Source: Methylacidiphilum caldifontis
GTDB lineage: Bacteria > Verrucomicrobiota > Verrucomicrobiia > Methylacidiphilales > Methylacidiphilaceae
DNA: 64,000 bases
NCBI RefSeq assembly: GCF_017310505.1
Contig: NZ_CP065957.1
Coordinates: 1,054,001-1,118,000, forward strand
Reading direction: 5' to 3'
Shown piece after piece: positions 1 through 64,000 of this stretch. Numbering within the stretch: the first letter of the stretch is position 1; each line of letters begins with the position of its first letter. A program made the translations under genes and the position numbers. The notes beneath the pieces were generated by a model, which was given only the letters and a program-made list of their open reading frames with translations, ran no database searches and had not been told where the DNA came from.

Positions 1-234
1 GACATTTAAATTATAAGCTGGACCTCCCCATAGTATAGAGGTAAATGGACTATCCACATGAAGAGAGTTTCCAGGCGGGTTCAACGTCGCCGACCCACTC
101 ACTACTTGCCCATGACCAGGGAGTTGGTTCGGAGCAGGAGGAATAAAAGCTAAAAGCTTCTGACTACAAAGGCTAACTAAAAATAGAGATAAAAAAAGAA
201 ACTTCCTTAATTTTTTCAAAAAGTTCTTATTCAT
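1..234 (-). CDS. TpsA-like exoprotein, N-terminal part (runs off the window)
   Basis: Seventy-eight codons are visible, read leftward from an ATG at 232-234 with a G-rich ribosome site just upstream; the rest lies beyond position 1. The protein opens with MNKNFLKKLRKF followed by a hydrophobic stretch typical of a signal peptide. After it comes PNQLPGHGQVVSGSATLN, which matches the mature start of the two exoproteins at 10210-12444 and 12892-14985 (GAGQLPGNGT). A later ILWGG matches their ILWGS. This is the start of a two-partner-secretion (filamentous haemagglutinin-type) domain. I infer a third paralogue of that family, separated from the others by the glycan cluster. The C-terminal part cannot be judged. 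Confidence 0.7.
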   Translation of the reverse strand, partial: MNKNFLKKLRKFLFLSLFLVSLCSQKLLAFIPPAPNQLPGHGQVVSGSATLNPPGNSLHVDSPFTSILWGGPAYNLNV

Positions 235-372
235 TTTTCCCCCCAAGAATTTTCCTTTGTCATAGGTATCCCTTTTCCCATTGAGAAAAAGAGTGAAAGC
301 TATTACGGCAAAAAGAATAAAAAATGTCAACGTATTTTTTTTCATCTTCCAGAGATGAAAAAGAGCCAACCT

Positions 373-1563
373 TTAGCTTTTTTTCCTAAACCAGAATGAG
401 CCGCCTAAGGGCTTTAATCCCTTAAGCTGGGGAGCCTCCCATAACTCAGCGAAAATTTTAACCAACTTAGCCTGTTTCGAAACAAAATGAGAAGCAAACA
501 AGACTTCGAACTTCTCTTGGGAAAAAAGGAGAAGAGAACCTAATAGATACTGTTCAGAATAGTACCTTTTTGACCAATCTTTCGGATAATCCTCAGGCCA
601 GAATATGTCATGGAGATGAATGATGACCCCGGGTTTAAGGGCCGGTAAAATTTCAAGGAAAAAGACCGTCACATCGGATCCCTGAAGAACCCGGTGCGAT
701 CCATCCAGAAATAAAATATCCCCTCCTTCCAGTTGTTCAAATAGAGAAAGGGGACAGCTTTGAAGTGCCGACCGGAAAGTTTCATCGACTAACTGCTCTA
801 CTGCTGTCCTGGGTTCAGGATCTATTGTCAGTATCTTTGTTCGGGGACTGTAGGCTTTTTTTGCCCTATAGGCAAATCGGGTAGAATAACCTGAGCCAAT
901 TTCCAGGAATATCTTTGGTTTTTGTTGGGCTATCATCCCAAAAAGAGAGATCGCATCCAGGCTATCAAACCATCTATTGTGCCAGAATGGGGAAAGGTTA
1001 TCCGAAGGAGGAACAGGACTGATCAAAAGAAAATCAGCAATAAAATTTTTCCAATCGATAAGATATTGCTCGAAGATCGGAAGCTTCGATTCAAGAAGGG
1101 CGGTAATCAAGGGATGCCCACTTTTTTCATAGTTCCACCGAGGCTCAAGAGTCGCTCCGTAAGGATACCAATCTTCAACTTCCACAAAACCTCCCTCTGC
1201 TTCTTTTTGAACATTATCCTTTTTCTTTGAAACCAAAGCATAAAATTTTGCCAATCTTATCCAATCTCCCGATTGGCTACGAGCTAAAAGCCATAGAGTT
1301 TTAAAACCCCGACTCAGCTCTATTTCTAGCTCAAAACCGCTCAGCGGATCAATTTCTTTACCTTTTTGCTTATATCTATGTTGGACATCCAAGCGTTGAG
1401 CTTTTCTGGTAAAATAAACCTCTTTTTTGATGATCACCCGAAGCTCTTCGGCAGCCCTTCCCTGGGAATCAAAAAAATAGCCTTTAATGAAAAATTGCCG
1501 GTTAGGTAGAAAAAGGAAAGAAGAGCAAGGCTCTTCTATCTTATAGTAATAGGCCTTGGTCAT
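373..1563 (-). CDS. Class I SAM-dependent methyltransferase with N-terminal beta-rich domain
   Basis: The C-terminal half carries a SAM-binding fold: FLEIGSGYST (about residues 220-228) is motif I, LTIDPEP follows as the acidic strand, then FLDGSH and IHLHDIF. This pattern fits the Methyltransf_24/CmcI-like group, which often modifies sugars or small molecules. The first 120 residues form a separate, probably beta-sandwich region (FFIKGYFFDSQG, GFELEIEL) of a kind often attached to surface-glycan enzymes. It is the last gene of a leftward glycan cluster. I chose the ATG at 1563; the alternative is a TTG at 1590 with no ribosome site, which sits beside an 11-bp inverted repeat. The substrate is unknown. 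Confidence 0.7.
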   Translation of the reverse strand: MTKAYYYKIEEPCSSFLFLPNRQFFIKGYFFDSQGRAAEELRVIIKKEVYFTRKAQRLDVQHRYKQKGKEIDPLSGFELEIELSRGFKTLWLLARSQSGDWIRLAKFYALVSKKKDNVQKEAEGGFVEVEDWYPYGATLEPRWNYEKSGHPLITALLESKLPIFEQYLIDWKNFIADFLLISPVPPSDNLSPFWHNRWFDSLDAISLFGMIAQQKPKIFLEIGSGYSTRFAYRAKKAYSPRTKILTIDPEPRTAVEQLVDETFRSALQSCPLSLFEQLEGGDILFLDGSHRVLQGSDVTVFFLEILPALKPGVIIHLHDIFWPEDYPKDWSKRYYSEQYLLGSLLLFSQEKFEVLFASHFVSKQAKLVKIFAELWEAPQLKGLKPLGGSFWFRKKS

Positions 1564-1930
1564 CAACTTGCCCCAAAAAGATTGATCCAAAAATAGCCAT
1601 CTTAAGATTTTATAGATAAAATGGCTATTTTAGAACAATTTTTTTTCGACTGGTTTTTTTTCATCTTTTTAAAGCCAATACTCTTTTCCATTAGGTCTGT
1701 TATTAGTCTCAACCTTCTATCCAGAAAGCAGAAGGACTACTTCAAGAAAAAAATCCTAAGAAAATTAGTCAGGAAAAAAAGCTTGGCTTTTTTAAGTTTC
1801 CCCAATTTCAAAAGAAAAACAAAGGGATAAGAAGCAAAAGATATTTTCCCATGCCCAGGCTAATCGGTAATAAGCGGTTTTCTTTGTCTTTGGACCATGA
1901 AAACAACAATGGAATTTTTTTTTTGTTATT
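1564..1930. other. Gene-free gap with an 11-bp inverted repeat
   Basis: No convincing gene is seen here. The short plus-strand frame at 1621-1830 is Lys/Phe-rich and looks like low-complexity noise. An inverted repeat pairs 1590-1600 with 1621-1631 (AATAGCCAT with ATGGCTATT at its core) across a 20-nt loop, immediately upstream of the methyltransferase start. It could be an operator or an RNA hairpin for that gene. It has no T-tract typical of a terminator. Confidence 0.4.
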
Positions 1931-3697
1931 TTAAAAATCCTTTTCCCCTTTAAAAGTCTCCCTCCAATAAGGACCAAGGATTGTAAAGATCTTTTCCTCT
2001 CCCCAAAGATCAATGGGTTTAATCGATTCTCTTTCTTCTTGGCTTGGTTCTTTTAATTTTCTAAAGATCATCGCACCAGAGAAGACTTTTTCCAGTTTCC
2101 ACTCTTTTTCCAATAACCGCAAAAATTGACACAATAAAGCACAACCATAAAGAAAATTATCATTAATAATCAAAAGCCCCTTTTCCTTTAACCCCTTTGA
2201 AAGATAAAGAAATTCCATGAAAGGATAAGGAAAACCCTTTTTGCCATGCAAAATGGCTACGTCATAACCCCTTTGCCCTAGCCCGGGAAGTATTTTTTCG
2301 GTAGGCCCTCTTTCTATTCTTAATCGATCAGAAAAGCAGTTAGTTGTTTTCAAATAATCCTGGAGAGGGGCTTCCCACTGCGCCTTAGAAAGCAAAACGG
2401 TATGATCCATCTTTTTGTTGATAAAAATCAGGGTAGCGATCAATCCATCCACCTCGATGGTCTTGCTTCCTTCGGGAATCGTTTCCCACAGATATTCAGC
2501 AAGATTTTTGTCTATTTCCCCTTCATAATCGACTTCTCCCCCTGCTCTCAACGCTATGTTTTTTGCATAGGCTCTGTATATCTCATCGAGAAGAGTCGTC
2601 GAGAAGTTTTCTTGCGCCAAGGGCATTGAAGCCAGAATGGGCAGGCCTCTCTGAGGCAAGGGAACGATTAACTTTCTATGGTGCTGCTGGGCAAGATAGC
2701 CCTTTTCCCCTAGTTCCAAGACCAACTCCGCTCCTTCACTCATGCCCTTGTAAAAAAAGCTTTCTAAAACCTTCTGATAGGATTCATAAAGCAGGGTCCT
2801 TTGACTTCCCTCAATGGACCCGCCTTCTTTTACTCTTAGAGTTAGGCAATCATGAAGCTTTTTGACTGAACCATAAAGATTTTCATGAAAAGGATAGAGC
2901 TGGAGCCATCTTTTCTGCCAATCCTTGATTCTGGAATAATCTTTTACCTCTTGATCGTCATAAAGATAGCCAAAAAGATAATGGTATTTTCCTTTGCATC
3001 TTTCCCTCTGGCAGATCCCCTCAAAACCGGGGTTCCTGACAAGGATGGTCCGTGCCTTTTTGTTATAAACGACTTTGAGTCCTCTTTTCGAAAGCCTCCA
3101 ACCCAGTTCTACATCTTCAAGAAACCTGAAAATCGGGTTAAAAATCCCTCCCTCAATGAGAAAAGATCGTTTAACAGAAATTCTTCCCGACCAGAACGTT
3201 TTCCAATCATAAATTTGCCCATCAGTCAAAGCCGGATAGCTAAAATACTGGCCTCCGTCACCGGTGACATAAACTAAAAGGGGGTCGGATCTCAACCTTT
3301 CCGAAAGCTCCGTGTAAGCCAGCACGGCAACCGAAGGATCAGGATAACGACGGTGAGAGTTCAACAGTTCAGATAGAAAAGAAGAAGTAGGAATATCATC
3401 GTCATCGAGAAAAACTAATATCTCCCCCTTGGCCAGATAGATCCCTAAGTTGCGCGCGGAGGCCTGGGCTGCATGTTCCTTGCGGACATAACGTATAGCC
3501 AGCTGAGCTGAAAAAGCTTCGACAACTTGAGGGCTATCATCACTGCCACCATCATCAATAATAATTAACTCAAAAAGAGAGTGATCCAGCTCTTGCTGAC
3601 CCAGCGCATGGAGTACTTTTTGAAGGTAGACTGACCGATTAAAAGTAGGAATAATAACACTGAGCAGCGGAGAGGATGAATTAGACATAAACTTCAA
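1931..3697 (-). CDS. Family 2 glycosyltransferase fused to a methyltransferase-like C-terminal domain
   Basis: The N-terminal 250 residues are a GT-A fold family 2 glycosyltransferase: LLSVIIPTFNR at the start, IIIDDGGSDDS for nucleotide binding, and FLDDDD at about 97-101 as the metal-binding acidic motif, followed by EDVELGWRLSKRG in the acceptor region. The C-terminal 200 residues look like a degenerate Rossmann/methyltransferase domain (KTIEVDGLIATLIFI, DVAILHGKKGFPYP, GLLIINDNF), in which the glycine-rich motif I is not preserved. It likely adds a sugar to a surface polymer or protein. It overlaps the upstream glycosyltransferase gene by 17 nt, so the two are probably co-translated. Donor and acceptor are unknown. 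Confidence 0.8.
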   Translation of the reverse strand: MKFMSNSSSPLLSVIIPTFNRSVYLQKVLHALGQQELDHSLFELIIIDDGGSDDSPQVVEAFSAQLAIRYVRKEHAAQASARNLGIYLAKGEILVFLDDDDIPTSSFLSELLNSHRRYPDPSVAVLAYTELSERLRSDPLLVYVTGDGGQYFSYPALTDGQIYDWKTFWSGRISVKRSFLIEGGIFNPIFRFLEDVELGWRLSKRGLKVVYNKKARTILVRNPGFEGICQRERCKGKYHYLFGYLYDDQEVKDYSRIKDWQKRWLQLYPFHENLYGSVKKLHDCLTLRVKEGGSIEGSQRTLLYESYQKVLESFFYKGMSEGAELVLELGEKGYLAQQHHRKLIVPLPQRGLPILASMPLAQENFSTTLLDEIYRAYAKNIALRAGGEVDYEGEIDKNLAEYLWETIPEGSKTIEVDGLIATLIFINKKMDHTVLLSKAQWEAPLQDYLKTTNCFSDRLRIERGPTEKILPGLGQRGYDVAILHGKKGFPYPFMEFLYLSKGLKEKGLLIINDNFLYGCALLCQFLRLLEKEWKLEKVFSGAMIFRKLKEPSQEERESIKPIDLWGEEKIFTILGPYWRETFKGEKDF

Positions 3698-4385
3698 GGA
3701 TCTGAAATGCTTCTTCTTTTTTCAAGTGGGGATTAACCGAAAGAAAATACTCCATCTCTTTCCAAGGATTCGATTGCTCATAGTACTTCACGGGGATCCT
3801 AAAATTATGGATACAGCTAACCTGATCAATGATGCCCAACTTAAGGCCCGACTTTTGGAGAATCACAGGCCAGTGGTAATCGAGTCCCCAACCGGAGGGT
3901 GGAAATTCAGGAAAAGGAAAGAGTAGCTCTAATGCCCTTCTACTGATACAAACCACAGGGCCTATCTCTACATATCGAGTGAGCCTTGCCTTAATGCCAT
4001 CGATCTTTTCAGTAAAAGGATGATCAATAAAACTTTGATGAGAGCGGGCAGGCTGTGAAAGATCAAAACCATATTTCAGAACCCATTCCATGTAATGATC
4101 AAGAAAACCATCTGGCAATTCGACATCATCGTCACATAAAAAGATATAATCAAATGAACTCTCTTTGGGAATCAGCTGGTTAGCCGCAGAAAACTTCCAG
4201 AAACTTCCTTTTTTTAGGGTATAGGCCTTAAGTTCAGGATCTATTTCCCCTTGCCCCAATGCTGCCCATCTCTGCTCAACATCCCAGTTTTGCGAAGAAC
4301 TTAAAATTTTGACTAGATGCCTAATCAATGAAGCTCTATTTAAATAATAAACCCCAATGACTCCAATCTTCCCCTTGCAATTCAT
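3681..4385 (-). CDS. Small glycosyltransferase-like protein
   Basis: A 234-residue soluble protein. FDYIFLCDDDVELP near residue 90 resembles the DXD-type metal and nucleotide-sugar site of GT-A enzymes, and PPSGWGLDYHWPVIL resembles the acceptor region seen in DUF707-like putative glycosyltransferases. The start lies within the end of the upstream sulfotransferase/GT4 gene (4-nt overlap, ATGA type), and the end overlaps the next gene by 17 nt, so this is a tightly coupled operon gene. It probably acts on the same glycan as its neighbours; this is inferred from context. The exact family is uncertain. Confidence 0.65.
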   Translation of the reverse strand: MNCKGKIGVIGVYYLNRASLIRHLVKILSSSQNWDVEQRWAALGQGEIDPELKAYTLKKGSFWKFSAANQLIPKESSFDYIFLCDDDVELPDGFLDHYMEWVLKYGFDLSQPARSHQSFIDHPFTEKIDGIKARLTRYVEIGPVVCISRRALELLFPFPEFPPSGWGLDYHWPVILQKSGLKLGIIDQVSCIHNFRIPVKYYEQSNPWKEMEYFLSVNPHLKKEEAFQILEVYV

Positions 4386-7300
4386 ACCAAAGAAAAGGAA
4401 AAAAGTTTTTTTAATCTTGCTTTGACCACCGGCTTCGAAAAGTACTTCTCTACATGCTCAAGAGAAGCTTGAGAAAGACTTTCCCAAAGCCCCTTATCCT
4501 TATATAGCTTTAGCACAGCTTCAATAAACTCTTCCTTGTCATCACAAATAAAAGCGGTCTTTCCCCCTTCCAATTTCATCCCTTCAGCTCCAATGGTCGT
4601 TGTGACAACAGGAAGCCCAAAAGCCATCGCCATTCCTATTTTGCCTTTCATTCCCGCTCCAAACCTCAAGGGTGAAACAAATACCCTTACCTGCTCAAAA
4701 TAAGGGCCAAGCTCTCGAACATAGCCAATCGGATTAATCCCTGGTTGGGTTAACAGATCTTTGGACACAAACTCTTCAAGAAAACTGCCAACAATATCGA
4801 AAGTACAACCTGGGATCTCTTTCCGGAGGCTTCCCCACATCTCTGAAATAAAAAACTTTAAAGCATCTACATTGGGAGCATGACCAAAATAGCCAAGGAA
4901 TAAGATCCCCTTGCGGTCTTCCCACCGATTGGTAGGCGGACAGATCTCATGAATATTAGGAATCCAGACAACTTCTGTCTGAGCCCCAACTTCCTTTACA
5001 ACTTCCTTTATCTTTTCTTGCTCCTCCTCGGTAATGGCCACAACGACGTCCGATCCCACAAAGTTTGCCCTATCGATAAATTGGACAAGCTCCGCTTCTT
5101 TTTTGACCGCCGAATCTCCCGTAAGGGTTGCTTCTCTCTCTAACCTAACAAAAGCAAGGTCCACCGGGTCGTAAATGAGCTTAGCATTGGTCGCATAACT
5201 TCTAATCATTGGAATGAAGCTGTAGGCAACGGTTGGGGAAAAAACGTAGGCTAAAGAAAACTCCTTTCCCCATTGGCTAAGAAAATTCTCTGTCTTTTTT
5301 TCTCCGTAGATTATCTTTTTAACCCCTACTTTAAAAAGAACCTCTTCGTAGTGTTGAATCTGTTCATCCAGAATTTCTTCTTTAAACAGTTTAGCATGCC
5401 CTTTTCGATCCAACAGGGTAGCTAGGGAAACTTCCCATCCCAATTCTCGAATAATTTTTATAATCTCGAAAGTTCTAAAATCTCCTCCTCTTCGGTCAGG
5501 AACAAGAAGATAGTCGGTAAAAAGAAGGACTTTTTTTTGAGGAACGATTAAAAAGGAGTTATCCCAAAAAGAAAGTTCTGTTTTCCCCCTAATGATCCTA
5601 TTTTCCTTTTGCCCATAAACAAGGTAATGCCAAAGGGGATTGACTTGGGCTTCCTTGACGTCTGGATAACACCGCAGATAATAACGCAGATCAAAATCGG
5701 GATGCGGATTGCGCCCCTCCTTCCAACCCTGTTCAATAAAATGCAGTAGCGGATTGACTCCCGCCGCCTTGACATCGGCATTCTGTTCCAAGTAATAGGC
5801 GCTGTCAAAATAGCCATTAGGGTTCCTTCCCTCTTTCCACCCGTATTGAATATAGTGCAAAAGCGGATCAACCCCCGCCTCTCTCACATCCGGGTTATGC
5901 TTGAGGTAATAGGCTTGATCAAATAGAGAAGAACGCAAAATCTTAAAGTATTGACCCCATTGGAGAGAGTTTTCTTTGCCCTTTTGAGGGCTCTCCAAGG
6001 ATTCCATGCTCTCTAAAAAATGCTTCAATGGATTGATTCCCAACTGCTTTACTTCTGGATGAGTTTCCAGGTAAATTCCTACGTCAAAATCGGGATGCGG
6101 ATTGCGCCCCTCCTTCCAACCCTGTTCAATAAAATGCAGTAGCGGATTGACTCCCGCCGCCTTGACATCGGCATTCTGTTCCAAGTAATAGGCGCTGTCA
6201 AAATAGCCATTAGGGTTCCTTCCCTCTTTCCACCCGTATTGAATATAGTGCAAAAGCGGATCGAGCTGGCTTTGTTCAACATCGGGATAACTACTCCAGT
6301 AGTAACCGGGATCAAAAAGTCCAGATTCGATCAACCGGATCGCCGTTGCCTTAACCGGATCAACTTCTTCTTTTTTTCTCCATCCCCATTTTTTTTTCTT
6401 CTCTTTAGCCTCTAAATGAAACAGATCCCTGGAAATTTTAGCTATAAATTTTAGGTTAGCATTTCTAACTAAATGATTTTGTTTTAATTTTGCCTTAAGT
6501 TCTGAGATCTGATGTTTTGTGTCTTGGAGTTCTTCAATGAGCTTCTTTTCCTTACTATATAGCTGAGCAGTAATCTCTTTTTGTCTTCGGTAATAAGAAT
6601 CAATGAGGCCGAAAAGGTCATGGAAAGCCGAAAACTCCCTGGAAAGCCTATCCATCCCTTCCTTGGCTTGTTGGGGAAGGGGATGAACGGTCATCGATTT
6701 TAGGAGTTTCCAGCTTTCGACAAGGGGATAAAAAGCCGCTTGATTCTGTTCGAGGTCCTGGTCTTTAAAATGGGCATGCCGGTATTCTTCTTTCAGAAAA
6801 TTTCTTTTTAAAGCTAGAACAGCTTTTTCATCGTAGTGCAGCGATAAAACCTCGGCGATCCTTTGAAGATCCCTTTCAGGCTGTTGCAGGAACTGATCGT
6901 AATCGACTACCGCTTCCAAAAAAGGGGCATACAAAGGCCAAGGAGAAACATTATGGGAAAGCCATAGACAGAAAGACTTTACCACGGGAAACTGGTTTCT
7001 CTTATACAACGAATAACCCACGCTCAAAGGATTGCGAATAACCAGCAGATAAGAGGGCCTTATGCAGAGTTTTTCAAACACCGCATGCCAAAAACGAAGC
7101 AGGCGGATGGTTCTTGGATCCTTAAAAGTAAAATCCTTTCCTTTTAACTTCTGCTCGAGCAAGTCTTCAGCTTTTTTAAGAAGGGCAACCATCCTGGGCT
7201 CATGAAAGTCGAGGGAAGGAGGAGCAAAACTATCCCAGGATGAACCACTGGCAGCAAGGATTTCTTCGTTGATCTCCATGATGTCCTTGTCTTCCCAAAA

Positions 7301-7456
7301 ACCTGTCGGATTATCCGGTTGAGGTTCAAGGATCTTTTCCCCTATCGATAAGCCTAGCTCTACTAAAGATCTTGTTAAAGCACTCGTGCCACTACGGTGC
7401 ATTCCCAGGACGATGATAAGCCTCTTTTCGTTTTTGGTCTTTTCTCTATGCCCCAT
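4382..7456 (-). CDS. Sulfotransferase / tandem-repeat / GT4 glycosyltransferase fusion
   Basis: A 1024-residue three-part protein. Residues 1 to about 260 are a sulfotransferase-like domain: GMHRSGTSALTR (18-29) is the PAPS 5'-phosphosulfate loop and VIRNPLSVGYSL (139-150) fits the 3'-phosphate site. Residues of about 285-325 are predicted coiled coil. Residues of about 375-640 hold six or so copies of a short repeat of the form FDxxYYLxxNPDV...PLLHYIQYGWKEGRNP. The remainder is a GT4-type glycosyltransferase, with SPLRFGAGMKGKIGMAMA and GLPVVTTTIGAEGM as the donor-binding signature. Two of the repeats are identical at DNA level over 179 bp. It probably sulfates and glycosylates a surface polymer; the substrate is unknown. 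Confidence 0.8.
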   Translation of the reverse strand: MGHREKTKNEKRLIIVLGMHRSGTSALTRSLVELGLSIGEKILEPQPDNPTGFWEDKDIMEINEEILAASGSSWDSFAPPSLDFHEPRMVALLKKAEDLLEQKLKGKDFTFKDPRTIRLLRFWHAVFEKLCIRPSYLLVIRNPLSVGYSLYKRNQFPVVKSFCLWLSHNVSPWPLYAPFLEAVVDYDQFLQQPERDLQRIAEVLSLHYDEKAVLALKRNFLKEEYRHAHFKDQDLEQNQAAFYPLVESWKLLKSMTVHPLPQQAKEGMDRLSREFSAFHDLFGLIDSYYRRQKEITAQLYSKEKKLIEELQDTKHQISELKAKLKQNHLVRNANLKFIAKISRDLFHLEAKEKKKKWGWRKKEEVDPVKATAIRLIESGLFDPGYYWSSYPDVEQSQLDPLLHYIQYGWKEGRNPNGYFDSAYYLEQNADVKAAGVNPLLHFIEQGWKEGRNPHPDFDVGIYLETHPEVKQLGINPLKHFLESMESLESPQKGKENSLQWGQYFKILRSSLFDQAYYLKHNPDVREAGVDPLLHYIQYGWKEGRNPNGYFDSAYYLEQNADVKAAGVNPLLHFIEQGWKEGRNPHPDFDLRYYLRCYPDVKEAQVNPLWHYLVYGQKENRIIRGKTELSFWDNSFLIVPQKKVLLFTDYLLVPDRRGGDFRTFEIIKIIRELGWEVSLATLLDRKGHAKLFKEEILDEQIQHYEEVLFKVGVKKIIYGEKKTENFLSQWGKEFSLAYVFSPTVAYSFIPMIRSYATNAKLIYDPVDLAFVRLEREATLTGDSAVKKEAELVQFIDRANFVGSDVVVAITEEEQEKIKEVVKEVGAQTEVVWIPNIHEICPPTNRWEDRKGILFLGYFGHAPNVDALKFFISEMWGSLRKEIPGCTFDIVGSFLEEFVSKDLLTQPGINPIGYVRELGPYFEQVRVFVSPLRFGAGMKGKIGMAMAFGLPVVTTTIGAEGMKLEGGKTAFICDDKEEFIEAVLKLYKDKGLWESLSQASLEHVEKYFSKPVVKARLKKLFSFSLV
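5691..5869. repeat. Exact 179-bp direct repeat, copy 1 (inside the sulfotransferase/GT4 gene)
   Basis: Identical base for base to 6084-6262. The offset is 393 bp (131 codons), so the reading frame is kept. It encodes part of the NGYFDSAYYLEQNADV repeat block. Confidence 0.95.
6084..6262. repeat. Exact 179-bp direct repeat, copy 2 (inside the sulfotransferase/GT4 gene)
   Basis: Identical to 5691-5869. Identity ends abruptly at both sides, as expected of a recent internal duplication or gene conversion between protein repeats. Recombination between the copies would delete exactly 131 codons in frame. Confidence 0.95.
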
Positions 7457-7552
7457 CCTCTAACCTCGATGAAACAATCGCCTATAGCTTAAAACACTAG
7501 ATATTAGCTTTTGTCTTTTTGAATATCAAAAGAAAAAGGAAAAGCTTTTCTT

Positions 7553-9181
7553 TTATTCTTTTTCAAATACCATGATGTCTTGGAAAAAAACCCCAGGAAT
7601 CTCTTTCCAATTTCCAGGATAATGACAAAGAATTTTTAAAGAACTCCTTTGCAAAAGCAGCCCAAGAGCTTCTTCTTTAATTCCGATAGCCTCTTCTGGC
7701 ACTTTTGCCCATTCTGGGCAGAACCAGAAAGAAGAATCATAGGCAGGTTTACTAAATATCCACATGTTTTGGGCGGTCATATGATATTTTGCTTCTGCTT
7801 CTGCCCGAAAGGGCAAGCTTTTGTCATAAGCACGATCAAGCAAAAAAAAAGTGATGATCGCTCGGCCTTTTTTCTTCATTACCCGGCTAATCTCTGAAAA
7901 GTAAAAAAGACTATCTTCTTCAGAAAGATGCGTCCAAACGCTGAGGGCTGTAACAAGATCAAAAAATTCGTTTTCAAAGGGTAGTTTATCTTGAGTTTCA
8001 TTTTGAGGAGCATAATGAGGGTTTTTTGCCTTTAAAGGGAAAAAATGGAATTTTTCAGCTGGATAATGCCTCCGACAAAACTCAATATCCTCAAGCCGAA
8101 CATCAACCCCATAATAGGCTCCTTTTTCCCCCAGGAAAGGCTCAGAGGCAATCGCCAAAATCCCAGTTCCACAACCCATATCCAAAATGTGGTTATCTAC
8201 CTTGCGATCAAGATGTTGATAAAAAAGCGTTTGAAAGATCCCAATAACCTGTGCCCATTCCCCATAAGCATATTTTCCCCCTCGCCGGTTCTCTTCGGTA
8301 GGGATTAACCGGAGATTTTTCGTTCGGCGAAGGTGGGTCTTATCCAGGGCTAAATAAGCTTTATCCAGGGCATGATAAGAATAAAATCCAAGGAGATTTT
8401 TTTTGTGGCTTTCCTCAAACGCAGGCTCATTAAATACAACCCCCGTCAAGTAGGCTAGTTGCTCTTGAGTGGGAAGGTTATTTTTATCTTTGGAAAGCAG
8501 ATACCAGCTCTGCCTTGGATGATACCAGGGTAAACGGACAAAAAACAGGCAAGCTTCTTCGATCAACTGGGCGATTGTGGATGGCCGGTAACTTACAATT
8601 CCTGGATAAATCCATCCTTCAGCCTCAAAATCCTCCTTTCCCTCTATAAATGTTAAAGCAATCAGTCCTCGTGGCTTAAGAGACAAGCCAAAGGATTTGA
8701 GAGCTTTTTTAATCAGATCCTTTCCTGTGTGAGAAAAAATCGACTGAGCAAGAATGTAATCGAAATCCACGCCAAAAACATCGGTTTTGAAATCTTTGTT
8801 ATGATCAAAATGGGGTTTTTTTATCTGGATAATATCGCTACCAATCTCATTTTTGATGGCTTCTTCGATTAACCATTCACAAGGTTCTATACCAAAATAA
8901 TTTCCTTCCTCAAGATAGGGAATAAAAAGCTTGCCGGCGCGAAGAGAACCACAGCCAAAGTCAAGAAGTTTATGATGCGCTCTTAAACCTAAAGCACAAA
9001 GAAGCCTAAACTGGGTTGCTCCCATAAAATCATACTGGTCAGGATGCCCCACGTAGGCTTTATAATGGTGATCCCCAGGTTTTAACTGGGAAATATCATT
9101 ATTATTCTTCTTCTGTTCTCTCTTTCTTTTGTTTTCTTTTTGATCAAGAAGACCCCAAAAAATGTCCTTAAATCTCATCAA
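7553..9181 (-). CDS. Protein with two SAM-dependent methyltransferase domains
   Basis: A 542-residue protein with two complete class I methyltransferase folds. The first has LLDFGCGSLRAGK (about 72-84) as motif I and FDYILAQSIFSHTG as the post-I/IV region. The second has ILDMGCGTGILA (about 333-344), YYGVDVRLEDIEFC, and FDLVTALSVWTHL. The two halves keep similar acidic and SHTG/THLSEED helices, so they may have arisen by duplication. It is the first gene of the leftward glycan cluster, 96 bp before the sulfotransferase fusion. A role in methylating a surface glycan is inferred from context only. It is predicted cytoplasmic; no signal or membrane segment is seen. Confidence 0.75.
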   Translation of the reverse strand: MMRFKDIFWGLLDQKENKRKREQKKNNNDISQLKPGDHHYKAYVGHPDQYDFMGATQFRLLCALGLRAHHKLLDFGCGSLRAGKLFIPYLEEGNYFGIEPCEWLIEEAIKNEIGSDIIQIKKPHFDHNKDFKTDVFGVDFDYILAQSIFSHTGKDLIKKALKSFGLSLKPRGLIALTFIEGKEDFEAEGWIYPGIVSYRPSTIAQLIEEACLFFVRLPWYHPRQSWYLLSKDKNNLPTQEQLAYLTGVVFNEPAFEESHKKNLLGFYSYHALDKAYLALDKTHLRRTKNLRLIPTEENRRGGKYAYGEWAQVIGIFQTLFYQHLDRKVDNHILDMGCGTGILAIASEPFLGEKGAYYGVDVRLEDIEFCRRHYPAEKFHFFPLKAKNPHYAPQNETQDKLPFENEFFDLVTALSVWTHLSEEDSLFYFSEISRVMKKKGRAIITFFLLDRAYDKSLPFRAEAEAKYHMTAQNMWIFSKPAYDSSFWFCPEWAKVPEEAIGIKEEALGLLLQRSSLKILCHYPGNWKEIPGVFFQDIMVFEKE

Positions 9182-9284
9182 TGATAACTGGATAGTCTAT
9201 CCAGCATAGAAAAGGGAAAAGTCCTTGTCAAGTTGCTCAATAAAAAGGAATGCCCTTTTGCTTTCTTCATTTTTTGGTTATCCT

Positions 9285-9396
9285 CTACTCCTGGTCGTGT
9301 TGCCAAAGGATTGCTTATCACCCTTTCCAAAATTAGGGAGCGATCCATGAAATCTTATCCATTGAGGACCCAGCGCTTAAGAAAACTCCTTGTACG
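9285..9396 (-). pseudogene. Decayed fragment of a TpsA exoprotein gene
   Basis: About 110 bp align at DNA level, read on the minus strand, with the middle of the intact exoprotein gene near 11370-11490. Shared blocks include GAGCGATCCATGA, TGAGGAC-CAG-GCTT, GGATTGC and TTGTAC in the same order. Frame is not maintained. It marks a former additional copy downstream of the present two. The remainder of 9182-10209 holds no recognisable gene; its last 300 bp belong to the duplicated unit described separately. Confidence 0.6.
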
Positions 9397-10137
9397 TAAT
9401 GGATGGAATACTTCTGAGACCATAAGCTGATCAAAGCAGCTGGCTGGGTAATGACAAAAAGACTACTAAGCTAAGAGATAATTTTTCAGTCCTAATCCAT
9501 AAAAAATTGGGCAATAGGAAGAGTTCCATTAAAGCTGGAACCTAGGCCAGAAACATTCAGGCTACATTCCCAATTTGCCAAAGATTAGTTGTAGGCTTAG
9601 AAAAAAAAGAGCAAAGCCATGTTCATACCCCTCAATGCCTACGAAACTAAAAACCTCATTATCGACTTCTCTAGGCTTCTTGATCACTGTTCGGGGGGAA
9701 GTGGAAAAGTTTAAAACTATACCCTATGGTTAATCCCCATATTAATCCTTTTTAAGGAGACGATGAATATTTCCCCTTCACATTAATAAGCTATTTAATC
9801 CGTCTTTAAGGTATTGAGTACAAAATAGTCCTGAAAATAAAAAACTTAGGATTAAAAATTGGGAAAAGAAATTTTAATTTGTTTAGACTTAAGCTTTTCC
9901 CCTTTATAACCTTAAGAAAAAAGATCAAATCAATAAATGAAAAGGAAATTGAAACTCAAAACTCCCTAGCCTTATTTTACCAGGCTACCCCACCCATTAC
10001 AAATCCAATCCATGCTTAAAGAAAAAAAAATCCTTAAGATATCCCTATCCAAAGAAGCCAATTTCCATTGCTTTACCTTTTCTTTCCAAAACATTTCCTT
10101 TTTACACTTTGCCTCTCCCTTTCATCCTCAATAAAAA

Positions 10138-10161
10138 AAAGAGGCGGAAACCTTCCGCCTC
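10138..10161 (-). terminator. Rho-independent terminator of tpsA copy 1
   Basis: A 9-bp stem (10141-10149 with 10153-10161) with a 3-nt loop, G+C rich, followed on the minus strand by eight T. It lies about 50 bp past the exoprotein stop codon. Confidence 0.9.
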
Positions 10162-10209
10162 CTTTTTCTTCAATCCCATACAGGGTCTATTCCCACTAGC
10201 CTTTATGCC

Positions 10210-12444
10210 TTATTGCCAGGGGAATGGACTGGTCACCAAAGCAGTAGGTTTGATCACAGCATTATATACCCCAGGGAAAAGGGGAGACTCAGTAGCGGCA
10301 TAAACCGTTGCACTCACTGGTATCGAGGTATGAACAAGAGTATTCCCATCGGTCACAAACGGGGCATTAACAATGATTTGAGGTGCCGAAAGGAATATCC
10401 CCTGTAAATTTGGTCCAGCCACTGCTGTGTAACCATTATCAATCGGCACATTCACCGTCAAGGTTCCACCCGCCTTCAAGGCTACCCCTCCAGGAAAGAT
10501 GAATGAAGGACCAAGATGAAGAATATCAGTGCTTAAGGCATGATCGATAGGAGTACTACCCCCAACCGTCAAGTTGCCTGTAGCATTCACCAATAAGTTC
10601 CCTCCCGAATAGGGTTCAGCATTGGCTAATCCTGTGGGTATAAAAGACTTATTAATAAACGTAGAGTTGTGATCCGAATTTATGACCGCATTGCCATTAA
10701 CAGCCAGGTTAATAACATGAGGAGCTAGAGCACTAGTCACATCAATAGTTATATCCGTAGAACCAAAGTGCCCATTGGCAATATTAAACCCATTAAGAAG
10801 AGCATTGGTGGGACTGACTACATTGCGAACATCCCCCACCGTTGTCAGGTTAAACTTTTCTGTTGTAAGGACCCCATCACCCGTCAAATTACCCCCTTTA
10901 AAACTCACTACTTGGGAAATAATTGGCATGTCTAAGAAAAATGTCGACAGTGGCGCTGCTGCCGAAGATAAAGCAACAGCATGTAAGCCATGTGGATCAG
11001 CAATATTCAGCGCTCCTCCCACAAAAAATACATCCCCTGTCGCACTCGAAGCCCATATATTAATGTTCGGAATCCCCGTTAACTGGTGGGGATAGAGAGG
11101 AGCAAATAAGCTTATGGCAAGATTTCCTGGATTGGTAAAGCTATCTGTCGAGGCCGTTGGACTTGTAATATTAATCTGCCCGCTATTATAAACACTTCCT
11201 AGGGGATATTGCGTATTCAATCTACCCGGATTCTGAGCAAATAAATTAACAAAGTCATAGCCTGACATTATCCCTTTGTTAATCAATGCTCCCTGCTGAG
11301 CCCAAAGATCCACGTTCGTATTCCCTCCATTCATCACCGCTCCTGAATGGTTAACGATGCTCCCCGTAACCCATATCACTATCCCAGGAAGGGTTGCTGC
11401 GGGATTGCCGAGTATTGTTCCTGAATTAGAGAGCGATCCATGATAACTTACCGTCTGAGGACTCAGTGCTTGGGAAAAACTAATTGTACCCAAATTATAT
11501 AGCCAACCTTGCCACATCCCCATGCTCCCATAGCCTAAGCCCCATTGGATATCACTCCCACCAGGAAGAACAAGATTCCCATTTGTCGTTATATTCCCAG
11601 AAGACAAAAGAAACGAGCCAGCTGGAAAAACAAAACTACCAGATGCAGGACCTGAAATGGTAATAGATCCCGCTGTTGCCCCAGAAGTCGAATTGGTTAT
11701 CACACTAGGTGAAGTCACAAATGTATTAGCAAAAGCATAATACCCACTAAATGCATAGCCAGATATAATATTTACAGTTCCAGAAGAACTCGTAACCAAA
11801 GAACCCGACGTAGCAATCCCCACATTCACAGAAGGAGCTGCAATTAATATAGATGCATAATGTGCTCCTGAAGCCGTAATAGATGCCCCAGACTCTACAT
11901 TAACAAATGACCCGACTGTCGTGGGCGCCACACTCACAGTTCCATTAAAAGTCGAAGCTTGACTACTCAAATTATAGCCCAAAAGTCCAAGTCCCCCAGC
12001 AGCTGTAATTGAAGCATTAGGACCCACAATAACCCCACTCCCATTAGCCACATACACTGGGGTAGCACTGAATGTATGTATTGCTCCCATAATGTAGGAA
12101 GGACTGCCTGTCGTGTCTACATTTAATACGCTATTCCCCCCTATACTTAAGTAAGCAGAAGATCCCACATTAAAACCTGGACCACTCCCTGTAACATTCA
12201 ATGTCCCCCCACTACTCCCCCATAAAATTGCCGTAGGTCCGATAACTGACAGCGTAGCAGCATTGGAATATCCTGGTGGTGGTGTCATAGTTGTATAATG
12301 CGCAGTGCCAGCTACAATTGTCCCGTTTCCAGGTAATTGACCAGCTCCAGGCACAGCCCAGCTTTTTGCCCCCACCCCGATCCAAAGTCCAGCCGCTAAA
12401 ATTAAAAGCGCTTTATATAACTTCTTTAAAAATTTCCTTTTCAC
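10210..12444 (-). CDS. TpsA-family exoprotein (two-partner secretion), copy 1
   Basis: A 744-residue secreted protein starting at GTG (12442-12444), with GGAGG nine bases upstream. MKRKFLKKLYKALLILAAG followed by GAKSWA is a signal peptide with probable cleavage after SWA. Residues of about 32-210 form the two-partner-secretion domain: NGTIVAGTA, ILWGSSGGTLN, LNVDTTGSPSYIMGAI, VYVANGSGVIVG and GLLGYNLS match the FHA/HMW pattern. The rest is Gly/Ser/Asn/Thr-rich, as in a beta-helix. It has about sixteen N-x-S/T sequons. The last ~230 residues are almost identical to copy 2. Export through the TpsB encoded at 15182-16993 is expected. The function (adhesin or other) is not shown by the sequence. 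Confidence 0.8.
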   Translation of the reverse strand: MKRKFLKKLYKALLILAAGLWIGVGAKSWAVPGAGQLPGNGTIVAGTAHYTTMTPPPGYSNAATLSVIGPTAILWGSSGGTLNVTGSGPGFNVGSSAYLSIGGNSVLNVDTTGSPSYIMGAIHTFSATPVYVANGSGVIVGPNASITAAGGLGLLGYNLSSQASTFNGTVSVAPTTVGSFVNVESGASITASGAHYASILIAAPSVNVGIATSGSLVTSSSGTVNIISGYAFSGYYAFANTFVTSPSVITNSTSGATAGSITISGPASGSFVFPAGSFLLSSGNITTNGNLVLPGGSDIQWGLGYGSMGMWQGWLYNLGTISFSQALSPQTVSYHGSLSNSGTILGNPAATLPGIVIWVTGSIVNHSGAVMNGGNTNVDLWAQQGALINKGIMSGYDFVNLFAQNPGRLNTQYPLGSVYNSGQINITSPTASTDSFTNPGNLAISLFAPLYPHQLTGIPNINIWASSATGDVFFVGGALNIADPHGLHAVALSSAAAPLSTFFLDMPIISQVVSFKGGNLTGDGVLTTEKFNLTTVGDVRNVVSPTNALLNGFNIANGHFGSTDITIDVTSALAPHVINLAVNGNAVINSDHNSTFINKSFIPTGLANAEPYSGGNLLVNATGNLTVGGSTPIDHALSTDILHLGPSFIFPGGVALKAGGTLTVNVPIDNGYTAVAGPNLQGIFLSAPQIIVNAPFVTDGNTLVHTSIPVSATVYAATESPLFPGVYNAVIKPTALVTSPFPWQ

Positions 12445-12891
12445 GGTCTCGTTTCCTCCGTTACGTTTTAGCTCATATTTTATATCAGATCTATTTTTTG
12501 TTTTCCTTCTTCTTGGTATTACATAAAAATTAAAAAAATATTCTAAGCTTTGTTTTCCTATTTTTTTATACTTACATTCTTCCTCTCTATATTCTCAAGA
12601 AAAAAGATAAAACCAATAAATGAAAAGGAAATTGAAACTCAAAACTCCCTAGCCTTATTTATCAGGCTACCCCAGCCGGTACAAATCCAATCCCTGCTTA
12701 AAGAAAAAAATCCTTAAGAATATCCCTATCCAAAGAAGCCAATTTCCATTGCTTTACCTTTTCTTTCCCAAACATTTCCTTTTTACACTTTGCCTCTCCC
12801 TTTCATCCTCAATAAAAAAAAGGAGGCGGAAACCTTCCGCCTCCTTTTCCTTCAATCTCAAACAGGGTCTATCCCCACTAGCCTTTATGCC
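12445..12891. other. Spacer between the two tpsA genes
   Basis: It holds the ribosome site of copy 1, about 120 bp of A+T-rich sequence, and from about 12594 the 3' flank of copy 2, which repeats the flank at 9911-10209. No gene is seen. Confidence 0.7.
12814..12845 (-). terminator. Rho-independent terminator of tpsA copy 2
   Basis: An 11-bp stem (12821-12831 with 12835-12845) with a 3-nt loop, then seven T on the minus strand. It is the duplicate of the terminator near 10141, extended by two pairs. Confidence 0.9.
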
Positions 12892-14985
12892 TTATTGCCA
12901 GGGGAATGGACTGGTCACCAAAGCAGTAGGCTTGATCACAACATTATATGTCCCAGGGAATAAGGAAGACTCAGTAGCGGCATAAACCGCTGCACTCACT
13001 GGTACCGAGGTATGAACAAAAGTATTTCCATTGGTCACAAACGGAGCATTAACAATGATTTGAGGTGCCGAAAGGAATATCCCCTGTAAATTCGGTCCAG
13101 CTACCGCTGTGTAACCATTATCAATCGGGTTATTTACCGTCAAGGTTCCTCCCGCCTTCAAGTATACCCCACCAGGAAAGATGAATGAAGGACCAAGATG
13201 AAGAACATCAGTGCTTAAGGCAAAATCGGTAGGAAAACTACCCCCAACCGTCAAATTGCCTGTAGCATTCACCAGCAAGTGCCCTCCCGAATAGGGTTCA
13301 GCATTAGATAATCCTATTGGTGCCAAACTATTAATAAACGTAGAGGTGTCACCCGAATTTATGACCGCATTACCATTAACAGCCAGGTTAATAACATGAG
13401 GACCTATAGCAGTAGACGGATCAATTTCAATAGTCGTAGAACCAAAGGGCCCATTGGCAATATTAAACCCATTAAGAAGAGGATTGGTGGGACTGACTAC
13501 ATTTCTTACATTTCCCGCAACATCCAAATCAACAAAGTTAGCTGTTAAAACACCCAAGCCAGTCAGATTTCCAACAAAAAAATCTGCGTTGGTTGCCGTT
13601 AGATTGGTCCCTAAAAGCATCGTGCCAGTCGGGGATGTTTTAAAATGAGCTGTAGTACCGACAAGAGTAGCTCCCGCTAAGTTCACTGGCCCCGTTAAAT
13701 AGATCGAGCCGGTACTTGGATCAGCTGAAAGACTTAAATGATTGGCACTACTGCTATTGGTAATTTGTATCGTCCCACTGCTCGCTATACTTCCAAGAGT
13801 ATAAGGACCAAGCTGGTTAGGATTTTTTGCAGTAAGGGAGACAGCCGTATTTCCCATTATCGTTCCCATGTTATTAATTCCCCCACCCGCAGCTTTCAAA
13901 GTCGTATTAAATCCTGATGATCCAATGGTCGCCCCCACGTTGTTGGTAATACTTCCACCTACAGCAAGATGAATATTAGAACTACTTGCTATAATAGATC
14001 CATTATTGACTAATGAACCAGAGCTACCAGATGATGAAGAGAAATCTCCTGTAATCGTTCCATTATTGGTAAATGTGGAAGCAGCAAGATTAGAAGAATT
14101 CCCCGTACCCCATTGAGCTAACACACCTGTTAAAACAAGATTCCCATTTGTCGTTATATTCCCAGAAGAATATAAAAATGAGCTACTAGGATCTGTAAAA
14201 AATAATGATGAAGGTCCACTTAACGTAATCGATCCCGATGTCCCGGAAATCGGGGAGATCGAGCCAGCAGTAAAGCTACCATTTGATACATTATAACTTG
14301 CTACCGAATATCCCGAAAGAATATCTAAAAAAGTCATTCCAGAAAATGAAGTAGGAGTAGCCACAGCCACATTAACTTGGGGAGCAGCAACAAGTATAGT
14401 ATTTCCGGCTCCTACAGTAATACTCGCCCCGGATTGAATCGTAACAGCCCCTCCCGTAGTCATGGTCGGTGTCACACTCACCGTTCCACTAAAACTACTC
14501 GCCTGGGCCGAGAGATCATATCCCAAAAGACCAACGCCCCCCGCCGTAATCGTTGCTCCTGAACCAACAATCACTCCACTCCCATTGGCCACATAAATAG
14601 GAATACCCGTAGCAGTAATCGCACCCATAATGTAAGAGGGGCTACCCGTCGTATCCACATTGAGAAGAGAAGTAAAACCAGTAATAGTTAATGAAGCCGC
14701 CGATCCCACATTAAACCCTGGTCCTGAACCGGTTACATTCAAAGTTCCTGTAGAACCCCACAAAATCGCTGCATTACCACTTCCATTCAGAGTAGCTGCA
14801 TTAATATAACCAGGTGGTATAGCACTAGGACTATAACTACTAACTGTTCCCGATACAGTTGTTCCATTCCCCGGCAACTGTCCAGCACCCGGCACAGCCC
14901 AGCTTTTTGCACCCAACCCGATCCAAAGTCCAGCCGCTAAAATTAAAAGCGCTTTATATAACTTCTTTAAGAATTTCCTTTTCAC
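12892..14985 (-). CDS. TpsA-family exoprotein (two-partner secretion), copy 2
   Basis: A 697-residue paralogue of copy 1, also starting at GTG (14983-14985) behind GGAGG. The first 38 residues, including the signal peptide, are nearly the same as copy 1, and so are the last ~230, ending in LVTSPFPWQ. The TPS domain is recognisable: AILWGSTGTLNV, LLNVDTTGSPSYIMGAI, IYVANGSGVIVGSGATI. The central Ser/Thr/Gly-rich stretch differs. It lies 196 bp downstream of the tpsB gene on the same strand, with a terminator of its own. The family is secreted across the outer membrane by its TpsB partner. What it binds is unknown. Confidence 0.8.
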   Translation of the reverse strand: MKRKFLKKLYKALLILAAGLWIGLGAKSWAVPGAGQLPGNGTTVSGTVSSYSPSAIPPGYINAATLNGSGNAAILWGSTGTLNVTGSGPGFNVGSAASLTITGFTSLLNVDTTGSPSYIMGAITATGIPIYVANGSGVIVGSGATITAGGVGLLGYDLSAQASSFSGTVSVTPTMTTGGAVTIQSGASITVGAGNTILVAAPQVNVAVATPTSFSGMTFLDILSGYSVASYNVSNGSFTAGSISPISGTSGSITLSGPSSLFFTDPSSSFLYSSGNITTNGNLVLTGVLAQWGTGNSSNLAASTFTNNGTITGDFSSSSGSSGSLVNNGSIIASSSNIHLAVGGSITNNVGATIGSSGFNTTLKAAGGGINNMGTIMGNTAVSLTAKNPNQLGPYTLGSIASSGTIQITNSSSANHLSLSADPSTGSIYLTGPVNLAGATLVGTTAHFKTSPTGTMLLGTNLTATNADFFVGNLTGLGVLTANFVDLDVAGNVRNVVSPTNPLLNGFNIANGPFGSTTIEIDPSTAIGPHVINLAVNGNAVINSGDTSTFINSLAPIGLSNAEPYSGGHLLVNATGNLTVGGSFPTDFALSTDVLHLGPSFIFPGGVYLKAGGTLTVNNPIDNGYTAVAGPNLQGIFLSAPQIIVNAPFVTNGNTFVHTSVPVSAAVYAATESSLFPGTYNVVIKPTALVTSPFPWQ

Positions 14986-15181
14986 GGTCTCGTTTCCTCC
15001 TTTACTTTTTAGTGTTTATTGTTGAAAGGATCTTCCCTTTAATCATTTTCTTTTTGAGTTGTCAAAGAAAAAATAGAAATTTTTAAAAAATTTTTTCCCT
15101 TGAGATTCTTTCCTTTTTAAAACTATCCGCCTTCTCAAGACTTTACCCTTCTTTCTTTTATTTTCTTTGGAATAGCAACAA

Positions 15182-16993
15182 TTAAAAATTCTGTCTTAAA
15201 ACAAAAAGAATCGCCGCTCTTCCCCCCGTGGCATAATTTCTCTGGTCAACCGGCACATTGATCGACATCACCGGAAATGCCGCGTAAGCACTGAGGGTTG
15301 TTCCATAACGATGGACCAGGTCAACACTTACTCCCACATCCCCTAGGTATTGCCAAGCCGCTACCGCCCCCTGGGGCAGAAAATTAAACCGACTTCCCCC
15401 AAATTCCGTATATCCCGATGCATTGATGGTAAATCCTCCAAGATTCCATGTTGGCGAGTAAAGAACGCTTCGCCCTATAAAGCCCGAATCTCCAAAAAGA
15501 ACAGCCGGGTACCAAGCCGAAAGATTACCCATCCCCCCCAAAATCCACATGTCCATGATCGGCAAGGTGTTTTGCGAAATTTGCCCATAACCCGAAACCA
15601 TGAAATTCATCCCGTAAGGAAGAGACTGCACATAATCCAGGTTGATCTTTTCATAAGTAAAATAGGGATTGGGCGCCCCAGGAATACCATCGACATTCTG
15701 GTTTAAGATCTGAAAACCACCATGAGCATAGGAATGAACTACGTGCGCTCCGGCATCCCAATGGGCTGGTCTTCCAAAAGCGATAAAATTCTGGGTATAG
15801 GTCGATCCAATCTGAAAAGAATTATAATCTTGAGCATAAAGGTGTTGAAAAAGAAAATAATCCTGGAAATTGGTAAAAGCCATGTACTCATCAAAACCCC
15901 AACGGATCGATTCACTGGCATAAGCAACCTGTTGTCCATAGAGCTGCCAGTAGCGCAGATCACCCGAGCTTCCCGAGGCCAGAAAACTGGCTAGCTCAGG
16001 GGTCATCCCCGGAATGTTAAAAAGCCCCAAGGCATTAGGTCCCTCCACAAAATGCATCTGCCTATACATCACCCCATAAACCCCAAAGGGATTAGCCCAG
16101 GAAAGACCAAAGGTTCCCGCATAATAAGTTCCCCCATTACTGTAGGTATCAAAACCGGTCAGTCCATCGGAAAGATCTCCCGTGATCTGTAGTCCATAGC
16201 CTGGCCTGTAAGCGACCACAAGATCAGTTAAATACCGAGAAACAAATCGAGTTCCGTAGTTACCAAACATTACGGAGGTATCCCACGGCTTGGCTTCATC
16301 GAGCACATTGGGCGTAAAAGTCTGAACGGGCTGCGATTCCACGAACATTTCACTGGTAGCATAATCTTTACCCGGTTCAAAATGGACTTTAGGCTGTTCT
16401 TGCTGCCTGCGTGCATAGTTTTCGGCATTAATGTTGTCCCGGATCACATCCGAAGTTTGCACATCTGTTCTATTCTTTAACCCGTAGTAAAAAAGATTAA
16501 GCGGTTTTTCTGCATGAATAGCGCTGATTTTTCCTTCGATCACTTCTAACTCTACCTGGTGATCTTCGGCATAGGCCCTGACGGTCACAAGAAAATAGCC
16601 CTTCCTCTGGTAAAGCGTTTTTAGTCGATTCACAGCATCTTCTGGGCCAGTCGCCTCCCTTAAGCTTTTTTTAATTGTTCCGCTAGAAAGCACCGTATTG
16701 CCCGTGACAACATAGGTATAAGGAGGGGCAGAAACGATGATCGGCTTGGCTTTAAGCTCCCTGGGATTGACGAAACTGACCGGTTGCCTTTCTTTGGGAA
16801 GATTAAAAGGAAGAACCTCAGGTTGTTGATCAGCTTGGGCAATGGGATTTTCTTCCCTTTCAGGATTACTAGGCAAGGCTTCTTCTGTCAATTCATTGGT
16901 CTTTGAACCATTTTGGCCGTTTTGTTCTTCACCTGCAAAAGAGAAAGAACAAAAAAAAATGAGCAAAAAACCGATTTTAAACAAAAACCTCAT
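15182..16993 (-). CDS. TpsB outer-membrane transporter (FhaC/ShlB family)
   Basis: A 603-residue protein with a signal peptide (LLIFFCSFSFA|GEE, residues 10-23), a Gln/Glu-rich linker, a POTRA domain at about 85-160 (PPYTYVVTGNTVLSS, LYQRKGYFLVTVRAYAED, LEVIEGKI) and a C-terminal beta-barrel ending in LFVLRQNF, with a terminal Phe as outer-membrane proteins have. Such proteins move TpsA partners across the outer membrane. The usual loop-6 VRGY/F tetrad is not seen; the equivalent place appears to read NLSAWYPAVLFGDSG. Only one POTRA is obvious, where FhaC has two. It lies upstream of the two exoprotein genes on the same strand. Confidence 0.8.
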   Translation of the reverse strand: MRFLFKIGFLLIFFCSFSFAGEEQNGQNGSKTNELTEEALPSNPEREENPIAQADQQPEVLPFNLPKERQPVSFVNPRELKAKPIIVSAPPYTYVVTGNTVLSSGTIKKSLREATGPEDAVNRLKTLYQRKGYFLVTVRAYAEDHQVELEVIEGKISAIHAEKPLNLFYYGLKNRTDVQTSDVIRDNINAENYARRQQEQPKVHFEPGKDYATSEMFVESQPVQTFTPNVLDEAKPWDTSVMFGNYGTRFVSRYLTDLVVAYRPGYGLQITGDLSDGLTGFDTYSNGGTYYAGTFGLSWANPFGVYGVMYRQMHFVEGPNALGLFNIPGMTPELASFLASGSSGDLRYWQLYGQQVAYASESIRWGFDEYMAFTNFQDYFLFQHLYAQDYNSFQIGSTYTQNFIAFGRPAHWDAGAHVVHSYAHGGFQILNQNVDGIPGAPNPYFTYEKINLDYVQSLPYGMNFMVSGYGQISQNTLPIMDMWILGGMGNLSAWYPAVLFGDSGFIGRSVLYSPTWNLGGFTINASGYTEFGGSRFNFLPQGAVAAWQYLGDVGVSVDLVHRYGTTLSAYAAFPVMSINVPVDQRNYATGGRAAILFVLRQNF

Positions 16994-17079
16994 GGGAAAG
17001 TATTACTTGTAAAAGTTAACCCTTTACTTTTCAACCTGTTTTTAAGCTTAAATTTTTTTTCCCAAGAAATTTACAAGTC

Positions 17080-17472
17080 TTATTCTTCGACATACCGGAT
17101 GGCTACCGCATGGTAGGCGGGAATGTAGCGGTTAAGGTTAGCGTCGTACATTCCCCCCGAAGTATTGATGATAAAAGGATTGCCAATGGGAACCGAGCGA
17201 TCTTCTATGATCAAAGCTTCAGCTCCAAGTTCTCTTGCTTTCTGGCTTAAAGCGCTAACCAGTTCAGTCTTGGGGCTGTTTTCAGCTCCTCGAACATCCA
17301 TTTCAGCAATCTTCACATACTTTCTTTTGGGCTCTTTATTTAAAATTTCTACATAGCGGCTCGGGCTATAAGTTTCGCTTCCCAATCTCTTGACTCGGAC
17401 CGATTCCTGGTGAGCACAGCTCAAGAAAAAGAAAAGAAAGAAAATGCAAAAACCATAAGAAACAGAGCGCAT
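17080..17472 (-). CDS. Putative lipoprotein
   Basis: About 130 residues. MRSVSYGFCIFFLFFFLSCAHQ is a lipoprotein signal with the lipobox LSC|A, so the mature protein would be anchored by an acylated Cys. The mature part has a small alpha/beta look (YVKIAEMDVRGA, ALSQKARELGAEALIIED), resembling small periplasmic DUF4156-like lipoproteins. I chose the ATG at 17472, ten bases after the stop of the upstream parvulin gene; a longer frame from 17505 would overlap that gene and displace the signal. It is probably co-transcribed with the parvulin. Its function is not known. Confidence 0.65.
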   Translation of the reverse strand: MRSVSYGFCIFFLFFFLSCAHQESVRVKRLGSETYSPSRYVEILNKEPKRKYVKIAEMDVRGAENSPKTELVSALSQKARELGAEALIIEDRSVPIGNPFIINTSGGMYDANLNRYIPAYHAVAIRYVEE

Positions 17473-17482
17473 GGAAGGGTTA

Positions 17483-18334
17483 TTATGGGGTTGAAGAAGA
17501 AACATTCAAGGGGAAAATCTGAACTTGACTTGCAGCGATCAGTTCCTGGACATATTTCTTTAAGTTTTCCTGCTCGATCTGCTGAATTAACTGCGGTTTG
17601 AGTTCCTCGTAAGAGGGCACTTTCATGGGTCTAACCGCAAGAAGCTGGATCACGTCCCAACCCATCGAAGAAAGAATGGGGCCTCCCACCTCACCGGGTT
17701 TAAGTTTCTCGATTAAAGAATACGCGGAAAGTACAAGGCTCATGCTGTTCTGCCATCCCAACTCCCCTCCCCGGTCAGCGGTCTGTTTTTCTATGGATTC
17801 CATCGCCAACAAAGAGAAATTCTCTCCTTTTTTTAACCTCTCCATAATTTCAAGGGCTTTTCTCCTTGAGGGAAGCACAATATGCCTTAGCTTATATTCT
17901 ACCTTGGGAAAGTTTTTTAAAAGCTGGGCATAGCGCATCCGCAGCTCTCCTTCAGAAGGGGGTTTAACCTTGATTTTCTTCTGTACAACCAGCTCGGTTA
18001 GGGCTTTACGGTTAAATTCTTCTTGAGCTTTGAGTAGTTCCTTACTTTTCTCCAGGTCAAGCTTGAGGGCCTCTTGATAAAGAATTTCCTGTTGGACAAG
18101 GCTAACGAGGGCATTTTGGATAGCCTGGTTATCGGGCTTGGTAATCCCCGCTTTTTTTAGCTCCGCAAGCACGTAAGATTTTCTGATTTCCACCCCATTG
18201 ACCAAAGCAAGAACCTGGTCATCCTCCATTACCCCCGATTGAGAAAAAAGAGCGGCAAGACCAAGAACCCAAAAAAAGATAAAAAAGGAAAACTTCCGGA
18301 CTGAATTCATGGTAAGATTTAGAGGGAATTTCAT
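17483..18334 (-). CDS. Parvulin-type peptidyl-prolyl isomerase (SurA/PpiC-like)
   Basis: A 283-residue protein. A hydrophobic segment at about 14-33 is a signal peptide or anchor. The next region (LALVNGVEIRKSYVLAELKKAG) is the SurA-like N-terminal chaperone helix pattern. The parvulin domain lies at about 125-235: YKLRHIVLPSRRKALEIMERL, GENFSLLAMESIEKQTADRGGELGW and LKPGEVGGPILSSMGWDVIQL. Family members fold outer-membrane proteins in the periplasm, and TpsB, porins and exoproteins encoded nearby would be suitable clients (inference). It is followed ten bases later by a small lipoprotein gene. Confidence 0.85.
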   Translation of the reverse strand: MKFPLNLTMNSVRKFSFFIFFWVLGLAALFSQSGVMEDDQVLALVNGVEIRKSYVLAELKKAGITKPDNQAIQNALVSLVQQEILYQEALKLDLEKSKELLKAQEEFNRKALTELVVQKKIKVKPPSEGELRMRYAQLLKNFPKVEYKLRHIVLPSRRKALEIMERLKKGENFSLLAMESIEKQTADRGGELGWQNSMSLVLSAYSLIEKLKPGEVGGPILSSMGWDVIQLLAVRPMKVPSYEELKPQLIQQIEQENLKKYVQELIAASQVQIFPLNVSSSTP

Positions 18335-18673
18335 TATGAGCTTTAAAAAATGTTATTGCAACAAAAAAACATGGGTAAAAAAGCTTTCCTGGCTTCTTTT
18401 AAGCATTCTTACCCTGGATTGGAAAGATTAAACATCTCTCAATAAGATTAAGCTGCTTACCCTTTGAAGACAATCAACCTTAAAGACTTACAAGAGGCCA
18501 TCACCGGTTTTTTTTTATCTCCTTAAGGCAAGGGGCCTTTTCTTTTTTCTTATCCTCTTTTTTTAACTTTCCCCAATCGATTCATCGCACTGGGTCAACT
18601 GGCTTTTCTTTTGAGGCACTCTTTTTTTTGCTTTAACATTTAGCCTGGAACTTGAGCGGTTGCAGCAATAGAC
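18335..18673. other. Gene-free spacer
   Basis: A+T-rich. No open frame of note. A weak plus-strand hairpin (18525-18529 with 18535-18539) followed by a T-rich run is too short to call a terminator. Otherwise nothing is seen. Confidence 0.4.
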
Positions 18674-19402
18674 TTAAGGCTTGGACTTCGGTTTATTTTG
18701 AGGGCCTGCATTGGTAATTCTAAGGAGGTTTTGCTGAAGGATCGCATTTGTCGGGTTTAAGAGATAAGCCTTGCTGAAAGCCTGATGAGCCGCTTCTTTT
18801 TTGCCTAACTTCTCATAACAAAGTCCTAAGCTATGGCGGGCATCAATGAAGCCTGGATCAAGATGGTTTGCTTTTTCCAAGGGATAGAGCGCTTCGTTAT
18901 AGCGGTTTAAAGTCATGTAAGCTATCCCCAGATGATACCAGGACTGGGCTGTAGGCCTAAGTAAAGTGGCTTCTTTGAAGCTTTCGAGAGCTTTTTTAGT
19001 CATGTTCAGGTGTTCTTCTTCAAGACCCAAAGCCATCCAAAAATCGGGATTGGTAGGTTCTAACTTTACCGCTTGACGGTAAGCCAGAAGGGCTTTGCGG
19101 TGGTTTTGGCAGAGGATGTAGCTATCTGCCAAAAGCTTGTAAACTTCTCCGTTTTTAGGTTGTAGGCTTTGGGCTCTTTTCAATAATAAATAGGCTTTTT
19201 TCCACTGTTTTTCTTCGATCTGTTCCTTTGCCCGTAGGATTAAAAGCTTGGCGAGGCTTATTTTATCAGCTGGATAAGAAGAAGGGCTCAAAGCGGGTTC
19301 CGACTTTAAGGGACCGCTTGCCCTTGGTGGTTGAGCTTGAAGGACCGACAAGGAAAAAAAAACAAAAAAGATAAAAAAAGAAAACAACCCCTGTTTTTTC
19401 AT
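18674..19402 (-). CDS. Secreted tetratricopeptide-repeat protein
   Basis: About 242 residues. The start at 19402 gives MKKQGLFSFFIFFVFF with a signal peptide ending near VLQA|QPP; a longer frame from 19459 would bury it. The mature protein carries about five TPR units (for example KKAYLLLKRAQSLQPKNGEVYKLLADSY written in part as AYLLLKRAQSLQPKNGEVY, then ALLAYRQAVKLEPTNPDFW and ALYPLEKANHLDPGFIDA). TPR proteins act as protein-protein scaffolds; this one would work in the periplasm. No partner is evident from the neighbours, and it is flanked by gene-poor DNA on both sides. Confidence 0.8.
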   Translation of the reverse strand: MKKQGLFSFFIFFVFFSLSVLQAQPPRASGPLKSEPALSPSSYPADKISLAKLLILRAKEQIEEKQWKKAYLLLKRAQSLQPKNGEVYKLLADSYILCQNHRKALLAYRQAVKLEPTNPDFWMALGLEEEHLNMTKKALESFKEATLLRPTAQSWYHLGIAYMTLNRYNEALYPLEKANHLDPGFIDARHSLGLCYEKLGKKEAAHQAFSKAYLLNPTNAILQQNLLRITNAGPQNKPKSKP

Positions 19403-20698
19403 GAATAAGTCCAATAATAAAAAGGGAAGGTAATATACGATAGAAAAGCATTTGCCCAAAAGAGCTTTTTTTTCTTTTATAGAAAAAGAAATTTTATCTC
19501 TTTTTTAGGTTACAATTTAGAGGGTAAGAAAACCAAAACAAAAGATAGTTACTTTTCTTTCTAAAGCATGGATCAAAAAAAGCTAAATTTAAATAAAGAT
19601 CGGCTGCCTATCTCCAACCCAATTTTTTGGTTCTTCTATCGTTACTTTCTATATCTATCTCGATTGGGAACTCCTAAAAAATCATTTTTTTTTCTTCTTT
19701 ATTCCTTGATGAAGATCGCGATCAGCTCTTTTCCAGAACCAGGAAAGAAAAATACCTTCCAGGGGAATACCCCGTAGCCATACAAGATTTATCTAAGAAA
19801 CTGACATGATACCCTTTTAGAGTTTTTTTTGCGTTTAATGGCTTTGGGCTAGGAACTCATACTCAGCTCCTTGGGTCATCAAACAGTTACAAACTTCTTT
19901 TATGCCCGGTTGCTTGGGATATAATTAAAGCCTTGTTGGCCAATCAAAACAGGGTACCGGTGTAAAATGTTTTGGCCTTATTTTACTGCCACTGAAGCTG
20001 GATTTATTGGCTTGAGAACTACCCAAGCTAGCCATAAAAAAGAAAAAATCCAAGTTCAATAGCCTAGCTCAAAAACTTTTCCTTTTAAAGCCCGAGCAGC
20101 TAAAAACCTGTATTCAGTCATTGCAGCCAGCATTACTGGAAGGAAAAGGACTAACTCCTAACAGCCGAAAGATTTCTTTGATGGCTGAAAAGCTAGCTCC
20201 ATTCCCTAACCCAATGTTACCCAGTTCACTAATCAAAACTTGCTTCCACTTTTGAGCAACAAAAAAATCTTCGGCCACTTGTCCCGGAGCCTAATTTGAT
20301 CCTTTGAGGGGTATAATAGTCTTGGGGATAAAGCTTGGATACTTGTGTAATTTTTTTTAAGATCTTTAGGATCCATCCAGAAGAAAAACGGTACTCGGCT
20401 CTTTTGTAAGACCATTTTCCTAAAATTGATCCCATCTTATCAAAGACATTTTGATTTCTTCTGCTTTCTTCCTATACTGTGTCCTGTAGCCTTGCTTGAA
20501 GAAAGATATTGTTCATCATTCCTTTTTTTACTGATCATTTTGATTGCAGATATTAACAGCTAACCTTTCATTCATTTGTACACGCAAGCTTGCCCCGTTA
20601 TTGCCTTGTTATGTATGTCTAGGGCATTATTTTCTTTTTTTTAAACTCCAAGAGGAGGATGATGAACGGAGGCTACAATATTGGCTTTTTTTCTCTTT
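19403..20698. other. 1.3-kb gene-poor region of unknown content
   Basis: No recognisable gene. A plus-strand stretch from about 20060 to 20254 stays open for over 60 codons (containing PEQLKTCIQSLQPALLEGKG), without a good start, and may be a decayed gene of mobile origin; I cannot name a family. The 69-codon frame at 19568-19777 lacks any recognised motif. The frame at 20544-20759 reads through the antisense of a tRNA gene and is spurious. Confidence 0.4.
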
Positions 20699-20770
20699 AG
20701 CCGCTTGTGGGATTCGAACCCACGACCCACGCTTTACGAAAGCGTTGCTCTACCTCTGAGCTAAAGCGGC
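20699..20770 (-). tRNA. tRNA-Thr (anticodon CGT)
   Basis: Reading leftward from 20770, a full cloverleaf forms: acceptor GCCGCTT pairing with AAGCGGC, a D arm (GCTCAGAGGTAGAGC), anticodon stem ACGCT/AGCGT around the loop TTCGTAA, and a T arm containing GGTTCGAATCC. The anticodon CGT reads ACG threonine codons. The discriminator base is T, and CCA is not encoded. It is a single gene with no other tRNA beside it. Confidence 0.93.
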
Positions 20771-20874
20771 ATATATCCTTTAAATTTGATAAAAGGTTAT
20801 TTTTATTCGAAGAAAAATAAAAATTCTTTTTTATTATTTTCTTCTTTTTTCTTTAGCCTATCATTAAAGAAAAG

Positions 20875-21456
20875 ATGAGCCGTAAAATTTCTACAGGTAG
20901 CCTTATTCTCATTGGAACGGTTAGTATATTTCTCCTTTTCTCTTTTGGACTCTTGGCCTATCGGCTCACTGTCGAACATTCTAAAGCTGAGTGGGATAAA
21001 ATTATTTTAAGTTACAACCAAGCCAACTCAACAGAAGAAAAACTTAAAATCGCCAAGGAGCATCTTTCTCATAAGCAATCGGCTGTCTGGATTTTACAGT
21101 GTGCAGGGACATTTTTTGAAAAGGGAGCGGTGTCCGAAGCTTTATCAAACTTTCAGTTTTTTCTTGATCATTTTCCAGGCCATCCTTTGGAACAAGGAGC
21201 TATGCTTGGTGTAGGAGAATGCCTGGAAAGCCAAGGGAAAATAACAGAGGCCTTGGGTTGGTATCAGAAGATTTTAGAGAAAAAAGACATCGCTTCTTAT
21301 AAAACAGTAGCCACATTGAGAATAGCCCAGATCCGAATCCAGAAAAAAGAATACGCTCCAGCAAAAGAGCTTTTAGAAAAATTTCTTACACACAACTCCT
21401 CTAGTCCTTTCGCCAACCAGGCTCAGATGCTCCTCGAGATGATTCCCTCATCCTAA
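20875..21456 (+). CDS. Membrane-anchored TPR-like protein
   Basis: 193 residues. One membrane segment (LILIGTVSIFLLFSFGLLAY, about 10-29) anchors the protein, followed by a soluble TPR-like helical domain of about 160 residues: GAVSEALSNFQFFLDHFPGHP, MLGVGECLESQGKITEALGWY and KEYAPAKELLEKFL. This resembles YfgM/BamD/YbgF-type envelope proteins that join multi-protein assemblies. It converges on the aspartate kinase gene, with the two stop codons only three bases apart. No specific function can be assigned. Confidence 0.75.
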   Translation: MSRKISTGSLILIGTVSIFLLFSFGLLAYRLTVEHSKAEWDKIILSYNQANSTEEKLKIAKEHLSHKQSAVWILQCAGTFFEKGAVSEALSNFQFFLDHFPGHPLEQGAMLGVGECLESQGKITEALGWYQKILEKKDIASYKTVATLRIAQIRIQKKEYAPAKELLEKFLTHNSSSPFANQAQMLLEMIPSS

Positions 21457-21459
21457 TCC

Positions 21460-22680
21460 TCAAACAAATTGATCTAGCTTAAAAGCGTCATGGACTACCT
21501 GTGCTGCCTTCTTTCCTACTTCCTCATCGATGATCACTGCAATTTTTATTTCGCTTGTCGAAATCATTTGCACGTTTATACCCGCTTCAGCTAGTGCAGA
21601 AAAAAGAAGAGCAGCTACCCCACTATGTGATCGCATCCCTATTCCCACCACGGAGAGTTTGGCTATACCCTCTGTAGCCCGAACCTCCCGGGCACCAATT
21701 TCGCTAACAATAGGTTCAAGAGCAACTAGGGCTTTTTTAAGCCAATCTTTGTGCACAGTAAAAGTAATATCGGTTAACCCATGATCGGAAATGTTTTGAA
21801 CGATCATATCGACGTTAATCTCAGCTTCAGCAATCCTGCTGAATACCTTGGCAGCAATACCCGGTTTATCGGGAACACCTAAAATAGTGACTTTGGCTTG
21901 GTTAGGCTCCAAGCTAACCGCTCTCACAACTACTTTTTCCATCGTATGCACCTCTTCTTTCACTATTGTCCCGGCAGCATTCGTAAAACTCGAACGCACC
22001 TCAAAAGGCACCTTAAACTTTTTGGCAAATTCTACCGACCTAGCCTGCATCACTTTCGAACCTGAAGCGGCCATTTCCAATAGCTCATCATAGCTGATCT
22101 CCTTTATTTTTCTGGCCGTAGGAACAATCCGAGGATCAGCCGTAAACACCCCTTCTACATCCGTGTAGATCTGACAGCATTGGGCATGAATAACAGCGGC
22201 TAAGGCTATGGCGGTCAGGTCTGATCCACCTCTGCCTAAGGTAGTTATATGCCCTTCGACGTTTTGTCCTTGAAAACCTGCTACGACCACCACGTTACGG
22301 AGTCTTAAAAGTTCCTTGATCTTTTTTGGACTTATATTAAGGATTTTTGCCCTCGTATGCCGACCGTCGGTAATGATTCCGGCTTGAGCTCCCGTCAACG
22401 AAACAGCGGGAATTTTCAGGGCATGAAGAGCGATCGACAAAAGGGCTATGGTGGTCTGTTCGCCGGTAGAAAGGAGCACATCAATTTCTCTTTCTGAAGG
22501 TTCAGGATGGAGCTGAGAGGCTAGTTTCAAAAGCTGATCCGTTACTCCTGACATTGCTGAAACAACCACCACGAGGTCATGGCCTTGACGGTAAAATTCA
22601 GCTATGTGTTGTGCCACTTTTTTTATCCGCTCAACACTCCCAACAGAAGTCCCTCCATATTTTTGAACAAAGAGAGCCAT
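21460..22680 (-). CDS. lysC: Aspartate kinase
   Basis: 406 residues, a usual length for monofunctional aspartokinase. VQKYGGTSVGSVERI at the start and GRGGSDLTAIALA in the centre are the kinase motifs. The C-terminal 140 residues contain two ACT domains (VTILGVPDKPGIAAKVF, LSVVGIGMRSHSGVAALLF) that bind lysine and/or threonine as feedback inhibitors. It phosphorylates aspartate, the first step toward lysine, methionine, threonine and diaminopimelate. It has its own sigma-70-like promoter (22716-22744), and AGAGGAA before the ATG is the ribosome site. Two candidate anti-Shine-Dalgarno small RNAs lie just upstream on the same strand. Confidence 0.95.
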   Translation of the reverse strand: MALFVQKYGGTSVGSVERIKKVAQHIAEFYRQGHDLVVVVSAMSGVTDQLLKLASQLHPEPSEREIDVLLSTGEQTTIALLSIALHALKIPAVSLTGAQAGIITDGRHTRAKILNISPKKIKELLRLRNVVVVAGFQGQNVEGHITTLGRGGSDLTAIALAAVIHAQCCQIYTDVEGVFTADPRIVPTARKIKEISYDELLEMAASGSKVMQARSVEFAKKFKVPFEVRSSFTNAAGTIVKEEVHTMEKVVVRAVSLEPNQAKVTILGVPDKPGIAAKVFSRIAEAEINVDMIVQNISDHGLTDITFTVHKDWLKKALVALEPIVSEIGAREVRATEGIAKLSVVGIGMRSHSGVAALLFSALAEAGINVQMISTSEIKIAVIIDEEVGKKAAQVVHDAFKLDQFV

Positions 22681-22715
22681 TTCCTCTACTTTTCCCTTTC
22701 TTTATAAAGAACATT

Positions 22716-22744
22716 TATATAACAAAAGGTTAAAAAAATTGCAA
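22716..22744 (-). promoter_or_regulatory. Sigma-70-type promoter of lysC
   Basis: On the minus strand TTGCAA (22739-22744) and TATATA (22716-22721) are separated by 17 bp. The expected start of transcription near 22709 leaves a leader of about 30 nt. It lies downstream of the terminator at 22794-22828, so lysC need not be read from the small RNAs upstream. Confidence 0.7.
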
Positions 22745-22793
22745 ATTAAGACTTAAAAACTATTGCATCGATCGCTAAAATTGTTGTAAAGAC

Positions 22794-22858
22794 AAAAAAA
22801 AAGGGCGGCACATTTTCATGCGCCGCCCGGCCGGGAATCGTCAGAGGAGGAAAACGAT
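22794..22858 (-). ncRNA. Candidate small RNA 2: anti-Shine-Dalgarno hairpin plus terminator
   Basis: Read on the minus strand, a 5-bp stem (22837-22841 with 22854-22858) closes a 12-nt loop containing CCUCCUC, complementary to a strong ribosome-binding sequence. Eight bases later comes a strong terminator: GGGCGGC/GCCGCCC (22803-22809 with 22822-22828), an inner 3-bp helix, and nine U. A TTGAAC box lies at 22905-22910 with TATCAA 19 bp on, a weak promoter match. The arrangement recalls the anti-SD loops of alphaproteobacterial cuckoo-type RNAs. Existence as an RNA is inferred; the structure is read directly. Confidence 0.5.
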
Positions 22859-22944
22859 CATTTAGAGGTTATTCATATATTGATACACCGTGATTTTTGA
22901 GTTTGTTCAAAAATTTTTATATCCTGCAGAAAGAGCTACATTTT

Positions 22945-23014
22945 AAAATAAATAAGGGCAGCAAGCCTAGCTGCCCTTTATCAACTTGTAACCTAGAGGA
23001 GGAGGAAACAAATT
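22945..23014 (-). ncRNA. Candidate small RNA 1: anti-Shine-Dalgarno hairpin plus terminator
   Basis: On the minus strand, a 7-bp stem (22983-22989 with 23008-23014, one G-U pair) and an inner CCU/AGG helix expose an apical loop with CCUCCUCU. A terminator-like hairpin follows: a 9-bp stem, GGGCAGC/GCTGCCC with two flanking A-T pairs (22954-22962 with 22970-22978), then AUUUAUUUU. A TTGAAC box is at 23051-23056, as in the second copy. The two elements differ in stem sequence but share the loop and order, which suggests selection on the design rather than simple duplication. The terminator could also serve the porin gene upstream. Confidence 0.5.
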
Positions 23015-23120
23015 CTTTTCTATTTTTTAAACGATCCTTCCTGACTATCCGTTCAATTTTTTTTAAAGGAATTTTTTTCTTTTTGCAGTCTCTTTTCTTA
23101 TTTTTTCATAAATAGAATCT

Positions 23121-24761
23121 TTAATAGCTATAAACAACGTCTACAGCCACAAACCAAAAAGGACCACTTGAAGGTTGAGCTAGCCCATTACCGTTCAGTC
23201 CCACAGCAGAGGGTGATATCCCGGCTGCCGGATAATACCAGTTCATGAACCCCTTGCCATAATCAGCCCGGTTTTCAATTCGAACCATAAAGTTATCCGC
23301 CAAATCAAACCGCCAATCCACAGTCACACTGTAAATATCCATGGGGAAAAGCATATCTGAAAAAATCTGATTACGGTTCGCATGATCGTACTGCTCTCTC
23401 CAAGCCATGCTAAAAACTTTGTTAAACTTGTAGATCTGATAAATAGAAATACCAAAAAAGCTAGTCGACCCTTCAAACCCATATAAGGGATAATTCACAG
23501 GAAAAACAAGTAGAGCATTTTGTTGGGCTGCACCCAGTTGAGCAATCCCCGATGGACCTATCCGATTAGAAAACCCCCCGACCAGTTCATAGGCAAACTC
23601 AAGCTTCTGGTCTTTAACAAACTTCGGAATCCAAGTCCCAAAATCGTTAAACTCCATAAACAGTCCATTATTATTGTAAGCCGAAGGAACGATGTCTCCT
23701 CCAATGTCATATGCTCCTACATAACTGCCATTGGGGCTCGTTCCAAACCCTGGAGGATTGACTCCATTGGGAGCAAACGCATACCCAAAGGTATTGAGAA
23801 AAAGTTTATCCTTGGATACGTAATCCCACATGTTAAATAACACAACTCCTTCTCCACTATTGATCATGTTATTGGTATAGCCAAAATAAGGATACCCGGC
23901 CCTAGCTACGTTCCAACCCCCGTTGGTCACTCCCCAACGAGTTGTCCAATTATCATTGAACTTGTAGAAGACTTCACCCCCAACCATAGTGAAGGGTTCG
24001 AAGTTATTGAAAAGAATTCCATAAGAAAAGTTAAAGTTTGCAGGTCTTTCCATGACTTCCAATCCAATGGGTGAGGCAAACTGACCGATATGAATTTCTA
24101 AACTTTTATCGCCAATGGGAGCTTTGAACTGGACATAAGCCTGTTCAAGAAATATGCCACTCGAATTAAAGCCTATTCCAGAATTAAATGCATTGCCGAT
24201 TCCTGTTACCGCATCGGGCTCACCTAGGGCTGCGTCCTGGCCAAAAATCATATCCACCCTAAATCCAGCCTGCCATTTATTTTCATCAGTAAGTGGTTTT
24301 TCTAACGCCACCTTGAGCTGATTGAAGTTAAACGCTCCTCCCGGTATTCCATCGGTGGTAAACCGCAAGGGAAGAGCCGGATATGAAGGAACAAAAGGAT
24401 GTGCAGCAACTGGACCATGCAGTCCACTCGTTGCGGGATTTGCAAAAACTGCCGGTATCTGGTTGAAGGAGGGAGCTGCTATAAAATTATAGGTATAGCT
24501 AGCCTCCACATACCCACTTAATTTAATGCCTGGATTATTTGCTTGAACCGCGGCAATGCCTTCTTCTTCAAGAATTTTCTTTAGATTTTCAACTTCCTTG
24601 GATGACCCCAAAGCTTCAGGATTTTGAAGTTCTATACTCTGCGTGGATGAAGGTTCCACGCTTTCTTTCTCGCCTTCAACTTCCCCCGCATAACTTCCAG
24701 GAAATACTCCTAATAAGAGACAAAATATAAACACTCCAACCGCTCTTATGCTCATCTTCAT
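23121..24761 (-). CDS. Beta-barrel porin (BBP2/OmpL-like), copy 1
   Basis: About 546 residues. The start at 24761 gives MKMSIRAVGVFIFCLLLG with a signal peptide ending at SYAG, behind AAAGGA; the longer frame lacks a ribosome site. A short coiled coil (SSKEVENLKKILEEEGI) precedes the barrel, which begins IKLSGYVEASYTYNFIAAP and ends in VAVDVVYSY, an outer-membrane C-terminus with aromatic last residue. It is strongly similar throughout to the two porins upstream (ALEKPLTDENKWQAGFR, DLADNFMVRIENRADYGKG). It probably forms a passive outer-membrane pore. It is the last gene of a three-porin run, 46 bp after copy 2. Confidence 0.82.
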   Translation of the reverse strand: MKMSIRAVGVFIFCLLLGVFPGSYAGEVEGEKESVEPSSTQSIELQNPEALGSSKEVENLKKILEEEGIAAVQANNPGIKLSGYVEASYTYNFIAAPSFNQIPAVFANPATSGLHGPVAAHPFVPSYPALPLRFTTDGIPGGAFNFNQLKVALEKPLTDENKWQAGFRVDMIFGQDAALGEPDAVTGIGNAFNSGIGFNSSGIFLEQAYVQFKAPIGDKSLEIHIGQFASPIGLEVMERPANFNFSYGILFNNFEPFTMVGGEVFYKFNDNWTTRWGVTNGGWNVARAGYPYFGYTNNMINSGEGVVLFNMWDYVSKDKLFLNTFGYAFAPNGVNPPGFGTSPNGSYVGAYDIGGDIVPSAYNNNGLFMEFNDFGTWIPKFVKDQKLEFAYELVGGFSNRIGPSGIAQLGAAQQNALLVFPVNYPLYGFEGSTSFFGISIYQIYKFNKVFSMAWREQYDHANRNQIFSDMLFPMDIYSVTVDWRFDLADNFMVRIENRADYGKGFMNWYYPAAGISPSAVGLNGNGLAQPSSGPFWFVAVDVVYSY

Positions 24762-24807
24762 TCTCGTTTTCCTTTTCGTATGAGACTTTTTGGTATTGAG
24801 GGACTGC

Positions 24808-26391
24808 TTAGAAGCTGTAGACAAACTCCAAGCCGACGAAATAAACCGGTCCATTCGACGTTCCTAGGAGAGCTGTTGGGCTACCCGTGGGGTTTTGGAA
24901 AGGAAAGCCGTAATAGCCGAGCACCCCTTTGCCCCAGTCCATCCTGTACTCAAGCCTAATCATGAAGTTATCCGCTAAATCAAACGCCATCGTCGCCGTG
25001 TACGCCCATATGTCAGTCGGTGCGTTATGCCCAGCCAGAATCGAGTTCCATCCCGACTCCATCCAGTCCATCCTTTGCGCTATGCTGATAATATCCGTTA
25101 TCTGGTATTTCATGTGCACTGATGCCCCATACCAGTTCGATGGTCCACTGGACAGGTCCAGCGGCAACCCACTCACAGCCGCCGGCACTACCGTCACGTT
25201 GTTGTTGTAAAATCCCCCCGTAAACTCAAACCCCAAGAGCAGCCGATCATGCGCAAACTTCGGCGCCCACGATCCCCATACATCCCCTAGAAAAAATGCA
25301 TTGTTCTGGTTAAATGGCCCTTCTCCCCTTATCCCCTGCGCTATCCCATAAGGCTGCGCTACCCCATCTATCGGTGAGGCTCCAAAACCCGGAGGATTTA
25401 CCCCGTTAAACCCATACATCAACGTCGCACTAAGCGTCGCATTCTTCCCCTTCGCATCCCACTGGCTGTTCAAAAATAAAAGGTAAGCATCGTTGTTATT
25501 GATCATGTTGTTGAGATAACCAAAATATTCCATCCCCCCACGGGAAACATTAAATCCTCCATCGGCTATCCCAAACCGGCTCGTCCATTGGTCATCCCAC
25601 CGGTAGATCGCTTGCATCCCCGTTAGCGTCGTCGGCAAAAGATTGGCAAACAACAGTCCATAGGTAAAATCAAGGTTCACCGGCCGCTCCACCACTTCGT
25701 AACCGGCTGGATCCACAAACTTCCCAATCTTTATGTCCAACCCGTTGCCCACCGGTGCCCGAAATATCACGTAAGCCTGCTCAAGCCAAAAACTTGAAGT
25801 GTTAAACGAATACCAGGAACTCGATGGCACCCCAAGACCCGTGATCGCATCCGGAGCTCCAACAACCGCATCCTGTCCCACGATGAGATCAGCCCTAAAA
25901 CCTGCCTGCCAGCGGTTTTCATCGGTCAGCGGCTTTTCCAAGGCAAGCTTGAAGGCGTTCATGTTAAACCCTCCCCCCGGTATCGCATCCACCGGTTCCC
26001 TACCCGGGATCGCCGGGTAACCCTGGGCAAACCCTGCCGTATTGGTCGGTCCTACATAGCCCGGTGGAGGTACAAAACCTGGCACCTTGTTGAAAGCCGG
26101 TGCATTGATGAAATTGTAGGTGTAGCTAGCGTCCACATAGCCACTGAGCACTATCCCCTTGGTGTTCGCCTGCACCGGTATACCTTGGTCTTCAAGTTTC
26201 TTTGTCAACTCCTCGATCTGCTTGTCCTTCTCCTCAATGGCCTCAGAAACATTAGCCTGAGAAGTCTTCTTTGAGTGCTTCTTTTTGGAAGGTGGCGGCT
26301 GGGGTTGTTCTTCTTGGCAATAGCCAGAATAGCCTCCTAAACCTATACAAAGAAAAATCGCGTATAAAAGAAAACGGCTAATTCTAAACAC
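24808..26391 (-). CDS. Beta-barrel porin (BBP2/OmpL-like), copy 2
   Basis: 527 residues. I chose the GTG at 26389-26391, six bases after a strong GAGGAGG, which gives a signal peptide ending GYSGYC|Q; the longer frame from 26445 translates through that ribosome site. A Lys-rich, coiled-coil segment (IEEKDKQIEELTKKLEDQ) precedes VLSGYVDASYTYNFINAP. The barrel repeats family phrases: ALEKPLTDENRWQAGFRAD, LEQAYVIFRAPVG, FGYLNNMINNNDAY; it ends in VGLEFVYSF. C+G is higher here than in the flanking porins. A small hydrophilic-solute pore is the family role. The gene is in the middle of the tandem. Confidence 0.82.
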   Translation of the reverse strand: MFRISRFLLYAIFLCIGLGGYSGYCQEEQPQPPPSKKKHSKKTSQANVSEAIEEKDKQIEELTKKLEDQGIPVQANTKGIVLSGYVDASYTYNFINAPAFNKVPGFVPPPGYVGPTNTAGFAQGYPAIPGREPVDAIPGGGFNMNAFKLALEKPLTDENRWQAGFRADLIVGQDAVVGAPDAITGLGVPSSSWYSFNTSSFWLEQAYVIFRAPVGNGLDIKIGKFVDPAGYEVVERPVNLDFTYGLLFANLLPTTLTGMQAIYRWDDQWTSRFGIADGGFNVSRGGMEYFGYLNNMINNNDAYLLFLNSQWDAKGKNATLSATLMYGFNGVNPPGFGASPIDGVAQPYGIAQGIRGEGPFNQNNAFFLGDVWGSWAPKFAHDRLLLGFEFTGGFYNNNVTVVPAAVSGLPLDLSSGPSNWYGASVHMKYQITDIISIAQRMDWMESGWNSILAGHNAPTDIWAYTATMAFDLADNFMIRLEYRMDWGKGVLGYYGFPFQNPTGSPTALLGTSNGPVYFVGLEFVYSF

Positions 26392-26653
26392 TTCTTGCCT
26401 CCTCTTTTTAGATGTTAGCCCATAGAGATTTGCTCTAATACCCATACTCCTTTTTCCTAGAGTTGAATCAGAGAAATCTTTTTGGCTTTTTTGCCTAAAG
26501 CATCTTCTATGCCACAGGATAGAAAAAAGAAGAAAAGGGATGCACTCAAAAAAGAGGCTTTGGAAATTAAAAAGAGATCAATTTAATAGGGGAGAATTGT
26601 TTTTGAGTAGCCTTGAAGCAAATTTTTAAGATAAGCAAAAAAGTAATAAAAAG

Positions 26654-28258
26654 TTAATAGCTAAAGACGACTTCAATAGCGCTAAAGAAAATGGGACCGG
26701 AAGAAGAACCCACAAGTCCATTACCTTTAAGTCCTATACTTTGAGGATTAACAAGAAGGTTAGGTTGATAATAACCCACTACGTTATCTCCCCAATCCGC
26801 CCTCCACTCCATGCGTACCATGAAGTTATCAGCTAGGTCGAAACGAAGGGTCAGCGTTGTTTCCCAAATATTGGCAGGAAAAATAAACCCCTCAAGATAG
26901 GAATTCCAACTTGCTTGGAGGTACTGTTCCCGAAGGTTCAAGCTGGAAAAATTATTAAGCTTGTATACTTGGTATAGACCTACTCCAAACCAGTTGGTAG
27001 GCCCATCGTAACCAAATGAAAAAGGAAAAGGTGGAAATATCCCCAACAGTTCTTCCTGAGCAAGACCTAAAGCGGGTATCCCTCCAGGTGCAACGGCATG
27101 GTTATAAAAGCCGCCCACAAGTTCAAAACTAAACATCAGCCGCTCTCCAGGCACAAAAGAAGGAACCCAAGTTCCATAATCGTTGAGTTCCATGTAAGTC
27201 CCGTTATTGTTATAAGGACCAGGAATAATGTCCCCGTTGGCATAAGCACCAGGATAATTCAGTGCTGGGGCAGGAGAAGTTGCAAAACCAGGAGGGTTTG
27301 TCCCATTAAACCCGTAAAGCAGGGCAAAATTATTAAGGAGTTTTTTATCTTTCGAAGCATAATCCAGATTAAAGGTTACAAGATAAGCGGGCAGGTTATT
27401 GATCGTATTATCGAGAAATCCAAAATAAGGAAATCCTCCCCGGGAAGTATTAAATCCACCATTTACAAGCCCTCCCCTCACTCTCCATGATGGGTTTATC
27501 TGATAGTAAATTTGACTGCCGACAAGAACGAAAGGTTCAACGTTGTTAAAAAATAACCCATAGGTGAAATTGAGATTCCCCGGTCTTTCCAGGACTTCAA
27601 AACCAACGGGAGCTTCAAATTTTCCTAAGTGGATCTCTACTCTGTGCTCATCCCCTGCAGGAATCTGGAAAGCCGCGTAAGCCTGTTCAACGAATATTGT
27701 GGAGGTGTTGAATCCCAAGGTAGTCGAATTGGCGTTTCCAAAGCCTTCAACGGCATCGGGTACACCCAGTCCTGCATCCTGTCCAAGCATCAGGTCAAAA
27801 CGAAAAGCCCCATCAAACTTATTTTCCTGGCTCAGCTCCTTTTCCAGGACCACTTTTAGTTGATTTAAGTTAAATCCTCCACCAGGGATGCCATCATCAG
27901 CATAACGCAAAGGAGCAACGGGCACAGCTGGAGAGAATATCCTTTGCCCATTTAATCTTTGTGCGGGAAAAAGCGGGAGGTTCCCCAAAGCGGGTGCGTT
28001 GAAATAATTATAATCGTAGCTAGCATCAACATACCCGCTTAACTTTATAACGGGCTGCGGTTGCGGTACGGCAATCCCGCCCTCTTCAAGGATTTTTTCA
28101 AGTTTTTCTATGTCCACAGAACTGCCTACAACAGCCGGTAAGTCCTGAGACTCGCTATCCTGCGCAGAAAACCCCGTTTTATTTGTTTCTGCTGCCTTTC
28201 CCATGCCGAGGAGGAATAAAAACAATCCAAACATAGAAAAAAGCCTGCCTAACACCAT
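26654..28258 (-). CDS. Beta-barrel porin (BBP2/OmpL-like), copy 3
   Basis: About 534 residues from the ATG at 28258, giving MVLGRLFSMFGLFLFLLGMGKA as signal peptide; earlier in-frame starts would put about 40 charged residues before it. A coiled coil (VDIEKLEKILEEGG) precedes KLSGYVDASYDYNYFNAP. The barrel shares FNLNQLKVVLEKELSQENKF, VEIHLGKFEAPVGFEVLERP and FDLADNFMVRMEWRADWGD with its neighbours, and ends in AIEVVFSY. It is the first intact gene of the tandem; 26392-26653 separates it from copy 2. The remnant of a fourth copy lies upstream at 28711-28800. Confidence 0.82.
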   Translation of the reverse strand: MVLGRLFSMFGLFLFLLGMGKAAETNKTGFSAQDSESQDLPAVVGSSVDIEKLEKILEEGGIAVPQPQPVIKLSGYVDASYDYNYFNAPALGNLPLFPAQRLNGQRIFSPAVPVAPLRYADDGIPGGGFNLNQLKVVLEKELSQENKFDGAFRFDLMLGQDAGLGVPDAVEGFGNANSTTLGFNTSTIFVEQAYAAFQIPAGDEHRVEIHLGKFEAPVGFEVLERPGNLNFTYGLFFNNVEPFVLVGSQIYYQINPSWRVRGGLVNGGFNTSRGGFPYFGFLDNTINNLPAYLVTFNLDYASKDKKLLNNFALLYGFNGTNPPGFATSPAPALNYPGAYANGDIIPGPYNNNGTYMELNDYGTWVPSFVPGERLMFSFELVGGFYNHAVAPGGIPALGLAQEELLGIFPPFPFSFGYDGPTNWFGVGLYQVYKLNNFSSLNLREQYLQASWNSYLEGFIFPANIWETTLTLRFDLADNFMVRMEWRADWGDNVVGYYQPNLLVNPQSIGLKGNGLVGSSSGPIFFSAIEVVFSY

Positions 28259-29594
28259 TTCTATTCGTTTTAATTTTATTTCCTTGGTGTTTTGAGTCGT
28301 CCACGCTCGGCTGTTCATGCTTAAAGCACTAAACAAGTTTTTTTTCCTCAAACGCCAGGAGTTTTTCCAGGGAAAGATCAATATAACCCTTCATAAAATC
28401 TTTCAGGCAATGTGTCTTATTCTCGTTATATCTAGTAGATAGCGTTGTAGCAAACCCTTATAGTTCTGGCTTATGCAATCCATGGAGTTGTCCAAAACCG
28501 ATACTCCGTAGCAAAGGCTAAGGTATTCATACAAGGTGTTGAAAGGATCAAATCCATATAGCCTTTGGTAACAACGAGTTGTGAGTTTATCTCTGGCTGT
28601 ATTCCCAGCTCTTTACTTTTATGAAAAGTTGCACCATAGGGGATTGCTTCTCGGAGATGCGGTCAGCTGTTTTGCAAGAACCTTATTCTTTGAACAAAGT
28701 TTTGGGAAATTCATACATCCCGGAAATGACAAAAAAAAAGGTCCCAATTCCTATACCGGGAGATAATCGGACATAAAAGAAAGCGGTTTATCGTAAGCAC
28801 CGTATACCTCCTCTTTTTTGGCTGTTAATCTATAGAGATTAGCCCTAATCCTCTCATTTTTAGCTCAAACAAGATAGAAAAATATTATTGGCTCTTTTGC
28901 TTATAGATTTTGTGACAAAGGATAGAAAAAAGAAGGAAAGGCATGAACTTAAAAAAGTAGGATTTGAAATCAATAAAGTATAAACAAAATCGATTGATCA
29001 TGAGAAAGGAATTTTAGTTTACGAAATCTGATTAGCTTGTTGTTCCAGAAGAAAAGAAAGAAAATCCTTGTGATGAATTAAATGCAAAATCATAATTTTT
29101 TAGTTTTTTTTATCTTTTCCTCGCTTTTGTTAATATTTTGTTAATAACTTGGTTTTATCTCCACTCATAAGAATGAAAAAGCTTATGAACCATTTGCAGA
29201 CTGCCTACTATAAGAGCAGCTGGCAAAGAAGATAGCAGGGGAAGCTCTTGCCTGACCGCTGGAATCAGCCCCTATGGGCTGAAGAGTTGTCCCAGTCCAA
29301 GAACTTTCACAAGGAGTGATGATCAAAGCCAGTGTCGCTTTCAGCGATCAGAAGAGAAACTTGTTCTGGCATTTAGCTCCAGATTCGTATGTTATGATCG
29401 TGCTCGGTTTTTTTTCCTCTTCCTTGCTGTAAACCAAAGGCATCCGGACTCAATGATCGACAAAAAAGAAATTGATCTTGTTGCTTAAGGATCTCAGCTA
29501 AACAATCGATCATAGCGTCGGATAACAGGGATCGATTGATCAGTTCCAGATCAAACACATTCAAGAAAATTTAATTCTGTGACGTTCGAAGTCC
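28259..29594. other. 1.3-kb region upstream of the porin tandem with a decayed porin start
   Basis: The only identified content is the porin remnant and its conserved 5' flank (28711-28990). A plus-strand frame (28581-28766) and a minus-strand frame (29373-29564) have no motif I recognise and are probably chance. Several short repeats of ATCGATTG occur near 29460-29540, without clear meaning. Confidence 0.45.
28711..28800 (-). pseudogene. 5' remnant of a fourth porin gene
   Basis: On the minus strand GAGGAGG is followed by GTG (28798-28800) and codons reading VLTINRFLLCPII, which align with the start of porin copy 2 (VFRISRFLLYAIF). The frame then diverges and stops after 29 codons. The similarity continues upstream for about 190 bp (28801-28990 against 26392-26590), including the block AGGATAGAAAAAAGAAG. 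So a promoter region, ribosome site and signal-peptide start survive while the barrel is gone. Confidence 0.6.
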
Positions 29595-30989
29595 TTAATC
29601 TAGCTTTTCAAAATCGGAAAGCTCAAACTCCTTGATCTTTCTTTGTAGGGTCTTTCGACTTATCCCCAGTTTTTTTGCAGCCGTCGTTTTTTTGCCCTGG
29701 CAATATTTGAGGGCACTAATAATAAGTTGTTTTTCAGCTTCTTTCAAGTTGAAGCAATCCGTTCCTATTGATGTCGAGGGGATGGGCTCGTTAAACAGGC
29801 CCTTTGGTTTTCTTATTCTTTCAGGAAGGTCCTTAGGCAAGATCTCTTCTCCCTGGCAAAGAACTACCCCATGTTCAATAGCCATTTTTAGTTCACGGAC
29901 GTTTCCTGGCCAATCGTAATCCAAAAGAGCTTCAAGGGCCTCAGGACTAATCCGATCAATTTTTTTTCCATTTTCAGCAGCAAATTCCGCTAGGAACGCT
30001 TTGGCAAGCAATGGAATATCCTCCTTTCTCTGTCTTAAAGGAGGCATCAAGATGCGCACTACATTTAATCTAAAGAAAAGATCTTCTCTAAATTTCCCTT
30101 CTTCAACCATTTTTTCAAGGTTCCTGTTCGTCGCCGCAATAACGCGGACGTCAACAGCTATCGTTTTGTTGCTGCCAACCCTTTGTATTGTTTTTTCTCC
30201 CAAGGCTCGGAGCAATTTAACCTGCGTGGGCAGATCGATCTCGCCTATTTCATCCAAGAAAAGAGTCCCCCGTGCTGCTTCTTCAAAACGACCTATCCTT
30301 CTCTCTACAGCTCCTGTAAAAGCTCCCTTTTCATGACCAAAAAGCTCACTCTCCAGAAGTTGCGGGGAAAGAGCTGCGCAATGGACAACGACAAAAGGAC
30401 AATTTCTCCTGGGACTAAGTTGATGGATGGCATGAGCAACAAGCTCTTTACCTGTTCCACTTTCCCCTTCAAGTAACACTGTTGCTTTGGTCGAAGCTAC
30501 CTGCTTGACCTTTTCAAAAACCTCTTTCATCAGCTTCGAACTGCCAATGATTTTCTCAAGACCATATTTTAAGTTGAGCTGACGTTTTAACTGCAGGTTT
30601 TCAGCTTCCACCTTTCGTGACCGATAAACCCTTTTTAGGGTAATTTCTAATTTTTCCAAATCTATCGGCTTAGTGATATAATCGTCTGCCCCATTTTTCA
30701 TCGCTTCAACCGCGTTCTCTACCGAACCGTAAGCGGTCATGAAAATGCAGGCAGGGGGAAAAGACAAAGACTTTGCTTTTGATAGGATTTCAAAACCTGA
30801 CTCTTTTCCCAGTCTTATATCAGCAAGAACGATATCGATAGGTTCATTTTCTAAAATGGCTATAGCAGAAGAGAGATCCGAAGCCTCATAAATGTCGAAC
30901 TCTTCTCCTAGAGCCATGACCAAACCCATCCGCGTTCTTTTTTCATCTTCAATGATCAGCAGCTTGGGAGTATCGGCTTCCATATTCAT
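29595..30989 (-). CDS. Sigma-54-dependent response regulator (NtrC family)
   Basis: 464 residues in the standard order: receiver domain (1-120; phosphoacceptor Asp57 in IVLADIRLG, Lys107 in YITKPID), AAA+ domain with Walker A GESGTGKE (about 175-182), the sigma-54 contact loop GAFTGA (222-227) and Walker B FLDEIGE, and a C-terminal Fis-type helix-turn-helix (KTTAAKKLGISRKTLQRKI). When phosphorylated it should activate sigma-54 promoters. It overlaps the histidine kinase gene by 4 nt, so the two form a two-component system. No clear TGGCAC-N5-TTGC promoter was seen in the window, so its targets are unknown. Confidence 0.93.
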   Translation of the reverse strand: MNMEADTPKLLIIEDEKRTRMGLVMALGEEFDIYEASDLSSAIAILENEPIDIVLADIRLGKESGFEILSKAKSLSFPPACIFMTAYGSVENAVEAMKNGADDYITKPIDLEKLEITLKRVYRSRKVEAENLQLKRQLNLKYGLEKIIGSSKLMKEVFEKVKQVASTKATVLLEGESGTGKELVAHAIHQLSPRRNCPFVVVHCAALSPQLLESELFGHEKGAFTGAVERRIGRFEEAARGTLFLDEIGEIDLPTQVKLLRALGEKTIQRVGSNKTIAVDVRVIAATNRNLEKMVEEGKFREDLFFRLNVVRILMPPLRQRKEDIPLLAKAFLAEFAAENGKKIDRISPEALEALLDYDWPGNVRELKMAIEHGVVLCQGEEILPKDLPERIRKPKGLFNEPIPSTSIGTDCFNLKEAEKQLIISALKYCQGKKTTAAKKLGISRKTLQRKIKEFELSDFEKLD

Positions 30990-32173
30990 TGATGAGCAGG
31001 GGTGTTCTTTTCTTCGGCCATAGGCAGCAGCCTGATCAGCCGCTCGGCTCGTGGCAAAAGAATTTTTACCGTTGTTCCTTTCCCATCTTGACTTTCAATC
31101 TGCACCTCTCCTCCATGGTCACGGATGATCCTTCTAACGATGAGAAGACCTAAGCCAGTGCCGGAGGTTTTAGTTGTGAAATACGGTTTAAAAATATGAC
31201 TCATAGCTTGTTGTGAAATACCCGTTCCATTGTCCTGAAACGAAACGATCAAAAAAGCATCATCGGCATGAGTACTGATCTTTATGATTCCATTTTTTCC
31301 TACCGCTTCTATCCCATTTTTAAGAATGTTATAAAAAGCCTGTTTTAACTGATTTCGATCCGCTCGGACAAGAGGCAGTCCCTGATCGAGATCCATTTCG
31401 ATGAGAATATCAAGGTTCTGGATTTCTGGTGAGAGAAATTCTACCGTTTGCTTCAGGACCTGGTTAAGAGAAATTAACCTCAATTTAGGAGCTGAAGGCC
31501 GGATCGCTTTGAGAAACTGGTTAATGATACCATCAAGCCTGCGGATTTCTGACCGGATGGCTGCAAAAGAATCCTCCAATTGCTTATCCTCTTGTTGGCC
31601 CTTTTTCAGATGAAGAAGTTTCTTAACTTTCTTTTCGATTAACTGAAAATGTATACCCAAAGCATTGATCGGATTGCCAAGCTCATGGGCTACCCCTGCC
31701 GCAAGAATGGTCAAAAGATTGAGTTTTTCACTTTCTATGGTCTCTAGAGTCTTTTCTCGCGTTGTTGTAATATCATAGAAAATAGCGATAAAAGCGGCAT
31801 TTTTATCTCCAATTTCTTCGAGAGGAATTAAAGAAAGATTGAGATAACGCGTTTCAGGATAGAAAACCTGGAAATCTCGACTAATGACTTTTCCTAAAGA
31901 AATTAATTCCGACCAATCGATCAACGGAATAAACTGCTTGATTTCCTTTCCCAAGATATACTCGGGGGAAACGCCAAACAGCCGCTGGATCGTTAGATTA
32001 CTATATTTAATTTTAGCCTGATTATCGAGAACGATAATGCCCTCTTGCAGAGCATTAAATATGGCTTCCAGAAACCCTTTTTCTTTAACCAACCTCAAAA
32101 AAACGCTCTGGATTTCTCTGGGTCCTACTCTTTCGAATTTCCCCAAAAGTTTACTTAAAAAAGAGTGGCGCAT
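30986..32173 (-). CDS. PAS-domain sensor histidine kinase
   Basis: 395 residues, with no membrane segment, so a cytoplasmic sensor. A PAS domain (about 35-140: EAIFNALQEGIIVLDNQAKI, IFYDITTTREK) is followed by the phosphoacceptor His163 in AAGVAHELGNPIN, and then by the ATPase with N box (KQAFYNILKNGIEAV), G1 (FQDNGTGIS) and G2 (GTGLGLLIVRRII). It phosphorylates the NtrC-type regulator encoded by the overlapping downstream gene. The signal is unknown, but a soluble PAS suggests redox, nitrogen or a small ligand. Confidence 0.92.
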   Translation of the reverse strand: MRHSFLSKLLGKFERVGPREIQSVFLRLVKEKGFLEAIFNALQEGIIVLDNQAKIKYSNLTIQRLFGVSPEYILGKEIKQFIPLIDWSELISLGKVISRDFQVFYPETRYLNLSLIPLEEIGDKNAAFIAIFYDITTTREKTLETIESEKLNLLTILAAGVAHELGNPINALGIHFQLIEKKVKKLLHLKKGQQEDKQLEDSFAAIRSEIRRLDGIINQFLKAIRPSAPKLRLISLNQVLKQTVEFLSPEIQNLDILIEMDLDQGLPLVRADRNQLKQAFYNILKNGIEAVGKNGIIKISTHADDAFLIVSFQDNGTGISQQAMSHIFKPYFTTKTSGTGLGLLIVRRIIRDHGGEVQIESQDGKGTTVKILLPRAERLIRLLPMAEEKNTPAHQ

Positions 32174-32268
32174 GAAAATTCACAAAACTATTTAGATATA
32201 AGTTTTTCTTATTTGTTGATAAATGCAACGGATAAACCGTTTTTTCGAAACCTTTTCTTTGAAAGAAA

Positions 32269-33297
32269 TTAAAGACCAGAATCCCCAGAAGCAAACGCTT
32301 TCTTTTCTGCCCTTTTTCTGTGTGGGTTAACCTGCTCAAAGAAAGTCAATATTCCACGAGCAATGGCTTCGGCAAGTTTTTGCCGGTAAACGGAATGATC
32401 TACAAGAGAAGATTCAATAGAATTAGAAAGGAATCCTCCTTCAACGAGTACACTGGGAAGCATATTTTCCCTGAGCACTTTAAACCTTGCCCTTTTGAGG
32501 CCTCTATCCATATCTGAATCACCGGGATGAAGTCTGATGATCTGGCAATGAATGTCATGGGCAAGCAAAATATTAAGGGGATCAGTCCGGTTTCCAAGAC
32601 TCGGGATATAATCGGTACGATAAAGCCTTCCACTATTCGTGGAAGGGGATCCATGTGGAGAAAGGGCATATGTTTCCAAACCGTGTCCTCCACCATAAGC
32701 CTGATTGTAATGAATACTGACAAAGATATAATCGGGATAAAAAGAGGCTATTCTGACTCTTTCTTCCAGTGGGACAAAAACATCCTCATTTCGGGTCATC
32801 ACAACGGGTATCTCCTTGGCTTTAAGCAGTGCAGCAAGTCTGCGGGCTGTATCGAGCGCATAGTTTTTTTCTGTTCCTTTCCTTGAGACAGCTCCCTTGT
32901 CCGAACCTCCATGTCCCGGATCGATAACCACTCCACGATAAACCCGTTCAGTCTGAATCATCCGGGGTCTCAGTATGGGTTCAAACAAGCAGGACAGATC
33001 GGTTCTTGAAATCCATATCTCCCCAGAACGTTCAACAATAGGGAACGAAAGCCAATGCCTGACCCCATCGATATAGACAACCGAGGTATTGGGTTTAAAA
33101 TCCAGGGTGGTAAAGCCATTGGAAAGATGGATGTCTTGGGTGGGAGATGAATCAAAGGATGAAAAATTGTAGAAATGGCAAAAATCTTCCAAGGGAACAT
33201 ATTGGCTTTTACCAAAACTTGCAAGATGCCATTGTTGAGCTCTTAAAAAAGAAAGGCCAAAAAAAAGAAATAAAAGTAAAATTCTAATCAGAGGCAT
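32269..33297 (-). CDS. N-acetylmuramoyl-L-alanine amidase (Amidase_3)
   Basis: 342 residues. A signal peptide (MPLIRILLLFLFFGLSFLRA) leads to a roughly 90-residue N-terminal domain and then a zinc amidase: VVIDPGHGGSDKG, KGTEKNYALD, FVSIHYNQAYGG and VLVEGGFLSN supply the two His and the Glu ligands and the catalytic Glu. It cleaves the bond between muramic acid and the stem peptide in the periplasm, for cell separation and wall turnover. Its start overlaps the panC gene by 10 nt, so the two are coupled. The N-terminal region looks like a copper-amine-oxidase-type/targeting domain, but I am not sure. Confidence 0.9.
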   Translation of the reverse strand: MPLIRILLLFLFFGLSFLRAQQWHLASFGKSQYVPLEDFCHFYNFSSFDSSPTQDIHLSNGFTTLDFKPNTSVVYIDGVRHWLSFPIVERSGEIWISRTDLSCLFEPILRPRMIQTERVYRGVVIDPGHGGSDKGAVSRKGTEKNYALDTARRLAALLKAKEIPVVMTRNEDVFVPLEERVRIASFYPDYIFVSIHYNQAYGGGHGLETYALSPHGSPSTNSGRLYRTDYIPSLGNRTDPLNILLAHDIHCQIIRLHPGDSDMDRGLKRARFKVLRENMLPSVLVEGGFLSNSIESSLVDHSVYRQKLAEAIARGILTFFEQVNPHRKRAEKKAFASGDSGL

Positions 33298-34064
33298 GGG
33301 AAATTATCAATTAACCTTACATTATCTATCCATAATGCTGCACACAACCGCCCATTTACTTTTTCCACATAATCTAGTTTAAAACAAGGAATTTTTTCAA
33401 GCTCTTGCCTTGCCCAAACTTCACCTCCAGGCATTGACGCCGCTTCCTTCAGGATCCTTGGGAGTTGCGAAGCTATCTTTTTTTGTTCTTCACTCAAATA
33501 AGTGTTTCTGGAACTATAAGCAAGACCATCTTCATCTCTTACCGTTTCAACCCCAACAATTTTTATGGGTAGGTAAAAATCCCTTACCATTCTTTGCACC
33601 AGTTCAAGCTGTTGGGCATCTTTCCAACCAAAAACTGCTATAGAAGGTTGAATAAGCCAGAACAGTTTCATCAACACCGTGGCTACCCCTTTGAAATGTC
33701 CAGGCCTAAATTCTCCACAACGACCTTGAGAAATTTTTTCTTCGATTACCCAGCTTGAATGATCTTCATGATAGAGGCTTGAAGGAGCAAAAAGCACGTC
33801 CACTCCCTGTTCAATACAGACCTGTTTATCTTTTTCATAGTTTCTGGGATAGATTTGGTAATCTTCATGGGGACCGAATTGCTTGGGATTAACATAGATA
33901 CTGACAACTAGAGGATCTCCTAGTTGCCGTGCCTCTTTGAAAAGAGCGATATGTCCCTTGTGTAAAGCTCCCATGGTAGGGACAAAAACCGCTTCCTTCC
34001 CTTGCCTTTTCCATTGCATGGCAAGAAGTTGCATCGTCAAAGGGGAAAAAATTTCTATCATCAA
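33288..34064 (-). CDS. panC: Pantothenate synthetase
   Basis: 258 residues, slightly short for the family (about 280). VFVPTMGALHKGHIALFKEAR contains the HxGH nucleotide motif, and YVNPKQFGPHEDYQIYPRN, GVATVLMKLF and FGWKDAQQLELVQRMV are characteristic. It joins pantoate and beta-alanine with ATP to make pantothenate for coenzyme A. The C-terminal domain is a little abbreviated. Its end overlaps the amidase gene by 10 nt. The IS605-type element has inserted about 30 bp upstream of its start codon, so its promoter may have been altered or replaced. Confidence 0.92.
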   Translation of the reverse strand: MMIEIFSPLTMQLLAMQWKRQGKEAVFVPTMGALHKGHIALFKEARQLGDPLVVSIYVNPKQFGPHEDYQIYPRNYEKDKQVCIEQGVDVLFAPSSLYHEDHSSWVIEEKISQGRCGEFRPGHFKGVATVLMKLFWLIQPSIAVFGWKDAQQLELVQRMVRDFYLPIKIVGVETVRDEDGLAYSSRNTYLSEEQKKIASQLPRILKEAASMPGGEVWARQELEKIPCFKLDYVEKVNGRLCAALWIDNVRLIDNFPCL

Positions 34065-34102
34065 TTATTGCCAGTTGCTTTGCTTTTTAATCTTTTGACA
34101 TC

Positions 34103-34124
34103 CTCCCCGGCCTGAAGGCCGGAG
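34103..34124 (-). repeat. Right-end hairpin of the IS605-type element
   Basis: An imperfect palindrome with GGCCGG/CCGGCC arms around TTCA, adjoining the TCAA terminus. In active elements this is where TnpA folds and cleaves single-stranded DNA, and where the TnpB guide RNA ends. Confidence 0.85.
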
Positions 34125-34136
34125 ATTCCTACGGCG

Positions 34137-34502
34137 CTACGCACGGATTGCTCCTTGCATAGTCGCTTCGGTGGGTTCCTGCTTCTGACCGCCACTGCGG
34201 TTCGATCCACAGGCCATCCGGGCGTGTCCCGCCCTTAAAACATTGATCGCGCCGACTAGATCGGCGTGTTCCTCAAATCCGCATTCCACTAGCCACTGCG
34301 TTTCAACGCTGTGGCACCACTCTGTGAGAAGCTTGCACAGCCCGGCGTAGCCGAGCTTCTTTTCTCCGCGCTCGTGGCGCTCTTTCTGCAACGCCAGCGC
34401 CTTGTTGTAGACGAACCGGCACGAGCCAGCAAAGCGGCGCATCTGCCGCTGCTGCTGCCCGTTGGGCATCAGTTCGTATTTGAAGGCTTGGCGGATTAGC
34501 AT
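34137..34502 (-). pseudogene. tnpB: tnpB with internal deletion (121 codons left)
   Basis: The first 70 residues match the TnpB N-terminus (IRQAFKYELMPNGQQQRQM, GSCRFVYNKALALQKERH). At about residue 72 the sequence jumps in frame to the end of the zinc-finger region and C-terminal tail (CGFEEHADLVGAINVL, GHARMACG, GQKQEPTEATMQG). The RuvC catalytic core of roughly 250-300 residues is absent, so no RNA-guided nuclease can be made. The reading frame itself is open. The 3' end, from which the guide RNA is normally processed, is retained. Confidence 0.8.
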
Positions 34503-34524
34503 AAATTATAATTATACTTGGTCT

Positions 34525-35049
34525 ATGAACGATGACAACAATATTCGACACGGTCGACATAGTGTTTTCAAGATGCACGTCCATTTGGTCTTTGTGGCGA
34601 AATATCGACGCAGGGTGTTCGATGGCGACGCCATCAACCGGCTGCGCACGATCTTCGCCAAGGCCTGCGCCGACTTCGCGGCACAACTGATCGAGATGGA
34701 CAGCAAAGACGATCATATGCATCTACTGGTCGAGTACCCGCCCAAGGTCGCCGTCTCCAGCCTCGTGAACAGCCTCAAGGGCGTATCCAGCCGTCTGCTG
34801 CGCAAGGAGCGGCCAGACATTCAGAAACGCTACTGGCGCGGTGTGCTGTGGTCGCCGTCGTACTTCGCCTCATCCTGCGGCGGCGCTCCGATCTCCATCG
34901 TGCGCCAGTACACCAGGGCAGCTGCAGACGCCACACTGAAAACCCAAGGACGGCTACGCCCTCCGCGCTATCCTTCCCCGCCCCAAGCGGCGAGGCAAGC
35001 CCACGCACCGGGTCAATGTCAATCCAACAGCAAAGAAAAGTCGTATTAA
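34525..35049 (+). CDS. tnpA: IS200/IS605 TnpA transposase (Y1 HUH) with unusual tail
   Basis: The ATG at 34525 is preferred, since it lies at the usual start of the family; the longer frame from 34462 runs into tnpB. Residues 64-66 (HMH in KDDHMHLLVEYPP) are the HUH metal site, and Tyr129 in SIVRQYT is the nucleophile. These proteins move the element as single-stranded DNA. Normal family members end about ten residues after the Tyr; here about 45 more follow (Pro/Arg/Gln-rich). Another frame over the same bases reads DGYALRAILPRPKRRG, which suggests fusion with, or a frameshift in, a neighbouring gene fragment. The catalytic residues look intact. Confidence 0.8.
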   Translation: MNDDNNIRHGRHSVFKMHVHLVFVAKYRRRVFDGDAINRLRTIFAKACADFAAQLIEMDSKDDHMHLLVEYPPKVAVSSLVNSLKGVSSRLLRKERPDIQKRYWRGVLWSPSYFASSCGGAPISIVRQYTRAAADATLKTQGRLRPPRYPSPPQAARQAHAPGQCQSNSKEKSY

Positions 35050-35300
35050 AACATATTAATATTCAAAAAAAGGCTCAATCATAAAGAAAAGCTCTTGAGT
35101 TTTTATATTCAAAGCACACAAAAAGGAATTGATTTGGGGATCGAAATAAAAAAAAGCTAATCAAAGGAAAAAAACAAAGGAAATTTTCTAGGGAAAAGAA
35201 ATCATTTTTACAACAAATAAACAAAGTTGAAAAAAGGTTTTTGTTTAAGGTTTTTATAAGGGTCACAATACAAAAGTATTAGCGAGTATAGGCACCATCC

Positions 35301-36206
35301 GTGGATCTTTTTTATATACTTTTTTTTTCTATATTGGGTATAGGGCTAGTCAGCCAAATCTTTAATTCTTTCCGATCAAAGGTTACGGTTCGGTTCTCTT
35401 TTGTCAGGTCTTTATCATGGATCTTTTTTTGTTTGCTTCTAGGACTCTGGCTAGGGTTCACAAAAGGAGCTGAAAAAGCATGGAGTTTTCTTGGCGTTTT
35501 TTGGATTGAATACCTTCTTAGCTTGGATAACCTTATCGTTTTTCATCTTATCTTCGAACTTTCTAAAACAGATCAGAACCTTAGGCAGAAAATTCTTAAT
35601 ATAGGTATTATTTCAGCCATTATACTCAGAGTTTTGTTTATCATACTTGGTCTTTCTCTTGCTTCACATTGGTCATTGATTTATCCCCTTTTTGGTCTTT
35701 TTCTTTTTTATGGGGCTTATCAGCTCTTCAAACCCGAAAAAGCTCCTTCCCACCATCCCTTTCCAAAAACTAGGAGTACACGGTTAGGTCCTTTTGTTTT
35801 CGATCCCCAAGAAAAAAAGAAATGGCTTTTCCTTACAAAAAACAAAATTGTTCTGGGAGCCTCTGCACTCACCTTGCTCACGATTGAGAGCAGCGATATT
35901 GTTTTTGCTTTTGACTCTGTTCCTGCCTCTTTTGCTTTGAGCTCAGATCCCCTTGTTATCATCGGAGGGAATATCTGTGGGGTACTGGGTTTAAGATCTC
36001 TCTATTTTATTGTTGAAAAAACAGCTCAAAAAATCATCTCAATCCGCAAGCTTTCCGCTTGGCTCCTGATACTTATGGGAACTGAACTCATAGCCAAGCT
36101 CTGGATAGATATTCCCCCTCTGTATAGTTTCATTGGCATAATGGTCTGCTGTATTTTCTACGGGATCTGGGAAAAGGGTTTTTTCAAAAAAAATACTAGC
36201 AACTGA
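35301..36206 (+). CDS. TerC-family integral membrane protein
   Basis: 301 residues with about eight membrane segments. FWIEYLLSLDNLIVFHLIF in the first half and LLTIESSDIVFAFDSVPA in the second are the paired TerC/Alx motifs with acidic residues in the membrane. Relatives export manganese or take part in metallating secreted proteins and in tellurite response. Start is GTG at 35301 with no strong ribosome site. It lies directly downstream of the IS605-type element. No Mn riboswitch of the yybP type is apparent in the leader. Confidence 0.88.
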   Translation: MDLFYILFFSILGIGLVSQIFNSFRSKVTVRFSFVRSLSWIFFCLLLGLWLGFTKGAEKAWSFLGVFWIEYLLSLDNLIVFHLIFELSKTDQNLRQKILNIGIISAIILRVLFIILGLSLASHWSLIYPLFGLFLFYGAYQLFKPEKAPSHHPFPKTRSTRLGPFVFDPQEKKKWLFLTKNKIVLGASALTLLTIESSDIVFAFDSVPASFALSSDPLVIIGGNICGVLGLRSLYFIVEKTAQKIISIRKLSAWLLILMGTELIAKLWIDIPPLYSFIGIMVCCIFYGIWEKGFFKKNTSN

Positions 36207-36248
36207 TTCTGCCAATCATCTTAAAAAAAATAGGCAAGGCCAAAGAAA

Positions 36249-36285
36249 CCTCTTTTTGCCATAAGGAAGTTGCATAAAAAAGAGG
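36249..36285. terminator. Possible shared terminator between convergent genes
   Basis: A 9-bp inverted repeat (36249-36257 with 36277-36285), CCTCTTTTT with AAAAAGAGG, lies between the TerC stop and the stop of the convergent nuclease-family gene. Its 19-nt loop is long and the stem A+T rich, so it is a weak call. Confidence 0.4.
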
Positions 36286-36287
36286 CT

Positions 36288-36788
36288 TTATTTCGTTTCT
36301 TCCCCAAAAAACGGGGGTTCTTCTGGAGGTTCCTGCTGTTGTTTTTTTTGTACTTCCCTCATTTTTTCTAGAAGCTCAGACATATCCTCGACTTCTTCCC
36401 AGACGTCTTGAGCTACATAAATGGGGCATTTATATTGCAAAGCCAACGTTAAGCAATCGCTCGGTCGAGCATCCAATTCAATAATTTTTTTATGCACTTC
36501 ATTTTCAGCGCGCAATAGCAGCCTTGCAAAATAGGTGTTACTACGCAAATCGTTAATGACTACCCGTTCAACACTGATCGAAAGGGAATCAAAAATCATC
36601 GCCATCAGCTCGTGTGTCAAGGGCCTTTCGTTCCTTTCTCCTCTAATAGCCATGGCTATAGCCCTACCCACATAGCTATCCACATTAATGACAAATACTT
36701 TTTCTTCGTTACCTAGAAATATGGCAAAACCGTTGGGGCTACTGGGCAAAATTCCTTTAACCTCGATCGGGATGACATCATTTCTCAC
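36288..36788 (-). CDS. Bifunctional nuclease family protein (DUF151)
   Basis: About 166 residues from a GTG at 36788; a frame from 36857 would add 23 residues (MSIIFYFFLSPLANSAK) and leave little room for the promoters of the divergent speA. The core is typical DUF151: FAIFLGNEEKVFVINVDSYVG, AMAIRGERNERPLTHELM, ERVVINDLRSNTYFARL and ELDARPSDCLTLALQYKCPIYVA. Plant and bacterial relatives have been reported to act as DNase and RNase. A C-terminal Glu/Gln/Pro tail follows. Its role in the cell is not established. Confidence 0.85.
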   Translation of the reverse strand: MRNDVIPIEVKGILPSSPNGFAIFLGNEEKVFVINVDSYVGRAIAMAIRGERNERPLTHELMAMIFDSLSISVERVVINDLRSNTYFARLLLRAENEVHKKIIELDARPSDCLTLALQYKCPIYVAQDVWEEVEDMSELLEKMREVQKKQQQEPPEEPPFFGEETK

Positions 36789-36860
36789 ACTCTTTTCATA
36801 ATTCGGTTTTGCTGAGTTTGCAAGAGGCGAAAGAAAAAAATAAAAAATAATAGACAATTT

Positions 36861-36888
36861 TTGCGATTTTTTTTTGTAGTTTTATATT
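36861..36888 (+). promoter_or_regulatory. Predicted sigma-70 promoter of speA
   Basis: TTGCGA (36861-36866) and TATATT (36883-36888) are 16 bp apart. The predicted start point falls near 36895, so the ATG at 36898 would have almost no leader. Confidence 0.5.
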
Positions 36889-36897
36889 GTGAGTTCC

Positions 36898-38898
36898 ATG
36901 ATATCGCAAGCTAAAAACCCATGGGAGATAAACCAAGCCCTTAACACTTACCAGATACCCCGATGGGGAGCGGGCTACTTTTCCATTAACAAGGAAGGGA
37001 ACATCTGTGTAAGACCTGTTCAAGATGCAGGTCCAGAGCTAGATCTTTTCAAGGTTATTCGCGAAGCCCTTGAAAGAAAACTCAATTTTCCTCTTCTTCT
37101 GCGTTTTCAAGATCTTTTACGTCACCGAGTTCTTAATCTTAACCAAGCATTCAATGAGGCGATCGAAGAAGCAAATTACAAGGGAAAATATCGAGCGGTG
37201 TTTCCCATAAAAGTAAATCAGCTGCGCGAAGTCATTGAAGAGATCGTTGATGCAGGTTCCCCCTTTCATCACGGTCTGGAAGCGGGAAGCAAAGCTGAAC
37301 TTTTTGCCGCCTTGGCCATGCTTAAAGATTCAGAATCTTTGCTTATCTGCAATGGATTTAAAGACAGGCTATTTGTCGATTCAATATTCCTTGGACGAAA
37401 ACTGGGCAAAAAAGTTATTCAAGTGCTTGAAAAAGTCGAAGAACTGGATCTGGTGATTGATGGGCTTAACCGGTTCAAAGTTGATCCAATCATAGGCGTT
37501 CGGCTTCAGCTCGCCTCAAAGGGCAGAGGGCACTGGGCCTATTCGAGTGGGGAAGAAGCAAAGTTTGGACTATCCACAGCAGAACTCTTGCAGGTTATCC
37601 AGAGGTTAAAAGACAACCATTTATCCTCTTGCCTTCAACTGATCCATTTTCATATCGGTTCTCAAATTCCCGATATTATTACCATTAAAAGAGCCGTAAG
37701 AGAAGCCTCAAGGTATTATGCCAGGCTTTACCAACTTGGGTTTCCTATCCAGTACATTGATGTCGGAGGAGGACTTGGCGTGGACTACGACGGGAGCAGG
37801 TCCACCGATTCAAGCATCAATTATTCCTTGCAGGAATATGCACGGGATGTTGTTTATAACATCGCTGAAATTTGTAATGAAGAAAAAGTTCCTCATCCCA
37901 CCATTGTGACCGAAAGCGGAAGGGCGGTTGTCGCACACCATTCGGTTCTTGTTGTCGATGTTCTAGAGGCTATCCAGAAGATCAAACCGCTGACTCAACA
38001 CAGCGTCAGTTGCAAATCTAATCACAAGCTTGTCCAGGATCTCCTTGAACTCAAAACATTACTCAACAAAAAAAACCGGCTTGAGAACTATCACGATAGC
38101 CTTCAAATCAAGGAAGATGCCCAATCCATGTTTGAGCTTGGACTACTTGATCTTCAAACCAAAGCTGAAATTGAAACCCTCTACTGGGAAATCTGCAAGG
38201 AAGTAGTTAATCTTTATAATGGGGCCAAACAGGTTCCGGAAGAGATTCGCAAATTACGAGAATCACTAAGCGATCAATATCTCTGTAACTTTTCGGTTTT
38301 TCAATCCTTGATAGATCATTGGGGACTTGGACAGATTTTCCCCGTTGTCCCCATTTCCATGCTCAATGAAAAACCCAATAATCGTGGATTTCTTGTGGAC
38401 ATCACCTGTGATTCTGACGGTAAAATCTGTTCTTTTCTGACTGGTGAAGAAAAACATCAGAGCTCTATCCCCCTGCACAACCTGGATTCCAAGCCTTACC
38501 TGTTAGGCATTTTCCTTGTGGGGGCTTACCAGGACATCATGGGGGATCTTCACAACCTTTTTGGAAGAGTTAATGAAGCTCATGTGTTCATCGACCCTGA
38601 TGAACCTGATGGTTTTTATATTGAAGAAACGATCCCGGCCTTAACTATTGGAGAGGCTTTGAGCGCGGTTCAATATGAGCCCAAGATCCTTGAAAACGCC
38701 ATGAAAAACCAAATTGATAACGCCATCAAACAAAATCTTCTTAAGCCCAATGAAGGAATGCGACTTCTCGAATTCTACGAGAACGGTTTAAAAAGATCCA
38801 CTTACCTAGAGATCGAATACGATCAGCTTTACAAGAAAAAGTCGATCCTGGAAGTCGGCTTGGAACATAGCTTATCTACTGGACAACTGACCGATTAA
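36898..38898 (+). CDS. speA: Biosynthetic arginine decarboxylase
   Basis: About 666 residues, the length of SpeA. AVFPIKVNQLREVIEEI holds the PLP lysine; FHIGSQIPDI, YIDVGGGLGVDYDGS and ESGRAVVAHHSVLVVDV are alanine-racemase-fold motifs of the group IV decarboxylases. It converts arginine to agmatine with CO2 release, toward putrescine and spermidine, and may also help acid tolerance. I take the ATG at 36898; a GTG nine bases upstream is in frame but would lie before the predicted transcription start. There is no ribosome site in front of either. Confidence 0.92.
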   Translation: MISQAKNPWEINQALNTYQIPRWGAGYFSINKEGNICVRPVQDAGPELDLFKVIREALERKLNFPLLLRFQDLLRHRVLNLNQAFNEAIEEANYKGKYRAVFPIKVNQLREVIEEIVDAGSPFHHGLEAGSKAELFAALAMLKDSESLLICNGFKDRLFVDSIFLGRKLGKKVIQVLEKVEELDLVIDGLNRFKVDPIIGVRLQLASKGRGHWAYSSGEEAKFGLSTAELLQVIQRLKDNHLSSCLQLIHFHIGSQIPDIITIKRAVREASRYYARLYQLGFPIQYIDVGGGLGVDYDGSRSTDSSINYSLQEYARDVVYNIAEICNEEKVPHPTIVTESGRAVVAHHSVLVVDVLEAIQKIKPLTQHSVSCKSNHKLVQDLLELKTLLNKKNRLENYHDSLQIKEDAQSMFELGLLDLQTKAEIETLYWEICKEVVNLYNGAKQVPEEIRKLRESLSDQYLCNFSVFQSLIDHWGLGQIFPVVPISMLNEKPNNRGFLVDITCDSDGKICSFLTGEEKHQSSIPLHNLDSKPYLLGIFLVGAYQDIMGDLHNLFGRVNEAHVFIDPDEPDGFYIEETIPALTIGEALSAVQYEPKILENAMKNQIDNAIKQNLLKPNEGMRLLEFYENGLKRSTYLEIEYDQLYKKKSILEVGLEHSLSTGQLTD

Positions 38899-38985
38899 AG
38901 GACTGAACACTATCCTCATTGAGCCGCCTGAAAATTGCCCACGAAAACTCCCTTGCCTTTCTACAACCCGGGATAAGCTTTTTTT

Positions 38986-39915
38986 TCAATTCCCATTTTT
39001 GATTTTTAAAAGATCTAAAGGAGTATCAATAGATACATCCTCTTTCTGGAGAACCTCGATAAACTTGCGCATCGCAGGGGTAAGCATGCGCCCTGACTTA
39101 TAAAGAATCCCGATCGGTCTATAGCAAGGGGGCCCAGAAAGTTCGAGCATCTTTAGGGTGCCATTTCTTAACTCCTGGGTAATCGTGGCCATCGGCACAA
39201 TGGCAATACCTGCGTCAATTTCTACCGCCCTTTTAACCGTCTCTACATTATCGAACTCCATAACAGGTCTAAACTCAAGACCCTTATCCCTAAAGAGCTT
39301 GTCGAGTTCCCTGCGCGTCGGCATGTCTGAGCTAAAAGCGATAAAGCCTTCTTGGGCAATTTGTTCCAAGCCTACCTCTTTTAAATGGGCAAAACGGTGG
39401 GTCGGACTACATATGACTACCATGCGATCTTTGCGGAAGGGCTCAATCTTGATCTGTTTTCTAGGGGATGGATAGGCCACGATGCCTATATCACTATTTC
39501 CTTCGGCAATGTCTTGATAAACTTGCCGAGAATGGCGGTATTCAACTCGGATGTTGACTTCAGGATAGAGTTTGAGAAACTTTTTCAAATAATAAGGCAG
39601 TTCATGAAGACCCACACTGTAAATAGCCGAAACACGAATAGTCCCCGAAACAGACTCCTTGATTTCGAAAATTTTCGCTTCTATTCTTGTATATATATCA
39701 ACAATTTCCCGAGAAGCATGGTAGAGAATCTCTCCTTCCTTTGTCAATTGAACCTTACGGCTACCCCTCTCAATCAAGGGAACGCCAAAACGCTCTTCAA
39801 GAGAACGAATCTGTTGACTAACAGCAGATTGACTAATCTTGTTCAATTGTGCGGCCTTACTAAAACTTCGGCTTTCTACAAGATCCCTAAAAGCTTTGAG
39901 TGTTTCAATCTGCAT
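38986..39915 (-). CDS. LysR-family transcriptional regulator
   Basis: 309 residues. The N-terminal helix-turn-helix reads FRDLVESRSFSKAAQLNKISQ in part, then SAVSQQIRSLEERFG. The effector domain follows (about 90-300; GTIRVSAIYSVGLHELPYYL, GNSDIGIVAYP). It resembles the CbbR/CysB-like group. Its gene is divergent from the yggS gene, with 38 bp between the two starts, so it may control yggS, itself, or both. The inducer is unknown. The intervening A+T-rich bases are compatible with a T-N11-A site, which is too loose to call. Confidence 0.92.
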   Translation of the reverse strand: MQIETLKAFRDLVESRSFSKAAQLNKISQSAVSQQIRSLEERFGVPLIERGSRKVQLTKEGEILYHASREIVDIYTRIEAKIFEIKESVSGTIRVSAIYSVGLHELPYYLKKFLKLYPEVNIRVEYRHSRQVYQDIAEGNSDIGIVAYPSPRKQIKIEPFRKDRMVVICSPTHRFAHLKEVGLEQIAQEGFIAFSSDMPTRRELDKLFRDKGLEFRPVMEFDNVETVKRAVEIDAGIAIVPMATITQELRNGTLKMLELSGPPCYRPIGILYKSGRMLTPAMRKFIEVLQKEDVSIDTPLDLLKIKNGN

Positions 39916-39953
39916 CGAAATAATTTTTAGTAAATCTAATAATTTGTCAAATT

Positions 39954-40694
39954 ATGAATTTTTCTTTTTATATTCCTTCAATTAAAGAAAGGTTAGAAAA
40001 ACTTCAATCCAAAATAGAAACCGCTTCAAAAAAAAGTGGTCGAAACCCCAAAGATATCACTATTGTAGCGGTCACCAAAGGTTTTGGACCCGAAATCATC
40101 GAAGCTTTACTGCAGCTGGGTATTATTCATATAGGGGAAAACCGCGTTCAAGAAGCTCGCCTTAAAAAACAGCAGGTTGGGGAAAAAGGAATATGGCATT
40201 TCATTGGGCATCTTCAAAAAAACAAGATAAAGATTAGCTCCCATCTATTCGACTGGATAGATTCAGTTGATACACTCGAGGATGCTACCTTGCTTTCTCA
40301 TTTTGCTCAAGAACTGGGGAAAACACTTAAGATTTTAGTCCAGGTTAACGTTTCGGGTGAATCGACAAAATTTGGAACCACTCCAGAACAGGCTGAATCC
40401 TTATGCATGTCTATTAACAGCCTTCCCCGGTTAGAAATCCTTGGGTTGATGACTATTGCTCCCTTTGTTGAAGATCCTGAAAAGGTAAGACCCGTTTTCT
40501 CTCGACTCAGGATGTTGAGGGACAAAATAGAATCCCATAACGGAGTTCATCTACCGGTTTTATCCATGGGTATGAGCCAGGATTTCGAAGTCGCCATAGA
40601 AGAAGGAGCAACGATGATTAGGATAGGAACTTTCTTGCTTGGGCCACGGAAAGGGTCATTTCTTAAAATAGGTGAAACCCAAACTTTTCTTTAA
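39954..40694 (+). CDS. PLP-binding homeostasis protein (YggS/PROSC family)
   Basis: 246 residues. ITIVAVTKGFGPEIIEALLQ contains the PLP-binding Lys42, and GENRVQEARLKK, WHFIGHLQKNKIK, SVDTLEDA and LSMGMSQDFEVAIEEGATMIRIG are family signatures. It is a single-domain PLP carrier that keeps the cofactor pool in balance and affects amino-acid metabolism; it is not known to be an enzyme. It is followed 18 bp later by a secreted hypothetical protein. Confidence 0.93.
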   Translation: MNFSFYIPSIKERLEKLQSKIETASKKSGRNPKDITIVAVTKGFGPEIIEALLQLGIIHIGENRVQEARLKKQQVGEKGIWHFIGHLQKNKIKISSHLFDWIDSVDTLEDATLLSHFAQELGKTLKILVQVNVSGESTKFGTTPEQAESLCMSINSLPRLEILGLMTIAPFVEDPEKVRPVFSRLRMLRDKIESHNGVHLPVLSMGMSQDFEVAIEEGATMIRIGTFLLGPRKGSFLKIGETQTFL

Positions 40695-40712
40695 TCCTCT
40701 GGGAAATAGCTT

Positions 40713-41540
40713 TTGAAGAATCTTTTTTACGTTTCTCTTATCTGGCTGATCTTGCCGCTGAGCGTTGTCCTTTATGCTCTGGATCAGAGCTCTCCAGGTT
40801 TCTCTTATACTTTTCTTTTCTTTAAAAATAAAGAAAAAGAGGAGCTTTACCTCAAAATCCAACAGCCCTTTCTTCGCATCGACCGGCCTAAAGAGTTATT
40901 TTCGGTTGTTTATAACCAAAAAGAAGACCTATTCTTGGGCATGGAGCACAGGGACGGACGATACTGGAAATTTAGTTGGAGTCAAATCCAAAAACAGGTA
41001 GAAAAGATCAAGGAAAGCAGCTATAATATTCGTCGAGATCCCTTTATTGATCCTACCGAACAGAGCATCGAAGAAATTCTAAATCCCTCTTTTTTCCCCC
41101 ACTACGGGAGGTTTGATCCCTTTAGTCCCCCCCCACAGCGATCCTGGACAAAGAGTAGTGGAACCAAGATCTCTCCTTTTGGCCAACTCTTTCAGTGGAT
41201 AGGGAAAAACGAAAAAACCGATTCTACCTGTTGGATACAACCCTTATTTGCTTCCGAAGCCGACGAGTGGAATAGGGTTGTCCCCGTTTTGAGAAAAACA
41301 TGCCAGATCCTCTCCTTCATTCTTGGTGAAAATGCCTGGCCCTTTGCTGCCCTAGACATCTGGGCATCCCTTCCTCCCAAGGTTGGATTTCCTGTTGAAA
41401 CTCAATGGAGGGAGGATGAACAACCAATGAAAATCGTTCTTCAAAAGAAAGAAATTCTTCTTGATTCGTCGTGGACTAAACCGCCTAAAAATTATCTTAG
41501 CGAAGAGCTCCCTATCCTAGAAGAATATAAGAATCAATAA
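40713..41540 (+). CDS. Secreted protein of unknown function
   Basis: 275 residues from TTG at 40713, with GGGAAA upstream. The first 24 residues (MKNLFYVSLIWLILPLSVVL) are a signal peptide. I do not recognise the rest: the mature part is rich in Lys, Glu and aromatic residues, with a Pro-rich stretch (FDPFSPPPQRSW) in the middle and Trp-containing motifs (GRYWKFSWSQIQKQ). It probably forms one transcription unit with yggS. It may act in the periplasm; no enzyme motif is visible. Confidence 0.6.
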   Translation: MKNLFYVSLIWLILPLSVVLYALDQSSPGFSYTFLFFKNKEKEELYLKIQQPFLRIDRPKELFSVVYNQKEDLFLGMEHRDGRYWKFSWSQIQKQVEKIKESSYNIRRDPFIDPTEQSIEEILNPSFFPHYGRFDPFSPPPQRSWTKSSGTKISPFGQLFQWIGKNEKTDSTCWIQPLFASEADEWNRVVPVLRKTCQILSFILGENAWPFAALDIWASLPPKVGFPVETQWREDEQPMKIVLQKKEILLDSSWTKPPKNYLSEELPILEEYKNQ

Positions 41541-41609
41541 TTTTTTTAAAAAATTCTTTATCTCTATTTATTTTCTAGAGAATGTGATTAAAATATTTTT
41601 ATCTAAAGT

Positions 41610-42074
41610 ATGTTTTTAACTAAACGTAGCAAATATGCCCTTCGGGCACTGCTTTATCTAGCCAGAGAACAGCAGAGGGGAACGATTTTAATTCAGGAAA
41701 TTGCTGAAAAAGAAAAAATTCCTAAAAAATTTCTTGAATCGATTTTGCTTGAACTCAAAAACAATGGCTTTCTGAGTAGCAGAAGGGGCAAAGGGGGCGG
41801 CTATGCTCTTGAATATCCCCCAGAAAAAATTGCTGTTGGATCGGTCATACGCCTTATCGATGGTCCTATTGCTCCCGTACGCTGTGTAAGCCAGACGGCT
41901 TATGCTCCCTGCGAAGATTGTATTGATGAGAAAACCTGCGTCATTCGTCTTCTGATGAAAGAGACCCGAGATGTGATATCCACAGTGCTTGATAAAACTT
42001 CCTTAAAGGAGCTATTACAAAAAGAAATGAAGTTGAAAGTCGAGGCCACTGACGGGTTCGTTTTTGAAATCTAA
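41610..42074 (+). CDS. Rrf2-family regulator with Fe-S-type cysteines
   Basis: 154 residues. The winged helix-turn-helix covers MFLTKRSKYALRALLYLA and IAEKEKIPKKFLESILLEL, then the wing SSRRGKGGGYAL. Cys92, Cys101, Cys104 and Cys110 (RCVSQ, APCEDC, KTC) match the cluster-binding loop of IscR/RsrR/NsrR proteins, so it probably senses iron-sulfur status, oxygen or nitric oxide. No target operator is clear nearby; it is transcribed alone, away from the next gene. It is not beside isc/suf genes, so the regulon is unknown. Confidence 0.88.
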   Translation: MFLTKRSKYALRALLYLAREQQRGTILIQEIAEKEKIPKKFLESILLELKNNGFLSSRRGKGGGYALEYPPEKIAVGSVIRLIDGPIAPVRCVSQTAYAPCEDCIDEKTCVIRLLMKETRDVISTVLDKTSLKELLQKEMKLKVEATDGFVFEI

Positions 42075-42199
42075 TCCAAAGATCTTCATTCCCATAAAAA
42101 TAAAAGCTTTCCCAAGCTATAGGAAATGAGAAAAATAGGCTAACAGGCTCAAAATTATTCGTGATAAGCACCAAAAGATAAAATTGAAGAAAGAGAAGC

Positions 42200-42919
42200 T
42201 CAAAAAATTTTAGGGAAAAGGATCTTAAGGATAAAAAATAATGATGCTCCCCCTAAAAACCCTACTGCCAAAAGAAACCATACTGCCCAAATTCTTAAGA
42301 GATGTTTCTTTTTTTCCAAGCTCTCCACACTTGTCAGAAGCTTTTTGATAAGCTCGTCTCGATTGGGTAGCTCTTTATCCTTCCTAGACTTTTCTTCAAC
42401 CACGATCTGTTTTATTTCCTGGTGGCTCTCTGCCAAGGTATGAATAACCTCTTCAATTTGCTTTTGATAATTTTCCAGATAACTCACAAAGGCTTTTAAC
42501 TCTTTGAGACCTTCTTCGAGGACATAAAAATTGTTTGAAGGAAGCGATTGTATTAATCGACTTACCTCCTTAGGGATTGAATCCAGATAAGCGGCATTGG
42601 CTTCAAGCAATAGCAAAAGGCCAGGTAATGTATCCAAAGGTTTCTCGCCTTGGCAATGCTCAATATACCATTCCCAAGCCATCTCTCTTTTTTCGGTGGG
42701 CAACCTTGATATCGCCGCTTTCCAATACCGGTGAGGATCTTCTTTGTCTTCAGAATAACCGTTTGAGGGCAAAGATGGGGATGGGACAGATTCTTCTTTC
42801 AAAGAAGAGTTTTCCCTAACAGGTTTTTGGTCCGCTGTTGTCGGCAATGGACTTTTTGAAGATGGAAAAGGAAAGGGGGATTTTGCAGGCACTGACCAGT
42901 TAGATTTAAAAGGTTTCAT
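42200..42919 (-). CDS. Tail-anchored coiled-coil membrane protein
   Basis: 239 residues. The N-terminal 60 are Pro/Ser-rich and disordered-looking (SVPAKSPFPFPSSKSPL), the middle is helical with a coiled coil at about 145-205, and the C-terminal 30 (LRIWAVWFLLAVGFLGGASL) form a single membrane segment. No known domain is recognised. It starts inside the stop region of the ParA-like ATPase gene (4-nt overlap), so the two are surely co-translated and probably work together; the ATPase may be placed on the membrane by it (inference). Confidence 0.6.
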   Translation of the reverse strand: MKPFKSNWSVPAKSPFPFPSSKSPLPTTADQKPVRENSSLKEESVPSPSLPSNGYSEDKEDPHRYWKAAISRLPTEKREMAWEWYIEHCQGEKPLDTLPGLLLLLEANAAYLDSIPKEVSRLIQSLPSNNFYVLEEGLKELKAFVSYLENYQKQIEEVIHTLAESHQEIKQIVVEEKSRKDKELPNRDELIKKLLTSVESLEKKKHLLRIWAVWFLLAVGFLGGASLFFILKILFPKIF

Positions 42920-43743
42920 TGAAGATTCGATAAATTAATCTTTGAACCCCGTCTTTGCGAAAAAAGTCCTTTCTTTTCCTCGGCTGGTTTTTTCCAGGTT
43001 TCCATCACCCTCTTCGCCTCCTCATCAGGGAGCAAATAACCAGCAATTCGATCATACTGATCGAACATTGTTTTTACCCAATCTTCAAGTATCACCCGAT
43101 GAAAAAGATCCATCTTGATCTTCTTATCCGAAATAATCTCTAAAATATTAAGCGGCCGTTGTAGCTCGATTTCCAATAGAGAGAGATAATTGCGAGTATC
43201 TGAAAGAAGAGCTGGAATTTCTAGGGTTGCAGCACCTAAAGCAGCAAGTTCTTTTTCTAGTTGGCTGCCATCATACATCCGTGTTTTAGGAGCTTTTGCT
43301 CTATTTTTAACAACCAGGTAATCTACGCTATCACCAAACTTTTCCACAATATCTGCTAGTTCATCCATGACACTCAAGTCGTCAACCGGGAAAAGCAAAA
43401 GAGTTGTCCGTATAGCCGACTGTGTGCTCCAATCAAGAAAATGAGTAAAATCTAACGAATGAAGCAGTACTCGGAAAAAATGAGCTTGAGGATCAAGAAC
43501 GGTAACCGATTTTTCGGGAATTGTCCTAAATATTTTCAGAAAATCCGCTTCAGGTTCCTCTGATAACGTGACCAACTTCGCTTCTGGTATCGCTCGAGAC
43601 AAGGTTTGGTTATCATTATCCAGGTCATAAGCCTGCCATGAAACGCTTCTAGCATTCATCCAGAATATCTGCAATAAAGCTTGTGTTGATTTCCCTACAT
43701 TACCCTTGCTCTGCAAAGGCAGAGTAAATCGATGCTTAATCAT
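42916..43743 (-). CDS. ParA/MinD-like P-loop ATPase
   Basis: 275 residues. QSKGNVGKSTQALLQIFWM has a deviant Walker A (KGNVGKST, 13-20) with the signature Lys of the SIMIBI class, as in plasmid StbC/TraL-like and ParA/MinD proteins. AYDLDNDNQTLSRAIP follows as the switch I region, and SVTVLDPQAHFFRVL as Walker B. No DNA-binding domain is present. It overlaps the tail-anchored protein gene by 4 nt. These ATPases place cargo or partition DNA. This one could be a chromosome-borne plasmid relic or a membrane-positioning system; the function is not clear. Confidence 0.7.
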   Translation of the reverse strand: MIKHRFTLPLQSKGNVGKSTQALLQIFWMNARSVSWQAYDLDNDNQTLSRAIPEAKLVTLSEEPEADFLKIFRTIPEKSVTVLDPQAHFFRVLLHSLDFTHFLDWSTQSAIRTTLLLFPVDDLSVMDELADIVEKFGDSVDYLVVKNRAKAPKTRMYDGSQLEKELAALGAATLEIPALLSDTRNYLSLLEIELQRPLNILEIISDKKIKMDLFHRVILEDWVKTMFDQYDRIAGYLLPDEEAKRVMETWKKPAEEKKGLFSQRRGSKINLSNLQ

Positions 43744-43900
43744 AGTTAATAAGACTCCTTCCTATTTTTTAACTCTCTTTTTCTCAAAATTACTCAAATT
43801 ATCCCTTAAAAGTTCTAACTAATCTTATTTTTTATTTTTTCAATGATTATTTCTAGTATTCTTGATCTTTTTCCTTTTTTTAAGCTTTTCTTCTCCAATA

Positions 43901-45253
43901 TTAAGAGCCAGGAACAAAACGCACAAGTTGGACATCGTCAAGAGGTCCTAAGGTGTTAAAACGGGGGGTTCTCAATCCAAAATAAACTGCCCCTCTTTCA
44001 TCTCTTGTTAGGCTAGGAAAAGGAGTACTTGTCATCGCCCCAAATTGCTCAATCCATAAAAGCTCTCCTTTATCACCCAGGCAAGCCAGGAAAACCCTTC
44101 CTGGTTTTTCACTACCAGTCAGTTGTTGGGGATAAACTTCTTTGATTTCCCCGATCACATAAGAACGACCATCTTTAGCTGTGGATATAGCCACTGGAGC
44201 CAGCGAAACTCCAACGCCAAATTGCCTACACCAGAGCAACTCGCCTCGAGCAGAATAACGAAAAACAAAAGTTTGCAGACTGTAAAGATCGTTGGGTGCG
44301 CGAAAAGATCCATCTGGACATGAAAAACTTTCTGAAACTCCGCACAAAGTCAAATTTCCAGAGGTTGAAAATGCCGAAACCACAAGATTATTCCAATTCC
44401 CTGGAAGGAGAACATTCCATAAGAGTTTTCCCCTCCGGTCGTATTGTCGAGCAAAAACATGAACATGAGAGACAATGAGCGGAGAGGAGAGCCAACCATA
44501 ATCCATGGTTTGTCCTATATTAGCCGCAAATGGACCGAAGCCTGCAGTATAACCATAACAGAAAAATTGCTGGGAGGAAATGGGAACAATCCCCACGAGG
44601 GTATCCATGGTTTCTGGCCCGGAAGGAAGCCAACTATTTTCAGGACTTTTCCCAAAGGATAGGGGAAAATGATCTATCTGTTTTCCTTCTGCCGAGTAAT
44701 GGACGATTTCCATTGGACTTATGTCCTTTTTTTCCGCCGAAGGAAAGAGACCCGCGGGCACTGCTACAAAAGCCCCTCCTTCACCATCGCCAACTGCGAT
44801 CCTGTCAGGAAGTGAAAAAGCCGACTCTCTTTCTATTTTCCATAGAAGTTTACCCCCGGAACTCAATTTCCAGAGAATAAAACGATTTTCAATCACTCCC
44901 CGAATGAAAATTTCCTGAGGCCTGTCCGAAAAAAGGGAAAACCGGTTATCCATGCCATAATAATCTCCAATCGGTTTTTCCCAAAGCTCTCTTCCTTTCC
45001 TATCCCATTTTCCCAGCACCACTTTCCATTTATATGATGCTCCGGCAAAAGGCTTAATCGCTTCCCGAGCAAAAACGAGATAACAATCGCCGCTAGCAGA
45101 AACATAAAGATCGTAAGCTTTTTTAATTTGACCCTGTGCAAGGGGAAGGATAGCAAGGCGCTCCGAAAAACAAAAAACGGCTGAATGCAATAAAACAAAG
45201 GCTAAAACAAAAAAATAAATGAAGCTTTTCAATCCTCGAGAAAACCGCCTCAT
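43901..45253 (-). CDS. Secreted beta-propeller-like protein
   Basis: 450 residues with a signal peptide (FIYFFVLAFVLLHSAVFCFS). The mature part repeats phrases of the kind GKWDRKGRELWEKPIG, GKLLWKIE, YDRRGKLLWNVLLPG, YSARGELLWCRQFG and GDKGELLWIEQFG, the strand pattern of PQQ/SBBP-like propellers with about five to seven blades. No PQQ-dehydrogenase residues are evident, so it may be structural or ligand-binding in the periplasm. It follows pepA by 20 bp on the same strand. The function is unknown. Confidence 0.65.
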   Translation of the reverse strand: MRRFSRGLKSFIYFFVLAFVLLHSAVFCFSERLAILPLAQGQIKKAYDLYVSASGDCYLVFAREAIKPFAGASYKWKVVLGKWDRKGRELWEKPIGDYYGMDNRFSLFSDRPQEIFIRGVIENRFILWKLSSGGKLLWKIERESAFSLPDRIAVGDGEGGAFVAVPAGLFPSAEKKDISPMEIVHYSAEGKQIDHFPLSFGKSPENSWLPSGPETMDTLVGIVPISSQQFFCYGYTAGFGPFAANIGQTMDYGWLSSPLIVSHVHVFARQYDRRGKLLWNVLLPGNWNNLVVSAFSTSGNLTLCGVSESFSCPDGSFRAPNDLYSLQTFVFRYSARGELLWCRQFGVGVSLAPVAISTAKDGRSYVIGEIKEVYPQQLTGSEKPGRVFLACLGDKGELLWIEQFGAMTSTPFPSLTRDERGAVYFGLRTPRFNTLGPLDDVQLVRFVPGS

Positions 45254-45273
45254 GTCTTCTTTTTTTATCTCAA

Positions 45274-46719
45274 TTAAAGGGACTTATCCTCGATCCGCCT
45301 CATCAAATAGCGGCATATCAACCGAACCCCAAATCCCGTAGCTCCCTTTTCCAGATAAGGATATTCCTTAGTTATCCAAGCTGGACCCGCTATATCCAAA
45401 TGGACCCAAGGAACATCTCCTACCCATTTCCGCAAGAACGAAGCCGCTGTACAAGCGCCCCCTTCCCTACCCCCCACATTTTTGACAGTCGCTACATCGC
45501 TTGATATCGCTTCATCAAACTCATCGCCTAAAGGCAGAGGCCATAACGGATCTCCATAATCCTCGCTTTGTTTCCAAAGAAATTCAGCTATATCTTCTCT
45601 GTTACTGAAAAGCCCAGCTTTCTGTTTCCCAATAGCCACAATACAAGCCCCAGTCAAAGTAGCTAGGTCAAAAACAAGGCAGGGATTAAACTGCTTTATC
45701 CCATAGGCTAAAGCATCAGCCAGCACAATTCTGCCCTCGGCATCAGTATTAAGCACTTCAATCGTTTTTCCCCCATAAGTCTGAAGAATATCTCCTGGCC
45801 TATAGGCTTGCCCACTTGGCATATTTTCAGCAGCAGCAATTATGCCCACAAGCCTCAGCGGCAACCCAAGCCTGCTTACCGCATCCACAATGCCCAAAAC
45901 AGCACACCCCCCCATCTTGTCATACTTCATTTCATCCATATGTTCGCCCGGTTTTATCGATATGCCTCCACTATCAAAAGTGATCGCTTTGCCTACAACA
46001 AGGACAGGTTGAGCGGCAGACTCCCCTTGGGCATAATCTAAAACGATAAGCCTGGGTTCATTGATTGATCCCTTACCTACAGCGATCAGTCCTCCGAATC
46101 CTTCTTTTTCTAATCGCTCCCTATTAAATACTTCTACACGGATAGTTTTTCTTTTTTCGGCAAGCTCTAGGGCTTTCTGAGAAAGAACTTCAGGAGTTAT
46201 ATAATTAGCTGGCATATTGCCAATGGCTCTGACGTAATTAACCGCATCAGCGATCTCGACAGCCTGTTGCGCCTCTTTTTCTATCTTCTGAAGCAAGGAT
46301 TCATCGGAAACCGGCCCGCTAATTATCCTTAAATCTTCAAGCTTGTTCTTTCTTTGGGCACTCTGCTCTTTAAATTGCTCAAAACGGTAGGAGCTAAGGA
46401 TGGCTCCTTCAACCGCAGCAGCCGCAAAAGGCAGAAATTCAGCACAAGGGGAAAAATCAAGGCTAATGTCTCTAGCTCCTATTTTTAAAAGAGACTTAAC
46501 CCCTAACCCCGCGGCTTTGCGCAGGGTGTCCCTTTTATAAGGATGAGTACCTATTCCCACATAGACAATCCTTCCCCAAGGCTCACGCCATAAAAGAGTG
46601 CTGAGTTTTTTGCCTTCAAACTCTGCTGGGCTCACCCCTTCTTTCTGAAACTTCCCCTCTTCGACAAAAACTATCTTATCTCCTCTTCCCGGAAATTCTT
46701 TCTGTACATGGAGATTCAT
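45274..46719 (-). CDS. pepA: Leucyl aminopeptidase (M17)
   Basis: 481 residues. The metal-binding core is clear: VGKAITFDSGGISIKPG, MKYDKMGGCAVLG and VLNTDAEGRIVLADAL (the M17 signature), with FDLATLTGACIVA. It removes N-terminal residues from peptides in the cytoplasm; some relatives also bind DNA at recombination sites. It lies between ispH (28 bp upstream) and the propeller protein, forming part of a leftward operon. Confidence 0.95.
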   Translation of the reverse strand: MNLHVQKEFPGRGDKIVFVEEGKFQKEGVSPAEFEGKKLSTLLWREPWGRIVYVGIGTHPYKRDTLRKAAGLGVKSLLKIGARDISLDFSPCAEFLPFAAAAVEGAILSSYRFEQFKEQSAQRKNKLEDLRIISGPVSDESLLQKIEKEAQQAVEIADAVNYVRAIGNMPANYITPEVLSQKALELAEKRKTIRVEVFNRERLEKEGFGGLIAVGKGSINEPRLIVLDYAQGESAAQPVLVVGKAITFDSGGISIKPGEHMDEMKYDKMGGCAVLGIVDAVSRLGLPLRLVGIIAAAENMPSGQAYRPGDILQTYGGKTIEVLNTDAEGRIVLADALAYGIKQFNPCLVFDLATLTGACIVAIGKQKAGLFSNREDIAEFLWKQSEDYGDPLWPLPLGDEFDEAISSDVATVKNVGGREGGACTAASFLRKWVGDVPWVHLDIAGPAWITKEYPYLEKGATGFGVRLICRYLMRRIEDKSL

Positions 46720-46747
46720 AACTGTTTTCTTCTAAGCTCTAGTTGTC

Positions 46748-47992
46748 TCAATAACCCATGATATGGTTGGCTAAAAGGGTTTCAACCCCGATACCACGCA
46801 GTTCAAAAAGTCTTTGGATGGTTTCCTCGATTAAATTATTCGGGCAGGAAGCTCCAGCCGTAATCCCAACGTTAATCTCTCCATCCTTAAGCCATCCTTC
46901 GGTGATCACCTCCTGGCCTTTATGAAGATCCCAGTGTTGGATTTGATGACAAGAAATTAATTTCTCAGCATTCTTTATAAAATAGGTAGGCAACCGACTT
47001 TCCCCGATTTCAGCCAAATGAGAAGTATTGCTGCTGTTATAGCCGCCAACGACAATAAGCAGATCGAGTTTTTCCTTGTCAAGCATATCCAGTAGGGCAT
47101 CTTGCCTTTCTTGAGTTGCTCCACAAATAGTATCAAAGAAACGAAAATGCTTGTGCAGGTTTTCTTTCCCATACCTATCCTCGATAGCCTTACAGATCCG
47201 GCGCTGTACCTCTTCAGTTTCTCCCCGCATCATCGTGGTTTGGTTGGCTACACCCACATGACAAAGATGAACATCGGGATCAAAACCTGGAGAAACCGCT
47301 CCTTTGAATTTTTCCAAGAATTCTTCCTTGTTGCCCCCATATCGAATGTAGTTGCAGACGTAATCGGTTTCTTCAAGATTGTAGACCACAAGGTAATGGC
47401 CGTTACCATTCTCCCCAATCGCCCGGGAAGCCGTAGCCTTGGTCTCTTCATGCCATGCTTTCCCATGGATAATCGAAGTTGCGCCCTCGTTCCGATATTG
47501 CCTGACCCGCTTCCAGACAGTCATCACATCACCACAGGTCGTATCAACAATTTGACAACCAATCTGCTGGATCCTTCTCATCGTTTCGACCTCTGCCCCA
47601 AAAGCAGGAATAATAACCACGTCATCGGCCGTCAATCCATCCAGATAATAACCTCCTTCTACCGCTTGCAATCTCTTTATACCCATCGCCGTCAGCTGAT
47701 CGTTAACCTCGGGGTTATGAATAATTTCACCAAGCAAAAAAATCCGTTTTGAAGGGAATACCTTGGTCGTTGCATAGGCAAGATCAATCGCTCTTTCTAC
47801 TCCGTAACAAAAACCGAATGCCTTTGCCAGTTTAACGGTAAGACCACCACCGGATAAATATCCTCCCGTTGTTTTTAAATAATCAACAAGAGGACTACGG
47901 TAATGTTTTTCGACTTCGGCTTTGACGAGATTCATGACCTCAGGGGTCCTTAAATTCACTTTCGTTGGTTTTTGCTGAATTTTTTCAACCAT
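46748..47992 (-). CDS. ispH: 4-hydroxy-3-methylbut-2-enyl diphosphate reductase (long form)
   Basis: 414 residues, about 100 more than the E. coli enzyme and like the cyanobacterial/plastid type. Cluster cysteines appear in AFGFCYGVERAIDLAY, VDTTCGDVMTVWKRV and AGASCPNNLIEE; FGAEVETMRRI, SIIHGKAWHEET and VGGYNSSNTSHLAEI are other landmarks. It makes IPP and DMAPP from HMBPP in the last step of the MEP pathway, using a [4Fe-4S] cluster. The long N-terminus (about 55 residues) has no predicted membrane segment. Confidence 0.93.
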   Translation of the reverse strand: MVEKIQQKPTKVNLRTPEVMNLVKAEVEKHYRSPLVDYLKTTGGYLSGGGLTVKLAKAFGFCYGVERAIDLAYATTKVFPSKRIFLLGEIIHNPEVNDQLTAMGIKRLQAVEGGYYLDGLTADDVVIIPAFGAEVETMRRIQQIGCQIVDTTCGDVMTVWKRVRQYRNEGATSIIHGKAWHEETKATASRAIGENGNGHYLVVYNLEETDYVCNYIRYGGNKEEFLEKFKGAVSPGFDPDVHLCHVGVANQTTMMRGETEEVQRRICKAIEDRYGKENLHKHFRFFDTICGATQERQDALLDMLDKEKLDLLIVVGGYNSSNTSHLAEIGESRLPTYFIKNAEKLISCHQIQHWDLHKGQEVITEGWLKDGEINVGITAGASCPNNLIEETIQRLFELRGIGVETLLANHIMGY

Positions 47993-48076
47993 ATTTTTTT
48001 AGCCGATTTTTTAATGATTTTTCTTTAACTTCTTTCTATACCACGAATGATTGCTTAGGTAAATTACTTTTGATCG

Positions 48077-48628
48077 TTATTCAGATTTAGGAAGAGGAGC
48101 GTCATCTGTCTTTTGCGGTTGCTGTTTAGCTTTCTCATAACCCGGAGGAGGACCTTCGTAGAATTCTTTGTGCCGGATTTTCCCTCCCGCATGAGCTGTC
48201 CACACTGTCATAAAAAAAGCGGCTAGTCCAACAATAATGGCAGCTGTGCCTAAAAATTGCATCGCTCTAGGAAATATTCCCAAGGCAATTAATCCAAGGA
48301 TAGCTACAAGCCCCTCGGCATAGAGCACCCATACAGCCCGCTCTCCCCTTTCTTTATGAGCATCAAGCCATGCTTTTTCTTTTTCAGAAACCATCGCTTC
48401 GACTCGATCGTAGCCCTCTTCTCCATAATGTTCAACAATCCAACCCGATGCACAGGTCAAAAGGATTAAAACGAGCCCCACAGCCTGTACTCCCCTCGAT
48501 TTTACCACAGAACCAATGATAAAGACCAGAAGTGCCATCCCTAATCCATAAACGGGCAACGGATTAAGTAGAACGTGGATATATTCAGGTTGCTTAAGGG
48601 TTTCTAAAAAATCTTTGAATTCGTTCAC
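48077..48628 (-). CDS. Small integral membrane protein (DUF2231-like)
   Basis: 183 residues with four likely membrane segments: PVYGLGMALLVFIIG, GLVLILLTCASGWIV, LYAEGLVAILGLIALG and AAIIVGLAAFFMTVW. A His in IHVLLNPLPVYG and others near the helices are reminiscent of the DUF2231 group, for which haem or redox roles are suspected. A charged loop of about 30 residues separates the two pairs; the C-terminus is Lys/Gln/Pro rich and cytoplasmic or periplasmic. It stands alone between ispH and pfk. Function is unknown. Confidence 0.6.
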   Translation of the reverse strand: MNEFKDFLETLKQPEYIHVLLNPLPVYGLGMALLVFIIGSVVKSRGVQAVGLVLILLTCASGWIVEHYGEEGYDRVEAMVSEKEKAWLDAHKERGERAVWVLYAEGLVAILGLIALGIFPRAMQFLGTAAIIVGLAAFFMTVWTAHAGGKIRHKEFYEGPPPGYEKAKQQPQKTDDAPLPKSE

Positions 48629-48719
48629 GATCTTTTCGTTTTAAACCAATTGAAAAAGCAAAGCAATAACATCAGAAAGGTCTATGCAAATAGAATAGGT
48701 CATAATTAAAAAAAGAAAG

Positions 48720-49811
48720 TTATTCTTCTCCAAAAGAAATCCCCATAGCCCGGGCAGTTTTAATTTCTGGACAATTAACATCCACCTTTTTTAACTCTCG
48801 TATCGCTTCCTGGATAAGAACAGCTCCAATCTTACCTTCGCGGTAACTAACCATATAGCCAAAGCGCTTTTCCCGTACCAATCCAACCGCCGCAGCACCA
48901 AACATCATGCCTAAATTTCGATCGAAAGCTGTAGGCTCTCCTCCTCTTTGAAGATGACCCAATATGACAGCTCTCACTTCTTGGCCGGTCATCAGATGGA
49001 TAACTTTCTCCAGATGCCTGCTAATCCCTCCAAGCCTAATTTCAGCCGTTGCACTTTTCCCTTCTTCCACTACATAGTATTGACCATCCTTGGGATGGGC
49101 CCCTTCAGCCACAACGATCATTGTCTGGAAGTTGCCTTCGGCAATTCTTTTTCTAACCTGATAGGCGATCTTCGAATACTCGAAAGGAATTTCTGGAATC
49201 AATATCAAGTTAGCTCCACCTGAAAGGCCCCCATAAAGAGCGATCCAACCCGTATATCGCCCCATGACCTCTACCACCATCACGCGCCGATGACTCGCCG
49301 CCGTTGTCCTAAGCCTATCCAAAGATCGGCAAACATACTCCACCGCGGAATAAAACCCAAAGGTATAATCGGTAGCAGAAAGATCGTTATCAATCGTTTT
49401 AGGCACACCTACAATCGGTACTCCCGATTCATAAAGCTGTTGGGCAGCTGTCAGAGAACCATCACCGCCAATACAAATAAGTGCACCAATACCCAGTCCC
49501 TCAAGCGTCTCTTTTACTTCATCGATAAGATGTCCAGGCAACCTTTTGACTTCTCCTATCCCTGTTTTCGTCGTAAACCTTCCCCGGTTTGTCGTTCCTA
49601 AAATGGTTCCCCCAAGAGATATAATCCCCTGGGTATCTTCTTCATGCAAAATTTGATATCTAACTGGGGAAATGAGCCCTTCAAAACCATCAATAAATCC
49701 ATAAACTTCCCAGCCCAAAAGACCTGCAGCACACACCACCGCCCTTATTGCCGCATTAAGCCCAGGACAATCTCCTCCACTGGTAAGTACTCCGATCCGA
49801 TAACTTTTCAT
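48720..49811 (-). CDS. pfkA: 6-phosphofructokinase (ATP-type residue pattern, group III-like)
   Basis: 363 residues. GVLTSGGDCPGLNAAIR, ICIGGDGSLTAAQQL (115-119 GGDGS), GVPKTIDNDL (137-143) and VVEVMGRYTGWIA are PFK signatures. The Gly in GGDGS argues for ATP, since pyrophosphate enzymes have Asp there, while the Lys in PKTIDND is shared with the pyrophosphate enzymes; this mix is typical of group III ATP-PFKs. It commits fructose-6-phosphate to glycolysis. The class I aldolase at 56717-57634 could act next. Donor use should be taken as likely, not certain. Confidence 0.9.
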   Translation of the reverse strand: MKSYRIGVLTSGGDCPGLNAAIRAVVCAAGLLGWEVYGFIDGFEGLISPVRYQILHEEDTQGIISLGGTILGTTNRGRFTTKTGIGEVKRLPGHLIDEVKETLEGLGIGALICIGGDGSLTAAQQLYESGVPIVGVPKTIDNDLSATDYTFGFYSAVEYVCRSLDRLRTTAASHRRVMVVEVMGRYTGWIALYGGLSGGANLILIPEIPFEYSKIAYQVRKRIAEGNFQTMIVVAEGAHPKDGQYYVVEEGKSATAEIRLGGISRHLEKVIHLMTGQEVRAVILGHLQRGGEPTAFDRNLGMMFGAAAVGLVREKRFGYMVSYREGKIGAVLIQEAIRELKKVDVNCPEIKTARAMGISFGEE

Positions 49812-49901
49812 TTAACATCATTTATATCATCGACATACAGGCGTATTAGAAAGTCAACCATCCCTACCTCATTTTTTAATATAAAAGCCAATTGACAATT
49901 T

Positions 49902-50387
49902 TTAGCGGGAAAGAATCGACTGCAATGCTTCTTTGATTGGCTCAAACTTTGGCAGTTCAAGAGGAGAGGCTGTAACCTCTGTATAGACTATTTTTTGTCC
50001 TCTATCAATAACAAAAACAGCACGAGCAGCCACATCACCAATGCCGATCAACCCTTTTAGGAGCACATCGTAAGCTTTGCAAACTTCTTTGTTTAGATCC
50101 GAAAGCAAGGGGAGGATAATACCCTCTTTTTTTGCCCACGCTTCCTGTGCGAAGGGATTATCCACGCTAATCCCAAAAACTTGAGCATTCAATTTTGAAT
50201 ATTCGTTAATTGAAGATGAGACCGTGCACATCTCTTGAGTACAAACGGGTGTAAAGGCCATTGGGAAAAAGAGCAGGACAACATTATTTTTTGCAAGCTC
50301 TTCTTTGAGGTGCACCTGCTTTATCCCTTCTGGAAACTTAGAACTTAGGGTAAAGTCTGGAGCCAAACTACCTACACTTAGAGCCAT
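49902..50387 (-). CDS. Peroxiredoxin (AhpC/TSA, Bcp-like)
   Basis: 161 residues. FFPMAFTPVCTQEMCT holds the peroxidatic Cys49, and Cys54 five residues on would be the resolving Cys as in Bcp-type proteins; no second Cys is found near the C-terminus. It reduces hydrogen peroxide and organic peroxides in the cytoplasm, using thioredoxin or another thiol. The ATG at 50387 follows GGAGGATAAGTT. It comes just after pnp on the same strand, 43 bp downstream. Confidence 0.9.
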   Translation of the reverse strand: MALSVGSLAPDFTLSSKFPEGIKQVHLKEELAKNNVVLLFFPMAFTPVCTQEMCTVSSSINEYSKLNAQVFGISVDNPFAQEAWAKKEGIILPLLSDLNKEVCKAYDVLLKGLIGIGDVAARAVFVIDRGQKIVYTEVTASPLELPKFEPIKEALQSILSR

Positions 50388-50430
50388 AACTTATCCTCCT
50401 ATTCCTGTAATTAATAATGAGAAAATACTC

Positions 50431-52554
50431 TTATTCAGTCCTCTTGGCATGAAGTTCTTTCATCGCCGCCTTTCTGCTAAATTTATAGCGACCCTTTTCG
50501 TCCACTCCAATACACTTTACCCATATTTCTTCACCAACCCTGACAACTTGGTCAACCCTTCTTACGGGTGTGTCAGAAAGTTCAGATATATGAACAAGCC
50601 CCTCTCCTTTTCCTTTTATTTCGATAAAACATCCAAAATCCTTTACAGATACCACTTTGCTTCGGTATAATCCGCCCACTGTCACCTCTCCAACCATGTC
50701 CTCAATCATGACCCTTGCTGCTTCAAGGCTATCCGCTGAAGAACTGTAGATCATCACCGTACCGTCGTCTTCTATGGTTATTTCAGCCCCAGATTCAGTA
50801 GATATTTTTTTGATTGTCTTCCCCCCTGGCCCGATTAAAAGCCCAATTTTATCAGGATGAATCTTTATTTTCTCTATACGAGGCGCATGTTTTGATATTT
50901 CTGACCGAGGAGCATTAATCACCTTATCCATGCAATCCAGGATAATCATTCGGGCTTTCTTTGATTGGAATATGGCTTTTTCCATAACCTCAAGTGGAAT
51001 GCCGCTAAGTTTCAAATCCAGCTGAAAACCAGTTATTCCCTTCCGGGTTCCGGCGATCTTAAAATCCATATCTCCGTAATGATCTTCAAGCCCCATAATA
51101 TCGGTCAAAAGGCAATACTGTGACCAATCTGAATCCTCTTCGTTACCCTTTACCAAACCCACGGAAATACCTGCAACTGAAGTTTTAAGAGGAACTCCCG
51201 CATCCATTAAAGCAAGACTACCTCCACAGACGGTTGCCATCGACGTTGAACCGTTAGACTCAAGAATTTCAGAACTTACCCTAATAGCATAAGGAAAATC
51301 GATCTCAGAAGGAATAACAGGCAGCAAAGATCTTTCCGCAAGAGCACCATGTCCTATTTCTCTCCGGCTTTGTCCACCAACTCTTCCCACTTCTCCTACG
51401 CTAAAGGGAGGGAAAAAATAGTGGAGTAAAAACCGCTTACTCTGTTCTCCTCCTCCATACGCATCCAATTCCTGGGCCTCATTCAATGAGGCCAGTGTAG
51501 CCATACACAGCGCCTGGGTTTCTCCTCGGCAAAATAAAGATGACCCGTGAGACCTTGGAACAACGGACGTCTCTATGCTTATCGGTCTAATATCTTCAAG
51601 CCCCCTTCCATCACAACGCTTTTGCGTTGCCAATACATTAGTGCGAAAAATAGTTTTCTGCAGACTGTCAAATGACCAGGTTATCTCCCGGGGAGTGGCT
51701 GTGGGAAATTCTTCCAGAATTTTAATGGACAGTTCTTCTTTAAGTTTGTGCAGCTTTTGATGTCGCTCGGTTTTTGAAGGCGTGTAGAGTGCTTCCTGGA
51801 TTTGAGAATAAAAAAGCTCAGCAATGCGCTTTGTAATAGCTAGGTTCTCTTCAAAGAGTACACACCGTCTTTTGGGTTTTCCCGCTTTCTGGGCAAGTTC
51901 TTTTTGTGCATCAATAATCTCTTGAATATTTTGATGAGCAAATTCAAGAGCTTTTACAAATTCTTCTTCGGCAATTTCACGTGCACTTCCTTCGATCATC
52001 AAAGGATAATGTTCATTTCCCACATAAACAAGATCAATATCACTAATTTCCCTTTCCCTATGAGTAGGATTGATTATCCAGCGCCCATCTATCTGTCCAA
52101 CCCTCACCGCTCCAACCGGTCCGTTAAAGGGTATGTCAGAGACCATCAGAGCTGCAGATGCTCCATTAATAGCCATCACGTCAGGATCATTTTGACCGTC
52201 AGCGGAAAGCAAGGTCCCCAGAACCTGGGTTTCATAGAAATACCCTTTAGGGAAAAGGGGACGCAAGGGTCTATCAATCATTCTTGAGGTAAGAATTTCT
52301 TTATCGGTAGGTCTGCCTTCCTTTCTAAAGTACCCACCTGGAAATCTTCCTGCTGCTGCAGCCTTTTCCCTGTATTCAACTTGGAGGGGCAAAAAATCCT
52401 GATCCTCTTTTAACTCCGTTACAGAAACCACGGTCACTAGAACAGCTGTTTCTCCATACGATACGGTCACTGATCCATCAGCAATTTTTGCCAGTTTTCC
52501 TGTTTCAAAGACTAAAGTCTGATCTCCAAATTTCCTTGTTGTATATTCTGGCAT
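50431..52554 (-). CDS. pnp: Polyribonucleotide nucleotidyltransferase
   Basis: 707 residues, standard length. Two RNase PH folds (RFPGGYFRKEGRPTDKEIL early; RREIGHGALAERSLLPVIP in the second), an all-alpha linker, a KH domain (KIHPDKIGLLIGPGGKTIK) and a C-terminal S1 domain (VVSVKDFGCFIEIKGKGEG) are all present. It degrades RNA 3' to 5' with phosphate and works in the degradosome. rpsO precedes it, as in many bacteria; the two are 78 bp apart. Confidence 0.97.
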   Translation of the reverse strand: MPEYTTRKFGDQTLVFETGKLAKIADGSVTVSYGETAVLVTVVSVTELKEDQDFLPLQVEYREKAAAAGRFPGGYFRKEGRPTDKEILTSRMIDRPLRPLFPKGYFYETQVLGTLLSADGQNDPDVMAINGASAALMVSDIPFNGPVGAVRVGQIDGRWIINPTHREREISDIDLVYVGNEHYPLMIEGSAREIAEEEFVKALEFAHQNIQEIIDAQKELAQKAGKPKRRCVLFEENLAITKRIAELFYSQIQEALYTPSKTERHQKLHKLKEELSIKILEEFPTATPREITWSFDSLQKTIFRTNVLATQKRCDGRGLEDIRPISIETSVVPRSHGSSLFCRGETQALCMATLASLNEAQELDAYGGGEQSKRFLLHYFFPPFSVGEVGRVGGQSRREIGHGALAERSLLPVIPSEIDFPYAIRVSSEILESNGSTSMATVCGGSLALMDAGVPLKTSVAGISVGLVKGNEEDSDWSQYCLLTDIMGLEDHYGDMDFKIAGTRKGITGFQLDLKLSGIPLEVMEKAIFQSKKARMIILDCMDKVINAPRSEISKHAPRIEKIKIHPDKIGLLIGPGGKTIKKISTESGAEITIEDDGTVMIYSSSADSLEAARVMIEDMVGEVTVGGLYRSKVVSVKDFGCFIEIKGKGEGLVHISELSDTPVRRVDQVVRVGEEIWVKCIGVDEKGRYKFSRKAAMKELHAKRTE

Positions 52555-52632
52555 AATCTTTTTTTTCCTTCGATATTCAGTCGAAAGAAATCTTTATAAA
52601 AAAAAGGCTCTTTTTATATTTTTCGAAGATTC

Positions 52633-52899
52633 TTATTTTCGAAGAGAAAGTCGGTTAAGCATTTCTCGATATTTTTCAGGCTCTGTACGATTCAAATATT
52701 CCAGAAGCTTTCTTCTCCTGTTAACCATACGTAAAAGCCCTCTTCTTGAGCTATGATCCTTTCGATTATTTTGAAGGTGCGTGGTAAGCCGCTTTATTTT
52801 TTGAGTAAGCAAGGCGATTTGAACAACAGCAGAGCCGGTATCTTTCTCGTGAAGCCTAAACGATTCAATTAACTTTTTTTTGTCAGTTTCTACTTCCAT
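52633..52899 (-). CDS. rpsO: 30S ribosomal protein S15
   Basis: 88 residues, standard length. FRLHEKDTGSAVVQIALLT, LTTHLQNNRKDHSSRRGLL and RRRKLLEYLNRTEPEKYREM are diagnostic. S15 binds 16S rRNA early in small-subunit assembly. The conserved rpsO-pnp order suggests co-transcription; an autoregulatory leader is usual in other bacteria but I cannot identify one here. Confidence 0.97.
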   Translation of the reverse strand: MEVETDKKKLIESFRLHEKDTGSAVVQIALLTQKIKRLTTHLQNNRKDHSSRRGLLRMVNRRRKLLEYLNRTEPEKYREMLNRLSLRK

Positions 52900-53099
52900 A
52901 GGTATTCGTCAATATTGATATATATTCAGAAGGGATAAAGAGGCAATCATCTCTTTTCATTTTTTTCATCAAGCCTTCAAACTTGAAGTATGAGAGTCAC
53001 ATTGTCAATGAAAAAGAATTTTTTCGATTTTGAAGGGACTTTATGATTAAATGAGGTTTCATTGATTTAAAAACCTTAATCTTTTCCCACCATACGGCT

Positions 53100-55028
53100 A
53101 TGAATAGCTTATTACAAGACACAATCGAAAAAGCCTTTAGAGAGCAAAAGCTTCTTGAAACTACCTTTCATAACCTTGAAGAATTTCTCTCTTTAAAAGA
53201 CCTATCCGCTGTTGAAAGAGAATCTCTCAATGAACTTGTCCAGAACCAAAATTGGGAAGAACTCAACGAAAGGTTCTATAAAAGGCTTTCTTTTGGCACT
53301 GGGGGCATTCGGGGTAGAACTATGGGCAGGGTCATAACGAAAGCCGAACGCGGTAGTGCCAGCTTAGATGGTTCTCCTCAATATCCAGCCATCGGCTTTA
53401 ACTGCATGAATGATCGAAACGTGCGCAGCGCAGCACTAGGGTTTGCAAGATATCTTCAAAGAGTATTCCCTGGAGAAGCCTTAAAAATAGTGATTTCTCA
53501 CGACTCAAGGCATTTTTCCCGCTATTTTTCCGAGCTCTGTGGCCATACGCTTGAAAAAACAAAAGTAAAAGCTTTTCTTTTTCCTTCCCAAAGATCCACT
53601 CCACAGCTCTCTTTTACAGTCAGATGGCTCAAAGCTCATGGAGGAATTATGATTACGGCCAGTCATAATCCTCCCTATGATAATGGTTTTAAAGCCTACT
53701 TTAGGGATGGCTGCCAGCTTATCGAACCCCATGCTTCAGAAGTCATAAAAGAGGTGGAAGCTATCGAATCCAGAGCTGACTATCTCCTTCAAGATGGAGA
53801 AGGTAGTCCTATTATTCTTGGACCCGAAGCCGATAGTGCTTATATAGATGCAGTTGAAACCATTATTCTTGAACCCCAAGCCCTTGCGACAGCTCAAGAA
53901 AAACTAAAGATTGTATATAGCCCTCTTCACGGGACGGGGATAGAAATTATCCCAAAACTGTTAGACCGGCATAAAATTCGCTATCTTTTAGTTCCTAGTC
54001 AAATAATCCCTGACGGCAACTTCCCTACAGTAAAGTCTCCTAATCCAGAAGATCCTGCTGCTCTTTCTCTTGCCATCAATCTAGCTTTGGAACAAAAAGC
54101 AGATATCGTCATTGCTACGGATCCTGATGGAGACCGGATGGGAGCAGCGGTAAAGAACAAGCAGGGAGAGTTTGTCCTGCTAACAGGAAACCAGATATTT
54201 TCTCTTTTTGCCTACTACAGGACTTCCCGGTTATTTGAACAAGGTATTCTAAACGCCCAAAATGCTCATCGAGCAGTCTTGATTAAATCATTGGTTACAA
54301 CCGATCTGATTAAAAAAATTGCCGAACATTACCATGTGCAGTGCGTCGAAACTCTTACAGGTTTTAAATATATTGGAGCAAAGCTATTAAAATACGAACT
54401 CCAATCCGGGCTTGAGGATTATGATAACCATCCCTTTAATGAAAGAAGAGCGGTTCAGCTCCAAAAGGGAAAGTATTTTATCTGCGGAGGAGAAGAAAGT
54501 TATGGCACTTCTTGCGGAGATTATGTCCGAGACAAGGATGCTAACAGTGCTACCCTTGAGTTGGTTGAGGTAGCCGGTTGGGCAGCCCGTCATTCAATGA
54601 CTCTACTTGATTACCTGGACAGCATTTATACTACTTTTGGTTATTTTGCTGAAAAACTGGGGACGATGACATTCGAAGGGCCGGAAGGATCAAACTTAAT
54701 TGTCCAAATTCTTAAGTCATACAGGGAAAATCCTCCTGGGGAGTTTTTAGGCAATAAAAGGGTGGGATTCGATGATTTTGGCCTAGCAGATCATTATGAT
54801 ATTGAAGGCGATCTTATTCCTAAAGAAATCATGCTCCGGTTTATATTTGAAAACAACAATAAGTTGATCATTCGAGGTTCAGGCACTGAACCTAAAATAA
54901 AATTCTACTTGTCTACCCATAGCCCAATAGAAAACGGACTTGAAAAAACAAAAGATAATGCAACGCATTTCCTTAATCGCTGGTGGGAAATCATTCAACA
55001 AGATGTAAAGAGAAGGATAAACCGCTAA
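53100..55028 (+). CDS. Phospho-sugar mutase (phosphoglucomutase/phosphomannomutase)
   Basis: 642 residues, long for the family and similar to PGM2-like or PgcA-type enzymes. FGTGGIRGRTMGRV near the start is the first loop, IMITASHNPPYDNGFKAYF carries the phospho-serine, ATDPDGDRMGAAV binds metal, GGEESYGTSCGDYVRDKDA binds sugar, and IIRGSGTEPKIKFY holds the phosphate. It interconverts 1- and 6-phosphates of glucose or mannose, feeding glycogen and glycan precursors. It is transcribed alone upstream of a symporter gene 75 bp on. Confidence 0.93.
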   Translation: MNSLLQDTIEKAFREQKLLETTFHNLEEFLSLKDLSAVERESLNELVQNQNWEELNERFYKRLSFGTGGIRGRTMGRVITKAERGSASLDGSPQYPAIGFNCMNDRNVRSAALGFARYLQRVFPGEALKIVISHDSRHFSRYFSELCGHTLEKTKVKAFLFPSQRSTPQLSFTVRWLKAHGGIMITASHNPPYDNGFKAYFRDGCQLIEPHASEVIKEVEAIESRADYLLQDGEGSPIILGPEADSAYIDAVETIILEPQALATAQEKLKIVYSPLHGTGIEIIPKLLDRHKIRYLLVPSQIIPDGNFPTVKSPNPEDPAALSLAINLALEQKADIVIATDPDGDRMGAAVKNKQGEFVLLTGNQIFSLFAYYRTSRLFEQGILNAQNAHRAVLIKSLVTTDLIKKIAEHYHVQCVETLTGFKYIGAKLLKYELQSGLEDYDNHPFNERRAVQLQKGKYFICGGEESYGTSCGDYVRDKDANSATLELVEVAGWAARHSMTLLDYLDSIYTTFGYFAEKLGTMTFEGPEGSNLIVQILKSYRENPPGEFLGNKRVGFDDFGLADHYDIEGDLIPKEIMLRFIFENNNKLIIRGSGTEPKIKFYLSTHSPIENGLEKTKDNATHFLNRWWEIIQQDVKRRINR

Positions 55029-55103
55029 AAAGGATTTCTCTTCCTTTTGCCTTGATCAGGTTGGTTATTATAAGTTAATAACCCCTAATCAATCGAATTC
55101 TTC

Positions 55104-56720
55104 ATGTCTACTTCTCTAGGAATTGACGGTGTGGTCGTCGTCTTTTTTTTTCTGATCACCTTGGGTATCGGTTTGTTCAGTAGTCGAATTGGACAAAAGA
55201 AAAAGTATGATGAGCTCACCCTTGGAGGCAGGAGAATGCCATGGTGGGCTATTCTGGGATCGATCATTGCCGCAGAAACAAGTGCTGGAGCTTTTTTAGG
55301 CACCCCTGCCGAAGGTTACGTTCTTAAGGATTTTACTTATCTGCAGCTTGCATTGGGAACAGTCATTGCCCGGATCATCATCGGCTTCTTATTCATAAAG
55401 CCATTCTTTCAATCTGGAGTCCATTCGATATACCAATTTTTAGAAACACGTTTTGGACCTTTTACCCAGAAAATGGCTTCAGCAACCTTCCTTTTAAGCC
55501 GGATGCTTGCAACAGGCACACGGCTCTATGTGGCAGCGATCATTCTCGTCGTGGGGGCCGAGTTTTTTTTACATAAACCCCTTAGTCGGCCACAAGAGAT
55601 CAGCCTTTATTTTATATCAATCTTTCTAATCAGTCTGTTCACCGCATCCTATACCGCCCTTGGAGGCATTAAAGCGGTCATCTGGACAGATCTTATTCAG
55701 GCTTTAATCATGCTTTTTGGAGCGGCTTTTGCCCTTTTTTTTATCTTCGCCAAACTCTCTTCTGTTTATTCCTATCCTGAAATTGTCCATCTTTTTTTCC
55801 ATAGGCCATGGTTTACTACGGGCATAACTCCCTCGAAGGGTCTTCTTGGTAATCTTCTCGATATCCTTGCCATCGACTACACTTTGTGGTCGGCTCTGAT
55901 CGGCTCTACTTTTACCACTATGGCTACCCATGGGACAGACCAGGACATTGTCCAGCGACTACTCACGGCAAAAAATTATCAGAAAAGTCGACTTTCTTTG
56001 ATTCTCTCAGGGCTAGCCGATATCCCGATCGGTTTTTTATTTCTCAGTATCGGTCTTCTATTATCCTTCTATTACTCGGTTTATACCGATCCCGCCCTTC
56101 CAACCAAGCCAAATGAAGTTTTCCCTTATTTCATCATTAGCCAACTGCCCTCTGGCATAAGAGGAATGGTTGTAGCTGCAATCTTTGCAACAGCTACGGG
56201 TTCACTCAGTGCCGCTCTAAACGCCCTGGCTACTTCCTTTTGCCAAGACTGGCTTACCCCTTCTTTTGAACGACTCGTCGATGAGAAAAAAAAGGTTTCT
56301 AAGTTAAGAGGAGCTACCCTTCTTTTTGCCTTGCTTACTTCAACTATAGGAGTGGCCACCGCCCTTTATACCGTTTACTTTCCTTCCGCAAGAATTCTAC
56401 CAATAATCCTTGGCATCATTGGTTTTAGCTATGGCCCCCTTCTAGGTGTTTTTCTTTTAGGCTTGCTCACCCGTCATAGGGGGACAGACCGAGGAAATGT
56501 TTTAGCCATGATCGTAGGATTTTGTGTCGTTCTTCTACTGAGCAAAATTCCAAATTCTACATCATATTTTCATGAAAAAAATAACAGCTTATTTTCTCTC
56601 GAATGGCTTCCTCACGTCGCCTACCCATGGAGGATATTCATCGGATCGGTAGCAACATTCTCTATTGGTATACTTTTCCGGAACAAAACCGCTTTCTCAC
56701 AAAAGGCAAAACCCAGTTAA
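55104..56720 (+). CDS. Sodium:solute symporter family transporter
   Basis: 538 residues with about thirteen membrane segments. GGRRMPWWAILGSIIAAETSA, GTRLYVAAIILVVGAEFF and TASYTALGGIKAVIWTDLIQ are SSS-family phrases, and FTTMATHGTDQDIVQRLL is another conserved block. It likely takes up an organic solute with Na+ (or H+). The substrate cannot be given from sequence. It converges on the aldolase gene with a 4-nt overlap of the 3' ends. Confidence 0.85.
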   Translation: MSTSLGIDGVVVVFFFLITLGIGLFSSRIGQKKKYDELTLGGRRMPWWAILGSIIAAETSAGAFLGTPAEGYVLKDFTYLQLALGTVIARIIIGFLFIKPFFQSGVHSIYQFLETRFGPFTQKMASATFLLSRMLATGTRLYVAAIILVVGAEFFLHKPLSRPQEISLYFISIFLISLFTASYTALGGIKAVIWTDLIQALIMLFGAAFALFFIFAKLSSVYSYPEIVHLFFHRPWFTTGITPSKGLLGNLLDILAIDYTLWSALIGSTFTTMATHGTDQDIVQRLLTAKNYQKSRLSLILSGLADIPIGFLFLSIGLLLSFYYSVYTDPALPTKPNEVFPYFIISQLPSGIRGMVVAAIFATATGSLSAALNALATSFCQDWLTPSFERLVDEKKKVSKLRGATLLFALLTSTIGVATALYTVYFPSARILPIILGIIGFSYGPLLGVFLLGLLTRHRGTDRGNVLAMIVGFCVVLLLSKIPNSTSYFHEKNNSLFSLEWLPHVAYPWRIFIGSVATFSIGILFRNKTAFSQKAKPS

Positions 56721-57634
56721 GATTTTTTGTATAAGGCAAAAGCTTCTTCAACAGAAACCCCATCAAAGGTGATGGCCGAGATGGCATTACAAAAAGCGAT
56801 CGCTTCAGCTAAAGGTTTCTGGTGAATGTTTCTTCCCGTAGCGTTTCCAGATGTCCCACCAACATGAATCTGGCCGTGAAGCTGGGTAAGAAAATCCTTT
56901 ACTCCTACTTCCTTACCCCCAGCACAGATTAACCGAGTTCTTCCAGCAGCAGCTACAGCTTCCTTTAAAGCGACATGGGGATCTCCATCTTTGACTCGAG
57001 GTGGATTAACCTTTACGAAATCAGCTCCAAGACAGGCAGCAAGACCAGCAGCTCCTGCTATAAGATGAGGATCGGTTTCATTGATCACTGCTTTTCCCCT
57101 TGGGTATGCCCAAATGATCACTAACAGTCCTCGCTGGTGAGCTTCAAAAACAAGACGCGCAGCTTCCTTCAACATTTGTGGTTCAAATTCGCTCCCCGGA
57201 TAAATGGTGTAACCGACCCCCACGATGGGAATGGACTTGGCCTGCAGGAAATAATCGAGCTGTTCGAAATCTAACCATAGAAGACTCAACGGATCTCTTT
57301 GCGACGTTTTAACCAGATGAGTTTTACTGTTTAGCTTAACCACATAACGGATATTAGAATAATCCATGGCATAACGAGCAATGAGCCCAAGTTGAGTAGC
57401 AAAAGCCCCAATACGAGCATGGCTTGCTATTTTAAACAAATGTTCAGGATTAGCATCATCGGCAGCTATACCTTCCCCGTAAAAATCATCGTTAAGATGC
57501 TCAACTTTCTGGTCTCCCGCCATGAGCATAAGCCTGCCAGAGCCCTGGGTCACTTCAAAAAAAACTCTCTTATAATCGTCTCTTTTCGACTGCGGCACAT
57601 CCAGGGGAACTTTTATCTGATCTAAGCTTATCAT
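56717..57634 (-). CDS. Class I aldolase (archaeal-type FBA/DhnA-like)
   Basis: 305 residues from the ATG at 57634, eight bases after a perfect AAGGAGG; the longer frame (57670) has an unneeded 12 residues. LMAGDQKVEHLNDDF, GIAADDANPEHLFKIASH, VVIIWAYPRGK-like (LLVIIWAYPRGK) and GADFVKVNPPR, in which the Lys would form the Schiff base, fit the DeoC/FbaB TIM-barrel group. It probably splits fructose-1,6-bisphosphate into two triose phosphates and, with pfkA, completes upper glycolysis or ribulose-monophosphate-type sugar cycles. The exact substrate is inferred. Confidence 0.82.
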   Translation of the reverse strand: MISLDQIKVPLDVPQSKRDDYKRVFFEVTQGSGRLMLMAGDQKVEHLNDDFYGEGIAADDANPEHLFKIASHARIGAFATQLGLIARYAMDYSNIRYVVKLNSKTHLVKTSQRDPLSLLWLDFEQLDYFLQAKSIPIVGVGYTIYPGSEFEPQMLKEAARLVFEAHQRGLLVIIWAYPRGKAVINETDPHLIAGAAGLAACLGADFVKVNPPRVKDGDPHVALKEAVAAAGRTRLICAGGKEVGVKDFLTQLHGQIHVGGTSGNATGRNIHQKPLAEAIAFCNAISAITFDGVSVEEAFALYKKS

Positions 57635-57745
57635 GACAATCCTCCTTTTAATAAAAAAATAAACAGTCAACTCCCCTCAAATGTTTCCATTGTTATTGAT
57701 GCAAAGAGAAAAAAGTAGAGAAAAGCCAAAAGGAAAGAACAACCC

Positions 57746-58522
57746 TTAACGGATGATTCCTCTTTCTGAGCCCTTGATGAATTCGATTATCGCAGCAAGA
57801 TCCTGGGTGTTTTCTGCTTGTTTTTCTAAAACCTCGACAGCCTGTGCTGTATTTAATCCTTCATCCAACAGCTGCTTTAAAGCAAACTTAAGCGTTTTGA
57901 TCGTTTCTTCGGGAAAATGGTTTCTTTTCAAACCGACAAAATTAAGCGAACGAAGCCGAGCGGGATTGCCATCGACCAATCCAAAGGGTATCACATCCTG
58001 GACAATCTTCGAGCAGCCTCCAATCATGGCATGTTTTCCTATTCGACAGAACTGATGAACTGCAGAAAGCCCTCCAATTGTAACGTAATCTCCAACGATA
58101 ACATGCCCAGCCAGTGTAGCGTTGTTGGAAAATACGCAACGATTTCCAATACGACAATCATGAGCAACATGAGTATAGGCCAAAAACACATTAAAAGAAC
58201 CAATTTCGGTACTTTGCCCTCTGAAAGTCGATCGATGCACCGTTGAAAACTCCCGGAAGACGTTGCCTGTGCCAATCTTAAGATAAGTGGGCTCTCCCTG
58301 ATATTTAAGATCCTGAGATCTTTCACCAATCACACAAAATGAATAAAACTCATTCTCCGGACCTATTTCGATCGGTCCTTTTAAAACGGCATGGGGGTGG
58401 ATTACACAAAAATCCCCCACTTTAACCCCTTCTCCAATATAGGCATAAGGGCCTATTTCCACCCCACTACCTATTTGCGCTTTTGGGCTTACAATCGCTG
58501 TAGGATGAATCGAAGTCTGCAT
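57746..58522 (-). CDS. lpxA: UDP-N-acetylglucosamine acyltransferase
   Basis: 258 residues. Left-handed beta-helix hexapeptide repeats (IGSGVEIGPYAYIGEGVKVG) fill the first two-thirds; YTHVAHDCRIGNRCVFSNN includes the catalytic His, and GGLSAVHQFCRIG and PFGLVDGNPARLRSLN are typical. It adds the first 3-hydroxyacyl chain to UDP-GlcNAc in lipid A synthesis. It follows lpxC-fabZ on the same strand, 99 bp downstream, so the lipid A steps are grouped. Confidence 0.95.
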   Translation of the reverse strand: MQTSIHPTAIVSPKAQIGSGVEIGPYAYIGEGVKVGDFCVIHPHAVLKGPIEIGPENEFYSFCVIGERSQDLKYQGEPTYLKIGTGNVFREFSTVHRSTFRGQSTEIGSFNVFLAYTHVAHDCRIGNRCVFSNNATLAGHVIVGDYVTIGGLSAVHQFCRIGKHAMIGGCSKIVQDVIPFGLVDGNPARLRSLNFVGLKRNHFPEETIKTLKFALKQLLDEGLNTAQAVEVLEKQAENTQDLAAIIEFIKGSERGIIR

Positions 58523-58621
58523 TTTAAAAGCCCATTGGAGATATTATCTTCTTTATAGAGCTTACGGCAAGTATAACAACTCAATGTTCTTGCCAATCTC
58601 CTCTATTCGGAGGATAGAGTC

Positions 58622-59932
58622 TTAACCATCGATGAGGGCAAAGAGCAGCTCTCCCTCGCAAACCGTTTCTTTGTTGACGTAACATTTCCCAAAGGCTTTC
58701 CCAATTTTTCCCCTGGCTTTGGTCATTTCCACTTCAATAATCAACGTATCTCCAGGCATAACCGGCTTACGAAACTTTACTTTGTCAGCACTCATAAAAT
58801 AGCCGAGTTTCCCAGCATTGCCCGCTTTCCGTAGCAAAAGAATACTGGCTAACTGTGCCATGGCTTCAATTTGAAGCACTCCGGGCATTATCGGATGTCC
58901 TGGAAAATGGCCCTGGAAATAAGCCTCGTTCATCGTTACGGCTTTCTGGCCTATCGCCTTTACGTCATCCTGGAATCCAAGAACCCGATCAAGCATAAGG
59001 AAAGGATAACGGTGGGGAAGTATCTTCATCACCTCATTTATATCCAGAGCTCCTTCTCCAACGGGGATATTTTCCACAGGCATTAAGTGAGAAAGGTAAT
59101 TTTTATAGGCTTTCTGGATCTCCTTGACAAATTTTACATTCAAAAAATGGCTAGGCCTTGCTGCAACCACCCTCGCTTTTAATCTTTTCGGGAACAAGGC
59201 AAAATCTCCAATCATATCAAAAATCTTGTGTCTGACAAACTCATTTTCAAACCGCAGGGGTTCTCGACAAAATATCGACTCTCCCCGGATAACTATGGCA
59301 TTTTCCAAGCTCCCGCCTTTGATTAGCCCCTTTTCGATAAGGGGAAGAAGTTCTTCGTAAAAGACAAATGTTCGTGCAGGGGCGATTTCCGAAACAAAAC
59401 TTTTAGGGTCGTAAGTCCAGCTAAAATACTGTGTAAAAAGCCCATTATGACTTGAGTGAGTACAACTGATCGAAAAGTTCTGATCAGGCCAGCCAGCAAT
59501 GTATGCCCCATCTTCTCCTTCCACCCATACCGGTTCTCTCAATTCAAAAAAAGAAACCGGTTTTTCTTGTTCAACCGTTCCTACCCTGGCAATCTCGTTA
59601 GCCAGATAGATGCCACTGCCATCTCCAATGGGCGGTTCATTTGCATTCAACTCGATCAGCGCGTTATCAATCCCACACCCTCTCAAAACCGCAAGCACAT
59701 GTTCGACGGTATGAACCTTGACATTGCCCTCCCCGATCGTTGTGGCTCTTTCTGTTTGCCTAACATTATCCACCGAAGCCACCACCGTGGGTTCATCAGG
59801 CAGATCAACTCTTTTAAAGACATAACCGCTATCCGCTTCGGCCGGCTTGATCACTAGCTTTACAGAATTGCCTGTATGCAGTGATTTGCCCTCCATGCTG
59901 ACTTCATCCCGTATCGTCCTCTGCATTATCAC
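58622..59932 (-). CDS. lpxC/fabZ: Bifunctional LpxC deacetylase / FabZ dehydratase fusion
   Basis: 436 residues from the GTG at 59932, which follows AAGGAG; the frame extends upstream to 59995 without a ribosome site, and an ATG lies two codons on. Residues 1 to about 290 are LpxC (LHTGNSVKLVIKPAEADSGY, VHTVEHVLAVLRGCGIDNAL with the zinc His, HKIFDMIGDFALF). Residues of about 300-436 are FabZ (MKILPHRYPFLMLDRVLG, PGHPIMPGVLQIEAMAQ). Deacetylation of UDP-acyl-GlcNAc and dehydration of 3-hydroxyacyl-ACP are thus in one chain, balancing lipid A and fatty acids. This fusion is known in Bacteroidota, Verrucomicrobiota and relatives. Confidence 0.95.
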   Translation of the reverse strand: MIMQRTIRDEVSMEGKSLHTGNSVKLVIKPAEADSGYVFKRVDLPDEPTVVASVDNVRQTERATTIGEGNVKVHTVEHVLAVLRGCGIDNALIELNANEPPIGDGSGIYLANEIARVGTVEQEKPVSFFELREPVWVEGEDGAYIAGWPDQNFSISCTHSSHNGLFTQYFSWTYDPKSFVSEIAPARTFVFYEELLPLIEKGLIKGGSLENAIVIRGESIFCREPLRFENEFVRHKIFDMIGDFALFPKRLKARVVAARPSHFLNVKFVKEIQKAYKNYLSHLMPVENIPVGEGALDINEVMKILPHRYPFLMLDRVLGFQDDVKAIGQKAVTMNEAYFQGHFPGHPIMPGVLQIEAMAQLASILLLRKAGNAGKLGYFMSADKVKFRKPVMPGDTLIIEVEMTKARGKIGKAFGKCYVNKETVCEGELLFALIDG

Positions 59933-60093
59933 AACTGACCACTCCTTTTTTTGAACTCGTTTCTCATATAAAGATCCAATGTAGCGGTTTTGCAAGCTTC
60001 TTCTCTTGTGTTTTTATCTAAAATTATATTTTTTCTTCACCCATGAGCTCTGCTACATTTGTTCAAATTATAAGCTAGGATCTTATTTCTTTT

Positions 60094-61920
60094 ATGTTTA
60101 CAACGGTTTTTTCTCGGTTCTCATCAAATAATAGAAATAACAAAGAAAAACTGTTTTTTTTTATTTTTTTCCCCCTTTTCTTTTCTCTCTTTTTGATTGT
60201 AAGCGGATGCAAGGGCCAGAGAAAAATCCAGCAAGCTCAAAGACCAGATTATCCCTTTTTTGAAGACATGGAAAAATCTTCTTTGCCTGCAGGCAAAAGG
60301 GGAGGGCTTTTTATCGAATCGAGTGCGGCTGAACCCTCAACTTTTAACTGGCTTGTCTCGGAAGATGCAACTTCTTCTTCTTTTCTCAACCTGATGTTTG
60401 ATAGCCTTCTTTCTTACAACCCCATTGATGACAAGGTCATTCCTGGGTTAGCAAAGAGCTGGGAGGTTGAGCCGGATAACAAGACTTTCCGTTTTAAGCT
60501 AAGAAAAGGATTAACTTGGAGCGATGGCGTTCCCCTGACCGCTGATGATGTCCTTTTTAGCTTTTCCTGCATCTATGATCCAAGATTTCCCAACCGGAAT
60601 GCTTACGACTTGTCTGTGGATGGAAAGCCTTTTAAAGTTGAAAAGATTGATGAGCTGACCGTTCAGATTCAAACCCCTGAAATCTTTGCTCCTTTTTTAC
60701 GTTACATGTCAGGGATGCCCTTGATGCCTAAACATATCCTAGAGCCTTATTACAAGGATGGATCATTACAGAACCAATGGAATATTAGTACGGCGAAAAA
60801 AAATCCCCAGTCGATAGTTGTCAGTGGACCTTTTTTGATCCTTTCGTACAACCCTGGAGAGCGAATCGTTTTAACCGCTAATCCTAGGTACTGGAAACGA
60901 GCCGATGGAGAAATCCGACTTCCCTACATCGATTATTTGATCGTTAAATTTGTTAAGGATGCCAATGCCAGTTTGATCGCTTTTGCTTCCGGTCAAACAG
61001 ACATCGAGGGGATAAGCCCTGACAACGTCGCGTGGGTTCAAAAAGGAGAGAAAATTTACCACTATACAGTCTATGATCGAGGTCCTTCTACGGCTTCCTC
61101 TTTCTTGTGGTTTAACCAGAACCCGGGAAAAAATAAAAACAATACTCCCTACGTTACTCCCTACAAGTTAAAATGGTTTCAAAACACCCTTTTTCGACAG
61201 GCTATTTCTTATGGTATCGACAGGGAAGGAATAATAAGCGGTGTACTCTTTGGCAGGGGTACCCCACTCTGGGGTCCAGAAACCCCTGCAAACGTCAAGT
61301 GGTATAACCCCAATGTCAAAAAATATCCCTATAACCCCAGGCTTGCCCTTGAGCTTCTGGAACGCGCAGGCTTTCACAGGGATACTTCGGGTCGGCTTTT
61401 CGACCAAGATAAGCATCCGGTTTCATTCACGCTTTTAACAAACCAAGAAAATCCTATACGCACTGCGATGGCTACTGTTTTCAAGGAAAACATGAAACAA
61501 CTGGGTATCGAAGTAAACTTGCAATTCATCGATTTTGGAACACTGGTGACCAAAATCAGCGACTCCTATGAATATGAAGCTTGTTTGCTCGGACTGACTG
61601 GAGGCGGGGATCCTGCCGATGGCATGTCTGTGTTCATGAGCAAAGGAAGGCTTCACCAATGGTATCCTAATCAACCTTATCCGGCTACCCCTTGGGAGGC
61701 CGAAATAGATAGGCTTATGATCGAACAGCTAACAACTCTCGATGAAGAAAAGCGCAAACGCTGTTGGTTCAAAGTACAAGAAATCATGAGTGAAGAAGAG
61801 CCTTATATCTACCTGGTCACACCAAATACTTATGTGGGACTCAAAAACCGGTGGCGTAATGTGCAAATCCCCCGAATAGGACCTTTGGTTTGGAACATTG
61901 AAGAAATATGGACACCCTAA
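60094..61920 (+). CDS. Oligopeptide-type ABC transporter substrate-binding lipoprotein
   Basis: 608 residues. The signal ends LFLIVSGC|K (Cys39), a lipobox. The mature protein is a family 5 solute-binding protein: DSLLSYNPIDDKVIPGLAKS, WEVEPDNKTFRFKLRKGLTW, SDGVPLTADDVLFSF, FRQAISYGIDREGIISGVL and NPRLALELLERAGF. It collects peptides or similar compounds for import. The partial OppF-like ATPase at 63400 onward is on the other strand, so the system may be split over two transcripts; permeases are not in view. Confidence 0.9.
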   Translation: MFTTVFSRFSSNNRNNKEKLFFFIFFPLFFSLFLIVSGCKGQRKIQQAQRPDYPFFEDMEKSSLPAGKRGGLFIESSAAEPSTFNWLVSEDATSSSFLNLMFDSLLSYNPIDDKVIPGLAKSWEVEPDNKTFRFKLRKGLTWSDGVPLTADDVLFSFSCIYDPRFPNRNAYDLSVDGKPFKVEKIDELTVQIQTPEIFAPFLRYMSGMPLMPKHILEPYYKDGSLQNQWNISTAKKNPQSIVVSGPFLILSYNPGERIVLTANPRYWKRADGEIRLPYIDYLIVKFVKDANASLIAFASGQTDIEGISPDNVAWVQKGEKIYHYTVYDRGPSTASSFLWFNQNPGKNKNNTPYVTPYKLKWFQNTLFRQAISYGIDREGIISGVLFGRGTPLWGPETPANVKWYNPNVKKYPYNPRLALELLERAGFHRDTSGRLFDQDKHPVSFTLLTNQENPIRTAMATVFKENMKQLGIEVNLQFIDFGTLVTKISDSYEYEACLLGLTGGGDPADGMSVFMSKGRLHQWYPNQPYPATPWEAEIDRLMIEQLTTLDEEKRKRCWFKVQEIMSEEEPYIYLVTPNTYVGLKNRWRNVQIPRIGPLVWNIEEIWTP

Positions 61921-62453
61921 TCCCTAAGAAGACTGGTAAACCGATCACCCTTTTTTGTGAAAGTGCAATCGGTCCAGTAAAAATAGTTCTTCTGGAAGGC
62001 CTGCCTACTCAACTCAGCCCAGTTGAACCCCTCACCCCAAGGCTTTCTCAACTCATTGCTGAAAGCCAAAGAAAGTTTCCCCTTCTTTACGCTCAACTCT
62101 ACAAAACTCTTGTTGAAGGAGAGATCTTCGGCCAACAGCTCCGGATAGAAGGGATTTCTAGCTTTTACAAACGGGTACTGGAACGGGTAAAAACCATCCC
62201 TAAAGGGACGATCAAAACCTACAGCGAACTTGCCAAAGAGGTTGGCAGCCCACGGGCCGTCCGAGCCGTAGGCTCTGCTCTGGCTAAAAACCCCTTACCT
62301 TTACTCATTCCTTGCCATCGAGTTGTGAAAAAAAATGGCTGTATCGGCTCGTTCAGTATGGGAGGTAGGGTAGTAAAAGAAAAACTGCTCGAAAAAGAAG
62401 GATTTGTGATAAGCAAAAACCATAAAATTATGTTAGCCAGACAAGATATTTAA
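61908..62453 (+). CDS. ogt: Methylated-DNA--protein-cysteine methyltransferase
   Basis: 181 residues. LLIPCHRVVKKNGCIGSFSMGG contains the acceptor Cys in PCHRV, and KGTIKTYSELAKEVGSPRAVRAV (given in part as TYSELAKEVGSPRAVRAVG) is the DNA-binding and Asn-hinge region. It removes alkyl groups from O6-alkylguanine by transfer to its own Cys, a single-use repair protein. Its start overlaps the end of the substrate-binding protein gene by 13 nt. It could also be adaB-like; only the Ogt domain is present. Confidence 0.93.
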   Translation: MDTLIPKKTGKPITLFCESAIGPVKIVLLEGLPTQLSPVEPLTPRLSQLIAESQRKFPLLYAQLYKTLVEGEIFGQQLRIEGISSFYKRVLERVKTIPKGTIKTYSELAKEVGSPRAVRAVGSALAKNPLPLLIPCHRVVKKNGCIGSFSMGGRVVKEKLLEKEGFVISKNHKIMLARQDI

Positions 62454-62467
62454 GAGATGAACTTTTT

Positions 62468-63403
62468 TTATGGGCTGCCAACCTCTATCCAACAGCTGGC
62501 AGGAAGTTCATTTTGAGGTATATCCGGTAAAGAGACAGGATAGTGAAGAAAATTAACCCTTATACTTTTTGCCCAAGCAACTCTTTTTGCTTTTAGGAAG
62601 AGATCCTTAGTGTTCCACCGCTTATAATTGGTTGAAAGAAACAAGGTGGCCTTTTGTTTAGAACAAAGCCCAAAGACTTTTTCAAGCAAAGAGTCCAAAT
62701 CCCTAACGATTGAAAACTCACCGCTATCTTTCCCGTAAGAAAATGTGGGAGGATCGATAACCACATGATCAAAGATTATCCCTTTTTTGGTGAAAATTTT
62801 TAATGCTTCCCGCACGTCCATTGCCCAAAACTTGTGTGCGGCAGGATCAAGTCCGTTCAGTCTAAAATTATCTTTGCCCCATTCGAGACAGCCTTGAGAT
62901 AAATCCACATTCCAACTCTCAGCTCCGCCAAGTGCAGCACAGAGTCCAAAAGAACAACTAAAAGCAAATAAATTAAGGAGCCTGTCTACTTTCCTCTTTC
63001 TTAAAAACATCCTGTTCTGTCTTTGATCCATGAATAAACCGGCTGATCCACCTTGATCAAACCGGATAGAATATAAAAGACCATTTTCCCTACATACAGT
63101 ACGCATGGGAAGATCACTCCTTCCATGAATAAGATGCAGCCGGTTAGAAAGAGATTTTTCGTTTTTTGCATACCGTTTTTTTAAAAAAACTCTTTTACAG
63201 GCAAAGCCCTGTGAGCAACACCAACTTAACAGATCCTCCAACAACCTTTCTTTCTGCTTTTCCTCATTCAATACCAATACGAAATCCTGCCCATACCTTT
63301 CTATCCATCCTAAGGGCGAAGAATATACACGGTGTATATCGGTCGCCGACTGCTCGAAAGATTTGATAATTTTTGGATCGATCCACATGCCAGTAGTTTT
63401 CAA
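62468..63403 (-). CDS. RlmI/RlmK-like class I SAM methyltransferase
   Basis: 311 residues. GSAGLFMDQRQNRMFLRK, LLNLFAFSCSFGLCAALGGA (SAM motif I, variant GLCAALGG) and FDHVVIDPPTFSYGKDSGEF (motif IV, DPPxF) place it with the 23S rRNA m5C or m2G methyltransferases. It probably methylates rRNA, but no PUA domain is seen, so the target may differ. It overlaps the OppF-type ATPase gene by 4 nt on the same strand. Confidence 0.82.
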   Translation of the reverse strand: MKTTGMWIDPKIIKSFEQSATDIHRVYSSPLGWIERYGQDFVLVLNEEKQKERLLEDLLSWCCSQGFACKRVFLKKRYAKNEKSLSNRLHLIHGRSDLPMRTVCRENGLLYSIRFDQGGSAGLFMDQRQNRMFLRKRKVDRLLNLFAFSCSFGLCAALGGAESWNVDLSQGCLEWGKDNFRLNGLDPAAHKFWAMDVREALKIFTKKGIIFDHVVIDPPTFSYGKDSGEFSIVRDLDSLLEKVFGLCSKQKATLFLSTNYKRWNTKDLFLKAKRVAWAKSIRVNFLHYPVSLPDIPQNELPASCWIEVGSP

Positions 63404-64000
63404 AGTGTGGGAATGGCTGAAATGAGCTTTTTTGTATATTCATCCTTGGGATGCTTATAAATCTCTTCAGGGATTCCCTCTTCAACGATTTTTCCCTTGT
63501 TTAAGACCAAAACATAGTCACTGACATATTCAACCACAGCGAGGTCATGAGAAATGAAAAGATAAGAAAGCTTGAGCTCTTCCTGCAGATCAAGAAGCAA
63601 ATTAATAATTTGAGCTTGAACAGAAACATCCAGGGCACTCACCGGTTCATCACAGATGATCAATTGGGGATTGACGGCAATGGCCCGGGCGATGCCAATG
63701 CGCTGGCGCTGTCCCCCACTAAATTCATGCGGATAGCGAAAAATATGATCAGCTTTAAGGCCAACTTTTTCCAAAAGATCGACAATTTTTTCCCTTTTTT
63801 GATTTTTGGTCATTCCGGGAAAATGAATATCCAAAGGTTCCCTGAGTATGGCTTCGATATTTAATCGCGGATTCAACGAATTATGAGGATCCTGGAAAAT
63901 CATCTGAATTTTTTTCCTGTAGGGACGGAATTGTCTCTGAGAAAGATGATGGATCGGTTCACCCTCAAAAAGAATCGAACCCGCGGTAGGGTCCTGGAGC
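63400..64000 (-). CDS. Oligopeptide ABC transporter ATPase (OppF/DppF-type), partial
   Basis: About 200 codons are visible; the reading frame is open to the window edge, so the N-terminal Walker A part lies outside. QMIFQDPHNSLNPRL is the Q-loop, HEFSGGQRQRIGIARAI the ABC signature, LIICDEPVSALDVSVQAQI Walker B with the D-loop, and LFISHDLAVVEYVSD the His switch. A C-terminal oligopeptide/dipeptide extension (HPKDEYTKKLISAIP) is present. It powers peptide import with the OppA-type lipoprotein encoded at 60094-61920. It is probably the downstream part of an opp operon. Confidence 0.9.
   Translation of the reverse strand, partial: LQDPTAGSILFEGEPIHHLSQRQFRPYRKKIQMIFQDPHNSLNPRLNIEAILREPLDIHFPGMTKNQKREKIVDLLEKVGLKADHIFRYPHEFSGGQRQRIGIARAIAVNPQLIICDEPVSALDVSVQAQIINLLLDLQEELKLSYLFISHDLAVVEYVSDYVLVLNKGKIVEEGIPEEIYKHPKDEYTKKLISAIPTL

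Follow-up and report, generated by a model that had tools for sequence, protein, structure and literature searches.

Two exoprotein genes of Methylacidiphilum caldifontis, a heat- and acid-loving methane-oxidising bacterium, lie in tandem behind a single transporter gene, and are similar at both ends and very different in the middle. Is their centre a cassette that is exchanged or shuffled between ends kept homogeneous by gene conversion, as in antigenic variation of surface proteins (the proposal of a sequence-only reading of this DNA), or do ends and centre have histories of another kind? We analysed a stretch of 64,000 nucleotides (the window; GCF_017310505.1, NZ_CP065957.1, 1,054,001–1,118,000; genome G000) that contains both genes, copies A and B, and compared it with other genomes, one per species. 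The features are listed in Table 1.

Table 1. Features of the tpsA locus, in positions of the window
Feature	Position	Strand	Basis or remark
tpsB, putative outer-membrane transporter gene, ShlB/FhaC type, 603 aa	15182..16993	-	196 bp upstream of tpsA
tpsA copy A, 697 aa	12892..14985	-	TPS/beta-helix fold by model
tpsA copy B, 744 aa	10210..12444	-	TIGR01901 E 3.1e-4, below curated cut-off; 63% identical to A
Homogenised 5' end of A, comprising the upstream edge, the start and the signal peptide	14880..15040	-	A-B 83–95% by 75-bp window
Homogenised 5' end of B, the counterpart of that of A at 2541-bp offset	12339..12499	-	A-B comparison
Centre of A, diverged and vertically inherited	13540..14189	-	site patterns and trees
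Centre of B, diverged and vertically inherited, common to B-type copies of G002 and G004	10833..11593	-	
Segment of the B N-domain that matches paralogue D (second cluster, at a distance of 420 kb)	11845..12264	-	
Homogenised 3' part of the A coding sequence, codon ~497 onwards	12892..13495	-	informative sites
Homogenised 3' part of the B coding sequence, codon ~542 onwards	10210..10819	-	informative sites
Homogenised 3' non-coding flank of A, terminator-like hairpin about 12822–12844	12560..12891	-	
Homogenised 3' non-coding flank of B, terminator-like hairpin about 10141–10162	9877..10209	-	
tpsA copy C, third and more diverged, start only in window	1..234 (genome 1052132–1054234)	-	

A and B are two-partner-secretion exoproteins (TpsA), an assignment drawn from the sequence family and the predicted fold. 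TIGR01901 is found in 15 of the 17 aligned family members at E-values up to 0.1 (best 1.2e-8); copy A has no match of its own to it, and a Pfam search of A and B returned no credible family. The model of copy A (mean pLDDT 70) predicts a right-handed beta-helix with the TPS-domain fold: its best Foldseek match is the hemopexin-binding HxuA (E 1.1e-5), and structure comparison gives Z 23.7 for EtpA (305 aligned, rmsd 2.9), 23.5 for HxuA, 22.6 for HMW1 and 18.9 for FHA, with other beta-helices reaching 13.4 at most. The gene beside A and B is a putative cognate TpsB transporter gene, as judged from its homologues, among which five of the eight aligned carry ShlB (PF03865) at E up to 0.5 (best 3.1e-7); the protein's own matches are weak (POTRA_2 E 0.042, POTRA E 0.092) and its single-sequence fold model (pLDDT 32) is uninformative. 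Sequence searches of the PDB with TpsB, A and the two family profiles found nothing credible; the best match, a cerato-platanin-like protein (E 0.0019 over 46 positions), is taken as chance. Contact-dependent inhibition was considered and rejected: the C-terminus is the conserved part, a search of A and B found no VENN motif, and there is no candidate immunity gene. On the minus strand all open stretches between A and B are shorter than 40 aa, and after B there are five of 40–55 aa, none over 55.

Identity between A and B in 60-bp windows is 93–97% at the start codon and signal peptide, 46–72% across the N-domain, 33–53% in the centre, and 84–100% in the final ~215 codons and in the 3' flank, with a drop-off at about 12590. 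The proteins agree at 41/42 positions in residues 1–42, 131/219 in residues 43–265, 84/213 in the centre (residues 266–480) and 177/217 (82%) in the C-terminal part (residues 481–697). The pattern of constant ends and variable centre was therefore read correctly from the sequence; 'near-identical', the word used for the ends, is strong for the C-terminus. The shared blocks overrun the limits first given for them slightly (about 15040 to 9877). Chance is excluded as the origin of this block structure, because a permutation test gave p = 1e-4, the lowest value that 10,000 shuffles can yield.

The terminator region is shared too, as had been claimed: the 332-bp 3' non-coding flank occurs in two copies in the genome (A and B), 92% identical (two extra matches of 31–35 bp are inverted self-matches within the flank). 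A pattern scan found a hairpin followed by T's in both flanks, and both, folded alone, are more stable than shuffled sequences (z -2.8 and -3.1). The long single stem is the minimum-energy fold in the A flank only; that of the B flank pairs part of this stem otherwise.

The histories of ends and centre were separated by comparison with G002, another species of the genus with the same tpsB-A-B order, whose copies are called A' and B' here. In both genomes the two tandem copies match one another at their ends, and the centres match by gene across genomes. Counted over the four sequences, paralogue-type sites outnumber orthologue-type sites 32 to 2 at the 5' end (15105–14880), 74 to 9 in the C-terminus and 29 to 3 in the 3' flank, and the ratio is 17 to 109 in the centre; four alignment settings left the direction unchanged (at their weakest, the flank gave 23:10 and the centre 24:58). 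Both copies are positive in the mosaic test (p 1e-4 each): in the 3' coding segment, A agrees with B and not with its G002 orthologue at 158 of 174 informative sites, and B agrees with A at 174 of 202.

Trees of 14 copies tell the same (the three G001 rows of the 17 were left out, since a run of N's, an assembly gap, lies at the junction). The centre tree joins A with A' (G0_A and G2_A; support 100/99) and rejects a joint A+B (p-AU 7e-25); it also has a B-type clade of B, B' and a G004 copy (100/100), with B+B' inside at only 79/69. The C-terminus tree joins A with B (98/99) and A' with B' (100/99), and rejects a joint B+B' (p-AU 1.4e-11). Synonymous divergence of the C-terminus is 0.18 between A and B vs 2.0–2.4 between orthologues, and dN/dS between A and B is 0.74 (0.45–1.20), so this part is not strongly constrained. 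The B centre is the part of B best kept between species (208/253 residues; identity 72% to G2_B, 61% to G4_3 and 45% to A), and with pN 0.115 at saturated synonymous sites it is therefore constrained.

Ends and centre thus have incongruent ancestries, and from the conflict between the region trees we conclude that gene conversion homogenised the ends and that the centres came down by descent, a history that we hold to be highly probable. The earlier idea that conversion keeps the ends homogeneous is borne out, also by the non-coding flank. The idea of a shuffled central cassette is contradicted, as the centre of the A/B pair is the very part kept by descent. The duplication of A and B would predate the split of the compared Methylacidiphilum species, and both copies presumably share the single TpsB. 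Homologous recombination (gene conversion, presumably RecA-driven) would have copied the start and signal-peptide segment between A and B, and likewise the C-terminal ~200 codons with the 3' flank (as to the donor of the C-terminus the sites disagree, 71 fitting A', 52 B' and 33 neither), and the centres would have stayed distinct. The ends may serve export or surface attachment in both copies alike, and each centre may have its own binding or structural specificity, with selection, or mere divergence, shielding the centres from conversion. We give this division of functions about an even chance; the border between end and centre may mark only where divergence blocks recombination.

Recombination took place not only in cis but also with a distant paralogue, and it recurs in other genomes. 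A search of the genome contigs with protein A alone gave no match; a profile scan gave 23 loci, and short tpsA fragments (e.g. in G002, G003 and G004) were left out of the alignment. Copy B is a mosaic, part of its N-domain matching paralogue D: identity to D is 83–90% in seven of eight 90-bp windows and 78% in one (permutation p 1e-4), whereas the same segment is 60–68% identical to A and 65–73% to the G002 orthologue. Copy C (45% identical to A) is outside the A/B exchange, with no mosaic signal against A in its own genome (p 0.20 and 0.24) or across the two genomes tested (p 0.20–0.72). G004 carries a fresh recombinant copy, 100% identical to one neighbour over nt 496–810 and 98–100% to another over nt 946–2070. 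The C-terminus of its B-type copy groups with A-type copies of G004 and G003 (100/99), although the mosaic test of this copy finds only a short converted stretch (28 informative sites, p 7e-4). The C-terminal match of 92–100% among the G001 (Yel) copies, beside the assembly gap, suggests the same homogenisation. Exchange of modules among copies, as first proposed, is therefore real for the B N-domain and G004, and does not extend to the central cassette of A and B.

For the sister genus 11 copies from five genomes were aligned (G006 was left out), site patterns were counted for three genome pairs, and 7 of the 11 copies were given mosaic tests. The same split into converted and retained parts is seen in 3/3 genome comparisons; a fourth genome is weaker (p 0.04 and 0.009). 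The retained block differs in place: it is the N-terminal domain there and the centre in Methylacidiphilum.

Among other explanations, the one that survives best would refine gene conversion rather than replace it: under neutral concerted evolution the centre differs only since divergence blocks strand exchange, and no functional difference is under selection. Gene conversion needs long exact-match runs, and seven of the eight longest exact runs between A and B (33–54 bp) lie inside the homogenised ends. We regard this as possible but somewhat doubtful, as both genera retain one differing block in different places, and the B centre is constrained.

Antigenic or phase variation, in which the central cassette would often be swapped within a population with the ends as homology arms, is improbable and found no support. 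Mosaic copies do exist, among them the G004 recombinant with its 100% tracts; part of the B N-domain matches a copy 420 kb away; and the second tpsA cluster of the genome, which has tpsB in fragments only, holds broken copies E and F that could serve as donors. Against this, the centres of A and B keep lineage and position from G000 to G002, the B centre is the best-conserved part of B, and Methylacidiphilum is a free-living genus. Positions 9000–17500 contain no simple-repeat switch (the only tandem arrays are three short ones, with periods 11, 14 and 16). In the 17 aligned genus copies only two homopolymers pass the threshold (8 for A/T, 7 for G/C), both G7 runs (copy C of G000 and copy A of G002), and no unit of 2–6 bases is repeated five times. 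Three G004 copies have single-base frameshifts within short G runs, and tpsB of that genome is frame-split too, so that switching is no likelier a cause than sequencing error or decay. Phase variation by slippage was rejected on these grounds.

A history in which the whole gene was duplicated recently within the species and one copy then acquired its centre from another source would likewise yield similar ends and different middles; it is very improbable and was rejected, as G002 has orthologous centres at the same places in the same gene order, and B-type centres are also found in G004 (by tree) and G001 (by identity). Least probable of all is purifying selection on signal peptide and C-terminus with no recombination, which could appeal to the invariant family positions in the ends and is rejected by the low synonymous divergence of the A-B C-terminus, by its dN/dS, which shows no strong constraint, and by the similarity of the non-coding flank.

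With gene conversion of the ends as the preferred reading, A and B offer a clear example from nature of concerted evolution that is only partial: parts of one gene have opposite histories, and this is repeated in two genera. We know of no host of these bacteria, and the case suggests that HMW-type modular TpsA pairs can evolve without an immune system. The ends are no guide to which of these exoproteins are orthologues, and the repeats that A and B share are places where short-read assemblies may break. A broader view, which we think rather unlikely, is that both acidophilic verrucomicrobial methanotroph genera examined could maintain a tandem TpsA set in which the export and C-terminal modules are homogenised all the time and a single 'identity' block is protected. 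Recombination, still going on, would then produce new combinations and so give a free-living extremophile diversity for defence against phage or for cell-cell recognition.

We found no open-access literature on two-partner secretion in Methylacidiphilum, nor, among the matches listed, on this TpsA family (a Methylacidiphilum hemagglutinin match concerns signal peptides). The closest known case is HMW1A/HMW2A of non-typeable Haemophilus influenzae, also a paralogous TpsA pair with a TPS-domain beta-helix, conserved ends and a diverged centre. According to the passages cited, the central binding domain is the most variable part there, the paralogues being 36% identical in it, and binding domains are reported to change places between the loci by gene conversion (PMC8262952, PMC4849778), whereas the centres of A and B stay in place and the ends converge. 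The HMW loci are described as dispersed and as having separate B and C genes at each locus, with phase variation by a 7-bp repeat and a disulphide-closed C-terminal anchor (PMC4849778, PMC5422565); A and B, in contrast, are in tandem behind one tpsB, have no such 7-bp repeat array in 9000–17500, and contain no cysteine, hence no disulphide anchor. Like A and B, tpsA of Neisseria meningitidis is reshaped by recombination with related copies, in that account nearby tpsC cassettes, at a rate its authors judged too low for antigenic variation (PMC3848433); the hypervariable part described there is a toxic C-terminus with an immunity ORF, whereas the C-terminus of A and B is homogenised. Long-lasting concerted evolution of prokaryotic duplicates has also been described (PMC6053082, the main text of which has no occurrence of 'Verrucomicrobi'). 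As in the duplicates characterised in that source, paralogues of one genome are recurrently more alike than orthologues here; unlike them, only parts of A and B are concerted, and one block is exempt.

The two tandem tpsA copies, A and B, follow a tpsB gene and precede a methyltransferase gene, with gaps of 196, 447 and 1028 bp along this order. The genome is a single contig of 2,254,698 bases and belongs to the genus Methylacidiphilum. We observed the same gene order in G002, where an apparent remnant of a further tpsA gene (positions 1666-1995 of locus L045) sits in the gap from the B copy to the methyltransferase gene. We take G002, G003 and G004 to be M. infernorum V4, M. fumariolicum SolV and M. 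kamchatkense Kam1, respectively.

Genes of the tandem tpsA locus (window positions)
Gene	Position	Strand	Remark
tpsB	15182-16993	minus	first gene in the order tpsB-A-B-methyltransferase
A (tpsA)	12892-14985	minus	697 aa
B (tpsA)	10210-12444	minus	744 aa
methyltransferase gene	after B	minus	

The sequence-only reading described constant ends (signal-peptide region, C-terminus, 3' flank and terminator) around a different middle, and identity plotted along the gene is indeed uneven: A and B share 93-97% of nucleotides at the start and 46-72% in the N-domain, drop to 33-53% in the centre, and reach 84-100% through the C-terminus and the greater part of the 3' flank. At the protein level, 41 out of 42 residues are identical in residues 1-42, 131 out of 219 in 43-265, 84 out of 213 in 266-480 and 177 out of 217 in 481-697. 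The 332-bp 3' flank is non-coding and occurs twice in the genome (92% identical). Both flanks have a terminator-like hairpin; when each flank is folded by itself, only that of A has the long stem as its minimum.

Site patterns in a four-way alignment of A, B and their G002 counterparts, A' and B', differ by region. Paralogue-type sites outnumber orthologue-type sites by 32 to 2 in the 5' end, 74 to 9 in the C-terminus and 29 to 3 in the 3' flank, whereas the centre has 109 orthologue-type versus 17 paralogue-type sites. The direction is unchanged in four alignment settings (weakest results: 23 versus 10 in favour of paralogues for the flank, 58 versus 24 in favour of orthologues for the centre). 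Synonymous divergence in the C-terminus is 0.18 between A and B versus 2.0-2.4 between orthologues. Region trees, built from 14 of the 17 aligned copies, conflict: the centre tree groups A with A' (100/99) and unites B, B' and a G004 copy as a B-type clade (100/100; B with B' inside it, 79/69), rejecting an A+B grouping (p-AU 7e-25), while the C-terminus tree groups A with B (98/99) and A' with B' (100/99), rejecting B+B' (p-AU 1.4e-11). Taken together, the site patterns, synonymous divergence and conflicting trees indicate that conversion between the copies of each genome has shaped the ends, and that the centres have been passed on by descent. The centre is also the most conserved part of B between the two genomes (208 out of 253 residues, versus 148 out of 216 for the C-terminus). 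Of the recombination proposed earlier, homogenisation of the ends by gene conversion thus stands, but exchange of the central cassette is not supported for the A/B pair.

No credible Pfam family was found for A or B. The FHA N-terminal model TIGR01901 matches 15 of the 17 aligned family members at E <=0.1 (best 1.2e-8); B matches at 3.1e-4, under the cut-off, and A has no match. The predicted structure of A (mean pLDDT 70) is beta strand for the most part, and its closest structural relatives are TPS secretion domains: EtpA (Z 23.7; 305 residues, rmsd 2.9), HxuA (23.5), HMW1 (22.6) and FHA (18.9). Among the structural matches listed, beta-helix proteins outside this set score at most Z 13.4. 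Five out of eight homologues of the gene upstream of A match ShlB/FhaC at E <=0.5 (best 3.1e-7); the window's tpsB product itself has only weak POTRA matches. Based on TIGR01901, the fold of A and these homologues, the locus is of the two-partner-secretion type, with one transporter and two presumably secreted exoproteins.

A glycosyltransferase gene of 1024 aa in the window contains a 244-bp segment duplicated at 5626-5869 and 6019-6262 (88%), coding for the repeated motif YYL..NADV..AG..PL.H. Relatives of this gene are found near tpsA genes in G002, G003, G004 and a second tps cluster; a link through TpsA glycosylation is possible.

This second cluster (L043, 1480001-1500000 of the same genome) lies 420 kb off; its tpsB is fragmented, one tpsA (D) is intact, two (E and F) are frame-broken, and it carries further copies of the small lipoprotein-like and PPIase genes (67% identity). 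Other mosaics involve this cluster and G004. A segment of B's N-domain (gene nt ~181-600) is 83-90% identical to D in seven out of eight windows (78% in the other); its identity is only 60-68% with A and 65-73% with the G002 orthologue (mosaic test p 1e-4). F groups with copies of the type of C, a third, more diverged tpsA, in its centre and with D and E in its C-terminus (100/100 in both trees). One G004 copy shares 100% of nt 496-810 with one neighbour and 98-100% of 946-2070 with a second, in stretches where these neighbours are mostly unlike (mosaic test: 99 of 105 informative sites for the first and 153 of 154 for the second); it is no plain assembly duplicate, as it matches neither in stretches near the ends. 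The B-type copy of G004 gives a more ambiguous picture: by its C-terminus it groups with A-type copies, from G004 itself and from G003 (100/99), but the stretch picked up in its mosaic test is short (28 informative sites, p 7e-4). As a negative control, C gave no signal in either G000 (the window's genome) or G002 (p 0.20-0.72). At the G004 locus (L046), tpsB and three of the four long tpsA copies are frame-split, those in tpsA by single bases in short G runs, which is either real decay or sequencing error. G003 has an intact tpsA reading frame (L047, 4849-7050), and a search of this genome found no TpsB relative.

Matches to A (E <=0.001) are found in 11 out of 40 genomes searched (the window's own included), from two genera of one family. 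A second genome collection, scanned with a profile, adds distant relatives (L069-L082) from Acidithiobacillus and from further proteobacterial genomes or bins; in their best segment these are 28-43% identical. In three genomes (G008, G009 and G010) of the sister genus, which contains Methylacidimicrobium tartarophylax (G010), there are two copy types, distinct in nt 151-800 and kept from genome to genome; in the signal peptide, centre and C-terminus, copies of one genome resemble each other more. Paralogue:orthologue sites by region are 17:0, 19:59, 63:11 and 51:6 for G010 versus G009, and the remaining two comparisons concur. In mosaic tests, the six copies of these three genomes reach p 1e-4 to 2e-4, and one copy of a fourth genome (G011) reaches 0.04/0.009. 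Copy order varies among the three, so movement of the N-block is indistinguishable there from homogenisation of the remainder.

Seven of the eight longest exact A-B runs (33-54 bp) are in the ends. Most likely, tandem copies with such long exact matches trade ends through gene conversion, a process we assume to be RecA-dependent. The converted C-terminal tract of A begins at about codon 497 and the EtpA helix match ends at residue 489, but a domain border near there is only suggested, as the looser HxuA match (rmsd 9.5-9.8) extends to 666-671. Plausibly, the ends would serve export and surface attachment with a common TpsB, and the centres would give A and B separate functions. Selection or a mere divergence barrier may keep the centres distinct, and these data fit both. 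The A-B C-terminus has a dN/dS of 0.74 (0.45-1.20), giving no sign of strong constraint or of positive selection.

The nearest parallel to the pair is HMW1/HMW2 of H. influenzae, for which passages of two papers (PMC8262952, PMC4849778) describe a central binding domain that varies, being 36% identical in the two paralogues, and domain swapping between loci. We do not class A/B as an HMW system: its loci are not dispersed with a transporter each, and it has neither the 7-bp repeat nor the cysteines. For meningococcal tpsA, parts of PMC3848433 describe the toxic C-terminus as the hypervariable part, and its authors considered the recombination too infrequent to amount to antigenic variation. 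Among the literature matches listed, we found no paper on partial concerted evolution of a methanotroph TpsA pair. The kind of phenomenon is known; its partial form in TpsA proteins, here a pair from free-living methanotrophs, would be a new one.

What the first reader, a model, noticed from the sequence alone, without database searches (positions are those of the whole stretch)
22794..23056. Two tandem candidate small RNAs with anti-Shine-Dalgarno loops and terminators
On the minus strand, between the last porin and lysC, the same design appears twice: a short stem-loop whose loop exposes CCUCCUC, then a Rho-independent-type hairpin. Copy 1: stem 22983-22989/23008-23014, terminator-like stem 22954-22978. 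Copy 2: stem 22837-22841/22854-22858, terminator 22803-22828 with nine U. Stem sequences differ but loop, order and a TTGAAC box (23051-23056; 22905-22910) recur. lysC has its own promoter further on. Known alphaproteobacterial cuckoo-type RNAs use anti-SD loops to affect translation or sponge mRNAs; in Verrucomicrobiota this would be new to me. The loops might otherwise be a ribosome-site mimic of no function.
Basis: partly seen in the sequence, partly recalled or inferred. Interest (0 to 1): 0.75.

Follow-up and report, generated by a model that had tools for sequence, protein, structure and literature searches.

The report
Multicopy anti-Shine-Dalgarno small RNA family
Two neighbouring stretches of DNA in an acid-loving, methane-eating Verrucomicrobiota bacterium almost certainly encode a previously undescribed family of small regulatory RNAs that carry a copy of the ribosome's mRNA-grabbing sequence, each with its own stress-type promoter and terminator, so they probably switch off translation of selected (perhaps cell-envelope) genes.

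Summary
Copy 2 (22794-22869, minus) is one of 34 homologues found in all 12 available Methylacidiphilum/Methylacidimicrobium genomes; copy 1 is kept in all five Methylacidiphilum. Each full-length R1 member has an invariant anti-SD (UCCUCCUC) in a nearly invariant hairpin, plus a terminator with compensatory changes. In four Methylacidimicrobium genomes all 19 strict matches to that module lie before an sRNA copy. The RNA recurs in three gene contexts (porin-lysC, PAP2-glnA, tandem arrays with coiled-coil ORFs); at glnA no downstream gene follows on its strand, which argues for a free-standing, trans-acting RNA. Hfq is not detected. It is not in Rfam at gathering threshold and was not found outside the family Methylacidiphilaceae. 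Corrections: copy 1's first stem is not conserved (only its anti-SD and terminator are), and it fails the cuckoo-RNA and suhB/mmgR membership tests. Not shown: transcription, the responsible sigma factor, targets.

The parts
22946..23056 (-). Copy 1 sRNA gene, promoter to terminator (predicted RNA about 23020-22946, ~72-75 nt)
   Evidence: anti-SD, terminator and promoter-like boxes kept in five Methylacidiphilum genomes
23051..23056 (-). Copy 1 -35-like box TTGAAC (ECF-type AAC)
   Evidence: invariant in the genus
23026..23033 (-). Copy 1 -10-like box CGTTTAAA, 17 nt after GAAC
   Evidence: CGTTTAA invariant in the genus
22996..23008 (-). Copy 1 anti-Shine-Dalgarno segment TTTCCTCCTCCTC
   Evidence: GTTTCCTCCTCCTCTAG invariant in five genomes; hairpin around it not conserved
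22945..22978 (-). Copy 1 Rho-independent-type terminator (stem 22978-22954 plus T-rich tail)
   Evidence: conserved, one pair with changes on both sides
22794..22910 (-). Copy 2 sRNA gene, promoter to terminator (predicted RNA about 22874-22796, ~75-80 nt)
   Evidence: 100 bits to model R1; 33 further homologues in 12 genomes
22905..22910 (-). Copy 2 -35-like box TTGAAC
   Evidence: GAAC invariant in 33 of 33 members
22880..22887 (-). Copy 2 -10-like box TGTATCAA, 17 nt after GAAC
   Evidence: GT invariant in 33 of 33; consensus CGTC(A/T)(A/C)A
22836..22859 (-). Copy 2 hairpin 1: 7-bp stem with anti-SD loop UUCCUCCUCU
   Evidence: 100% of cells paired in 31 distinct sequences; loop core UCCUCCUC invariant
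22794..22828 (-). Copy 2 Rho-independent-type terminator (stem 22828-22803, nine T)
   Evidence: 6 pairs with changes on both sides
22715..22724 (-). Probable separate lysC promoter -10 region (TGTTATATAA), downstream of copy 2
   Evidence: TTGTTATA conserved in five genomes; sequence inference only
21460..22680 (-). lysC (aspartate kinase), downstream neighbour
   Evidence: name by protein similarity from general knowledge
23121..24758 (-). BBP2-type beta-barrel porin, upstream neighbour
   Evidence: PF07642, E 2.4e-29

Best explanation
Each copy is a free-standing gene for a non-coding, trans-acting small RNA of about 72-80 nt. An RNA polymerase carrying an ECF sigma factor (sigma-E type, AAC/CGT promoter) starts it, and it ends at its own intrinsic terminator. 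Its UCCUCCUC segment, presented in a hairpin loop (copy-2 type) or unpaired (copy 1), mimics the 3' end of 16S rRNA and pairs with purine-rich AGAGGAGGAAA-like sequences at translation starts, occluding the ribosome without Hfq. Likely clients include outer-membrane and exported proteins, so the likely role is the repressive arm of an envelope or acid/heat stress response. Shown by sequence comparison: gene anatomy, conservation, multicopy spread, promoter-module signature, no detectable Hfq. Inferred: transcription, sigma dependence, mRNA pairing, targets.
For: Anti-SD core, stem 1, terminator and upstream module are kept in 34 homologues in 12 genomes. GAAC-N17-NGT is invariant in 33 of 33 members although the spacer is not; this is the AAC/CGT hallmark of ECF promoters (PMC8103513), and many copies have GTCAAA, the sigma-E -10 found at micA and rybB (PMC1804206). 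The strict module TTTGAAC-N17-CGTY occurs 19 times in four Methylacidimicrobium genomes, all 19 before an sRNA copy, with 3 control matches. Three unrelated gene contexts, including the glnA locus where the next gene is convergent, speak for trans action. 16S ends ...GGATCACCTCCTT in both genera, so the loop mimics the ribosome. An RpoE-like ECF gene, a putative membrane anti-sigma gene and an HtrA/DegS-like protease gene lie together in both genera. Hfq not found. Exact AGAGGAGGAAA sites at translation starts fall on exported proteins and glnA.
Against: No transcript data. No ECF gene examined carries the module in its own promoter, so the sigma factor is unassigned; the RpoE-like ECF also occurs in G005, which lacks the sRNA. 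In Methylacidiphilum the relaxed module is no more frequent than its control. Targets were picked by their match to the loop, so their strong pairing is circular; the neighbouring porins and lysC do not pair unusually well. Stem 1 is too invariant for covariation proof.
Confidence: 0.7

Rival explanations
1. Cis-acting leader or attenuator: the hairpins are the 5' leader of the downstream gene (lysC; in the arrays the coiled-coil ORF that starts ~70-115 nt after each terminator) and control read-through.
For: In the arrays the ORF follows each terminator at short, fairly constant distance; in the window lysC follows copy 2.
Against: At the PAP2-glnA locus of Methylacidimicrobium (e.g. L084) the RNA is convergent with glnA and has no downstream gene on its strand. 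Distance to lysC varies (about 115 to 290 nt), in G006 other ORFs lie between the element and lysC, and lysC keeps its own conserved promoter-like box.
Confidence: 0.1
2. Ordinary porin 3'-end structures: terminator hairpins after the porin gene, with the CCUCC core a chance feature.
For: Copy 1 lies just after the porin stop codon, and the porin-sRNA linkage is kept in both genera.
Against: The anti-SD core is more conserved than the terminators and than the flanking coding sequence; the same unit with promoter module occurs away from porins.
Confidence: 0.06
3. Repeat element or protein-binding DNA site (REP-like) with no RNA function.
For: Multicopy, tandem arrays with several near-identical copies in G006-G008.
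Against: Fixed order promoter - anti-SD - terminator, terminator covariation with 28 double-changed cells against 8.6 +/- 2.2 shuffled, nothing else common to the flanks, syntenic single copies kept between genera.
Confidence: 0.05
4. Trans-acting sRNA, but made by the housekeeping sigma factor and tied to metabolism (nitrogen/amino acids: glnA, lysC neighbours), not to envelope stress.
For: Neighbours glnA and lysC; G004 glnA has a perfect AGAGGAGGAAA ribosome site.
Against: The upstream module lacks a TATAAT-like -10 and matches AAC/CGT instead (no sigma-70 site was called at either box).
Confidence: 0.12

Closest known systems
Cuckoo RNAs / alpha-r14 (NfeR1) and CcsR1-4 of Alphaproteobacteria
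   Same: Short trans-sRNAs with an ultraconserved anti-SD motif in hairpin loops, several copies per genome, tandem arrays with a small protein gene, stress-linked promoters; NfeR1 occludes ribosome sites (PMC10746234, PMC10253847).
   Different: No CCUCCUCCC 9-mer; one anti-SD hairpin plus terminator instead of three; stem nearly invariant instead of hypervariable; ECF-type instead of RpoH promoter; neighbouring small ORF is coiled-coil, not DUF1127; each copy has its own promoter and terminator; no Hfq detected.
suhB / MmgR (Rfam RF00519, alpha-r8)
   Same: 77 nt, anti-SD near the first loop, GC-rich terminator with long U tail; copy 2 scores 24.3 bits.
   Different: Below the gathering score of 41; Methylacidimicrobium members do not match; MmgR is Hfq-dependent (PMC7143759).
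Sigma-E-dependent porin-repressing sRNAs (MicA, RybB; FoxI/FoxJ of Fusobacterium)
   Same: ECF-type promoter (many copies GTCAAA -10), ~70-80 nt, intrinsic terminator; FoxI/FoxJ work without Hfq, use a C-rich seed and repress a porin (PMC1804206, PMC11005410).
   Different: No sequence relation claimed; the seed here is a full anti-SD; sigma dependence and porin repression untested.

Membership tests
Cuckoo RNA / alpha-r14 / CcsR | Identical CCUCCUCCC anti-SD motif | tested here: not met
   Members carry UUCCUCCUC(U/A) or UUUCCUCCUCCUCU; no CCUCCUCCC in the aligned cores; definition from PMC10746234
Cuckoo RNA / alpha-r14 / CcsR | Stems hypervariable around an invariant loop | tested here: not met
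   Stem 1 pairs: 3 never vary, 4 vary on one side only, none on both
CcsR / CIN1 locus | Co-transcribed DUF1127 small protein gene and RpoH-type promoter | tested here: not met
   Array ORF is a coiled-coil protein with no DUF1127 match; upstream module is AAC/CGT
suhB/mmgR RF00519 | Rfam gathering score 41 bits | tested here: not met
   24.3 bits for copy 2; no match in the related loci searched
Anti-SD trans-acting sRNA (functional kind) | Conserved, accessible sequence equal to the 16S anti-SD core | tested here: met
   Loop conserved in 34 members; 16S end GGATCACCTCCTT present; accessibility by folding only
Anti-SD trans-acting sRNA (functional kind) | Binds mRNA ribosome sites and represses translation | not testable with these tools
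   Candidate sites only
Sigma-E / ECF-dependent sRNA | ECF-type promoter (AAC at -35, CGT at -10, fixed spacing) | tested here: met
   33/33 GAAC-N17-NGT; hallmark in PMC8103513
Sigma-E / ECF-dependent sRNA | Transcription lost without a named ECF sigma factor | not testable with these tools
   RpoE-like operon exists; no gene assigned
Hfq-dependent sRNA | Hfq present in the host | tested here: not met
   PF17209 not found in 6 genomes, control genomes ring

The most novel reading that the evidence does not exclude
A dedicated sigma factor-sRNA circuit: in Hfq-less Verrucomicrobiota methanotrophs an ECF sigma factor has a multicopy (up to nine genes) ribosome-mimicking RNA as its main output, giving a purely RNA-based brake on translation of envelope and other mRNAs under stress.
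Probability: 0.3. Interest if true: 0.78.

Novelty: new variant of a known kind. Interest (0 to 1): 0.63.

Why it matters
I found no earlier description of a trans-acting sRNA family in Methylacidiphilaceae: nothing at Rfam gathering threshold, and no such paper in the library searched. If real, anti-SD riboregulation with an ECF-type promoter and without Hfq has arisen in a further lineage besides Alphaproteobacteria (anti-SD sRNAs) and Proteobacteria/Fusobacteriota (sigma-E sRNAs), pointing to convergent evolution. It also gives a compact, testable promoter-RNA module for volcanic methanotrophs, whose regulation is little known.

Tried and rejected
(1) Motif enrichment alone: TTTCCTCCTC is not enriched in the genome. 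(2) Members outside the family: all hits of 33 bits or less in other families of the order that I inspected are terminators without the loop; the best hit in the class (G243, 39.6 bits) is likewise a terminator after a coding region; five pattern hits elsewhere in 84,980 species lack the promoter and terminator; none in viral contigs. (3) Leader peptide: copy 2 contains ATG-ATC-GTT-TTC-CTC-CTC-TGA, but the start codon is absent in G004 and in Methylacidimicrobium. (4) ECF next to TolC/RND genes as partner: first favoured because present in both genera and absent from G005, but relatives exist across the order in genomes without the sRNA, so weak. (5) Autoregulated ECF carrying the module: none found. 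(6) Window porins or lysC as targets: pairing not outstanding. (7) The CCTCCTC at 20652 after the tRNA: no stem or terminator.

Full report
WHAT IS THERE. The window is part of a 2.25-Mb single-contig genome (G000) of the genus Methylacidiphilum: a same-genus relative, G001, matches record NZ_LXQB01000061 'Methylacidiphilum sp. Yel' by contig and position. Genus g3 is Methylacidimicrobium by the same kind of match (M. cyclopophantes, LP2A and two Methylacidiphilaceae MAGs). Both fold better than dinucleotide shuffles. Rfam has no match at gathering threshold except a tRNA elsewhere in the window.

IS IT MORE THAN CHANCE. The 10-mer TTTCCTCCTC alone is not enriched in the genome (21 against 16 for the reversed control). 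Aligning the spacer of five Methylacidiphilum genomes shows conservation confined to the functional blocks: TTGAAC boxes, a second box 17 nt later, the anti-SD core and the terminators, with 0.9-1.0 invariant columns at the anti-SD cores and 0-0.2 between the two copies. In copy 2 the segment GATCGTTTTCCTCCTCTGACGATTCCCGG is identical in all five genomes. In copy 1 GTTTCCTCCTCCTCTAG is invariant, but the stem drawn around it in this genome does not form in three of the four relatives. So copy 1 keeps the anti-SD and the terminator, not hairpin 1.

A FAMILY. A covariance model (R1) from eight copy-2-type sequences found members in all 12 searched genomes of the two genera and none in G005 of a third genus of the family. 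Among 62 genomes of the order and 384 of the class, the outside hits that I inspected (33 bits or less in the order, and the best of the class at 39.6 bits) are GC-rich terminators without the loop. An exact-pattern scan of 84,980 species found the unit only in Methylacidiphilaceae; five other hits lack promoter and terminator. Methylacidimicrobium genomes carry up to nine copies. G006 has seven in 3.4 kb, alternating with short coiled-coil ORFs (MDWPQTLTLLGG... with varying numbers of EQVDKRF repeats). Three contexts recur: porin-lysC, PAP2-glnA, and these arrays. At PAP2-glnA the sRNA is convergent with glnA and is followed by no gene on its own strand (L084), so it cannot be a leader there.

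ANATOMY. In 34 aligned members (31 distinct), 98.7% of cells form standard pairs. The terminator has 6 pairs with changes on both sides, and the structure has 28 double-changed cells against 8.6 +/- 2.2 in shuffles. Stem 1 is always paired but varies only by one-sided, pairing-neutral changes (A-U/G-U, U-G/U-A, C-G/U-G). The alignment was fitted to the model, so these counts lean towards the structure; the smaller MAFFT alignment gives the same picture. Upstream, GAAC followed after exactly 17 nt by NGT is invariant in 33 of 33 members, while the spacer is not. The consensus is TTTTGAAC-N17-CGTC(A/T)(A/C)A. A review gives AAC at -35 and CGT at -10 as the hallmark of ECF promoters (PMC8103513); sigma-E promoters of micA and rybB have GGAACTTTT and GTCAAA (PMC1804206), and many copies here have exactly GTCAAA. 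In four Methylacidimicrobium genomes the strict module TTTGAAC-N17-CGTY occurs 19 times, each time in front of an sRNA copy, with 3 matches for the reversed control. In Methylacidiphilum a relaxed form is not exclusive (4 hits in G000, two of them these sRNAs; control 3). Predicted RNAs: about 22874-22796 and 23020-22946 (inferred from promoter and terminator).

HOW IT PROBABLY WORKS. The loop equals the anti-SD core of 16S rRNA, whose 3' end here reads GGATCACCTCCTT. Such RNAs in Alphaproteobacteria occlude ribosome sites: NfeR1 silences ntrB through its anti-SD seeds (PMC10746234). Hfq is not detectable in six genomes, while control genomes ring, so pairing would be Hfq-free, as for FoxI and FoxJ of Fusobacterium nucleatum, which lacks Hfq and in which both RNAs repress a porin under sigma-E control (PMC11005410). 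Exact AGAGGAGGAAA sites at translation starts were found in a signal-peptide barrel-like protein (MKRRKTLRYL..., codons 2-5; four Methylacidiphilum genomes), a SYLF-like exported protein (G000), a second exported protein (G003, G004) and glnA (G004); protein descriptions are mine from sequence, and a short Pfam query of three of them gave no hit. These were chosen by motif, so they are hypotheses; window genes, including porins and lysC, do not stand out. A cell-envelope link is suggested by (a) the ECF-type module, (b) the constant porin neighbour, (c) an RpoE-like ECF gene followed by a putative membrane anti-sigma and an HtrA/DegS-like protease in both genera. None of these proves the circuit: no ECF gene examined carries the module itself, and the ECF first suspected from its distribution has relatives in genomes without the sRNA.

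COMPARISON. It works like anti-SD sRNAs and is probably controlled like sigma-E sRNAs, but is a member of none of the named families tested: no CCUCCUCCC, invariant instead of variable stem, no DUF1127 neighbour, 24.3 bits against a cut-off of 41 for suhB/mmgR. I rate it a new variant of a known kind.

CONFIDENCE. Real sRNA genes with own promoter and terminator: about 0.9 (inference from conservation). ECF-type control: about 0.75. Anti-SD pairing as the mechanism: about 0.7. Envelope-stress role: about 0.4.

Noticed in passing
L082 (G006:C1:1517500-1525500), L083, L085: Tandem units of sRNA plus a ~90-130-aa coiled-coil ORF (MDWPQTLTLLGGLAAILFSLFHQ...) whose number of EQVDKRF repeats differs from copy to copy; ORF function unknown.
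   Followed up: partly
L119, L124 (G000:C1 ~1784.5 kb; G007:C1 ~1864.9 kb): RpoE-like ECF sigma gene followed by a putative single-TM anti-sigma gene and an HtrA/DegS-family protease gene: a possible sigma-E envelope-stress operon in Verrucomicrobiota.
   Followed up: partly
L297, L299, L304: Another ECF sigma gene sits between a TolC-like and an RND-transporter gene in both genera, with no obvious anti-sigma gene.
   Followed up: no
window 23121-28381: Three paralogous porin-like genes in tandem on the minus strand; only the last is followed by the sRNAs.
   Followed up: no
L241, L257, L246, L271: Barrel-like signal-peptide protein with an AAGAAGGAGGA ribosome site and ATGAAGAGGAGGAAAAC at codons 1-5, identical in four species: two purine tracts complementary to the sRNA loop.
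   Followed up: partly
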